Origin: Apostichopus japonicus | Lineage: Eukaryota > Echinodermata > Holothuroidea > Aspidochirotida > Stichopodidae | DNA: 64,000 bases | Assembly: GCF_037975245.1 (NCBI RefSeq) | Contig: NC_092574.1 | Coordinates: 8,777,713-8,841,712, forward strand | Direction: 5' to 3' | Part shown: piece after piece, positions 1 to 64,000 of the stretch | Layout: every line of letters starts with the position of its first letter | Numbering within the stretch: position 1 is the stretch's first letter | Notes under the pieces: generated by a model | Told to the model about the DNA's origin: nothing | The model's database searches: none | Seen by the model: only the letters and a program-made list of their open reading frames with translations | Program-made: the position numbers and the translations under genes

Positions 1-1869
1 TGTACATTGTTTCATTAATTGTTCAAATGTTTCTTCATAATAATTAAACAATTTTCCCTGGTTATTGTACATTGTTTAATAATGATTTTACGATCTCTCC
101 TGGTTATTTACAAATGTCTCATTATCCTACATTCAGTACTGGTGTATCATAGCAAAACAAAAATCTAAATTACATTGGTTCTATAAATATATATCGCTAA
201 GTTTAATTGGTTGAAAGAACTGTGATGTCAGCATTCAATCTTTTTCCTGACACAATTAGACCGAAAAGTGTAAATTGAGTCTTAGAATTCAATCACGAAA
301 AAAGACACGATAAATATTAAAAATCCCAAGGTGGAATAACTCCAACAGAGTCAAACTCATCCACCAATTCAAGCACCCATTCGATTCCCGAGGTGGGTTT
401 ATTCCAATTAAGTTATATACTTTCACCAATTCAAGAACCCATTCGATTTCTCAGGTGGGTTTACCGCAATTAAATAAAACACCACCAATTTCGAGCACCA
501 CAGTACCAGATAACTTTAGTAATATTTAATTACAACAAGAAAGTAAATTTCTAATTAATAGAGGAAACTAGAATTTAAGCAAAATCTTAGCTTTGCCTCA
601 TAAGCAATAATCTTAACTTTTAAGCACAATTATCTTTTTGTTTGCTCAGTATAGCAAAAGTGACCAACTTCTTCTAGTTTATAGGACAGATCTTTTGAAA
701 GAACTCCCCCACCCAAATATCTAAGGAAAATTTGGTTTAAAAGTTTGTTTAAGAGGTGGGCCATTTTTGTCAATGTCATATTGCTTTAAAGAATTGTGCT
801 ACTTTCCACTTTCTTACACAATTTTGTGCTACTTTCCACTTTCTTACACAATCTTACTTTGATTGTTTAGCACCGGCGAAGTTACTACTTCTGGATTTTT
901 CTGCACTTTTAACAATGTATTTATTACCATTATTGTGATTATCATATTAGCGGTGAACACCAATTGGGCCCTCCAGGGCCCTCCAAATTGGGCCCTCCAG
1001 CATTTCTGAAGTGGGCACTGTCATATCTGTCCTAAATGCAGTAAACTGTACTATTTAGAAACCACTCGAATCAAAGCAATCTCTGAATCAATGAACACCA
1101 TCGCGCGATAGTGCCTTCAAGCAGTGAACCAGGGTACGACTTACATACAGACATAGTGTGAGAATGACTGCATTGAGGTTTCCCTTGAGCAGTTTGGCAG
1201 AACGCGGGACAAAAGTGCTCTAGAAAATGTAGGTTAGGGAAGGGGTGCTTGAGACATTGACCTGAAACTTTCTTCAAAGAGATCTTTTCTTCAATAGTAA
1301 CAAACAAAATTGTATGAACTACTAGTGAACAACTCACAGTACGGTGATCATCTGCAGTCAAGAGCCTGAAGCTTTTCACAGTTTTGCTGATCTAGATAGG
1401 ACTGACATGGACAGCGCCCTCTATTGTACAGTTGGAGAGCCCCCAATTACAGCAATTTAATTTATGCACAACAATATCTGGTAAGATATGAATGTTAATA
1501 TTGACTGGTCATCTTCACACCTACCGGAAGACTACTCATTATTGCATAGGATTATTCAAAGAGGTGTATATTACATACATACATATTCTATTATTTACAT
1601 TTACTTAAATCGTACTCTATGAAAGCACGGGGGAAAAAAATATACATAATTTCTGATTTGACTTTTTACGTTAAAATACACTACAGTATGAAGGTACTAA
1701 ACGTGAATAATTGGGCAAAACATAAATTAATAAACTGTAGAAAAAGGTTGCACCCAGCCGAGCAATAGCATATATTAGCTGAATATTAGGTTAATAGGTG
1801 TCCTCCAGGAACACACGTTTTATTGCCTACAGTTCATTGCATACACTGGAATAAATGGCCAAGTGAGTG

Positions 1870-2125
1870 AGTGAAAGACAAGACCTGCAGTGTACGTCAC
1901 ATAACTTCAAATACCATTTGGGTTGTGCACCAAACCTAGTATATAAAATAATGAGGCATGCCTGCAGCCGGTGTGATAGTCAAACAATTCTAACACCATT
2001 TGGTTTGGAACAGTGCACCATTCTTAATGAGCGACAAGACAAGTCCTTCAGTGAAACCCGTATTTTAGTCAAATAACTTTGTAACACCATTTAGCTTTGG
2101 TTGTGCACCATACCTAGGAAGTTTA
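1870..2125. repeat. Degenerate tandem duplication
   Basis: Two copies about 160 bases apart begin with gacaagac..tgcagtg or tccttcagtg and end in ttgtgcacca..cctag. A partial third copy lies between them (caccatttggtttggaacag). It is diverged and no function is visible. Confidence 0.45.
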
Positions 2126-3828
2126 AACAAAAGACCAGCTGGAGAGAGCTAACTTTAACCGACATGACTTTGCTCTTCATTTAGAATAACATTGAGAACA
2201 ACTTGCTTTACTGTAAGTGTAAACCAGAAATTAAGAGGAGGCTGGTGCAGTGCCCGTTGAAAGACTGAAATTCAAGTCCCATAATCAGTTCATAATTTAC
2301 TAGTATTTGTGAGGATGAGACCGTATAACAATCACTGCCGTTAGTAAAATATACATAAAGGTAAAATATACATAAAGGTAAAATATTCCTTGATTTGAAA
2401 CATTCGAAGCATAACATTTTTTTTCTTTTCTCTTTTTACGTTTTCTACAATAGAAGTATAAAGCATCATAGCAAAAAAGAATCTGGCAATCTCTCTTAAA
2501 ACAGTTTGTCAAATCTCACATTGAGGTTCCTTTCTATAAATTATTAATAACCCTGCTGAGTGTGGAAGCACCATTGCCACAAAGCAAATAATGAGGTGGA
2601 ATATGACAGTGGTGGGTAAAACCTGGTCCAAAATGGGTGACATATGGAAAGACCCTTAATAAACATGAGAAGATGTAAAATATGGAGACATGGTACACAC
2701 ACACAAAAGAATAAAATAAAATAAAGTGTACCAAACATTGAGAAGTACATTATTACTAGGGATCCCTGCAGCATCACAGACATTTAAATTCTAGCAGATT
2801 GGTGAAAGTTCGGTCTTGGCATGATTTGCTGCTTTGGTCATTCTGACAATTAAGTACACATTACTGTTTCTCAGATACTTTAATATTCACTTTTCATTCA
2901 CTATAATTCACTCCTGTCATTCACTTTAATATAAAAAAATTCTTTTTACTATATCTTTGTTTTATTACAACCGAGATATCCCCAGGCCATTGTCTTTAAA
3001 AAATTACTGTCACAAAGTGCCGAATGCTCCAACTCCAGAATTGCATGACACACAAAAAGTGGTTTTGGCCTAAGTTTACAGGAAAGCTAATTAAGTACAA
3101 TAGATATCGAGACATTTTCAATAAACATGATATTCTTGAAAAGATCTGAAGTTAGTGCGGTAGGGGATCTCACAATGATTGGTACCAGAACCTACAAGTA
3201 GGTTATCTCTGGAATATTCCTAAGGAAATACCTTTTATGGTTTGTTGAAATAGCCATAAGCTTTTTTTTCATATTAATCAGGTAACCTTGAAAAATACCA
3301 AATAACACTTCATCAAATGACAGATGTGATATTTTTTTTTTTATAATTAACTGAAAATAACACAGGGTAGACTCATAGGTTATTAACATATTGTTGCACT
3401 AGTAAAGCTAAGAAGCTATTCAAATGTGTGTTTATTAGTAAGAGTTGCTCATTATTATATCAACAAATCAAATATCCAAAAAAAAAAAGCACATATGAAT
3501 ATAATAAAACGAAAATAACGACAACAAAATTAAAGGAAGTGCTGCAATGTGGAGGGAATAAGGTAAATGAAAATTTCAAAGCTGATTCACATGAAAGCAC
3601 CAAAAATTAATAGTTAATGAATATTCAAGGTTTGTCAACTCCAAAATGAAACAAAAACATAGGAAGAGAATATTTTGCACGCTATGGTAAAATACATGAT
3701 TTTTCTACTTATTAAAAAAAAAAAGGGTTTCCACGATTGATCAGGTGTACAAGAAGAAAAAATATCGTTAGCAAGCTTAAATTGGCTAAAAATTCTCAAA
3801 AATACATTCTGATATCTTTGTGATTTAA

Positions 3829-3834
3829 TTTATT
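3829..3834 (-). promoter_or_regulatory. Candidate polyadenylation signal of the VSP gene
   Basis: TTTATT on the plus strand reads AATAAA on the minus strand, about 240 bases beyond the VSP stop codon. The spacing suits a short 3' UTR. Such hexamers are frequent in AT-rich DNA, so this is only a candidate. Confidence 0.35.
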
Positions 3835-4074
3835 TGTTTTTTCTCTGGCATGTGTAACAGTATAAAACAGTCTTCGTTCAGGTAACAAAACTATATCAAA
3901 CCTGATTTCATGATCGTTCCCTCGGAAGTAAACCTAGGGTCAGAGAGGTTTGCTTAAACCATCACTCACTTTTGTGATTAACATCGTCGACACTTTCGTC
4001 CTCCGACTGGTGCACCGCCTGTCCTCTCCTAACAATGCTGGGACTATGGAAGCTGTTCTTGCCAAGAGTAAAGA

Positions 4075-4605
4075 TTAAAGAGAACTTGTTGATGTTTCTG
4101 GTGTATCGTGTACTTCACTCAAATGAACTTCCAGAGCAAACTCCGGCGGATAGACATGCTGGTTGCGAGGAAGGTGAGGATTGTCGATTTCGTCCCTCGT
4201 AAGCCTCAACCTGTTGACGAATCAATCAAATACGGAACTGTAAACTGCAGATATATGAGCCACAGCTTGAATAATTAATAAACACTGATATGTATTAAGC
4301 CATTTTTAAACATCAACTTAAAGAAAAAAAAACAAATTTGTAAATATACTATCATTTGTCATGTTGAAAATTAAACCTTGATTGTATACACAACCAGGAT
4401 AAAGCTCAAATAATCAATAAGACACTGATATATATAGAGAGAGAGAGAGAGAGAGATAGAGAGAGAAAGAGAGATATATATCTATATAAACACAATGAAA
4501 TTGTTGGAAAATCCAGAGCTGCAAAACTTCCAGCCTCCACAGGGGTTCAAACTTGGGCCTCCCGCTTTATATGCAGACACCCGTATAAATATATTTACAT
4601 ATATA

Positions 4606-4640
<35 letters not shown>

Positions 4641-7600
4641 GTGTGTTTGTGTATATATTTATATATATAGATATATATAAAAACATTCATACATACAGCC
4701 ACTTAAGCCTTTAATTCACTAGTTAATAAATTATTGGATAATGTATGTAACATTGATCTACCATAATCAGGAGTGGTTTCACAGAAACTACCTAATCAGA
4801 CTAAGTAAGAAAAGAAAATCCACATCTTTTTCATTTTTTTTAAATTTTATTGATTGATGGAATTGACTCACCGGTCTCCTTCAAAGAATGATGAATGTAG
4901 CCAAAAGAAGAAAGCGCATTTGTCGTAACTCTTTGGCACTTTCTGAAAACAAGGAAAATGGAAGGGAACCATCTCAGAGAAAAATTATACAGAAAATACT
5001 CACTCCATCATTAGTATAAATACCTGTTCATGTAGAAGAATGTGCTAAGCAATGCACATGGAAGCAACTCGTATTTGTCATTTTATGAAAGTCCCTCAAG
5101 TGTCGATAAGAAGTACAGGTTTGTTTGTTGAACACAACTGCAGTGAGTACATGGCTGGTACTAGGTACAACCTTGAAATGTATGTTCACTGATACACACT
5201 GACATACATACACACTGACATACATACACCTTTTCACTGCTTGACATTTTTGCTACACTCATGTGAAGCAAAAATGAAGAGTGGTCTATTTAGGTGTCTT
5301 CAGGTATTCAGACATTTGCAAACAGTCATTGTGGTTCCATTCAATTAATTAATTAATTAATCAATTAATTAAGAAATGTTTGATATTCTTAAATGGGGCC
5401 ATAATTCAATAATAAAAGTTACAAGAGACTGAGCAGATTTCTCTGGCAGTTTCAGGAAAATCATTTCCACGATATTCTTCAGCCTTTGATCAAAAATTAT
5501 AAAAATCATATTCCGAATGTTACCGGGACAAAACTTGTGAAAGGCTGTCTTTCTAGGCAATTTGGTACTCTTTTTGCTTCCAGTTTAAAATCCCTTTTAA
5601 TTGCTCTTTGCTCTAAGAAATTTGGAAATGAAATCAACTCATCTCCACTTTGAAAGCTTTGTAGTATTTACTGTTCAGCAGTGTTTGATGCCTTATGATA
5701 TATAAGTTTAGCAGGAGTGTGAGTGCCTCTCTTACCTTTGAGTTTGATTCAAACTTGATTTTGATATTTCCTGATAGTTGTGGACAGTTCAATACCGTAC
5801 ACGATAAGATATCCGTTCCATGGTCGTAGATGGCCTGGGGAACAAAAAGTAACAACATTCAAATATTTTGATATCTTCAGGACCTTTGTGAATACAAGAC
5901 TGGCTTCAAAAAGGAATCATTCTAGCATGAGGTTTAACTAAAACTTGATGGAATAAAACGTCAATATCTCCACTGGGATATCTTCAACCATTCCCCATAA
6001 TTGGGTAATTAAATAGCTGCAAGGCAAACAGGAGGGCGCTACCTATCCCGTTCCTCCTCATGATTTTGGAAACGCTTTGGAAACAAAAGTTACCATTTTG
6101 GCCAAAATTTGAATAAACCATAAGGTTATAGCCTTGAAAAATAACCAAATTTGGCCAAAAAATTGAACTTTCAAATTTCATTTCAGATGCTCATTTTGAG
6201 ATTATTATTGGCTGACAGGCAAACAGGAGGGCGTCACCGATCCTATGCATGATTTTGTATTCAATTAAAAAGTTACAATTTTGGCCAAAATTTGAAAAAA
6301 TCATAAGGTTAATAGTCTTGCAAAATAACCAAATTTGGCCAAAAAATGAAACTTTCAAACTTTATTTCAGATGCTCATTTTGAGATTATGATTTGCGGAC
6401 AGGCAAACAGGAGGGTGCCACTGATCCTAAGCATGATTTTGGATTCAATTAAAAAGTTATAATTTTGGCCAAAATTTTGAATAAATCATACGGCTGTTGC
6501 CTTGCAAAATAACCAAATTTGGCCAAAAAATTAAACTTTCATATTTCATTTCAGATGCTCATTTTGAGATAGTTATTGGCTGACAGGCAAACAGGAGGGT
6601 GCCACTGATCCCATGCATGATTTTGGATTCAATCAAAAAGTTACAATTTTGGCCAAAATTTGAAAAAATCATAAGGCTTTGCAAAATAACCAAATTTGGC
6701 CAAAAAATTAAACTTTCAAATTTCATTTCAGATGCTCATTTTGGGATAATTATTGGCTGACAGGCAAACAGGATGGCGCCACCTATCCCACACATGGGTT
6801 TGGAAACAATCAAAAAGTTACAAATTTGGCCAAAATTTGAAAAAGGCCTTGCAAAATAACCAAATTGGCAAAAAAATGTAAATTTTCAAATTTCAGTTGA
6901 GATGCTCATCTTGATATTATTTTCCTTGCTAGCAGGCAGACAGATTCAGAGCAGTTAATCGAGATAGGGCTCTGTTAGGACTGATATGATATAGCGCCAT
7001 CTGTAGATATGCTGAAGATCCCCAATAGGATTATCTACTCTAAACTGAATGGATCATTTACTGAAGGATCAATTACCGTCATCCTTACCTTACAGTTAAC
7101 ATTGCCATCAAATCTACCCTGATGCACCTTCTGTTTATCGCAGAACACTTTGAAACTGAGGTCTCGGCCATCCCCTTTACCGATGCCTACAAGTCAGGAA
7201 ACAACACTACAGGTTAAAAGTCATATTTAAACAAAACAGAAGGAAAATTTTAACTCCTTAAAAGTAACCACATTTAAAATTGATTTCCCTCAAGATGTGT
7301 GAGCAAGGAAAGGAAAACAAAACATTTTAAGAAAAGTAAAAAGACAGATAAATACAGTAGATTTGCAACATCACATGAGGACACCAACAGAATTATTACA
7401 CCTTTCAATGCACCAACACATGAACACCACCTCATGAGGTCACAAACTGAACTATTACACCTTTCAGTGCACCAACACATGTACAATTCCCCATGAGAAC
7501 ACCAATTAAACTATTATACCTTTCAATGCACCAACACATGTACAACACCCTATGAGGTCACCAACTGAACTATTACACCTTTCAATGCACCAACACATGT

Positions 7601-10600
7601 ACAATTCCCCATGAGAACACCAACTGAACTATTACACCTTTCAATACATCAACACATGTACAATTCCCCATGAGAACACCAATTAAACTATTATACCTTT
7701 CAATGCACCAACACATGTACAGCACCCCATGAGGTCACCAACAGAACAATTACACCTTTCAATACACCAACACATGTACAACACCTCATGAGAACACCAA
7801 TTGAACTATTATAACTTTCAATGCACCAACACATGTACAACACCTCATGAGAACACCAGCAAAACAATGACACATTTCAATGCACAACCACATGTACAAA
7901 ACCCCATGAGAACACCAACTGAACTATTATACCTTTCAAAGCACCAACACATGTCCAACACCCCATGAGAACTCCAACTGAGCTATTACACCTTTTAATG
8001 CACCAACACATGTCCAAAACCCTATGAGGTCACCAACAGAACAATTACACCTTTCAATACACCAACACATGTACAACACCCCATGAGGTCACCAACTGAA
8101 CTATTACACCTTTCAATGCACCAACACATGCACAACACCCCATGAGGTCACCAACTGAACTATTACACCTTTCAATGCACCAACACATGCACAACACCCC
8201 ATGAGGTCACCAACTGAACTATTACACCTTCCAATGCACCAACACATGTACAAAACCCCATGAGGTGACCAACAGAACAATTACACCTTTCAATGCACCA
8301 ATACATGTACAACACCCCATGAGAACACCGACTGAACTATTACACCTTTCAATACACCAACACATGTACAACACCCCATGAGAACACCAATTGAACTATT
8401 ATACCTTTCAATGCACCAACACATGTACAACACCTCATGAGAACACCAGCAAAACAATGACACATTTCAATGCACAACCACATTTACAAACCCCATGAGA
8501 ACACCAACTGAACTATTATACCTTTCAATGCACCAACACATGTCCAACACCCCATGAGAACTCCAACTGAGCTATTACACCTTTCAATGCACCAACACAT
8601 GTCCAACACCCCATGAGAACTCCAACTGAGCTATTACACCTTCAATACACCAACACATGTACAACACCCATGAGAACACCAACTGAACTATTACACCTTC
8701 AATGCACCAACACATGTCCAACACCCCATGAGGTCACCGACTAAACTATTATACCTTTCAATGCACCAACACATGTACAGCACCCTATGAGGTCACCAAC
8801 AGAACAATTACACCTTTCAATGCACCAACACATGTACAAAACCCCATGAGAACACCAACTGAACTATTACACCTTTCAATGCACCAACACATGTACAACA
8901 CCCCATAAGTACACCAACTGAACTATTACACCTTTCAATACACCAACACATATCCAACCCCCTATGAGAACTCCAACTGAGCTATTACACCTATCAATGC
9001 ACCAACACATGTCCAACACCCCATGAGAACACCAACTGAACTATTTACACCTATCAATGTACCAACACATGTACAACACCCCATGATAACACCAACTCAT
9101 GAGTACTGCTAAACCTACCAGAACATTATCATGTGTGCACCAAACCATTATGGTACCAGTTTTGAGCTTTGACGGAACCGTATCGCTCCAGAATTTGCTA
9201 GAAAGATAAATAAGGGTCTCTCATTTTTAAACTTCTATAACCATGGTGGTGCCATGGACAAAGGCTCGTCTCTCTATGAGAGAGCTTGATGTCTTCATTA
9301 AATATCTGGGAACAATTAGGAGGGTCGCAGAGCAGTGACAGAAAGAAAAACCTACTTGAAAACTTTTAGAAAGTTTTTTTTACACTCCAGTAATGTTGGT
9401 AGCTAGCATACTGATGACTTTTCTTAACCACTTCTTTATTAAAAACTCCGAGAAAGAACTACTAAGTTACCTGACAACTTCTCCAGTTTTATACTTCTAA
9501 GTTTCAGTTTTCTCGGAGGTGGAATTTTCCCATCATATTCGTGTTTCAGCTTCTCGTAGTAATTGACGTACCGTCCCTTTGAAGATGAAATGCGAGAGAT
9601 TGAAAACTTTGACAGAGTAAAACAGCAGCTTCATATTAGAGACAATTAATATCGAGTCCAAAAATCCTTTCCTATTTCATCTTTTTCGGCTGCAACATTA
9701 ATTCCCTGATTCTAAGGATTCTCACTCAGTCAATATCTAACAGGAGTTTTATTCTTTCCCTTTTCAACGAATTGCGTGAGTTTATAAACCCATACTCTGT
9801 CATTAAAGGGTGTGAACATTCGTGCAAAAAGAAACGTCTAATGCCGGTAATTTGACCTAGTTTCCAATGAGGTGTAACAGAAGTGTTAAACACCACCATC
9901 GATCCCAGAAATTACACACACAGCTTGCTACCGTCGGTAATTAGACACTAGTGTACAGTCAGAACATACAGCTGCGGTCAATACCCACAGCACAGTATAC
10001 AAACGATACAGCGATGGACATCTCAGGTCCAGCTAAAGAAAACAATTAAGGTATCACGTTTCATTACTGTCTGCATTTTGTAGCGACACAAACAAAACGT
10101 CACTTGCAAGCAACAGAAAGTTATCTTTTTCAGATGGCCGCACACAGTTTGGGGCGAGTCTTCAATGCCTTTAGAAAGAGCTAAATGGAACTGAGGGTGA
10201 GATTCCCTGGTAACACTGTCCCTTTTGCCATGGCAACCAAACAAGGTTATTGTGATAGGGTTTGATAGTTTGGTCAGAGCAGAGGACTTGTAACCTTGAC
10301 AACCACTGGGCCAAATCCACTTCTAGCCAAAAGTTTGTTCATCTTTTCGAAAAGGTTCTTTTGTAAATTCCCGGTCAGCAATCCATTTTTGTTTTAGATA
10401 CTATCTTGTGTTTTATCAACTTCCTAAGAAGCTTTCCTAAGTAGCTCCCTTCTCTCTTTTAAAGCTTCCAAATTTTTGTACTGCTCATCTTCTATCTCAT
10501 TTGTTACTTTAAATTGCTCGATTGTATGTTTTTCCCAATCAAAAAGAAAAAGTTCCAATTAACTTGTAGGAGCCGTGCCTTGCAGGGCTTGTACAGGACT

Positions 10601-13600
10601 TTCACTCTGACCACGCAACTTCCTTTTAGATAATAAACTTTTCATCATTTCCTGGCTTACTTTCTCCAATTTTTTTTTTTTTTTTTGGAACATTTTCTTT
10701 TTCCAGTGTGGTATTGTATATAAGCACCTTGGTTGTTACTGAAGTTTATGGACAGGTGAGCTCATTACATGCTGCACCTAGTATTGTACATATTGTGTGA
10801 TGGAAAAGTGAAAACGAATGAAAATGAAATATGTAAGCAGTTTCAAACTACCTACATAATTGTTTGTTGCAATAATGTATTCAGCCTTGTTATGGTAATT
10901 AACGTTCTATCTATGTTTTCCACTTTTGCTTTCTGTTAATAAAAACTGAGCAAATGAAATTTAAATTTAAATGCCACTTCACAACAACAATTTTTGTTTT
11001 TGTTTCATTTGTGGCCATAATTCATGAACCGGTAATAACAACTTTTGCTTTTTAATTTGATTAAGAGAAAAACTGAAATAGGAAAGCAAAAGTTGATGTT
11101 GTACATGTCATAAAAGACTTAAATGGGGAGAAGGAACTCGTCTGTCAGTAATGCACAGCGTAGGCGATTATTATAAACAAGCTCGATAATAATAGCCTAA
11201 TATAAACAGTTTACTATGAAGCAATGAAATTCTCACATACCTGGCTGGGAGTCTGCACACCTTGAAACTTGCTACCTTCCTCATAGTCTGTTCGCCTGTC
11301 TCCAAAATGTTTTAAACATTCCTAGCAAAAGAAACAAAACAAATAAACAGATGGCAAAAATTAAATTTTTTTTCCCATTGCTTATTTATGACAATGATAT
11401 GTGCCCATTCTGTCTATGGTAGTATGTGCTAGTATAGTACTCAGCTAGCTTTTGTTCTACTTCAAAAGTATTATTAATGTGAGGTAGCTGTGATATGTGA
11501 GAGAACGCCGGCACAAAAATAACTTCTATCACTGCAGGTGGCTTTTCAATACCATATTTACCCTCTACGGAATTACTCTGTAAAATTCATAGCATATTTG
11601 CCTATGAAGAAGCTAGACAAGTTCGTTTTAGGGTCATGGATATTATTTCCCAATATGCTAGCAAGTCCTAATGTGGTCACTGCTTCTTACACCTCAACAT
11701 GCATTTTACTGTCACCCTTAAAGCATTTAAGGACCATCCTCCAAAATCCCAAAAATTCAACATAAATCCAATAATTAAGGCCACAAGGACATTAGGTTTG
11801 GAAACTGCTACCATTTGAAAAAGGTTAACCGGGTTCGCCGGTTCATCTATTCTGACCAGGTTGGAATCTCAGTGCCACTACCCTGATTTGCCTGACTAGT
11901 AATTACTAGATGGCATCCTTGGTGTCTTACCTCTGCTGTTCGATATAGTCCGTTCTCTAACAGCCAGCAGGAAATCATTAAGCCTGTTCTCCCTGGAGAA
12001 AGAAAAAAATTAACACCCAAAAAATGTTAAATTTGAACCTTTTATGGTTAAAGCATTCCCTTTAATATGAGGAATAATATCCATATTGTACCTTCCATAT
12101 TGTTTTCAAGAACCTGTGGCAGGTTTCAAAGATGTGAACCACCCCTGAGAGGTTTTTACATGAAAAGTGTGATATTAAGACACATTGAGACAGATTTTAC
12201 CAATTTTCACTCTTTGCCACCCATAACCACAGGTTTGCTGGAAAAATATGTAGAAACCCCAGAAAACACAGGTTGACAAAGGAATCTGTGACAATCTTTG
12301 GCGAGAAATCCGATGTGTGAAAATGAGTGTAAGTAGCAAGTTTTTCTGCGACACAAATATTTCCAAGATGTTTCATTTATTGTTTATTCTTGGCTTAGCA
12401 TCCTCTGATTGTCTCCGGTTTGCCACAGATTGGAAAAAAAAATTTCACACTTGTCAAATCTGCACGTTTCTACTCAGTTTTGACACACATGCACAAACAT
12501 TTGACTTTAATTGTGAAATTGGTTCTATAAAAAGACAGGTTTATCATGTGTGTTTACTTATGTTTTTGCTTTATATTTTACCTGTGAACACGGTTGATGT
12601 GACAACCAGTTAAGCTGCACATTTTCAAAGATTCTTTATAGACAACTTTTTCTTTTTCCAGACAATATGATTCACTTGTGTGCCTTAATAAATCTTACAT
12701 GAGAGTTGAACATGGGGCACACTATTTTGGCATTGAATGTTTAATAGCATTAAAAGTGAAAATGTTCATATCAATGACACTTTTAAACAACTTCTTACTC
12801 CTTTCCAACTGAAGCCTGTATAATTGGCAGAAATAATGTTTCTCCCTAAAAAAATATTAAAAAAATAAAAATAAAAAAAGTCTCAAATTGGAGCATGAGA
12901 GGTTAACAATTATATATATTTTTTTTTACTTACAGCTGCTAAGTTGTGGAGAGAATTCCTAGCAAAGCATTAAGTTCATTTGTAGAGTTAATTTGTCAAT
13001 CTTTTATCATTTTTTAATAATACATTTCTTGCTTACCTTTTCCACCCTTACAATGGACAAAGAGAACTGTGTCAGGGTCATTCTGTGTCCATTGATTGCA
13101 CTGAGCAGTAAATGTCTGTAACTCGCTGAAAATCAAACCAAAAATAAAGTATGGAAACAAAATGAAGAACTATAAAGCACTAGGTTCACTTCAAATCATC
13201 ACAACTTTATAAAATTGATGGTGTTCCTCAGAAATTTGTTTGCCAAATGTGAGTGACAGTCACATTTTATGTGAGTATCCGAAGTCTGTTGTATCTCCTG
13301 TACGTTTTTATGAGAGCGAAACTTAACCGTTTGTTGATGCTGCAATGTAACACGTTTTATGACAAATAAACTACAAATAGGGTGAATGCTACTTACTGTA
13401 GTAAGGGCACATTATGGTCATCGATAGGAAATCTGGCCACTCTGTTGTTGAAGAACGACTCATCATAATGTTTCTCACCTGAAAAATGAGCAAAAATGAT
13501 GAAAATCAATCAAAATATTAGCAAATTTAATGTGTAAGATGTTGCTTTTGATCTCGTCTCAGTGATGAGCTTGGGGTAAAAAAAAAATCACGGAACTTTG

Positions 13601-16600
13601 CAAAAACTGCGGTATAGGCTCCAGTTTGCGTATGCTACAGTGTGTTAGAGTAATAGTTTTTGTGCCCGAGGTAGAAAAGAAATCACGGATATTCTGCGAA
13701 TTCGCTCATGCCTGTTGTCTAGATAGACAGTTGATGAATTATGAGTCTTTCATAACTTCTTCAGGATATCGAATCTGGGAAACTATTTGTAAGGAGATAT
13801 GTGGGGTTAACTATTAATTGTCCAGCCAATGAAAGTCAACTTTTTACAGTGAGAAGAAAAGTAACTTTATTTATACTAACTGCATAAGTTGCAGACCCTG
13901 TAATGTCCAGCATGTTTACTGTTCAGGAAACGGGACACGTCTGCGATGGAATTACGATAAAACGACTGGCTGCCAGATGATGGGAAAGAGGACGCTATGA
14001 CTCTATCTGGGGAGACGACAACAAGTGTAATCATATGAATACATGTATAATATTAAGTGGACAGTAATCGAGTGTAAGACATTGTGCATACTTTACTGCT
14101 GGTCGATGGGACAGAGGACGCAACTAAAAAGACAACGAGATGTGTAAACACCGGCCCATGTGGCTTAAAACACACAGTGAATCATGCAGGGGAAATACAG
14201 ACTTCACTGGCTTGTCACATTCTTACTACTAGTTGATGTTACAGGGGATGCTATGACTCTATCTGGGGGGATGGCAGAAAGCCTAAACACATGACTGCAT
14301 GGTTTGAAACGTACAGTAAATCATGCATTGGAAATACTGACTTCACTGGCTTGTCACATTCTTACAACTAGCTGATGTTACAGGGGACGCTATGACTCTC
14401 ACTGGGGGGGGGGTGGTAGAGAGCGTAAACACATGACCGCACGGTTTGAAATGTACAGTAAATCAAGCATAGGAAGAACAAAGACTTTACTACTGGGGAC
14501 AGAGGACAGAATGACTGTATATATGGCAAAGACAATATGAGGTGTACAAAGTGCCGTGTGGAAGGTTGTCTAATATGGGACATTGTAAGACATCTCTGGT
14601 TACATTCTTATTACTGGATGATGTGACAAAGGACACAATGACAACAAACAAGGCAACAAACAGGAAGTTTACACACATCATCACATAGTGTGGAGTGGGT
14701 ATCAATCATATACAGGACTTCAGTATACAGGATATTATTACTGCAGGTTCTTTTACAATATCATGTAAACAAACCAGTGATTATTAGCACAGGGGCCCTC
14801 TAAAATCATCATACTGATTCTAAATGATATATTTCTCATCAAAAGGTTACTCATCAGTTTGTTATATAGTTAGTTAGAACTTGATTACGACGGATAAAAT
14901 AAGACTTAGTTTTAACGGAATTTGAATCTGTCGCATGAAATTGATTCTGTTTACTAAATCAGAACAAATATTAAACAACATTATCATGCAAAAGAATAAC
15001 ATCTTCTTTCCAAAAACAAATCAGCAGAGGCTCATTAAATATGCTGCATGGAAGTTCCTCGTTATTTGATGAAGTCATTAACTATGGAAACTGTCAGAAT
15101 TACCTGTAATGTAGGTCAAATCGAGATCGAACCCGTCACTTCTGTAACGTCTCTTGTTTTCCGATACCTGATGAGATGAGGTGATATGGAAGCATGTGAT
15201 ACTATCAACAGATTAAAGGGTGTGAAGACTCGCGCAAAAGAAACGTCTAATGCCAGTAATTTGACCTAGTTTCCAATGAGGTGTAACAGAAGTGTTAAAC
15301 ACCACCATCGATCCCAGAAAATACACACACAGCTTGCTACCGTCGGTACTTAGACACTAGTGTACAGTCAGTTCATACAGCTGCGGCCAATACCCACAGC
15401 ACGGTATACAAACGGTACAGCGATGGACATCTCAGGTCCAGCTAAAGATAACAATAAAGGTATCACGTTTCATTACTGTCTGCATTCTGTAGCGACACAA
15501 ACAAAACAACATTTGCAAGCAACAGAAAGTTAACTTTTTCAGATGGCCGCATGCGATTTGAGGGGAGTCTTCAATGCCTTTAACTTTATAACTTTTAGGT
15601 TACTTTCACATTTCACATCGAGATCGAACCCGTCACTTCTGTAACGTCTCTTGTTTTCCGATACCTGATGAGATGAGGTGATATGGAAGCATGTGATACT
15701 ATCAACAGATTAAAGGGTGTGAAGACTCGCGCAAAAGAAACGTCTAATGCCGGTAATTTGACCTAGTTTCCAATGAGGTGTAACAGAAGTGTTAAACACC
15801 ACCATCGATCCCAGAAAATACACACACAGCTTGCTACCGTCGGTACTTAGACACTAGTGTACAGTCAGTTCATACAGCTGCGGCCAATACCCACAGCACG
15901 GTATACAAACGGTACAGCGATGGACATCTCAGGTCCAGCTAAAGATAACAATAAAGGTATCACGTTTCATTACTGTCTGCATTCTGTAGCGACACAAACA
16001 AAACAACATTTGCAAGCAACAGAAAGTTAACTTTTTCAGATGGCCGCATGCGATTTGAGGGGAGTCTTCAATGCCTTTAACTTTATAACTTTTAGGTTAC
16101 TTTCACATTTTTCTCTCTTCTCTTTCCTTCCCTTCATCAAATATCTGTCTTTAATGATAGCAATTCTTCAAATGACATTTGCGCAAAGGGCTTCATGTTG
16201 AATATTACAGTTCTACTTGGATTATGAGCTGAAATGATCGGAATAGGTTCTGCCTGCGAGATCTAAACTTGCAGGAAACTGGAGAAAAGGAAATTTAATT
16301 CTTTGCATTCCTTTTACACTCTCTCTTGAAGGGACATGCAGTCTGCTATTGCACAATAGTCCTAGTATATTGTTAGGGGTTGTAAAAATAAACACAAGTG
16401 TACTTGTTATTGCTGGATTAGCCTAATTTAACAGGAAGGACGTAGACATGTGTGTATGAAAATAACAAGTATAACTGTATCAATAAACATTATCCTTTTA
16501 TGCTGATTAAGGTTTAGGGATGTTCTCAGTGTGTTACAAAGTGTAATTCTTTTCAGGTCAAGGAATGGGTAACCATAATACAAGAGTTCTAACTAACTCC

Positions 16601-19600
16601 TTCTAACATCTGACGACAGAATTGTTCGGTTGTGAGAGTCCAACCTGGACAATTGTATCTAAAAGACTTTCAAGGGACTGCAAATAGAAAGATGCCATCA
16701 ATGGCAAGAAAATTAAATAGTCCAGTTATCACTAATTACCATCCTTCTAGATGCTTTAGTTAAATGTCTTCTTTCACTGATGAGCCGAGCCAGCATAACC
16801 ACCCGTATAAACCGGCAGGCTAGAATCAATCTATGGAGGGAACAGATCAAACATTAACAGTTGCCAGTTAAACCGGCAGGCTAAAATCAATCTATGGAGG
16901 GAACAGATCAAACATTAACAGTTGCCACCTGTATAAACCGGCAGGCTAGAATAAATCTATGGAGGGAACAGATGAAACATTATAAGTTGCCACCTATCGA
17001 ATCAACCAGTTTATTCCTACAAAACAGTTCACAATTTGTTAATTGATAAAAAAAGAAAAAACTATTTACCAGAAGAGTACATCCACATTTCATAATCATA
17101 CCAACTTCAGCAGACAACCATCTTTTCAAGAATTATTCCATATTTTTATTTTTATCAATATTTTTGGGGGGACTAAATTTAACCTTTGATTAGAAATGAG
17201 TCAGGTAAAGACATGAGAAAGCAAACATTCTGTCTTTTAGCAAGGCACTGATGGTGAACCGTGAAGACATATTCTGTGGTGTTCTTACAAAGACTATTGT
17301 TAACAGACTTGTAAATAGGAGTACAACAGCATGAGTACCAATACTCTACTGTCTATTCGTACTAGTACAAATTACAAGCCTCTAAAACACAAGTACATGT
17401 AATTAATCTCTGCACTAGCATCCACAGGTTCCCCAAAATTCCCCAACTAGGAGTACTTAGATAAATCCTTCATCAGGGGAGTACAGGCAACTACGCTAGA
17501 ATACGAGTACACACTGTTAACAAATTATGAATATTAACGATAAAGCTCTCCCTCATCACGGCGACTGTTTCAAAAGTCAGAGCGCGTATCAACTGAGACC
17601 CACTTTATCTTTCACTTTCATAAATATCGATTACACTCACTTTCCATAGTCTGAGTTAGCGCCGGTAAAGTCTGCAATGATGTAAGTGAACGTTACGACT
17701 CCCGTGATTATAACAATGCACAGGTCCATTATATCCGGAAAAGGAGTGCGGAAGAACATACGTCTGAAAATGAGACAGAGGTATGAAAAAGACGTGATTG
17801 GAGTTGGTTGTACAAATAGTATTTTTTTATAACTTATATGAATTTAAAAGAGAATATGTAGTATTTCATTCCTGCCTTGGGCTATATCCCATCACCAAAC
17901 CAACCATATCTCCCCCCCCCCCCTTGATTTTTTCCGATCAAGAAATTTAACAACTTTGACAATTTTTTTCATTTCCTTTCAAATGATTGTTTACAGTGTA
18001 TACCAAAAGGAATTTTCTGGGGATATTACAATGAGAACAAAAACTTCATTGCCATGTAATAATTTCAATGAGCTGAAACCTGTATGTACTAATGTTGTCC
18101 TTATTTGTCCATTTCTGGTACATGCAAAATGGATCGATACAAAAATTGCCTACTACCAAGTCTTGTGGGTTAACTACATATTCGTCTCAAACTGTGACAT
18201 TCTTACAATTGTTTATTTAAAGGAATGCTGTATTGGCCCCAGATATACCACATACTCAAATATGGTCACATTTGGTCAACATTCTTAAAACTGTTTTTAT
18301 TAACACCTTGGAAGAAATGTACCTCACTGGGACATTCAGTCATCTTGTGTGTTCATTTAGAATGTCTGGGAACAATTTGGATAACAAAGACACCCAGGAA
18401 AGTACTTTTGAAAACTTTTAGCAATTATAGCGTGCTATAATTTGGGGCCTATACTGTATATACTACCTTTAATTCATTGTGAGACCTGCTAGTATTAATC
18501 CTGTGATAGTGAGGTTCATTAACTTGTTCTTATTATGAAGGCAAAGGTTACTATGCCTACTCGAAAGGAACTAAACAATGTACTCGTTTTTATCTGACAC
18601 AGCAGCGCTGCAAGGTTGCTAATTACTAAACAATGAGACCAATTGTTCCTTGCATTCCTACAGGTTTGTGTTGATCTCCTCCAACGAACACTCACCTTTG
18701 ATACTAAATGGCTTTATACACCTATAGTGTGTGACAAATATTAACTGTGACAGACCCCTCATTAAACAAAGTACTTTGAACCTGCTGTAAGTATAGATCT
18801 ATACACACACACACCTAGGGTAATTTGTGTAAGTCACAATATAGATAAGAAATAACACCAAATTCTCGGCTCTACACAAAACAGTTGCAGTTCAGTGTCC
18901 TTTCTTTAATCACATTAATTCCTTGCTGTACCTAACATAGCCATGTAACAGCTTGAGATTAAGGGGGAAAAAATTTGCTTTATTGTAAATGAGCATACCA
19001 TATATGAAAAGTGACCATTATTTAAATAATTTTGACAGAAACTTTGCAGTAAAACAAAATCTACTGATATTGAAACAACCACTGAAATTAATCATAGTAC
19101 AATATCCCAACACCCCCACCCCCAGAGCTAAATAATCAAATACTGACCTGAAGAGACACAAACCGTACCATCATTAGTGGTCAAGAACAACTTGCCCAAA
19201 GAGCTAAGGAAACATTGTTATTCCACTTGGACATTATGAGTCATTATCACAAACGTAATATTTTCTTTTCACGCAAAAAGCTTACAGCTTGGTCAAGTTT
19301 AAAGAAGACATCGTTGGGTCACGTACGCCTTGATAAATAAATAAATTTTTCTTGATCTATTACAATGTTTATTTCTGTAATTGAGATGGGTTTTGCAGAT
19401 GCCGGATCTAAAATATAGCACTTCTTAATAACATAATGACCTAAGTGATGACATTAGTTTCAGTGTTAACACACTGTTAACATTCAAACTTGAAAATACA
19501 TTCAGAAAGCAAACCAATAACAAGAGAAAGTAAAAGGTTTCATAACGGAGGGACTTTATAACATCAAAGATTTGATTTTTAAACTAGGATCCATCTCCCA

Positions 19601-22403
19601 AATCAAACAAGATTTCTCTTAGATTTTTTTTAGATTTGTTCTTTAAAGATCTCGGTCACCTAAGCCAGAGATCTCTCTGAGATATAAGCCAGAGATCTCT
19701 CTGTCATATAAGCCATTTGAAGCTCCAAGACATCATTTTTAAACTAGGATTCATCTCCCAAATTGAACAAGATTTCTCCTAGCTTTTTTTGAGTTTTTTT
19801 CTTTACAAAGATCTCTGTCATATAAGACAAAGATGTTGGGTTTCTGTCCCTCTATGATATGAAAGTTTACATAAACTTTACCCGTTAGCAAATATTCTGA
19901 GGCTTATCTCCACAAAGAAGTAGCACCAAATGGTCAGAGAAATAACATCATAAATTTCAATGGCTTTCTTGTTCTTTGGGTCAGCTGCAATATCGGCAAT
20001 GACGATAGATATATCCACAATGACAATGATCACACCCAGAATCCTGCAAAAAATAAAAAACAAATAAATAATATAATAATAAAATAATACCAATTATCAA
20101 ACATCAAAACTCTCGTTGTGGTAAGGTCTGATAAACGTAATGTTTTCCCCCCCCCCCATCTTTTTGTGATTTGTGAAACTGCTGTACTGGTAGAAATGTG
20201 GGCATAAAATTCAAAAAAATAATATCATACGAGGCAAACTAACTTTGTAATAATAATCGGCCTAGAAGGCAGATATTTTACGATGCTAAGACACGTATAC
20301 ATATATGTATGAGGGGGAAGCTGCATGGCCTATTACTTACAGTAAACGTCGAGTGGCTACACAATTTACAGGTCTTAGCTCATCCTGGAAATTGTTTACA
20401 ATTCGAAAGACCACTTCAAATGGGGAAGCTGTGGATATCTCCTGGATGAACAACCCACCTTTCCTTGGCTGGCCAGGGGTCAAACTCACGACCTCCCAGA
20501 TTCTAGGTTTCATTGTCTCTAATGCCCTCAACCTCTGCATCATCATACCACTGGTTCACATTTTTAGAAAAATCTTAACATTTATCTATCCAAAGTATAA
20601 ATACATTCTCTAGTGTTGTTTGGTGTTTGCTACCAGACTGTCAAGAATTCATGAAGACCAGATGCAGCACACAGGAAAACTTTCTTTGAATATTCACATG
20701 TGTGTCCCTGTTCTTCTCAGTGTTGTTATTTGTACACATCAAGTCAATAACTTTCAAAGAGTGATGGGGCTAACAACATGTTGGGTAACTTTAAACATGA
20801 GATTATAACACAGTGACTTCTGTCAGGAAATAACTGGTAAATTTACTCCAACACAAAATAAAGTAACACATTGTTTACAGACTTCTCTTTTCTATTTCTT
20901 TGAAACTAATGAGTACTGGTTTTTCAAGGCCTTTTCACAGAACTAAATAATATGGCAGACTTTATAATAATAACTTAGCTATTATATTGACTTTAGAACA
21001 CCCTTGAAAGCAAATTTAAAACTATTGGAATGGCCGCCTTCAATTGGAAACCGTTTACCAATTTTATGTTAAAGCACATAATTTGTTTAGCAGGTTCTTC
21101 TACAGCACCTGTCCCTTGTAATTATTTCATTTCATTTCATTTATTTCGTCTATACCAAAGAACAATAGAACAAAGTGGTATATAGTATAAACAGGACACT
21201 AGAAAAACAATAGTAGTTTATCGAGCTAGCGACCAAAAAATAACAAATAACAATGAAAGCAGGTAACAATTAAGAGTAGAGAAAAATAAACATGAGATAA
21301 TCAATACTCAGTCAGCGTAGTTTTCAATTAGTTGGGCTTTTAGTTTGCGCTTAAACGTTACATCAGATTTAACAGTTTTTATATCATTCGGAAGCAATTT
21401 CCAGGTTTTATAGCAGTAGTTATTCAAGAGTAATTTACCGTGTTTCGAGTGATGTCTGCTAACTGAAAAATGGGTATTATTCCTCGTAATTTAGCAACAG
21501 TACTGTCTAAGAACAGTTTGATCACACTTGTACAAAATCTCATAGACCCCTGCATGCTGTTAAACTTACCTAATGTAGAGGTGCTCCACAAATTTCTTGA
21601 CTTTTAAGCGTCGTTTCCTGTGAACGAGCATTTCAATAAATCAGTAAAAAGCAGTGTTTCAGTGTTATTGTTGTAATTGTTATTGTTGAGGATACTATAT
21701 TTCATGATGCAGCCTGTAGCATAAACATTGACTATTAATTGGGTGATCATCTCTTCATGAACATAACTATAATCTAGCAGTCAGGGGTCACCTTTCACTC
21801 TTGTCAATCAGGTTAATTATCTGGTTAAAGCATCTGCTTAATTGTTTATCCAATTTAACATTCTGAGCAAACCAAAAGAATTGTCCAGTCTAACATTATT
21901 GTCTATAGAAATGATATACTCCATATTAAATGAAAGTAAACTCTTAGATATATGGGCATGATAGTGGGATTTTTTTGTTTTAGAATGATTGTCTATATTT
22001 TCAGTACATTAATAAAGACTTTTTATTGAAAATAAATGCTGCACGTCATTTTCCGAATATTTGAACCCGATGAGAAATAACAAGCAAAATTCTAAAAAGT
22101 GCTCATATGAGAAACCTACGTATGTTTACTCAATTTCATATCTTTTAGATCTGGAATATACTGGATTTGACCGTTGGCTGGTATTCCAACGTCAAATGGA
22201 TCAACGCTCTCCATCACACTGGTGTGATTTATGGCATTTCCATTTATCTCCTTGCCTAGTTCCGGGTCTGGTTCGGAGAGAGTCCGAACATCTTGACTCT
22301 GCGGTGCGCTGATGTCCCCCATCGTCCAGTCTGCATCGTCGCTCGCATCTGCTGTATTGTTATCCTCGGATAGATTATCAAATTGTTCGTAAGGTGTTGT
22401 CAT
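4075..22403 (-). CDS. TPTE2: Voltage-sensing phosphoinositide phosphatase (VSP/TPTE family), multi-exon
   Basis: Membrane protein in which a voltage sensor controls a PTEN-like phosphoinositide phosphatase. Coding exons in transcript order: 22403-22130 (Met start, acidic N-terminus), 21617-21570, 20043-19882 (S1-S2), 17763-17641 (S3), 16830-16740 (S4), 15167-15104 (linker VSENKRRY), 14006-13881, 13478-13397, 13125-13037, 11992-11931, 11321-11241, 9576-9471, 7186-7089, 5834-5736, 4942-4872, 4210-4075 (stop TAA). All have GT/AG sites, and phases agree except at the first junction. The catalytic loop HCKGGKGRTG is split between the exons at 13037 and 11931, with Cys and Arg present. PIDDHNVP (WPD-loop equivalent) and GVQTPSQ (TI loop) are also seen. 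S4 reads [10 protein letters not shown]. The C2 domain ends in [10 protein letters not shown] as in TPTE proteins. The visible exons encode about 570 residues, close to Ci-VSP. Assignment to TPTE versus TPTE2 is nominal; the family is certain. Confidence 0.95.
4432..4680. repeat. Simple repeats (GA)n and (TA/TG)n flanking a SINE
   Basis: A GA-rich run at about 4436-4475 and TA/TG microsatellites at about 4600-4680 sit on either side of the truncated SINE copy at 4482-4586. Confidence 0.8.
4482..4586 (-). mobile_element. tRNA-derived SINE, 5'-truncated copy
   Basis: On the minus strand it reads gcatataaagcgggaggccc, then a B-box-like aagtttgaacccc, then tggaggctggaagt and ctctggattttccaac. 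The same order occurs in the fuller copy at 62021-62165. The A-box half is missing here. The tail runs into TATA microsatellite, as expected for this family. It lies in the last VSP intron region. Confidence 0.7.
5990..6930. repeat. Five-copy ~180-bp satellite in a VSP intron
   Basis: Units begin around gacaggcaaacaggaggg at roughly 6018, 6216, 6399, 6583 and 6760, with spacing 177-198 bases. Each contains ttttggccaaaatttgaa, then aaccaaatttggccaaaaaa, then a cagatgctcattttgaga segment. The array fills most of the intron between the VSP C2 exons at 5736-5834 and 7089-7186. The unit contains palindromic TTGGCCAA several times. Confidence 0.9.
7379..9100. repeat. 59-bp minisatellite with higher-order structure, about 29 copies
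   Basis: The consensus contains accaactgaactattacacc, tttcaatgcaccaacacatg and tacaacaccccatgag. Period is 59 bases, read for example from equivalent positions at 8101, 8160 and 8219. A rare variant (aaaacaatgacacatttcaa) occurs at 7861 and again at 8451, exactly 590 bases or ten units apart, with matching neighbour variants. The array lies in the VSP intron between the exons at 7089-7186 and 9471-9576. Confidence 0.95.
9803..10173. mobile_element. TTAA-flanked MITE, copy 1
   Basis: About 371 bp, starting TTAAAGGGTGTGAA and ending GCCTTTAG. It matches the copies at 15213-15583 and 15710-16080 over its whole length. The ends form imperfect ~27-bp inverted repeats (TTAAAGG..TGAAGACTC in the better copies). 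The right TTAA is mutated to TTAG here. TTAA target sites are typical of piggyBac-type elements; that superfamily assignment is inference. No coding capacity. Confidence 0.75.
13965..14665. repeat. ~135-bp tandem repeat that includes a VSP exon boundary
   Basis: The first ~40 coding bases and the acceptor of the VSP exon 14006-13881 (plus strand gacgctatgactctatctgg) recur in the upstream intron at about 14236-14258 and 14374-14396. More diverged copies lie at about 14108, 14500 and 14622. Units also share cttcactggcttgtcacatt and agtaaatcatgca. The array is therefore built from exon edge plus intron. Some copies keep a recognisable acceptor and others have lost it. Confidence 0.8.
15213..15583. 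mobile_element. TTAA-flanked MITE, copy 2
   Basis: The left end is TTAAAGGGTGTGAAGACTCG. The right end, read inward on the minus strand, is TTAAAGGCATTGAAGACTCC. The two form an imperfect inverted repeat of about 27 bases, with TTAA at both edges. 371 bp, non-coding. It lies within the 497-bp duplication. Confidence 0.8.
15710..16080. mobile_element. TTAA-flanked MITE, copy 3 (in the duplicate)
   Basis: This is copy 2 repeated by the 497-bp segmental duplication rather than an independent insertion: the flanks outside the element are duplicated too. Confidence 0.8.
16800..16995. repeat. Triplicated ~62-65-bp unit containing the S4-exon acceptor
   Basis: Three units each contain taaaccggcaggct, then a-taaatctatgg or atcaatctatgg, then agggaacagat and a cattaacagttgcca-like end. 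On the minus strand each carries the tract tctgttccctccatag followed by the first bases of the S4 exon (attgattctagcctgccgg). Only the lowest-coordinate unit runs into the real exon (16830-16740); the other two are intronic copies. Confidence 0.9.
18217..18472. mobile_element. TTAA-flanked MITE, second family, copy A
   Basis: 256 bp including TTAA at both ends. The left end is TTAAAGGAATGCTGTATTGG. The right end, on the minus strand, is TTAAAGGTAGTATATACAGT followed by ataggcccc. A near-palindrome AATTATAGCGTGCTATAATT lies inside the right arm. An inverted homologous copy is at 50880-51121. Intronic in VSP. Open frames across it are incidental. Confidence 0.75.
19560..19860. repeat. Local duplication in a VSP intron
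   Basis: Two related ~165-base segments share tttttaaactaggatycatc, tctcccaaat, caagatttctc and catataag with agatctct. They lie just downstream, in the sense of transcription, of the S1-S2 exon donor at 19882. No function is visible. Confidence 0.6.
20305..20550 (-). mobile_element. tRNA-derived SINE-like element
   Basis: On the minus strand a tRNA-like head is seen: A-box-like tgatgcagaggttgagggc, then ctgggaggtcgtgagtttga ending in cccc as the B box, about 50 bases apart. A non-tRNA body follows. The spacing of the two boxes is right for an RNA polymerase III promoter. The anticodon arm is not intact, so this is not a working tRNA. Intronic in VSP. Confidence 0.55.
21125..21545 (-). mobile_element. 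5'-truncated LINE remnant (C-terminal reverse transcriptase end and 3' tail)
   Basis: The minus strand encodes a typical LINE C-terminus including [15 protein letters not shown], then [20 protein letters not shown] and a stop at about 21314-21316. An untranslated tail ending in repeated ATGAA/GAAAT units follows at about 21125-21150. The W..LP..I..F+..LK pattern is characteristic of the region after reverse transcriptase in CR1/L2/Jockey-like elements. The truncated 5' end lies within about 25 bases of the VSP exon donor at 21570. Confidence 0.8.
21570..22130 (-). other. Unresolved VSP exon junction (probable missing small exon)
   Basis: The first coding exon ends at 22130 in phase 1 (TTG A|gtaaac). 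The next recognisable exon (21617-21570, encoding [14 protein letters not shown]) starts with one base before its first full codon, so it needs a phase-2 donor. Direct joining gives a stop within five codons. Every later junction is consistent, so a small exon of 3n+1 bases probably lies between 21618 and 22129. I could not identify it. An assembly error is the alternative. Confidence 0.6.
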
Positions 22404-23639
22404 TGCTTCACAAAAAAAGTCTGTTGAAGAAAGCAAAATGGTTTTCATTCAGTTAATGACAGGTTACAGATCACACATCACAATGAAATCCTTAACAGAG
22501 CCACTATTGAACATTTTGAATATTCCATCTGAGTCTCTTTTGGTTCGAACAAATAAAAATCTGAATAATGTGACATATATTTAAAAAAGTAAGATGCTAA
22601 ATGCTGACCTAAAGCAGGTTTTTGTTACTCTCATGATATAGACTTGGCTTTAAATCTACAAATTGTGTGCCGAAAATGAAGTTTTACCCAGTAAGTCTTT
22701 ATTGCTTTTTAACCCAATATGGTGCACTGTGCACAGTATTTGGAATATTTCAGGTTTTTCCCATAGTGGCACAAATAAACACCCACATGAAGTGTGCTTG
22801 TCTTTCTATCAATATTTTTATATACCAATAATGTCATGAACTAAATAGACGACACATGAGCTAGAATGCATAACAAAATTGGGCCATAGCCTTCGGGAAG
22901 ATACTTTTACAGTAACTGTACATATACTGCTAGCCTAATGTTTCAACAGAGTTTGAAAACGTGTGTAAAATTATGATTACATATAACTTGTCTAGTTAGA
23001 TAACCTACATTATAAGTCGAAGAATTTGCTTGACAGTGGGTCAAAATTAAAATAGCTAACTTGTTCAAAGTCTTAAATTTTAACTGAAAGTCCACCATAA
23101 GTTATTGTAAACTTGACCATGTAGCCTAACCAATTAAGACGAAGGAGAAGAATTTGAACATTACTTCCATTATAGGATCGAAGAAAAAACTAATTCACAG
23201 ATTTGATTACGACTTCCATTTGTCAACCCATGGATTTGAACTCGCCTCAGTTATTATCTTGAACTACTGTAGGTGTAGGCCTGGCTTATATGAAATACGT
23301 GAAACGGCACGGAAGTAGCGTTATTAACTCAGAAGTTACACTAACCTAATGATAGGTTACTGGAGGCCTAGCCAAAGTTATGAAGTTGTGCCTCCCGAAG
23401 TCCACTATTAGCTTGTAGATATCTTTTATTGATTTTATTAGGCAAAACAAGTTGTACTTACGAGTAGTTTCTATATCAAAATGAAAGTTAGACGCTTGTT
23501 ACTGGTTATTTATTATGAATCCGGAAAAGATAGTACCCTGTTCAGAGGACGTTACTGAATAACTTTGTTTATCAGCGGTGTGCCTGGATAAGAAATGTAT
23601 TGCGCAATCACATAGAGCATATACCCAGCATGTATTTTA

Positions 23640-24440
23640 GGTCTGTGCTAGGGCCAAAGGTCAGTGGTCAATGTCGATTAAAAAGCAGCATTTTGACCAT
23701 TAGGCCTTTACGCCCATATAAAACTGACGAAATGGTCGAAACCCTCAACCCTGTGCAAGATACCACGCTGTGTAAATTTATAGTGCAATTGGTAATACGG
23801 AGACGCCAAAGGGATCATATAAGGTCAAAGGTCAAACCTGGCCAAATTTGTGTGAAAAAGTGTGTCGCCAATTGTCTTTTCACCATAAGGCAATGGTGAG
23901 CTTCATGATAAGGCAAGTACCTGTATGTGCGTGGGCATGGGATGTAGGGACTCCCTGTGACTTAATGTTAAAGAGTCAAATGTCAGAGGTCAAATTACAA
24001 AGAAAAGCACGTTTTCAATAATGCATAAGCAAACAAACAGACCAAAATGGTAAAACCATGACCGCGAAGCACTTAAACCTACGTGTGATATCATGTCTGT
24101 CTACATAGACATATGTGTGTCTTTTTAAAAACTTTTTTTTTTTTAAACTATTTTATTAAGCATTATTATTGTATTTATGACTTCTTAAATTTTCCTACTT
24201 TTTATATTTTTATATGTCTTATCAGAGGGCCTCGTGGAAGATTAGCTATTGCTAAACGAGCTACCCTCTTAAAATAAAGTTGAAATAAATAAATAAATAA
24301 ATAAATATCAGTTTCAGTTTACAATTAAGTTTACAATGCGCAAATTAATGCAAAAACACCAAAAGGTTCCGTGTCAGATCAATAGAGGTCAAGGGTCAAA
24401 TTCGTGTGAGTACCAAACTGGCCGTCAATGTGTCGCTATA
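23640..24440. repeat. Degenerate repeats with AGGTCA half-sites
   Basis: Phrases of the type ggtcaaaggtcaaa..ttgtgtga recur at about 23655, 23822, 23970 and 24385, roughly 150-400 bases apart, alternating with diverged sequence. At 23822-23834 there is a perfect DR1 (AGGTCA A AGGTCA). The phrases look like an old satellite, so receptor binding is not implied. Confidence 0.45.
24120..24307 (+). mobile_element. LINE 3' tail
   Basis: A T-rich segment is followed by cagagggcctcgtggaagat, tagctattgctaaacgagct, accctcttaaaataaa and a (AAATA)n-type tail. This layout is typical of the 3' end of CR1/L2-like LINEs. No coding part remains. Confidence 0.6.
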
Positions 24441-25047
24441 ACTACCCCGGTGATATTCCATTTGTCGAAATTTTAATAGTAGGAACAACCTTGTTCTTTT
24501 GGCTATTAAGATTTACGAACATGCCAAATTATCCAAGGGGGTCATTGCCATACTAGTGGTAGGCCTACTGATTGTGTCTGTGAATTGTTTGAATGCATGT
24601 TAAGGGCACTGATATTAATTTAACGTAAACTGTGAAAGATCATGCGGTCAGCCTACGTCTACTTCAAACTTGGTGGGTGTAGGCCTATGGTATTATCGAT
24701 GTGTCCCCAGTGTGATGACATCATAGTGGTCACATACTCAAATTTTGTGTTCATCTGCACCTCCATGGTTGCCTATACCTATGCTTTCTTATTGTTATTT
24801 TTAGCTAATTGTTATGAGGCGAAACTCCCATGTAGCCTACTCCCTTAGCCACACACCCCTGAGCATGAGCTGCCCTTGAGTATACAATATACATGAGTCG
24901 CTTTATATGATGGTCGGAGCTTCAGTTCCTACCCTTCCCCGTTTGGATGGAAACATTTGTCTTTTTCAAGTTCTTTGATGATAATGATCTAAGATAATAA
25001 CACCATCACAAAAGTTCAAGTATACAGAGGTACAATACTTGAGCTTT

Positions 25048-25122
25048 GGTCCTAACAGGACCCTCGGTTCCGAGGGCAGTCTGTGTCCCATCATGTATGC
25101 CATACATGCATGACACAGACTG
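25048..25122. other. Three consecutive hairpins
   Basis: Abutting inverted repeats: GGTCCT/AGGACC (25048-25062), CCCTCGG/CCGAGGG (25061-25076), and cagtctgtgtc/gacacagactg (25077-25122). The last continues as a near-perfect stem (catgtatg/catacatg) with almost no loop. No known RNA family recognised. Confidence 0.6.
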
Positions 25123-26349
25123 TATTGTATGCTCTTCTTCTTCTTACTATTAATTTTAAAACTCAGTCGGGATTATTTTTCTGCTGGAAGATAATGCTCG
25201 TTCATGTAATGAGTCTGTTATCACATTACTGATCATTGTTGTTATTATTCACACTTTACATGTCTTATCTGTCAAAGTGCCCTTAATCTGTAGCATATAT
25301 TCCAAGTTCTGTTTATATCATGGAGAGATATACCACCCCCGACTTTTGATTATAAACAGTTTCGTTATCACATGTACATAATTGCGTCTACACCGTTCCA
25401 TGGATCGTATCCAATGTTAGCCTTTATCTGGATCCCTGAAGGGGAGATAGGGGAGGGCCGGGGTGGGGTATCGACCAGGAAGTACTGTGGGGGTGGTGCA
25501 CGCGAATACCCTTCCCAACCAACCCATCCCACTGTGTACCCTAAAAAAATATACAATCATACCGAGATTAAATTCGTAATCTTTTTTATCGACATGATTG
25601 GAGACAATCCATATTTTATCCATAACAACCACCGTAAATTCACAATTCCGGCAGCGTGTATACTATTTCAGTTAACTGACCGAGTACATAACGGCTACAT
25701 CAAATTATACATTTAGAAGTTGATACGGTCCTTTAAATTCGGCAGGAATATTAGTCGATTTATTATCAAGTTGTACTTTGACTGATTTGTTAATTAAGAT
25801 AATCAAATTAGTTAGTAAACAAACAAATAAACAAGTATTGTGTACAGTGTCTTCATGTTTGCATAAAGACCTATAGAGGATCCATTACTGTGCCAATAAC
25901 TTATCATACTGAAGCTTACAGCCCATACATGTAGTTACAGTTAAAACGGTATATCAAAATGGTGGTCGATTGTCTTTACCATACAGCTATGGTGAGTTTT
26001 TCCTCAGTACTTTAATATGATTTACAGTATAGAGCTGACTAATGCAACTTATACTATTGAAGCGATCAGGCAATGTTGAAAGTAAAAATTTTCCAACCCT
26101 TTCCGTTGTATATTGAGTGACAATACAGGAAGCAATGATGTTATACTATATCAATATGAAATGTATACATGTATTTTAATGATCGCCTGCATTCGTTTAA
26201 GAGGAATATCTTATTGAATTACATATACGTTAGCTTTTGAAATAAATCTTGTAACAATTGTTTTTAGGATATTTTTATTAAAATCATACACAGAATGACG
26301 GGAAACCCCCATATTATATGTTCCATCTTTTCATACAAATACTTCGACC

Positions 26350-26356
26350 TATAAAA
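26350..26356 (+). promoter_or_regulatory. Candidate TATA box upstream of FAXDC2-like
   Basis: TATAAAA, 308 bases upstream of the ATG, with no other clear core element nearby. It fits only if the 5' UTR is about 280 bases and unspliced. An in-frame stop at 26631-26633 bounds the 5' UTR. Confidence 0.25.
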
Positions 26357-26663
26357 CTGAAGTGCCGATTTGTCCAGTGGCGTATACGGCATTGAGTTTG
26401 GTCGGAACTAAACTTGTGTCATCCTGGTTTCCATCAGACGTCACACTCTTAACACAATACTCTACCTCATTCGTATCTTACCCTATCTCCATATATCCCC
26501 CACCCCACCCTAACCCCACCCCCCCCCCCAATCTTGCTGCATGCGTTATAGTAAAACAAGGAATGTTTACGTAGGAACCACTTTTTCACCTTTTGATGAA
26601 GTTATACGTCTCTCCGATCACTATATCACATAGAGCTTCAAGAAGAAGCAGGTTGTCGAGGCA

Positions 26664-31027
<4,364 letters not shown>

Positions 31028-31268
31028 AACATATTAATTAACATATAAAACTGTTAAGAGTATGCCAAAACTTTTTAATCGATATTAATTGGTCGATCGA
31101 GAATGTATATATAAATATTCATGACTTCGATGTCAAACAGCCAGTTGAGACCATTTCCTAAAATGTTAAAACCATTCTATACTGTCCTCCCATGTTATGC
31201 TTCGAAGCACTCGTACTGACAGTATACACAGTTCGTAGTTTTTCATTAGATAGAAACATGATATTCAT

Positions 31269-31639
31269 CAAGGGCGTAGGAACCGGGGGCTGGGGGCGCC
31301 AGCCCCCCCCCAGTGAAAAATATGGAGGGGCGGAAGTATCATTCCGCCCCCCCCCCCGCTTCGCAAGTCAGAAAACCCCTTTTTCATTTCCAAATGAGAA
31401 AAAAATCTCATTTGGATCACCAAATTGCATCTAAGGCCAGGTGAAAATGCAAAATTATTTACAAAATGGAGTGGGTGTTGAAGTGTGCTACATTGCACCA
31501 AATTGCATCTGAGGCCACCTGGAAATGCAAAAAAAATTCCAAAGGGGAGGGGTACACCCCCTCCCCTTAGACCTTCCCCCAGTCCGGCCATCAGTTTTCA
31601 GCCCCCCCCCCCACTCAAAAGTACCTTCCTACGCCACTG
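31269..31639. mobile_element. Non-autonomous hAT-type element with 8-bp target duplication
   Basis: The left end is CAAGGGCGTAGGAA; the right end, inverted, is CAGTGGCGTAGGAA. It is flanked by direct repeats ATATTCAT at 31261-31268 and 31640-31647. 371 bp, G/C-tract rich, non-coding. An 8-bp duplication and CA(G)..TG ends are hallmarks of hAT elements. It lies about 240 bases after the FAXDC2 stop and may be within its 3' UTR. Confidence 0.85.
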
Positions 31640-33791
31640 ATATTCATACTGCTCATACTGTCAATACGGCGCTATATAATATTGCAGTATATAGAAGAAT
31701 TGTCCCGAATGGGTGCCAATGAATGGCGCGACCCATGATCGGTTCTAAATTCATGCTAGATTAAGTAACATGGCCGTACATACAAGCACCACATTGAGTA
31801 GACCCACTAACATTTTCTTCTGAAACTTGTTGAGACCATAATTTGGTATACAAGCAAATTTATATCTCGATTATACACAAAGTTGCATTATAAACCCAAA
31901 CGTGCACTTCCCCAAAGATTTCATTTTATGACTTTTTTTCATCTTCTTTTTTGAAAACGCATCGCTTCCGCTTCATAATTAAAACACAAAGTTTGACCGT
32001 TCGTCAAGATTTGATTATTATTATTTATTATTAAGTGAAAAGGAAAAAGAGTTTTCCGTGGTAAGAAACGTTTCGATTTTGCAGAAGTATAACGTTTAAT
32101 TTGATTACAGTGAATGCATGAAAGCAACTGCGACATTGATCTAATATTTAGCATGCACCAGAATCCTCTGGTTTGCATATAATTCGTTGGAGTATCTTCC
32201 ATATTATTTATGATTGTTCTTTAATTTTACCTTGATTTCAAAAGAACGCAGCCGAATTAACCACCAAACTATAGCAAGCATTGGAGAACATGTACCGAAT
32301 TCGTTATGTCAAAGATGAACAAATTTATCACAATCTTCGTGTACGTTTGCCCCAAACAGTTTTTCTGCATTTGACATTATGATAATTAACGACATTTCGT
32401 AACTTTGCATGTCAACTTTGTAGGTAACTTCAATAATTCTTTTAATGGCAAGGTAAATTAAATATGGTTTATTAAACTTCACTCTGAGATCGAAAACCTA
32501 TTCCAATTATTATCTAAGAATTTAAGAAATAGAATGTGTGGCCCTGTGGTCGTTGAATCCAACTCTAATGCAGGGGTGTGGGGAAGGGCATCCATGAGAA
32601 AAATGGAGGAATTAAATTAAAAACATCAAAGGTTGCATTCTCTAAGGTATATGGCTAGACATTATGTCTACAGCGTCTACATTCCAGTTTGTGCTAAATA
32701 ACTACCTTTAATGTTTTGTGTGGGGTTAAATGAGGAAGGAGGGGGGAGGGGGGGGTTACACCCTCTTGATTCGCGGCTGGGTATATGTACTGCCGAATTC
32801 AATTGGTGAGACTGAAAATGTAATAATAAAAATTTTGTTTCACTCGAAATCAGATACACATGAAAACGTGTTGTGAAGTATAATATCGTTTCTATTTTTG
32901 CAATGTTTATAAAGTGCCATGAAAAATACAAAATTCAAAACGTTTTCGCACGTTTTCCTTTTTCTTTCTGAATTTTTAATGGTACACTTCAATTACATAT
33001 TTTTTAATGAAATATTTGTGACAATATATAAGGTATATTATTTAGATTACTTCCACTAAAACGTCTAAAAACATTCCTTCTTTATATATAGCAATATAAA
33101 TAACTTATAAAAGGAAAACACAAATCCGAGGAAATTACTGATTAACTCACAAACAATTCCATAGAATTTTATAGGGCTATCACGAAATACATTTGTATAT
33201 TTCTTCTTACATATTCTCTCAAGGGATTCGGTTGTTTTGATCTTTGCTTGTGTTTGCCATTTAGTATTTTCTCATCAGTTAAAAGTAAAGTCGTGTGGGT
33301 GACCTTGGCTGTTTCGTTTACAACTATTTCTGGAAATAAAGTATATAAGACCTATCTTTACGTGGCATGTTAATGTTTCAACCGGTTTCCTCCAACTGCA
33401 TAAAGGATTTCTTAGACAAAAATCTTAGTTTAAGTAACTCGGCAAGCAAGCACGAACGCTGTTTAACATATAATTGTAAAAGGTGACAAAAGGAATGCAA
33501 AACACATACACGCACACAGATGCATTTTACATTCAGCGTGAGGTCTCCATTGTATTTTCCATTGTTCAAATCAGCTTCCACTAAACTTAACAATACCCCT
33601 TATTTTTTCTGAGGAAGTGCTGATTCTTTTCAAATGACGTCTAGAGACTTGGAATCCTTTGTTTAATTCCTCAGTCAGAATACAGAACAACTGTGCATAA
33701 AAAAGGAACGAGTTACACGTTTCTTTCACATATTAGAAAGAACCTTCGAATGATAAGTTGTTACCTTTGAAACATATATCTCGCATATATA

Positions 33792-34609
33792 CATGGGCGG
33801 CGATCCGTACTTCCGAGTGGGGGGATATGACCTTGTTGACTATCTAAGCGTAGCGCCACCATGCATGGGTTGGCGCGAAGCGTTCAAGAAAATTTGGGGA
33901 TTTACAAACCCTCTAGATGGCCGGAAACGGCACTTCCCGAGGGTTCCAAGCGCCATATACCCAACTTTAAAATAGGGATATCATGTCCGAATACAAAATA
34001 CTTTTTTTTTTTAATTTCGGGTGTTATTTTGGGAAAATTGCCCCTGTCAATCTTGTTTCAGGCGCTACGTTAGAATGTTCGAGAGCTCTTTTATATTATT
34101 CGATGAAGAAAATGGCCTCATGCAGGCTATTATAGGCCTGCACATGCAATACACAATTACACATAGTTACATTCCTAGGTACCGATTGCTAGGGCATCCA
34201 GGTGAAACGTGTATTAAGCATTACCCTGGTAACATGAGATTCTCAGCTGTTCTAGGGAACATGTACGTGTGTAGGCCTACTATAGGGCCTATATGAATAC
34301 TATGAGGGTGCATATATCGATACCGTGGGCGCAATAATACATTTTGTTGTTATAGGGCCAATGAAGCCTACAGTCAGCTATTCTTGTTTTATAAAGACGC
34401 TTAATTTAAAAAGATCGCACTGCGTTTATGGTAGGCGAGAAATGAAGCTAAAAAAGAGCCGTACATTCACGATGATGCATAAATGTAGGCATGAAAATAT
34501 TCTTATCCCTGGCATTTGGTGGGGGGATATGGTGTATTACATCCCCTCCACCCATTTTCATGGGGGGATATATCCCCCCTTCCCCCCCCCCCCAGGATCG
34601 CCGCCCATG
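33792..34609. mobile_element. Non-autonomous hAT-type element, 818 bp
   Basis: Perfect terminal inverted repeat CATGGGCGGCGATCC / GGATCGCCGCCCATG, flanked by the direct 8-bp repeats CATATATA at 33784-33791 and 34610-34617. Near the left end it shares gttggcgcgaagcgttcaag and ggccggaaacggcacttccc with sequence at 47910-47985. No transposase frame is seen. Confidence 0.85.
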
Positions 34610-37600
34610 CATATATACAAGGACCCTGATCATGTACTATGTATTGTTGCTTTGGTGGTGAATAAATAATTGTTTGTAGAAGAAATCTTTTGAAACCCTA
34701 GTTATACGATAAAGAGTATACAGGAATAAAGTATTATTATAGGGCTCGTGTTTTAACTGTCAAATTGAAAGTTTTATTTTCCAACCAGTTCGAACAGCTG
34801 TAACGAAAATAAAGCGTTAACGGAAAAACTTTTAGATTGTAGTGCATTTTGCTATAAAATGTATATGAGAAATTGAACACGCTTCCACACGTTTCCAAGG
34901 GCAGCACCCACTCCTTTCTAAAATCCTTCGCTTGCTTCTGGCCCTTCCACGAAAGTTCAGCCTCTACCTACGTCAGCCGGGGATAGTTCACCCCCCCCCC
35001 CCCACACACACCTTTGAAATGCACATCACTGCACTGTATTATCTCTATGAAGGTAAAACAATATTCAAGCTTCCTCTTCGAGTCACTTCACTTCTGAAAT
35101 TTATTTTGTGACTAGAGTTATGAATCGTATACAGCAATGGTATGATAACCACTGATTGTTGTTTGCATGGTACAAGACAAGACAAGATTAAGTCTTTTAA
35201 GCAATCGATCTTAGTTGTTTCGGTATGAGAGCAAAGATTATTTTCAGATCACGACCTACATATATTTATAGATATTATATATTATTGATGCTTTCTACAT
35301 AGAGGAAGAAATGTATCCCCTTATTTTCCCATCTGTGTATTCGTTTGTCAAACCTAATGTATTAAAACAAGTTTTAATATTTTCCACAACTTTTAACGTT
35401 TACAGTTGAATATTTGGCATATATATAAGTCTCAAGATTTGGGTATCTAGTTCTTTTAGCCAGCATTTCTCAAAATGTGAGCATATTGATCGGAGAGTAC
35501 AGACCTATATAATTAACGACATATAATTATAAATATGTAAAGCAGACATAACGTAATCCAAAGATATCTATTGAAATTATAAACTTTCAGGATTACGGAA
35601 GCTTTGAATACAGGCGATGGAAGGTAGATGGCTGCGAGGACAATTATAATCGCCTAATCTTGAGGTCGTAAATTCGTTAAAAATGTGATGATACAGACTA
35701 TTACATACAGATTATCATTAATTATAGCTATACTATAGGGATGGGAAAAATCATAGAAGGCTGGATATACTGCGATACAAAACGAACAGATCATAAAATA
35801 GAATGAAACAGATTATTCGACAATTTCAAGATGGTGATTGAGAAAAAATCAACTTTTTTTCCCGTCAGAATATCATAAACTCCAAGTCCATCCAGACTAT
35901 GTCACGGAACAGAGGTGACAAGTTTTGTCGTTACTGATACACGGTTGTGGAACATGAACAGTAGTTACTGTATACTAGTTATGAGTATCGGGTGCAAGTA
36001 TATATGCAATAGAGGTAGATATATGGTATAAGATGATAAGCTCGGCATTGAAGACTCTCATATAGTGGCATGGATGTGGTTGGATTGGTTTTATAGAAAT
36101 TATACAATAATAATCCTTTATAGTACTTAACATGTCTATAACCTGGAAACTTAATTGTTCACACTCACATATGGTCAGGGATATAGTTCGTTATAAACGC
36201 AACGAAACGTTTTCTTAAACGTTTGTTAATAAGCTATACACATATATGAATGTCTAATGTATTTTCATATTATAAGTGTCATAACTATATATTGACGGGT
36301 GTGATATCTTCATAGCATGTAACATTATCTTATTCGTATGGACGTGGGCGTAGATATGCGTCACCGAGTGGAAGAGAGAGAAAGAGGGGGGGGGGGCGGT
36401 GGTGCAGGTGCTAGATTGGAATTACTGACATGTAGTCTAACTGAGTATCATCCCGTTGAGGATGGGTCTAAACACATGGGCAGGGGAAATATACGGTCCT
36501 TTAGCACGTTTCCTGCGCTCCGCCATGAAACACCTCTTAAAAGCCCTGTTTATGTGTTTTGAAATTTTGCATCAACCCTAAGTGTGTGGGCGCCCTTAAT
36601 TGTCAATTATGAACAGATATAATCGACTAAAACAGACAGGAGACGTTCTTTAACGACATTCCAAGCAGGGCCTCCAAACACACAAAGAACAATGGTGTCT
36701 GCGTATGAGCGCGCGGGTAGGAATGATACGTTGCACTTAGGCTATTCCCTCCGGCTAATAAAGTAGGGGCACATGTCCACCGTCCACGTGACCTACCCCC
36801 CCCCCCCACCAAATGAACGCCCATGTCCGCAGATGTGTCTAACTGACGTTAACAACGCGCAAGAAAGTACATCACGCTCGTAAGTCGTTAGTTGCTAGGA
36901 CTGTTATTGCATCTAAAGTATATATATTGCTTCGTGTTCTATGATATATAGGCTATAATAACATTAAGTGTAACAACAACGATGAAAAACCCCGAAAGGT
37001 TGGCCAGATGGTATGTGATACGCCTCTTTAACGATATTTAGTAAAGAGCGTACATGGAGCGGTACGGTCAGCGCGAATCAGTCATTTACGGAATGAACGG
37101 AATGAAAGCAATAATTAAAAATTGAAAATCAGTTAACAAGATGGGCTTCATATAAACAAAAATAACCTCTTTATATAAAGAGCTTTTCGATTCATTCTCT
37201 TGAAAATGTTGTCCCGAAGTAATTATTGGACGTATTGAGAAGTTCTTGGTTCAACGTATTATGAGTGTGGTTTGGGTCATGCGCATAATGTTATTACTAG
37301 AAAGGAAAGTCTATATACATGCAGAAATGGAGTTGAATACATTCTACGGTTTCATCCCTTATACTTTAGGAGACGAACCAAGGGTGATTACAATTTTAGA
37401 CTATTTGAAAGTCAAAAGTTCATCATTATAGGCGTATCGTCGAAATTTTAAATAATTCATATTTATGAGGATATTATTGAAACGTGCTTGTATATCAACT
37501 GATGTCCATGGTGTGGGGTGTGGGGGGGGGGGCTCACCCGTATATCTAGTTATCTACATGCAAAGGAAATGAAATTGTGGTTTATTTTTATCTCATAGAA

Positions 37601-38285
37601 CGGAAAAAAAACAAAAACACTATTGTCAATGAACCTATTTACGAATACATCATTTACTGCAATTCCGAAAATACCATTAACACAAGGATTAAAGGTTGTT
37701 GGTAAGGACTTTTATTATCTTCTTACTATTTTATTACTATCTTATTCTGAACTCTGAGATATATTTATATATGTTTGGATTTTTCAGTTGAACACTTCAC
37801 AAAGAGATGAAACCTCAAACAAAGACGCTTAGGTTATTTAATATATGTCAGGGTTAATTTAGATATGGTGGATGGACTCAAATGCAATTGCTAAATCAAG
37901 GACGAAAAGTCCATTATCTCCCATTTAGAAAAATAAACTCCTCTGAGACAGAAGCATAAGATATTAAAAAAATCAATCTTTTTCAGCCGGACTTTGGTCT
38001 GTTACATAGACGATGAGTTAATAGATGGTAGGCTAAAAAGAAAATGAAATATTAGAAGAAACAAGTTGAAATATGATAATTATCCGAATCATTTGTCTTA
38101 AGCTCCGTTGGTCTTGGTTTGTACAGTCCTCGGTCAATAGTGCGCATTCATACTTTAAATTTGGCTTTTAAACTATAGAAATGTAAAGAATTTCATTTTC
38201 CTGTAGATGGATGATCGCAATCAATTTTGAATTTGATGAATGAATAAAATAAGAATCATTCATTATTCATGACTTTGTTTTAGTT

Positions 38286-38560
38286 TTGTCCATTCTTATT
38301 GTAGTTACCAACCGCCTGTTTAACGTAATGGGCAAAATTGGTTCCTCCCTTTGTACCTTTTGTCATATCGATATAATGAGACCACCCAAGCACAAGTTTT
38401 CTGGAACTGCCTTGTTACCTCAAACTCTCTACCATGATCTGTTTAAGTTTGATAAACAAGTCTGTTTGTCCATGGAATACTTCTGTTTGTCTCTCTTTTT
38501 TTTGGGTAAAATTTCTATTTCTTACAATCCGTTACAAATTATCATAGAGCACTGCAAATG
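38286..38560 (+). mobile_element. LINE remnant (C-terminal region, frameshifted)
   Basis: One frame gives NRLFNVMGKIGSSLCTFCHI. The next frame continues ETTQAQVFWNCLV, matching the CxxC..E..HxFW.C zinc-knuckle-like tail found after reverse transcriptase in many LINEs. Then FFLGKISISYNPLQIIIEHC resembles the following segment. At least one frameshift and stops show that it is dead. Confidence 0.6.
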
Positions 38561-39081
38561 ATATTATTTTTTTTATTTGTAAACGTAATAAAAAAAAATA
38601 TTCAAAGCGATTCTACAATGTGTTATTTAACAAACTATAAAATTTCTCTTACGTGTTGAACAGTTTGATTGCGACAACGGCTGTTACGTAATTATTATAT
38701 TTCACCAGCTTAACAATTGCTTTGTTCTTTTGTCTGTTAGTGTTAAGGTATATATGTACCTCTTCGTTAAAGCATGTCAAACCTTCTTTTATAAGTAATT
38801 TATGTAATTAATGTGCTTAATATTATATTAGATGTATTGTACAATAAGTGGAAGGAGAGGGAAGGCCAAGGAGGTCAGGTGGAGAGTTGTGGTGAGGGGC
38901 AGGGGGTGGGGTGGGTACGAGACAAGCAAAGGCGTACGAATGGGGGAAAACGGGGGAGAACATTTTCCCCTGGAAATCCAAAGTGTACAAAAAGAAGAAT
39001 AAGAACTGTCTAAAAAAGCCACAGCCAATGGTGACAAGCGTCTCAAGTTACAACCTCTTGACACGATCTGAAAACAATCAC

Positions 39082-39444
39082 TTAAAGGCTTAATTAGAGA
39101 CCCCAACTATAGCACGCTACCATGGAAAGTTTCTTGAGATTACGTAATTGACTTGCCTTGGTCGTAGAATGAAGTTCTTACTAATTAGTCTGCAACACCT
39201 GCCACATATTTTTTCTTGTATGAGGGTCTTTGTATGAACGCTGTATGATTAATTACACTGTAGACATGAACTTATTTCCACAAAGTGTTTACACAAAGAG
39301 CCAAATGGTGTTAACAAGCTATGCATGGCTATTTTTTGAAGAGCCTGAGATCGATTTACGACCGTGTCAGGTCGACTACGTAATTACAAAACTTTCCTAG
39401 CTATAGCATGCTATATAATTGGAGCCAATAAAGCAGATATTTAA
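39082..39444. mobile_element. Possible diverged TTAA-flanked element, second family
   Basis: The left end TTAAAGG..gaccccaactatagcacg and right end ctatagcatgctatataatt..ggagccaata..TTAA resemble the ends of the elements at 18217 and 50880. The interior is longer and unrelated by eye. Confidence 0.4.
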
Positions 39445-40117
39445 GTAAGTCTATAGATTGATTCCGGATTGGCACAATACCATTGTCAGTAGCTTTATAT
39501 CATAGAAGTTAGGAAAAATCCTGACATTTATTTTGCGCGCAATATATCAAATCGATGCGTGTTAAGTGTATGCTTACACATCAATGCTTTTTTAATTATC
39601 CATGATTTTTCGATTTTTTTTTCGATTTATTAAACTATGGCCAATTTTTTTTAATGTTTTAACTTAATTTTAGCTTTTTTTCTCTTCTCATTTTCTTTAG
39701 TTCTCTTTTCTTTTATCTGTGATGTGCATGAAGTTCACATTTTACATATGCAAATAACATATAACAAAGACAAGATATACATCCTTGTAAAGCGTGTTAA
39801 CAAATATTTGAGTATAAGCCCCGATACTATCCATGAGTTATTATCAACTTCCACTTATCAAAACACGTTACCTGTAGAATAATTAACATTTAACATATTT
39901 ATTATAACCATATTAGTAGAATGCCTTTAACTGCTTATAACGTTTTCTTTTCCCACAAAGCATCTGTCTACGGAAATGCTGACCTTCCAATTTGTTTACC
40001 AGACAATTTAGGAATCTTAGATATCTCAGAGGGGGAAAAGAGTTTTGATTTTAATTTCTCCGTAACAATGTTTGGGTAGGTTTCGCTTATATTCAAATTC
40101 TTGCTTATATTCAAGAG

Positions 40118-40123
40118 ACCATA

Positions 40124-40187
<64 letters not shown>
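40118..40187. repeat. (ATT)n microsatellite
   Basis: About 23 uninterrupted ATT units. Confidence 0.97.
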
Positions 40188-40190
<3 letters not shown>

Positions 40191-41016
40191 GTAAAAGTGC
40201 ATATTTCCTATAGCCATTGGCAGCACCAAGGGATTCTTGCCCAATGTCCAATCAGGACTCCCCACCCCCTCCCCCACCCTCGTTGGCCACGGTAAGCACA
40301 ACTGGAACATGCTGCATGACACCTACGTTTCCAAGATTTGGGTATAATAGGCTATAACAAAATGGTACACCATTCGGGGGCTTTATCACAATATATCGTG
40401 AGTTGTCAAAGGTCATATACCCAAATTTTGCGACAGGATCTGCGAGTACGTCGATCGCCTACTTAATTTTATCGAAAAAGAATAAGGTGCCATCCTATGT
40501 AATCTCTGTCAACTGATATTTTGTGTCATTATACACAATGTAGTTATATGAGAAAGAACGTCACAAAGTTCTAGGCCTTATTTTTAGGCTAAATATATTC
40601 AAAGTGAAAGCGTCGCAAACAAACGTGAAAATGAGAGTTATTCAGTACAAGTCATACACAAAATTACCACGAAATATACGAATAGAAAAAAATCTAAATT
40701 AGTGGTTCCAGAGAAATGTTGGCGTTGTTAAAAGAACAACCACCAACAACTCATAGGTTACTGAACTTATTTTCTACTAAGTTAACATTCACGACTGAGG
40801 TATTATGTTTTAAGTTCATATTACTTCCTTCTATAATAATCATTAGATAAGTTAATCATTTCATATTTGAATCATTCACTTCCGATAAATTTCATATTTA
40901 CACCGTTCAAAACACGGCTTTCCATCGCTTTTTACTGCTAATTTCGTTTCTTACCTTATTCGAAGGCATGCGTTATTTTGCAAAAAGATCATGAAATTGA
41001 AAACTGGTGAAAACCG

Positions 41017-42003
41017 TCAACTCTTACGGTCAAAACATCCATTGAATAATCTCTTAGCTTTGTCCCGAAAGTTTCTATTGCAAATGGAATAAACCACCGT
41101 ATTCCACCAAGAATTACAGACGACAGCTAAAGAACAGAACGCGTGGAATTCGGGCGGAATTTCAATACCAAACAACTCCAGGACGATACTGGTCGAATAT
41201 GGAATCCAGGAGCCTAGATAAGCACCCGTAACAAGGAGTGTCGTTCGAATCGCTTTAGAATCCGACCCACTTATTTTCACTTTTATCCCGGTGCCAACTT
41301 CTGTAACGTGATAGTCGGTGGTCGCAGCGGTCGTCGAATTACCCGCCATGGACAAAGAGTGGTTCGCGATTCTTTTGGAATGTTTGCCCGATATTTGCCA
41401 GATTTTAATATATATGAGAACGATGGCGAAACACTGCGAATACAATACAAAGGACAACAAGATGGCGTAGAATCCTTCTAGCTCAATCAATTTCATGAAA
41501 CATTTCCGGTAGATCCAGGAATAGCAGGTGTTATCCAAGAAGCTCTCGTCCGAACCGTACAAGAATGCTGAAAGAAACCAAGCCGAAAGTGCCACACCGC
41601 ACACGATAGAAACTTTCGTTTTAGTTACAAGTCGGACATGTACAAACGGTTTCGAAATGGCGTAAAATCTATCTGCATTTAACAGTAGCAGGACACTGCC
41701 TCCGCCACCCGCTGAAAAGAACATTGAGATGGCAAACAGGTTACAGAGTCCATCCCCTAATATCCAGCGATCGACCCAAGCAGAGGGTGCGGTTACCACC
41801 AGGGTGATCCCTACCAGAAAGTCACACATTGACAAAACTGTGACTAGGACCTTCGCCGATTCTGGGAAAGCCGTTAGTCTAGGAATCACTAAAATGTTAA
41901 TCGCGTTTCCACAAATAGCTAATGTTCCAATGACGAAATAACAAGAGGCGTGCAACCAACTTGGAAAATGGTTCACTGTGTAGAGAGAGGTGTCATTCTC
42001 CAT
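41017..42003 (-). CDS. Orphan rhodopsin-family (class A) GPCR, single exon
   Basis: 328 residues with seven hydrophobic segments. Class A landmarks: N33 (GN, TM1), D61 (TM2), C87 before TM3 with C160 in loop 2, D111-R112-F113 (DRY variant), W266 and P268 in TM6 (SWIP), and N301-TVV-Y305 (NPxxY variant with Thr for Pro). Exactly 25 residues separate C87 and R112, as in typical class A receptors. Residue 94, where amine receptors carry Asp, is Met, so a monoamine ligand is unlikely. An N-terminal glycosylation site is seen (NDT, residues 3-5). The third loop is moderate, about 50 residues, and Thr/Ser-rich. Intronless and isolated, as in many expanded marine-invertebrate receptor families. Ligand and subfamily unknown. 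Confidence 0.93.
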   Translation of the reverse strand: MENDTSLYTVNHFPSWLHASCYFVIGTLAICGNAINILVIPRLTAFPESAKVLVTVLSMCDFLVGITLVVTAPSAWVDRWILGDGLCNLFAISMFFSAGGGGSVLLLLNADRFYAISKPFVHVRLVTKTKVSIVCGVALSAWFLSAFLYGSDESFLDNTCYSWIYRKCFMKLIELEGFYAILLSFVLYSQCFAIVLIYIKIWQISGKHSKRIANHSLSMAGNSTTAATTDYHVTEVGTGIKVKISGSDSKAIRTTLLVTGAYLGSWIPYSTSIVLELFGIEIPPEFHAFCSLAVVCNSWWNTVVYSICNRNFRDKAKRLFNGCFDRKS

Positions 42004-43981
42004 TTCTCAAGGTTTACTCTTTCTTCCTTCTTTAGAAGTATTCACAGATAACTTTTCTTAATCATTTCATCGAAGGCCAGTTGCCCAAAATGCAGAGCTC
42101 ATGAAAATGAATGTATCCGGATAAAATGCAACTTGACATTGCAAAAAATAAATGAATAAATGAAAAACTAAACGAATGAACACTTTCTACCGCAATTTTT
42201 GAACTTTAACGATCTTTATACAATTAACTCGCAAGAAAAGAACAAGAATCAAAAGAATAGGTTGTTTATGAGAGGAACGTGACAGCATTGGCGGTTAATT
42301 AAATAGCACACATTGCTCAAATTTGTTTTTCTAACACACAGCGTACATAAACGTTGTCAACAGAATTTTTATCAACAACCATCTTTTCCAATTATTACAC
42401 CGAGAAAGGTTTAAATGAAATTTATTTTAAATTATGAATAATTTCTCAAGCGGTAATTATCCTTATGTAACTATATAGGAGCATATATATCACGTTCTTC
42501 CGTCTTACTTTGTGCCCCGATATTTTCGTCCCCGTCCATGGATGGAATTTTCTTTTCCCTTTTCTCTTTTTTATTATTATTAACGTTTAATTTAACAATG
42601 AACGTTGAATCTCCAAGAGTAATTAACTTTCTCAAAGAACTCACCGGCGCCATTCCATAACAAAAACAAATGTCTCCATTTTAAAATAAGGTCGCACTCA
42701 ATAAGTGAGGGATAGGTGGACTCCAAAATTAGAATAAAAAAATAGACGTTTCTTGTCGATCTTACAATATATTAATCTATACAATTACTTTTCGCTTGAT
42801 TTTCACTCCTGAAGGGTTTTGTATTATAAAAAGGCAATGAAAGCATTGTCACCATACGCTCGGTCCAGTTAAATCAAAACCATCTATACCTTAGCGATTT
42901 TCGCTGACGTACTATGGAATGAATACATCCAGAAGACAAAATTAACCAGCTCACATGCCACGAATGACGATTTTAGGTGGACGGGAGGGATAAATTAACA
43001 ATTGAACAATTTAAGTATTTGAAAGGTATGTCTAGAATTTTTTCTTCGCCTCGCTAATTGATGATATGCTGCACCATCTCAAAAGATGGAAAGTTTTCGC
43101 TTTATCTTCCGTTATCGTTAGTGTGAATTTTATCCGTTCGCCATTCCATCGCTCTATCCATGGTATATATATATATATATATAAATATATATAATCCGCC
43201 AGTGAAAGAACTGCAATGCGGTTTGTGAATAAAAATAACAATACTAATAAAGGGTATACAGTATTATTCAAAACGGATACTTCGCACCTCTGCTGGTCTT
43301 TTAAAAATGACGCATTCCAACAGTTGCTATTGTTATTAGACAAAATAAACATATGAATGACAACTGTTTTTTCTCTAAACAAGTGAAGTTACCCTCCCGT
43401 CTTCAGAAAGCGATTTCGTCGAGTAGGCCTATACTAGAAGATGTAAAAAGAACGGCGTGCACGCTGGCGTTATTATGATCACAGACAAACCACAATAAAT
43501 ACCTTCCACACAAATCCATGCACGATCCATTTCTCAACGAGCGAAAAAAGGAGGATTTTCTATGGTTTATTATAATTAATTACGTCGCTGACTTTTTCTT
43601 CATGGTTGCCTTTCAAGGCAAGTTATTGGTATGGTACGACTAATGATCAACAGGGCATGGATTGGAACTCATAAAAAAAAGCTTCTGTCGCGACGCGCTC
43701 TCGTTCATGAGAGAGGAATTTTGACGATGCACGGACTTTATCTGTGTATACTGAGAGGGCTTCGTGGAAAGGTTTCCCTGATATGGATAATTGCATGTAC
43801 TTAAAGCTTAAAGGATCATTCAAATAAAGAGGCCGGAAAGGCTGGGGGCGCGTCAAGGAGAGCCTCCGGGTGCGGGTCGATTAGGGGTGGGGGGCTGAGG
43901 AAATTGGAGAGGCCCGGGCAAATATGGAATAAGGCATATCGTGTTTTTTTTTAAATATAGGCCTACTATAATAGATAATAA

Positions 43982-43985
<4 letters not shown>

Positions 43986-44064
<79 letters not shown>
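43986..44064. repeat. (TA)n microsatellite
   Basis: About 39 uninterrupted TA units. Confidence 0.98.
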
Positions 44065-44068
<4 letters not shown>

Positions 44069-45194
44069 TTCCAGGGGCCCGACTTAGCTCCAGAAGGTTC
44101 AGCCTTGAGTGTGACTTGATTTATATACTCCGTACAATGAACGTGTCGATACTTCATTCATATAAAGAAACGATGAAATTCGATGGATTACCGCATCCTC
44201 CCCACCTCCCAATATACGTTTTTTCAGTCGCGGATCAAAGGGGTAATGTGTACACCCCACACCCCTTGCAACCACATACGATGTAAACATAGTTAACTTG
44301 TCTTCAAAATCCTGGATCCTCCCTTGCTTTTGATGTAAAATGTAATGGTTGTCCCCGTTTGTGACATCAGTCTAACGTCTGAACCGTACCCGCCTAGTTA
44401 CAAGTGGCTGAATGGGTCAGTTATATCTTTAGATTAAAACAGCATCGGATATATACATAAGTCCAAATTAACTATTAAACAGAAGAAATGGTTTCCAATG
44501 TTTATTCTTCAATAATTTGAGTCGGTTTCTAATAAATTCCAATCGAAGATCACTTCAACGAGTCAATTTATTAAAAAATCTTTCTGTATAGATAAAGTCC
44601 GTACATATAGGTATAATAATTTATTGTGAGTATACGTTGTTTAAACTGCTTAAACTAATAAATGTATGGTGACGGGGGTACGGGCTGGGAGTGACATATA
44701 GGGTGTGATTAAATCCTCTTTCTCTTATCACTTTGTAGGTTAGATTAAGGACGATATTGTATTTTGGTGATATATCATAATGAAATTAATTTGATGAGGG
44801 TTGGTACTGTCTGCCCACAGATGATTGGTTCACACCACTTTTGCATTATTTACCGTGAGTCCGTGAACATCTGGTAATCAAATAAACCTAATACGTTCAA
44901 TATAAGAAAAATATCTAGAAATCTAGATCGACGTGAAAAGCTGTTTAAATCGAGTGTGTCTCTGCAGGTGCGTATAATGCATGGCAAAGATGAAAATGTT
45001 ATTTTTATTAGGTTTCAGTGTCAAACAAAAATGTAAGTGTGTAGTATTTAATATATAGGCGAAATAAGATCAAAATTTCTGTACAACAGTCGTAAAACTG
45101 ACAAGGTTTTCAGATACTAGGGCTAATTTAGTCTACCAAAATATCAAAATGGATGTTGGTGTATATAGGCCTATTATGGATCCAATTGGATACT

Positions 45195-46060
45195 GGTGTA
45201 CGCTAGATTCATGACAGATACTGGTCTGTACTAGGGACATAATGAACACTGGTCTATATGTCAAGGACATAATGAACACTGGTTTATATTTGAGATATAA
45301 TGGACACTGGTCTATAATAGAGACATAATGAACACTATTCTATACTAGAGACATAATGAACACTGGTTTATACTAGAGACATAATGAACACTGGTCGATA
45401 CTAGATAAATAATGAACACTGATCTATACTAGAGACGTAATGAACACTGGTCTATACTATACAGACATAATGAACACTGGTTTATACTAGAGACATAATG
45501 AACACTGGTCGATACTAGAGAAATAATGAACACTGATCTATACTAGAGACATAATTAACACTGGTTTAAACTAGAGACATAATTAACACTGGTCGATACT
45601 AGAGACATAATGAACACTGGTCTATACTATATATAGACATAATGAACACTGGTTTATACTAGAGTCATAATGAACACTGGTCGATACTAGAGACATAATG
45701 AACACTGGTCTATACTAGAGACATAATTAACACTGGTTTATATTACAGACATACTGAACAAGGTCTATACTAGAGTCACAATGAACAATGTTCTATACTA
45801 GAGATATAATGAACACTGGTCGATACTAGAGACGTAATGAACACTGATTTATACTAGAGACATAATGAACACTGGTCTATACTACTAGACACAATGAACA
45901 CTGGTCTATACTATAGAGACATATTGAACACTGATTTATACTATAGAGACATAATGAACACTGGTCTATACTACTAGACATAATGAACACTGGTCTATAC
46001 TAGAGACATATTGAACACTGGTTTATACCTAGAGACATAATGGACACTGGTCTGTGCTAC
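45195..46060. repeat. 28-bp minisatellite, main block
   Basis: The unit is approximately tactagagacataatgaaca followed by ctggtcta, in about 30 copies with small length changes at the tactatag/tactatatag step. The array resumes at 46735-46850. Confidence 0.93.
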
Positions 46061-46720
46061 ATTGTTATTGTTCAATATTGCTTGGTAGACATGACCATGT
46101 TAAAAATTCATACAATGATTTGAATTTATTTTTGATAAACATGTTACTTTTGAATTAATATTTCAGTGCATAAATCAAATGCAATACCTGGTTCAGCCAA
46201 GATTAATATATGTGTTTTAAAAACTAAATCAAGAATATTGAAAATCCAAAACCGGGAGATCACGATCTTCAACTTGATGATCATATCAAACTTGTCACAA
46301 TTTCGTGCAATCCACACCGATGTAACAACGTCAACGGCAAATTATTTCGTCGGTTATCCGGGGTTTTCCGTGACCTTAGGTCAAATCGCAGCGAAATGGC
46401 GTGCAACTGTGCATGCAATAGTTGAAGTGCACGTGAACTTATTATTCCTAAATAATGCGAATTAGTTTTCTAAATAGGAAGATAACAACCTACGCTTATT
46501 TAGAAGCATACAGATATGGGAAAATGCTCAACGGAGAGACCGCTAGGCATAAGAATTCCAGAAAAAGCCGGGAGTGACTTGATGACGAGTGTGCTAGATA
46601 TTGCGGCGTTCGCGTTAGACTTAAGGGCCTAGTATATATCACTGTATATCGTTTAAAGTTGCTCATAATCAAAATAAAACCAACGATAGCGTGAGGCATG
46701 ATGTAAGTTTTGGACTTATA
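46061..46720. other. Segment interrupting the 28-bp minisatellite
   Basis: About 660 bases without the repeat unit, with normal array on both sides. It contains a 99-codon open frame (46166-46465) with no family resemblance that I recognise. No clear inverted termini were found, so I cannot say whether it is an insertion or original sequence. Confidence 0.45.
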
Positions 46721-46734
46721 CTAGAGAATGAACT

Positions 46735-46850
46735 CAAGCGATACTAGACAATTGCATAATGAACACTGGTGTATACTATACAGACATAACAAACACTGGT
46801 CTATACTAGAGACATAATGAACACTGGTCTATACTTTACAGACATAATAA
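46735..46850. repeat. 28-bp minisatellite, second block
   Basis: About four copies of the same unit (gacataatgaacactggt..tatac) as at 45195-46060. Confidence 0.85.
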
Positions 46851-47742
46851 TAAACTGATAAACTACGTTCATTTTCGTTGCCTAGGTATACATATTTTGA
46901 ATTGCGCCCTCAATTTAGTTACGCAGTTTCCGTTACGTTGAAAATTAATCATAAAAGTATTGCCCAAACATGTAGTGATATGCATGGTCTGATCGCTTAT
47001 GTTAGGTACAATACACCATGCATATACATGAAATGATCTAACTGATAAAAAACAAAACAAAAAATATCCATATTTAACCTTTCCGTTAAATGTATAAGTA
47101 TTGCCTTTTGTTCATTAGCTAAGTAAATTTAAATGTTTTAATATTTGCTAAGTTTACTATACTTGAGGAGCCAGGTTTTATTCTTCGATTTTGTCTGCCA
47201 CGACTTTTAATGAAATAGTACAGTTTCTTTAAAATATAGTTGTATGCATGGTTGTACGGAGAATATCATTGAAAAGGCATTGTTTGGGGGTCACAATTAA
47301 TGTCCCCATGATCCCAGGGTCGCAGCCCAATTGGAAGAAAGGGTAACATAAAAAGTGAAAACTGTTGCCCTGTTAATCCTGCTTAGAAAATTATTATATC
47401 CAAAGATAGTTCCAAACACATCTAAAAACAGCTCGATTTTTCCCGGCGTTTGCTCCATCAGACTAGAGAAGCAAATTAAAATGAAAATCTATCTTATTGA
47501 TTTGGCTCTTTCGTGTAGCATCATATATGAGAGTGCATTCGCTTAACATGATTAATTGAATTCAATTAGCAAAGACATTTATAAAGAGAACGTGATTAAA
47601 TTATAATCTACTGTTCAGTTCAGTCACAGTAAGATATTAAATCCGGACTTGACAAGCTCATCACTCACCTCCATTTTTATTCAGTTTCGGGCCAGACTGC
47701 CAAAAAAGAAACTTCCACAAATTATCATCATGCCGTCTTGAC

Positions 47743-48045
47743 CAGTGGCGTGCGCAAAACTTTCATGCTGCCAACCTTCATAAGAGTTTTGACACATACA
47801 GTTATGGTGCTAAGACTGGGTGATGGGTGCTTACATAGGCGTACGGGACAATTTCAGTTTGGGGGGCAGAAATTTTTGTGCCCGAAAGTTCCCGTGACAC
47901 TTTCTACCATCGGTTGGCGCGTAGCGTGTACAAGAAAATATTTGGCAAAAAATGCCTCTCAGATTGCCGGAAACGGCACTTCTGAGGCCTTGCAAGTTGC
48001 ATCTAAACATTCTTTATTTTATAATCTCACGTTTTAGAAACTCAC
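47743..48045. mobile_element. Probable hAT-type fragment
   Basis: It starts CAGTGGCGTGCGCAAAAC, similar to the hAT end at 31639 (CAGTGGCGTAGG). It shares gttggcgcgtagcgtgtaca and ccggaaacggcacttc-like sequence with the element at 33792-34609. No matching right terminus was found, and target duplications could not be defined. A short related phrase (cagtttggggaaaaaatatt) recurs at 48845. Confidence 0.5.
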
Positions 48046-50089
48046 TTCCCCAAAAATTTGGTAAATTAGAAGAAGAAAAAATTGTAACATCACTTTGAAG
48101 GGGAAAAATAGGACAGTATATTTATTAAGCTCCTATTTAGTTAAGCGTATTTACTATTTTAACACAGTTATACAACACAATAAAACAGTGCATATGTAAT
48201 TGTATACATGTAGCCGATGTACATATGTACGAGGTATTTGTGTACACTCGGAGTTGCGATACTTTTAGTTTTATAATCATAAATTCAAAATGTATTCAGT
48301 CCATGAATCATGATAGGCCTAGTCGAATATGCAGTGGCCATGAAGATGGCGAGCGAGTGCGTGCCAGTCAGTGAGTGTACACAAAAAAAGGCATTTGACG
48401 ATATGTCTGTGTCTTTTGACTTGTTAACTAGTTGTATATAGCCTAATAACCTATACGTACGGAAACACAGATGTTTACCGGCACCATTACTTTAGAAGTT
48501 CTTGTACATGGTGACCTAGTAGGCCTGCATTAACCGTATATACGTATTCGTATTAGCTCGAGATCTCAAATTCACTAATATAGGCCCTATACCGCCCTTA
48601 CAGTAGCTCTTGATAACTGGATGGCCTCACATTTTATCTACATGTAGGCACACTTAGGCCTACAGACTTTAACTTAGCCTGTATAAGGCCCAGATCAGTG
48701 ATAAGGCCTAAACACGTATTTTTGACATAATGCGGCCCATGATCAACACTAACAACAGTTTCACATACATTCATTGATAAACGCAGACTACCATTCCGGT
48801 TTTGATCAGCCAATCAGAATCGCGGAAATAATTTCAGTGTCAGTTCAGTTTGGGGAAAAAATATTCGCGCCCCGGCCACTTTTCGGTAAGGGTTCGTAAG
48901 ATCATGGAATCTGTTTTACCTCCATGGTAAGATATACTACTCACCTTTCTGAACGATAATATTATTGCAAGCAACGTTATCCCTGTCTTTTCTTTCCAAG
49001 AACCGGTCTGCCGAAAAAAAGCTGAAAACAAAAGCACATGTCTACAAGGCTTATTCACATTCCCAACCCGACATAACGAAAGTTAAATTCTTCTGCGTAA
49101 ATGGTGTTGTCTCTTATATGAAATCAACTACATAAACGAAACAAGTGATAGTTAAGCAGTCAGTTTTTTTTTTATCGAGTTCCGTACGTGAATTATACCC
49201 TTTGCTCTTTACATGTACACTAAACTAACGTAGAGATACATGTACAAAGTGGCACAGTGCAAGGTGTGAACTCCAGTTAGCCTATAGTGTTAGTGTACCT
49301 GTTAACCTCCCCGAACCGGTCGTTCCCCTGATATCCTCCACATGCATGGTTGATCGATCTTCTATTGTTCCTGTGAACTTGAACTCCAGGTGGAAGAATA
49401 TGAATGCAAGTTTTTTTTAGGGTACGCTTGTTTGAAAAACTAGAAATCTTAATCCGTCTGTTATGTATGCTTGTGTGACATTGGGCATTAACTTAGGCCT
49501 TCAAGTTTGATACTACTAGGCTAGACGTAAATAGGACCAAGGCCAAAACCGGCAGGCTAGCACTAGTACTGTAGTAGTACTGGGTGTAGCCTAGTACGTT
49601 AGTGTACGTTAAGATTTTAAGACGGCAAAGTTCGTCTTTTTAAGCTAGGGTTATGATTAGTTAATAACACAATTATCACTAGGCTATAATAGAGTAATAT
49701 TACAATAAAAATTAGCAGCTTAGCTGATTCAATCACAGGTGTTCAGGTGTCAATGTGCTGAGAGTAGTTTCATGCCTTGTCGTGGCGTTGAAATATTGGT
49801 GAATTTTGTTTTGCCCATAATGTTGGACCATTTGATTTCTAGCCTAACTGAGAATGATGAAGTACATAATGCGCAACGGTTTACATAGAATATTTGGGGG
49901 ACTCTATTCCTTAGATTGGACACAAAGAACATATTATTAGTATCACAATTTACAGTTGAGTGGATTAGGTACAGTAATCCTTCGCTGTTGCCGACTGAGA
50001 TGATTTGGACCTAGGCTAGGCCTGGTTGACAAAATATATCTTTTGAATTAATTTAAATTATACAAAAAATAAAGAAATAAAGGACATAA

Positions 50090-50860
50090 TTCTGGAAAAA
50101 ATTCTGGTACAATTATAGAATACAGGGCCATTCATTAACTCTTCCCAGCATCCGGATGCGCGGATGCGCGGTGTGTCTGTACATGTCCGTACACGTATGA
50201 CGCCCTCTAGAATTCCATCACGTATTTCATTTTGACTCCGCATCCGCGCATCCGCGCATCCACCCCGGGAGTACTAGGAATGGACTTAAATAATTTTCGA
50301 AAGTTTCCCCATATACCATCACGTATTTCATTTTGACTCGCTCTAATTTCCATCACGTATTTCATTTTGACTCCGCATCCGCGCATCCACCCCGGGAGTA
50401 CTAGGAATGGACTTAAATAATTTTCGAAAGTTTCCCCATATACCATCACGTATTTCATTTTGACTCCCTCTAATTTCCATCACGTATTTCATTTTGACTC
50501 CGCATCCGCGCATCCACCCCGGGAGTACTAGTTTCGACATATACCATCACGTATTTCCAATACTGAAAGTCCCGTATGTACGAAGATATTCCACATCAAT
50601 AGTGTGTCGTTCTTTAAAGGCATCCGTACATGTGTGACGCCCTCTAAAATTCCACCACAGAAGTACTAGCAAAGGACTTAGGAAATTTTTGACTCCGCAT
50701 CCACGCATCCGCGCATCCACTCAAAAAGAAAGAACTGGGACTTTGACATTTTTTACTCACATACGTACTGGGGTGAGACTGAGCATCCGCGCATCCGGAT
50801 GCTCAGATAGTATCATCGAGTGGCCCTGTATTCTATAATTACTCCAAAATTCTATCAGAA
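50090..50860. mobile_element. Foldback-type element with long inverted ends and internal tandem repeats
   Basis: The left arm aattatagaatacagggcca..agcatccggatgcgcggatg (50111-50170) is repeated inverted at the right (gagcatccgcgcatccggat..tggccctgtattctataatt, up to 50840). The imperfect match extends further out, giving arms over 60 bases. Between them are about three ~130-bp direct repeats with ccatcacgtatttcattttg, catccgcgcatccac and gggagtactagg. No coding capacity. The ends are not precisely defined. Confidence 0.8.
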
Positions 50861-50879
50861 AAATACTGTATGGTGTTAC

Positions 50880-51121
50880 TTAAAGGTAGTCGGTATAGGC
50901 CCCAAATTATAGTGCACGCTATAATTGCTAGTTTTCAAAAAGTACTTTCCTGGAGGTCTTTACCCTCCAAATGTTCTCAGACATTTTTGAGGAACACACA
51001 ACATGACAATGTTCCAGTGAAGAAAATTTCCTCAAAGCTTGTAATAAAAACAGTTTAGGAATTATGACCAAAGTTGACCATAATTGAATCTAGCATATAT
51101 TTGGGGCCAATACATCCTTAA
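50880..51121. mobile_element. TTAA-flanked MITE, second family, copy B
   Basis: TTAAAGGTAGTCGGTATAGG followed by ccccaaattatag at the left, and ttggggccaatacatcc then TTAA at the right. The full length matches the reverse complement of 18217-18472, including gtactttcctgg and taataaaaacagttt. It starts about 20 bases beyond the foldback element. Confidence 0.75.
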
Positions 51122-53260
51122 TTCCTAATTTCCTACAACCTTAATTCAAGCCCCATATCTACACCACAAAGGAGACCAAGCCACTAATAACTTGCTAAAA
51201 ACTCTGACTTAAGCAGTTCCTGTTCTTATTTATTCTGAAAACCAGTTCCTCTATGCCATTTTTTTTCTTCAGTTTTTGCCTAGATGTATTTCCCCTTTTC
51301 TATATCTGCTGGGCAAGGAACCCGAATTGGGGTCTGTTATGATCCCTTTCCCATTATAGCATGTAAATATCACTGAACAATGTTGATTCAAAGTGGCAAG
51401 ACTCCTGCTGTATCTTATATTAAGACATTTGCTGCAAATGTTGTACAGAAATTGACAAAGTCTAAATGACTGCAAAATTTAGGTAGAAATAATGCACTTA
51501 TTTCATTTACCGATTTTAACTTCCAAAGAGACAAGAATGAACAACTAATTGTGAAATTACACTCATCTTCATATACAGTACAGTATATAGTCTGTATTAT
51601 ACAATGGCAGTTCCTCCCACGACCATTTCTTGTAGACTGAAAACAAGGACTAACATTCTATTTCAGTGCATACATATGCCCTGCAGCACTAAAAATATGC
51701 TTATGAAAAAATATGGACATGGAAATAAAAAGGGAAAGTATTTAATTTCCTTTTGATTCTATTGCATGACCTTTCGACAAAATGGCAGCGCCCTAGCATG
51801 TCTTTTGAACCATTATACTACGTATTGCTCAATTAGGGCCTGCAGGGGTTTCTTAGAGCTCTATTTGGGCAAATGTAAGCATTTCCATAAGATTTAGTTC
51901 AAGATGATAGTTGGGCTTTCTTCTCCTTTAAATACTCCGGGATAACCTGGGAAACAGGAAACATTTGAACAAAAACAGAAAATAAAAGGAGCTTGGTGGA
52001 ATTGTTCCTTACATGGAACAACATTTCAAATCTCTCTATATAGCTAGATCTGTGTAGCATGTAATTATATGTTGCTTGATTTAGTTATATATATTTTCTG
52101 TCGTTGACTTGTCTATTGTTATGATGCATGCTTTTATTTGAACAGTAACACAAGATCAAAGCTATTGTGTGATCTTACTCCTTGCCCATTGTATTAAAAA
52201 CTTTTGCTAGAATATTGAACATAGAAATGACTAAATATCTAGTCATATTTATAATACAGTAAATGATCGCTGAAGTGTGTTATTCAGTTCCTGTTTGAAA
52301 TTTGAATTTAAAGGAATTGACACACTTTGAGAATTCCCCATTATAAGAGTAGTTGAGTCCAGGATATAGGATATGTAATGTATTCTTTAGTATGCATTAT
52401 ATTTAAATCTCTGGTCCCATTGCTTGGCTATGTACTGTAAAGGTGTTCTACAGTAGTTCCTATTACATATTTGGTCAATGCCCAGCAGGAAAAGCACAGA
52501 AGTCACTGTGGAACATCAGGCAATATAAACAAGGCAAGAGTCACTTAGAAAATATAAACATACATGGATTACTGCATGTAATGTTTGTTTCTCAGGATAT
52601 TGTTCAGTAGAGAGAAAACCACTCATTTTACTGTCACACTTGATCACATTTGTTATTCATTTCGCTTCTGATATTTGTCTACAGGTTGATGTTGATCAAT
52701 GTGTGTTTATTAATATTATGTCTAGCTGATCTCAGTGCTACAGTATTGTATTTCTACATTATATGAAAGATGGATTTGGTATAAAAGTACAGCTTTTAAC
52801 CAGTTAATGCAGTTGATTTTGATGTGCAATTGGCTAACAATTGTCTTGAAGAGAGCTAGATATTGACAGAAACACAGTTTAACTGTACATCTATTTACAA
52901 GTCTTCCATAACAGCATCGGTCCTCTTTCCAAGAGTAAGTTGTAATGTTAGCTATAAAGTAGAAACCAATCCAGATAATTCAACTTATATTTTCTAAAGC
53001 AGGCCTCAAAATTCTGACTATTTTACTGGCTAAGGAATATGTCACTGGAAATTGATTTAAGCCAGTAGATATTTTAAGCACTGGCATTTTGGTGACTGCT
53101 GAAAGTTGTTAAGTTGTGAAAATCTGTTCACCAGTTCAGACCTATTTTTGACTTTTTTTATACATTAATTTTCAAAGTAAGTGTATAAAGTTTGAAGTAC
53201 TGCTATGGTCTTCTATTGCTGCTTAATTTTGCTTTACTTTTACTGTTTCCATTTTGACAG

Positions 53261-56200
53261 AAGTTACTGTGGTGAAAACATCTTCAACACTTGACCAGTT
53301 TAGATGTGAAGCAAGATGCCAGATTTTTTGAGATTGCAAGGTGAGACTATTGTACAGGTTTTTTTTGGGCATCGTTCTAGGCTCGATGTGGTTCAGAGCA
53401 TCGATGGCGATTGTGTGGGAGGTGCTAAGGGGTAGATGTCTTGGACAGGTATGGTAACTGTTTGAAGGAGGTGCTATGGGGTTGAAGGATGAGAACTCTG
53501 ATGGTGATTGTGTGAAAGGTGGCTATGGGAACATTTTTATGAGTAAGGATGTGATTTTGTGAGAGGCGTTATAGGGTAAGGGTTCAGAGCCCCAATTGTG
53601 ATTGTGTCAGAGGTGCTACTGTATTGGGTATGTTCTGGACGGGAATGACCACATGAGACGTGGTATTGGGTTGATGTCCTTACAGGGAACATTGATTGTG
53701 TGTGTGAGGTTCAGACCAGTGATATTGATTGTTTGTTCTAAAGGATTGTACAAACGCATGGGGCAGAGGTGTAATGGTATGGGGTTAAATGGAACTTATG
53801 GAAGGTGAACACAAGGATTGGTTATTGAGTGAAAGATGCTTGACTATATATATATATATATATATATTAAATGCATGCTATGAAGGTCATCTGGAGGTTT
53901 GGACACCATCGGAATGGCAAGTTGGAGAAATTGCATTATGGAGTCCCCTTTCTGACCAATTTTGGTCCTTTTTTAAGTTTAGTGAGCCACTAAGGCCTAT
54001 AGATATATTTGCCTTCCATTAATCTTAGACATTGAAGATAAAGATAACCAAGCTAAAGAAGATGTAGCAGGTGAGAAAAGAGGTAAACAAATAGCCATAT
54101 AATTTATGACCATCGGTTTAATCATTTCTTCATACTCCTGCATCACTGGCTTCCCCCACCCCCACCCCCTCCCAGCCCTAAACACCCTCCCCCAACTCAA
54201 CCTCCTTCCCCCCACTGTTTCTTTCTGGTATTATCTGCTCAGCCTTGCTCTCCTCAATGCTAGGTTCTGCGCATGAACAGTACGCTAACTTTATCGAGAA
54301 TTTACAAAATTTAAATTCAGATACAATTGTTTTGCTGGTTATAGGAACATATATATTCAATAAAGTACTGCATTGCAAATTCAGGTAACATTGTACGATG
54401 TGACAACTCAAAAATGAATCCAGCAGACATATTTTTATGTGTGTTTTTACTTTTTACACTAACTTGTGATTTGATGCTCTGTAGGAATACTCTATTGCAA
54501 GGTACATAATATGGCAAGTCAGAAAGAATACAGACAGTGTGTTATTTTGTGTAGCACAGTTATCAAAATCTAAGATACTTTTCTTGCTTTCTGATGTTCG
54601 AGAATCTTGCTCTGTCTGGTAAAAAAATTGCCATTTTAGAAGGGTTAGCAAGATTTAAGAGAATTTTGAGGTCATTTTTGAATGAATCAGACCCCTAACA
54701 GTAAAGGTAAGCAACAAGTCTGTCGTTGTGTGCAATCATTATGAAAGATCCAGGAAAATACTATTATGTGGTTAGAAAATGGAAATTGGATGTCAAAATT
54801 CTTGAATCCTATTCGAACCTCGGGAATAAGATATTGCAATGCATTTTGCTGGGCTTCTTTTGAAACCCTGTATGTATCTTAGCAGCAGACATATTATACA
54901 GTAAATGTCAGTTCATGAAGGCTGGACAGTTCTGGGATTTCTAATCCCAAGAGTTCTTTCTTGCTTACATATGGAATTATATAACTAATAGATTTTACAT
55001 ACTGTACAGTACAGGGTCTATATATTATAGAGGTGTTGCAGTGACGTCATATTTTGGGACATAGCGTGAATCATACTCAGTGACTGGAGGGAAAGAGAGC
55101 CCCTCTCTATCGTTATGCTCAATGGGCTAATTCTCTTTATTTTGCTCGTTTTTCTTCATTTGCGAAAAGATTCAAATTATATTTTTGGGGTTTGTTTGAT
55201 TTTTGTAGAATAACATATGGCAAAGTTTACTCAAAATATTCACCAGTCATTTAGAAATCATTGTTTGAATTTAGGGCTACATAGTAAGTCAGTGTGAGAA
55301 GAAGCGATTTTTCACGTGGTGTGAAAACCAGTGAATGACGTCATGTGCAAGACCTCTATAAGGAAGTTGAAACTGCTAGATGCTTACTGTATTGTAGTCC
55401 CCTAAAAAGGCCACAATATATAAACCTTTGTACAGTACTTAACTTTGTCAGGGATTCTTTAACATCTTTAGAATATACATTTATGCGGAATTAATACTTA
55501 TGTGACAATTTTGTGCCTGCAAGTTTTCTTGGTTTAATTCGGTATAAACTAATATCAATGCAGCTAGCTGTATATGCATGTTTACTCTCTAACATCAAGT
55601 GATGCTTTCTCTTATCTTTACCATAAGTACTGTGATACAGTCACTGCATAGGACTGTACATATCTGCATAAAACTACATTAATAAGAAAGTCTCAGGCTT
55701 AACAAAATAATATTGCCAAAGGGGGGATGCCCTGCCCTGAACCCCCCCCCCCCCCGCTCCCCGTCCTATCCTGGCAGCAATCTTGACACCCATGCTGAGC
55801 AGAATTGTTCATTCCCTGTTTCTTCTTTCTGCCTAAAGCTCTGTCTGCAATGAATTACCTTTCATTCTTTACATATCAATAATACATATAAGAAACAGTA
55901 CAAGTACATACTGCACATGTATGTACAGTGTACTGCATAAAGCTGCCATGTAAAACCCTTTTTCAGGAGCTCTTTAATTAACACAGTGGTTAACTACTGC
56001 TCGCATAGTTACAGTCGTACCCTGCCTGTAGTTTTTAATGAATGATGCATATAGCTAATTGGATGGTACAGTATATTAACCAGACTGATTTTTTTGCTGA
56101 CTGTGGTCAATCCTCTTGCAATGCATTGATTGACTATTTCCTTACTTAGTACTTACAGTATTACTGTTTACTTTTGTGACGACTAACAGCTATATTGCTT

Positions 56201-59200
56201 TCTTTCAAGGTCTCGGAAGCCAAAAAGAGGAAGTCCTTCGCCTTTCTATATCCTGTAATTAGAAATCTGGCATGATATTAGGGAACAAACAATGTGAATG
56301 TTTATTTAGGGAAAGTCCTTCATATGGTCTCTGTACAATAGGTTTATGTACTGTGTCTTGTAGTGTGTTGTAGCTGAAAAAGGAAATTGAAAAGGAAAAG
56401 AAAGAACTGTGATAAGAATGGGTTTGGAAAGTTGAGCAGTTGTAGGACTATAAAGGAGGACTGGATAGGGTATTAATACAGTATATCCATATCTCTTCAT
56501 TAAGTAATATAAACAAAAAGCTTATTTTTGTCTAGGAAGAGACATGCATGTATACATGTTAATTCTGAGATTCAAACTATGTTTAAACTGAATATACATG
56601 AACTGTATTAAAATATTTGTGGTTTGTAAGCATTTTGTCATTGGTGCGATCCCAGCATAACTGACCACTTCCCTTCTCTGCTCTGCACTGTTGCATGATA
56701 CAGTATGTCGTGGTTATGAAAGAGTGTGACAGTTTGTAAATTAAGGGAACCGGATTTTATACTAATTGGAACCTTGCTGAACCGGAACATTTCTTAAAGT
56801 AGACCGACTGGTAATAATAATAATAATAATTTATTCTTATGTAGCACTTTACATCAAAAGAGATCAGGTGGGACATTCATGTCGAGAGCACTTGGTCTGA
56901 CAATATAAAATCCTCTAAATTTATGCATATTCATGAGGAAAAGGTTGCAGCAGTCAGTCTATAGTCATATAGTATGCTATGCTAGGATATTCTATAATTC
57001 AAGACAGGTAATGTATCTAAGGATGTCAGGGGCGCAACTATGTATAACTTTGGGGAGGTCAGCCCCTCCTCCTCCCCACTGGCAGAAAGAATATTACTAA
57101 ATCTCCTAGTGTACAGTACATAAATACTGAACATGTATGTGCCGTACAACTGACAGGTAAATAGCCGAGAAATGTTCAAAATAATGCAAAATATAGCGCT
57201 ATGTTGCATCTTACAGTAGTACTCTCCAATTTACCAAACATTTCTCAAAATAATTGCAATATATATATAGCGCTATGTTGCATCTTAGTACTCTCCAATT
57301 AACAAAACATTTCTCGCTTCACCTTAGACCCCTCTCCGGGACGACATAACATCTTATTTCTCCTTCCCCCACTTCTCCCAGTACAAAAATTGGTGGCTGG
57401 GCCTGTGATGTAGCATTATTTAGTCCCGCTGGGGGAGGAAGGGGAGGTTGGGGGTGGGGGGTGGGGGAGATTCAAGAGAGGATGTGCATGTGACTCGGCT
57501 AAAAGTGTACAGTAGTTTGAAAAAAAAGGTCTTTTAAATATTAAATAAATCTATCACAGTATGTGTACAGTATGTGCAACTACTAGTTTCATCCACACTG
57601 GCTTGTAACTATATCTAAACACATTGCAAAATAATCATAGTTTAGCCTACAGCATATATGAATATATCTATGCATGTATACCATAGCTACAGTATGTAGC
57701 CACAGAGAATGTCAAAGATGGTGCCTGTTGATCAAACCTGATAATTAGTATTCATTATGCAAACATTTCTACCGTTCTACTGTATATACAGAAACAGTAA
57801 TTAACTGCTGAGTGTTTATTATAGTATATATATAGTGACTACTTGAATTGTTGATTCAGTGAGACATCTGCCCTTTCAGACTTATAATATGTTTATAATA
57901 TTGAGGAATGTACTTTTGCTTTTGTAGACTCATGAGACGTATTGTACTGTGTACTGCAGGACTATCAGGTCTATTTGGTAGAATCTGGGATTAAAATAAT
58001 AATTTGGACTTTGAGCAGCTTCCACACTATCGGTGTCGTTTGATATTTGCTTTCTAGTAGAAGTCAATTAATTATATTGTAATTTGCCAACAGAAATGGT
58101 TATCACCATGTCACCTTCTATACAGTAGTAGGCCGGGCTCCACCGTCAATCACAGAGTACCATACAGTAGAGTATCTAGTTGAAGCTGGCTTTGGCATTT
58201 GGGCAACAATTTAATCGCAACGAAAGGAATGTAATTTGTCTGATTTTGCATCCATGGAATGCTCTGCAATGTAGGCAAGATGTTTCCCAAGATTGCATAG
58301 ATTTATGTATCTGGCAGTTTCTGTACCATACTGTAGTCTTTAAAGTATGTAGTGAGTTAAGGAAACTTCATAATCGTCAGAAACGTCTATACAGAGTGTG
58401 AATAACTTATGCCCCGAAAACTAGCAGCTAATTGCGTTAACTACAGTTGCAATTTAATAATCAAGCAATGATTTTGTCAACACATTTAATGTTAATAAGC
58501 CAGACATTAATGATTAAAATTGATTTGATTGTCAACATTGTCATTGCTCTGACAGTCGTCAACAGGTATTAATTTATCAAGTTTATAAACGCAAATTAGT
58601 AAATTGCTAGAAAAAATTCAAATATTAGTACTTTCATTTCATTACTTATGATTTTTAGCATTGTTTATCATTTGATCAAGTTCAACTGGAAAGGCTCATA
58701 GAGTGTCTATAACAAAGAAAGAATGTTTGCTGAAATATTTATTGTTAGTTGTTACTTCTTACACTGATGAAAATGAGCGTGGGCCAGGGAGGGATGGTGG
58801 TGGGGAGAATCCTGTTTGAGCAGGTGCAAACTGTAGCTTCTTCAGGACAGAATATGTAAAAAAACATGCAGATCAAAATGTTGAGGCTTACAATATGCAA
58901 CTTGCAAGAAAACATAAAAACTAGTGAGGGCGGGGGTGGGAGGGTTTGGATAACTTTAACAGATCGGATTGACGGAAGTAGTACAAAGGCCCAAGGGGGC
59001 AGCAAACCACTGAAGGCCAAATAAGCAAGAGGAGATATAACCAGAGAAAGCTAAGTACTGTAACTTGTTCTGGAGGGGTGTGGGAGGGGTGCTGCCCAGA
59101 CTTGGCCACCCTTCTGGAAAACAAACTTACCCCAGTAACCCTCCCCAATGGCCAGGCAATTCCTCAGAGGTGAATATTACCAATGAGGGTTAAAATATTA

Positions 59201-62200
59201 TTATTTATAAGTCCTCTAGCCCCCACGGTCCCTAAGCTACGTTATTACGTATTTACAGTACCCCTCCCCAACCCGCCCCCATCTCATGAAATTGAGTTTA
59301 GCAATTAGATCATTGTAAAATGATATTTTCATTGTCAACATTTATTAGAGCTGTATAAATGTTTATTTTACTGGATAATACAGCGCACAGTTAACTAGTT
59401 GTGTTATTGGCCAGTACTGTAAGCAGTACTCTAACATGGAATAGAATGAGACATCTGTGCATGAATCTCGTCACATTAATACTACCAGCTACTTTTTGGT
59501 CTCAATCACTGCATGGATAATATATTAATGTTGTCTGATATCAGTAATAACGCTAAAGCTGGATTAATATTGACTTGAAAAGTTCTGTCATTCTGACGAG
59601 GCTGTTATTCTCACATTAGTGAATTATTCCTCAGTGTAACTAAGAGATCTTCTTGATTACGGCCATTATCATAATAATATGTGCTATTTATAAAGCGCTT
59701 TCCAATAAAATCTCAAAGTGCTGTACAGAAATAAATACCTAAAAGATATCAAACAAAACAAAAAATTGCACCAGGTAACTAAAAATAGCAATACAAAGAA
59801 TAAAAAGGAATAATTAAGACATAAGAGCAAATATTTTTAGATTACATTACAAGTATAAAGTGTTCATATTAAACATTTAAAAATATGTGTTTTCAAATCC
59901 CTTTTAATTTTTTTTTAATAATTCAAATTATATTGTTCCTTGTTAACCTCTAGAGAGATTGTTGCAGGGTGGTTCGTGCTCTGTTGGATCATTAATTAGC
60001 ACACATGTATGTAAAGGGTCGACTGTATTAAACAGATTTTGCTCTCAGATCTATATTTTAGTGGTCTTGGAATATTGTCCCTCACTTTCCAGAAGTTCTT
60101 CAAAAATTTGAAAAAAAGCATCATCCTACTAAAAAAAGGAAAGAAAGAGAGAAATAAAGGAAGGAAATGAAAGGCTTAACTCTACATGTTTAGCACTTTG
60201 TAAATTTTCACTATATATATTAAGTTATCTCCAAGTACGCTGTGCTGCAACCCCGCCACCTCCCACCCCCCCCCCCAGGCACCACGGCCACATCCCTCTC
60301 CGTTCAAACGTCATGTCTCTTATTGCCATGTTTGTTCTTAGATGTTGAATACATACGGACTTTCATCCATCCATACGCATGTTCTGTAAATTCTCATTAT
60401 AATGCCAAGATTCCATACTGACAATGCCTAATCATACTAGTGCACTAACTTTCATACCAGATGAAATTGACAAATATCAGCTTCATGGTCACAACTCATA
60501 AAGCCATTCTGGACCGCATCCCATTGTAAGTTTGTAACGTCTAAAATTTTAATATGTACGCTGCTTTTATTGTTATTATCACTATTTTAAGATATGTCGC
60601 TTCTACCGTTGCCAGAACATGCTGATATATATATATGCGGGTTTATTAATGAAAGAATGAATGCCTGGCTGAACTCCCCACTCACGATAGTTAGGTTTAT
60701 TCCGGGTGGCATTTACAAGTCGCTGACATTTACCGTTGAAAGATGGATCATAATATGCAGCGACAATCGGATCGCACCTTCATAGACAGCAGTTTGAGAA
60801 GTATTTACATAATTATGTTGCTTTTTAACTTTGTAGTGTTTGCAGTATGTTTGGATTTCAGTAAGAGCATACAAATGTTGATTTTTTGGCTGTTGTTGTT
60901 TTGTTTTTTTGCCTTGTCAGAATGTATAATAAAATTTAATAAGTTTTGTTTTAGTTGTGTGCAATGAACTTTTACAGTTACTACTTTATCATATATTTTT
61001 ACAGACACCAGATCCTCATGTAGCCCTTTACAGTACATTCTAAAGACTAAAGAGTCCAAATTTATAGGTCTGTGCGACCACAACTCCTGGTTGGCAGTTG
61101 GGACATTGATTAATAGGGAAGGTTTTCTGTTTTTATAGGCTAAATCGTGATAATGAGTGATCAAATTTGAAAATGAAAGTGTCGCCTTAAAATTTTTGTC
61201 TGAAGCAAACGTTTCAGCGATATAGAGGGTACGAATTCAAAATGTAAATTATAAGGTATTGAGACATAAAAGAAACTTTTTGATCTACAGTATATTAATA
61301 TTTTATTCATAAATTTTCAGTCGTATTCGATACTAGAACTGCATACTGTTAGTTTGTGACATTGCAGTATGTCAATATTAAGTCAACTGTTGATCAAGTA
61401 TAGTGTACATCATTTATGAAGAAAAGTCAACATTTGGAAAGTTTCTGGCAGTTGTAGGCATTTTGTAAAGATCTGTGGTTAATATGATCATAAAAATATG
61501 ATGCGCCTCAGTTATGGTTAATACGATCGTAAGAAAATAAAATGTGCCTCATTTACAAATTTATTACAAGAGATCTACAGTAAGGTAGGTATTACTTCCT
61601 TGTGAACATTCACTAAGTTTGTGAAAAAAATAAAAATCAAGATTGAGAGAAAAAGAGAGAAGAGGAGGAATGGGAGAGGAGGGCGAATTTAATATGTTAT
61701 TTGCTAGACTTTTCATAATCTTAATTTTTAGTGTTACTCACAAGAGATGTAAAACTTGGCAATTCTCTTCAAGGACCTTCATTTTCAATCTTCAGATGAT
61801 GCAGCTTCTCAAGATCAGGTTCCAAGCCCAGTGGAAGAGGAAAGTCGCAGGATCTTACTGAACCAACCCCAGTCGGTGAAGTACTGCAGCAACGAGGTCG
61901 AGTGAGTGCTTATTAATGATCAAATTTGTGCAATTAACACAAAGGATACAGAAAGTATGAGTAACACCGGTGTAAAAGATGATGGCTATATCTTGTTTCA
62001 TACCTCTGGACGTACAATCAGCGTCCATAGCCTAGTGGTTAGGGTGTCCGCATATAAAGCGGGAGGCCCATGTTTGAAGCCCGGTGGAGGCTGGAAGTGT
62101 TTTCACTGTTCTGGATTTTCCAACTCACTACAATTTGAATTAAATATATATGTATTTGTATAGTTCTATATATATATATATATATATATAATTGTAACTA

Positions 62201-63300
62201 TATAACTATAAAAAACCGCTTATTGGATGTACAGTACCTTATATGGGCCATGGCTTTTACATTATAAACTGGTGTCATACTAGTTATTATGTAAGAGTTT
62301 GAATAACATGTAAATATACAGTGCTCTTCATACCTACCGTACCAAGTTTTCATAACTTGCAAATGGATTAACTTTGTGAAACCACCATCTCTTTTCCAGA
62401 ATTTCCACTCTTAATAAAAGACAAGCAAATCTAGCAAATTTGATATGCCCTCTTGTATACTATATAGCATTTATTTTACATATAATACTGGTCTCACCTG
62501 TTTCATCCAGACATATATGCACTCCGATGTTACCACATTAGCTCTGTGCTTTTATTTAGCAAAACAGCAAGTATCTTTCAAGATTTGTGGTTTACTTATA
62601 ATCTAAAAACTGAAGTTCATTGAAGTCCCACTTAAACAGAATAACAGCCAGAAAGAAAGACATACAGTTATGTACCAGCATTCAACCAGATTATCACTAG
62701 GAATAATTTCTTAAATTAGGAATCTGTGAACAAATTTAGAATGTAATAAAGTATGTGATTTTTTTCCGCAGTTTACTTTTAGTAAATGTCTCATGTATTT
62801 ATGTACAGTGAGTTTAAATCAGGGGTGGGCAACTTTTTTGAATGAAAGGGCCAGATATAAGGAGTGAAAATTGACTGGGCCGCACCTAACCAACGACCTG
62901 ATGTTGATTTCAAACCTATGATTCCGAGGAATTTCAAGCAATAGGTGTGTGTACTTAATCTGTTGATAATTAATGGGGATAATAAGCCTACCTGACAGCA
63001 TCATTAGTGCCGATAAATTCTAAGCAGCTAGATCGTTTTTGTGATGATGTAGTAGAGTGTTTTTTTTCCTTTTTCTTGAGACATCTCACAGGCGGCAAAA
63101 AAAAATCACTGAAGGGCGCATGTGGCCAGCTGGCCGTAGGTTACCCACCCCAGGTTTAAATCCTTTTCATTTTTTTTCTTTCCATTTTCCCTCAAATCAG
63201 CACTGGCAAGTACACATTCATCACATTCCTGCCAAAATTTTTATTCGAGCAATTCCGAAGATATGCAAATATCTTCTTCCTCTTCATCGCGCTTCTCCAG
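53261..63300 (+). CDS. ATP8A1: Class-1 P4-ATPase phospholipid flippase (ATP8A-like), 5' part; continues past the window
   Basis: Moves aminophospholipids to the cytosolic leaflet with a CDC50-type partner (family knowledge). Visible exons: 53261-53340 (ATG at 53316, preceded in frame by TGA), 56210-56254 (45 nt), 61796-61901 and 63201-63300. Phases 1, 1, 2 and 0 agree at every junction. The third exon encodes [18 protein letters not shown] and the fourth [20 protein letters not shown] followed by [13 protein letters not shown]. This is the conserved N-terminal stretch and first membrane segment of ATP8A proteins. The first two exons, beginning MPDFLRLQ, are variable N-terminus and rest on splice signals and phase only. 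Catalytic parts lie beyond the window. ATP8A1 versus ATP8A2 cannot be separated here. Confidence 0.85.
53390..53810. repeat. Degenerate minisatellite in ATP8A-like intron 1
   Basis: Loose repeats of about 60-70 bases on the pattern gatggtgattgtgtgagagg followed by tgctatggggttga, starting some 50 bases after the donor at 53340. Confidence 0.6.
53844..53869. repeat. (TA)n microsatellite
   Basis: A short TA run in intron 1 of the ATP8A-like gene. Confidence 0.85.
55026..55360. mobile_element. MITE with TIRs containing TGACGTCA
   Basis: The left end is TATAGAGGTGTTGCAGTGAC followed by gtcat; the right end, inverted, is TATAGAGGTCTTGCACATGA followed by cgtcat. About 335 bp, non-coding. TATA may be either target duplication or part of the repeat. 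Lies in intron 1 of the ATP8A-like gene. Confidence 0.7.
57029..57408. mobile_element. Possible hAT-like remnant
   Basis: The left edge CAGGGGCGCAACTATG resembles hAT termini, and the right edge ..ggtggctgggcctg is a weak inverted match. No target duplication is visible. Contains a local duplication (atatagcgctatgttgcatc at about 57192 and 57262). Confidence 0.3.
59655..59790. repeat. Dispersed-repeat-like segment with 'tttataaagcgcttt' motif
   Basis: atttataaagcgctttccaa and ctcaaagtgctgtacag form a loosely complementary pair of a kind common in non-LTR or SINE tails of marine invertebrates. A related phrase with (AAT)n lies at 56812-56870. Assignment is from general familiarity only. Confidence 0.35.
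62021..62165 (+). mobile_element. tRNA-derived SINE, fuller copy
   Basis: A-box-like tagcctagtggttagggtg (62028-62046) and B-box-like tgtttgaagcccgg (about 62072-62085), spaced as in a tRNA. A body follows (tggaggctggaagtgttttc..ctggattttccaac) and then a TATA-rich tail. The anticodon arm is degraded, so not a functional tRNA. Same family as the minus-strand copy at 4482-4586. Intronic in the ATP8A-like gene. Confidence 0.75.
62820..63153. mobile_element. Non-autonomous hAT-type element (CAGGGGTGGGCAAC family)
   Basis: The left end is CAGGGGTGGGCAAC; the right end is GTTACCCACCCCAG. Flanked by direct 8-bp repeats GTTTAAAT at 62812-62819 and 63154-63161. 334 bp, containing gggccagatataaggagtga and gcgcatgtggccagctggcc. 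The CAGGGGTGGGCAAC terminus is a classic hAT type. It ends only about 40 bases before the acceptor of the ATP8A-like exon at 63201. Confidence 0.92.
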
Positions 63301-64000
63301 GTAAGAAGTATTCAATTTCTATTCATAAGTACTGAAATGATCCGTTTAGGTTTTCTTCCGCCAAGGTCTATCTTTCTCTTCCCAATCCACTTATAAATAC
63401 ATATGGGTACCGATGGTTTTACTTACTCTGTTCCTTATCTGTGGAACCAGCTATCAGACCATGTTAGAACATTAATTTTATTGGTACTTTTCAAGAAAAA
63501 ATGTCACCCATTGAAGAGAGAAAAAATCTAAAAACTTGATCCACCCTCAACCCCTGTCAACATTTGAATTTGGTTAGTCATGTTGCAAATTTAATTTTAC
63601 ATATTCATAGTTACATAATTGACAAATGATTTAAGAAGAAGAAAAGAAACCCACATGTAATGAGATTTTGAACAAATTTTTTAGATACTGGATATTGCAC
63701 AATATTCCATTATAAACCATCAAAATTTTGTTGACATTTGTTACACATCTAATGACAGGACTTCTTTTAATATTAAATCTTGTCAATACCATATATCTTT
63801 GTATATATACCTCTAATGCAGACATTTTCAGTCCTAACTGAGAACCACTTACCCCTGCTCCTGTCGTCCAAACATTAAAGATGCAAGCAAAGCATCCTGT
63901 TTTGACAAATTGTTTTCAGAATCATTTGAGAAAAAAAAGATTTCTTTAAATTGATATTCTGTATACTGTAAGTGGATGAGTGGGAGCAAGTATGATGTCA
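63301..64000 (+). other. Start of the next ATP8A-like intron
   Basis: Begins with donor gtaaga. No further exon is recognisable to the window end; the next conserved block of the family (QIPDVSPTGRYTT-like) is not found here. Confidence 0.65.

Follow-up and report, generated by a model that had tools for sequence, protein, structure and literature searches.

Three separate tandem duplications carry splice acceptors and exon starts into the introns of a sea cucumber voltage-sensing phosphatase gene

Why should the acceptors and first bases of three consecutive exons of a single gene each recur in the intron just upstream? The question is raised by a voltage-sensing phosphatase (TPTE/VSP) gene on the minus strand of a 64,000-nucleotide stretch of Apostichopus japonicus DNA (contig NC_092574.1, positions 8,777,713 to 8,841,712), referred to here as the window. 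A 248-residue peptide joined from sensor and phosphatase exons gave a full-length match to TPTE2 (9c49; E 1.3e-71, two exon-junction residues of the query being inaccurate) and also matched Ci-VSP (3awf; E 6.5e-48). When 162 residues of the VSP peptide were scanned against Pfam, the sole match was CopD, under the cut-off at an E-value of 0.025. A voltage-sensor domain and a PTEN-like phosphatase are joined in one gene, which is the arrangement that marks a TPTE/VSP gene. Ten of its exons, running from S1-S2 to within the C2 region, can be spliced at GT-AG sites into a single open frame of 328 residues, and an intact HCKGGKGRTG motif, which we take to be the PTEN-family catalytic loop, spans exons P3 and P4. 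The far ends of the gene were placed by eye, with the N-terminal exon at about 22.4 kb and the last C2 exon at about 4.1 kb; the other C2 exons were placed likewise, and one C2-domain exon, sought between 9471 and 5836, could not be found. The PTEN_C2 profile matched window positions 4114-4281 under its cut-off (E 0.26, 19 bits against a required 27.1), with one stop within the match. Across the genome searched (671.6 Mb in 35 contigs) the same profile matched eight places at an E-value of 1 or less, three of them above the cut-off and none of those three in the VSP gene.

The exons concerned, all on the minus strand and placed by reading frame and splice sites within the chain matching 9c49, are the S4 exon (16740..16830), the linker exon (15104..15167) and the first phosphatase exon (13881..14006, 126 nt). 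A preliminary description of this DNA held that each has its acceptor and exon start copied into the preceding intron, and this was confirmed across 13881-16995: comparison of each exon edge with the sequence upstream of it gave scores of 99 for S4, 120 for the linker and 50 for the first phosphatase exon, whereas none of 480 shuffled comparisons scored more than 32. No such copy was found at the 5' edges of the other 11 VSP exons (scores up to 29), nor at the 14 VSP exon 3' edges tested (scores up to 22). Preliminary exon edges, several of them a few bases off, were used for these scores and for the random-point counts below, while corrected edges were used for the simulation of unit placement. 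The events are not whole-exon tandem duplications of the kind that gives mutually exclusive exons, as only the first 30-50 or so bases of each exon were copied and the real donors were not. We also agree with the preliminary description that the three duplications were separate events, because unit length, breakpoints and divergence all differ among the arrays, the last amounting to 0.4% for the linker, about 13-20% of columns for S4 and about 18-31% for the phosphatase array. The spacing of the S4 units, given earlier as 62-65 bp, is corrected to 61 and 65; the linker unit is 497 bp as described, and the phosphatase array, described with a unit of about 135 bp, has offsets of about 126-142 bp.

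Self-comparison of the sequence resolved the S4 array (16799..16997, minus strand) into three tandem units of 61/65 bp, each of which includes the acceptor and roughly 30 exon bases. The real acceptor lies at 16830 and the copied ones at 16891 and 16956; the last 15 intron bases are identical in all three, and the unit pairs are identical at 57/66, 53/66 and 55/63 alignment columns. Read by eye, GGTGG bounds the unit on both sides, once in the exon and once in the upstream intron. The S4 copies were considered as micro-exons and rejected: in copy 3 a donor at 28 nt (score 3.2) breaks the frame, and one at 18 nt (3.1) keeps the frame but is weak.

At the linker exon, a 497-bp direct tandem duplication (15116..16109, minus strand) takes in 52 exon bases, the acceptor and a dispersed repeat that makes up 371 of the 497 bp and was overlooked in the preliminary description. 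Its copies, 15116-15612 and 15613-16109, have two mismatches, at 15119 and 15255; the former sits at the duplication junction and is perhaps not a true substitution. The real acceptor is at 15167 and the copied one at 15664, and the junction holds, by eye, an insert of 5-7 bases that resembles its neighbour. Here too a micro-exon was tried and rejected, as the piece of 48 nt that stays in frame lacks any donor above a score of 2; a donor of score 3.2 occurs in frame at +72. While an identity of 99.6% between the copies is what a false duplication in the assembly would give, we find such an artefact hardly credible: position 15255 is A in the proximal and G in the distal copy, G is also found in seven of the eight other copies of the dispersed repeat (six of seven loci, and the copy at 9839), and the S4 and phosphatase arrays are too diverged for this explanation.

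The third array (13970..14660, minus strand) is degenerate, with about six units of about 126-139 bp (perhaps a seventh, by eye, reaching to about 14760) that carry the acceptor and the first 37 bases of the first phosphatase exon and are about 69-82% identical. Copies of the real acceptor at 14006 lie at 14123, 14262, 14401 and 14514, and a further copy near 14640 has no AG. When 13885-14700 was searched as DNA against the genome, by a method that skips very common words, the locus itself was the only match.

The copied acceptors could in principle act as decoys, and the preliminary description had suggested that they are selected ones, which would reduce or regulate the output of full-length protein. 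Read-through from any of the seven copied acceptors leads to a premature stop, and the S4 and linker decoys score exactly as their real sites do (12.2 and 10.4, respectively), both of which would suit such a role. The matrix used for these scores was built from 10 acceptors of the VSP gene, the real sites included, and penalises the long C run of copy c4. In the phosphatase array, which is the oldest, the decoys score 7.8, 10.0, 2.5 and 4.1, one copy being without AG, against 16.0 for the real site. Equal-scoring decoys at S4 and the linker and lower-scoring ones in the phosphatase array follow the order expected from age, and weakening in the oldest array is what neutrality predicts. Selection for decoys is thus not favoured, and we regard it as very improbable.

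The phosphatase array invites another functional reading, namely that its copies serve as cassette micro-exons adding 8-12 residues between the linker and the phosphatase. Copies c2, c3, c4 and c5 contain in-frame, stop-free segments of 27, 36, 36 and 24 nt that end at GTAAAG or GTAAGA, a predicted donor at the junction of the copy with the following unit, and the exon-like columns are the most conserved of the array, somewhat exceeding the intron-like columns across c2-c6 (0.71 versus 0.59, P 0.054). These donors nevertheless score 4.1, 5.6, 2.8 and 2.6, below the 6.1-10.4 obtained for 11 real donors, which are themselves the training set of the matrix (11 of the 12 VSP donors, that of C2c being absent), and the copied acceptors score below the real one. 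Conservation also fails to favour the exon-like part in the recent pair c3/c4 (30/34, against 45/51 upstream), and of five differences between these two, read by eye, four change a residue and one is silent. Moreover, random duplications simulated over the first phosphatase acceptor produced a cassette of this kind in 10.7% of cases at a donor score of at least 4, which the donors of c2 and c3 alone attain. Functional micro-exons are therefore improbable, and slightly more so is the fuller proposal that in-frame cassettes of 24-36 nt, arising by repeated acceptor-crossing duplication, might add 8-12 residues close to the first hairpin of the phosphatase, placed here by analogy with PTEN, and thereby alter how the sensor is coupled to the enzyme.

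The preliminary description further implied that acceptors are hit more often than chance allows, and on this the outcome depended on how chance was modelled and on how far beyond the gene one looks. When random points in the introns of the VSP gene were scored in the same way, 286 of 1500 had an upstream copy at a score of at least 40, and 223 of 1340 (17%) still did so when the three acceptor arrays were left out; against the latter, three copied exon starts in 14 are unremarkable, the 14 including the 5' edge of the N-terminal exon, which may not be an acceptor (P 0.42, or 0.42-0.52 across the two point counts). Most of this background is minisatellite: in a regular sample, 334 of 360 copied points lay inside intronic minisatellites of 59 and 184 bp, and outside the five arrays of the gene only 26 of 1741 points were copied. 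Corresponding counts were 80/960 in 16 of 20 stretches fetched from other loci (P 0.11 against 3/14) and 25/600 in the window from 23 to 63 kb (P 0.019). Four fetched stretches that are 52-100% array (L010, L011, L018 and L025) were excluded from the other-loci counts and from the array test below, and two that are 39-47% array (L013 and L015) were kept in the point count. The P values of all such point counts are loose because the points are not independent of one another.

A model that places one duplicated unit per array is fairer to single duplications than a count of points, and it therefore indicates an excess of acceptor hits within the VSP gene. Of its five larger arrays, three span an acceptor and none a donor, the two remaining ones (6085-6844 and 7366-9097) containing no placed exon. 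With units placed at random in the gene, at least three of five fell over an acceptor with a P of 0.0075, at least three did so with no donor hit with a P of 0.0011, and when just the three acceptor units were placed, all fell over acceptors with a P of 0.0011. Placement of whole arrays, in which array length and not unit length is used, gave at least three of five over an acceptor in 49% of trials, and 0.037 for just the three arrays. A direct comparison of VSP acceptors (3/14 copied) with donors (0/13, 14 donor edges having been tested and 13 entered in the calculation) gave a P of 0.12. The weight of the excess within the gene is lowered because gene and pattern were both chosen after looking.

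Outside the VSP gene, a general acceptor bias was not supported. In 20 other arrays with units of at least 40 bp, drawn from the window and the fetched stretches, acceptor-like sequence was no better than in length-matched random intervals (mean percentile 0.46, P 0.69). Likewise, in proteasome genes none of 18 approximately placed exon starts was copied at a score of 40 (0/18 against 3/14, P 0.07), and neither was any of 18 proteasome exon ends; these edges are the ends of profile matches (18 of 34) and not confirmed splice sites, and they come from a small sample of compact genes. The best-scoring proteasome edge, at 33, was just over the shuffled maximum of 32.

The preliminary description had offered replication slippage seeded at polypyrimidine tracts as a cause of the duplications, and this was discarded because it does not fit the breakpoints, which fall some 27-52 bases inside the exon at one end and some 30-445 bases upstream at the other, the tracts being internal to the units. 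Acceptor regions might still be duplicated more often, or duplications there retained more often, through some feature other than slippage in the tract. The excess of acceptor hits under unit placement speaks for this, while the 20 arrays without acceptor preference, the uncopied proteasome exon starts, breakpoints that fall outside the polypyrimidine tracts and the post hoc choice of a single gene all speak against it, and we consider it unlikely. Given the absence of preference in those arrays and among the proteasome starts, coincidence is taken as the likelier explanation. We thus conclude that the arrays probably reflect three separate and mostly neutral tandem duplications in an array-rich genome, their shared position over acceptors being a coincidence and not a general property of acceptors.

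Arrays are indeed common in this genome: when 10-kb stretches were sampled at round positions on five contigs, 18 of the 20 contained one or more arrays with a period of at least 13, and three were array throughout. Tandem duplications would arise in its introns from errors of break repair or template switching, and the GGTGG flanks at S4 and the junction insert at the linker suggest one or other of these. Each of the three spans an acceptor and would have been tolerated because the exon-proximal copy, adjoining the rest of the exon, can still splice normally. That three acceptors of one gene were affected would then be a somewhat unlikely coincidence, which the preliminary description had singled out.

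Tandem genomic duplication is described in a review as a demonstrated route of intron gain (PMC3443670), and the model outlined there resembles the present case in that tandem duplication makes extra splice sites. It differs in that an exonic AGGT segment is duplicated in the model, while the VSP units span a real acceptor. The closest precedent is the potato RdRp gene PGSC0003DMG402000361, in which, as reported in PMC4974935, a tandem duplication crosses an intron-exon boundary and carries the acceptor, the polypyrimidine tract and the exon start, a cryptic GTAAG becoming the donor of a new intron, as shown by RNA-seq and phylogeny. The VSP duplications appear to be the same kind of event, with any splicing of the copies being predicted, and copies c3 and c4 have GTAAG at the corresponding place. 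Unlike the potato gene, the VSP gene has three such loci, one of them with about six copies. Like intronic minisatellites and other tandem arrays, the VSP units run head to tail at tens to hundreds of bases, but unlike them the three arrays take in the 5' part of an exon. No report of duplicated acceptors in a VSP gene was among the literature matches listed, and we make no claim of absence from print.

The VSP gene illustrates in detail how copied acceptors can become scattered, in a genome prone to repeats, across a gene whose frame stays open, and such copies are raw material for new introns or micro-exons. Were RNA to show the copies in use, an intron or exon would have been caught while arising, and in a gene where the linker governs voltage coupling; were a genome-wide count to show an excess at acceptors, it would reveal a new mutational bias.

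The dispersed repeat within the linker duplication (15213..15583, with a second copy at 15710-16080 and no strand assigned) is MITE-like. It has TTAA at both ends and imperfect terminal inverted repeats, in which 18 of the first 25 bases match. Forty other places in the genome were scored out of 3956 first-look candidates, 39 of them at 93-95% and one at 85%. Being short and multicopy, with TTAA ends and inverted termini, the element is by these sequence characters a putative TTAA-target MITE. TTAA flanked the repeat on both ends in all seven loci read (two of which, L002 and L003, have common flanks), and a further copy in the window, at 9802-10173, has TTAG instead of TTAA on one side.

Three places in the window (9802-10173, 15213-15583 and 15710-16080) carry a MITE-like repeat of 371 bp that has TTAA at its ends, and a copy in the linker intron of the voltage-sensing phosphatase (VSP) gene lies 45 bases from the acceptor. 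The 497-bp tandem duplication of the linker region (15116-16109) took this copy along. When 40 other genome places were scored, from 3956 first-look candidates, the repeat showed 93-95% identity at 39 of them.

Tandem arrays elsewhere in the genome were surveyed, at periods of at least 13, in 20 stretches of 10 kb (L010-L029) taken at round positions on five contigs. Array cover averaged 24% over these stretches, three of which were occupied by arrays along their whole length. Arrays of a 127-bp unit, with 2.6-2.8 copies, were present at three places, each on a separate stretch (window 50198-50531, L015 9600-9938 and L017 6493-6839), and perhaps represent one dispersed tandem-repeat family. 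Within the VSP gene itself, a minisatellite of 29 copies of 59 bp (7366-9097) and an array of four copies of 184 bp (6085-6844) both lie between the same two C2 exons, and the C2 exon expected between these two was not found there.

A tRNA match at 62021-62092 scored 35 bits against a cut-off of 29, and its translated surroundings were similar to a stretch near 4.5 kb (~4440-4680); this is perhaps a tRNA-derived SINE.

Candidate genes elsewhere in the window were assigned by likeness. Stretches at 27768-28576 (+), one with a pure (AT)52 run (28141-28244) immediately upstream, resemble exons of a fatty-acid-hydroxylase-type gene. A stop-free stretch of ~330 residues at 41020-42006 (-) is taken by us to resemble a rhodopsin-type GPCR, and a stretch at 63160-63393 (+) appears, from 25 residues of translation, to resemble the start of a P4-type ATPase.
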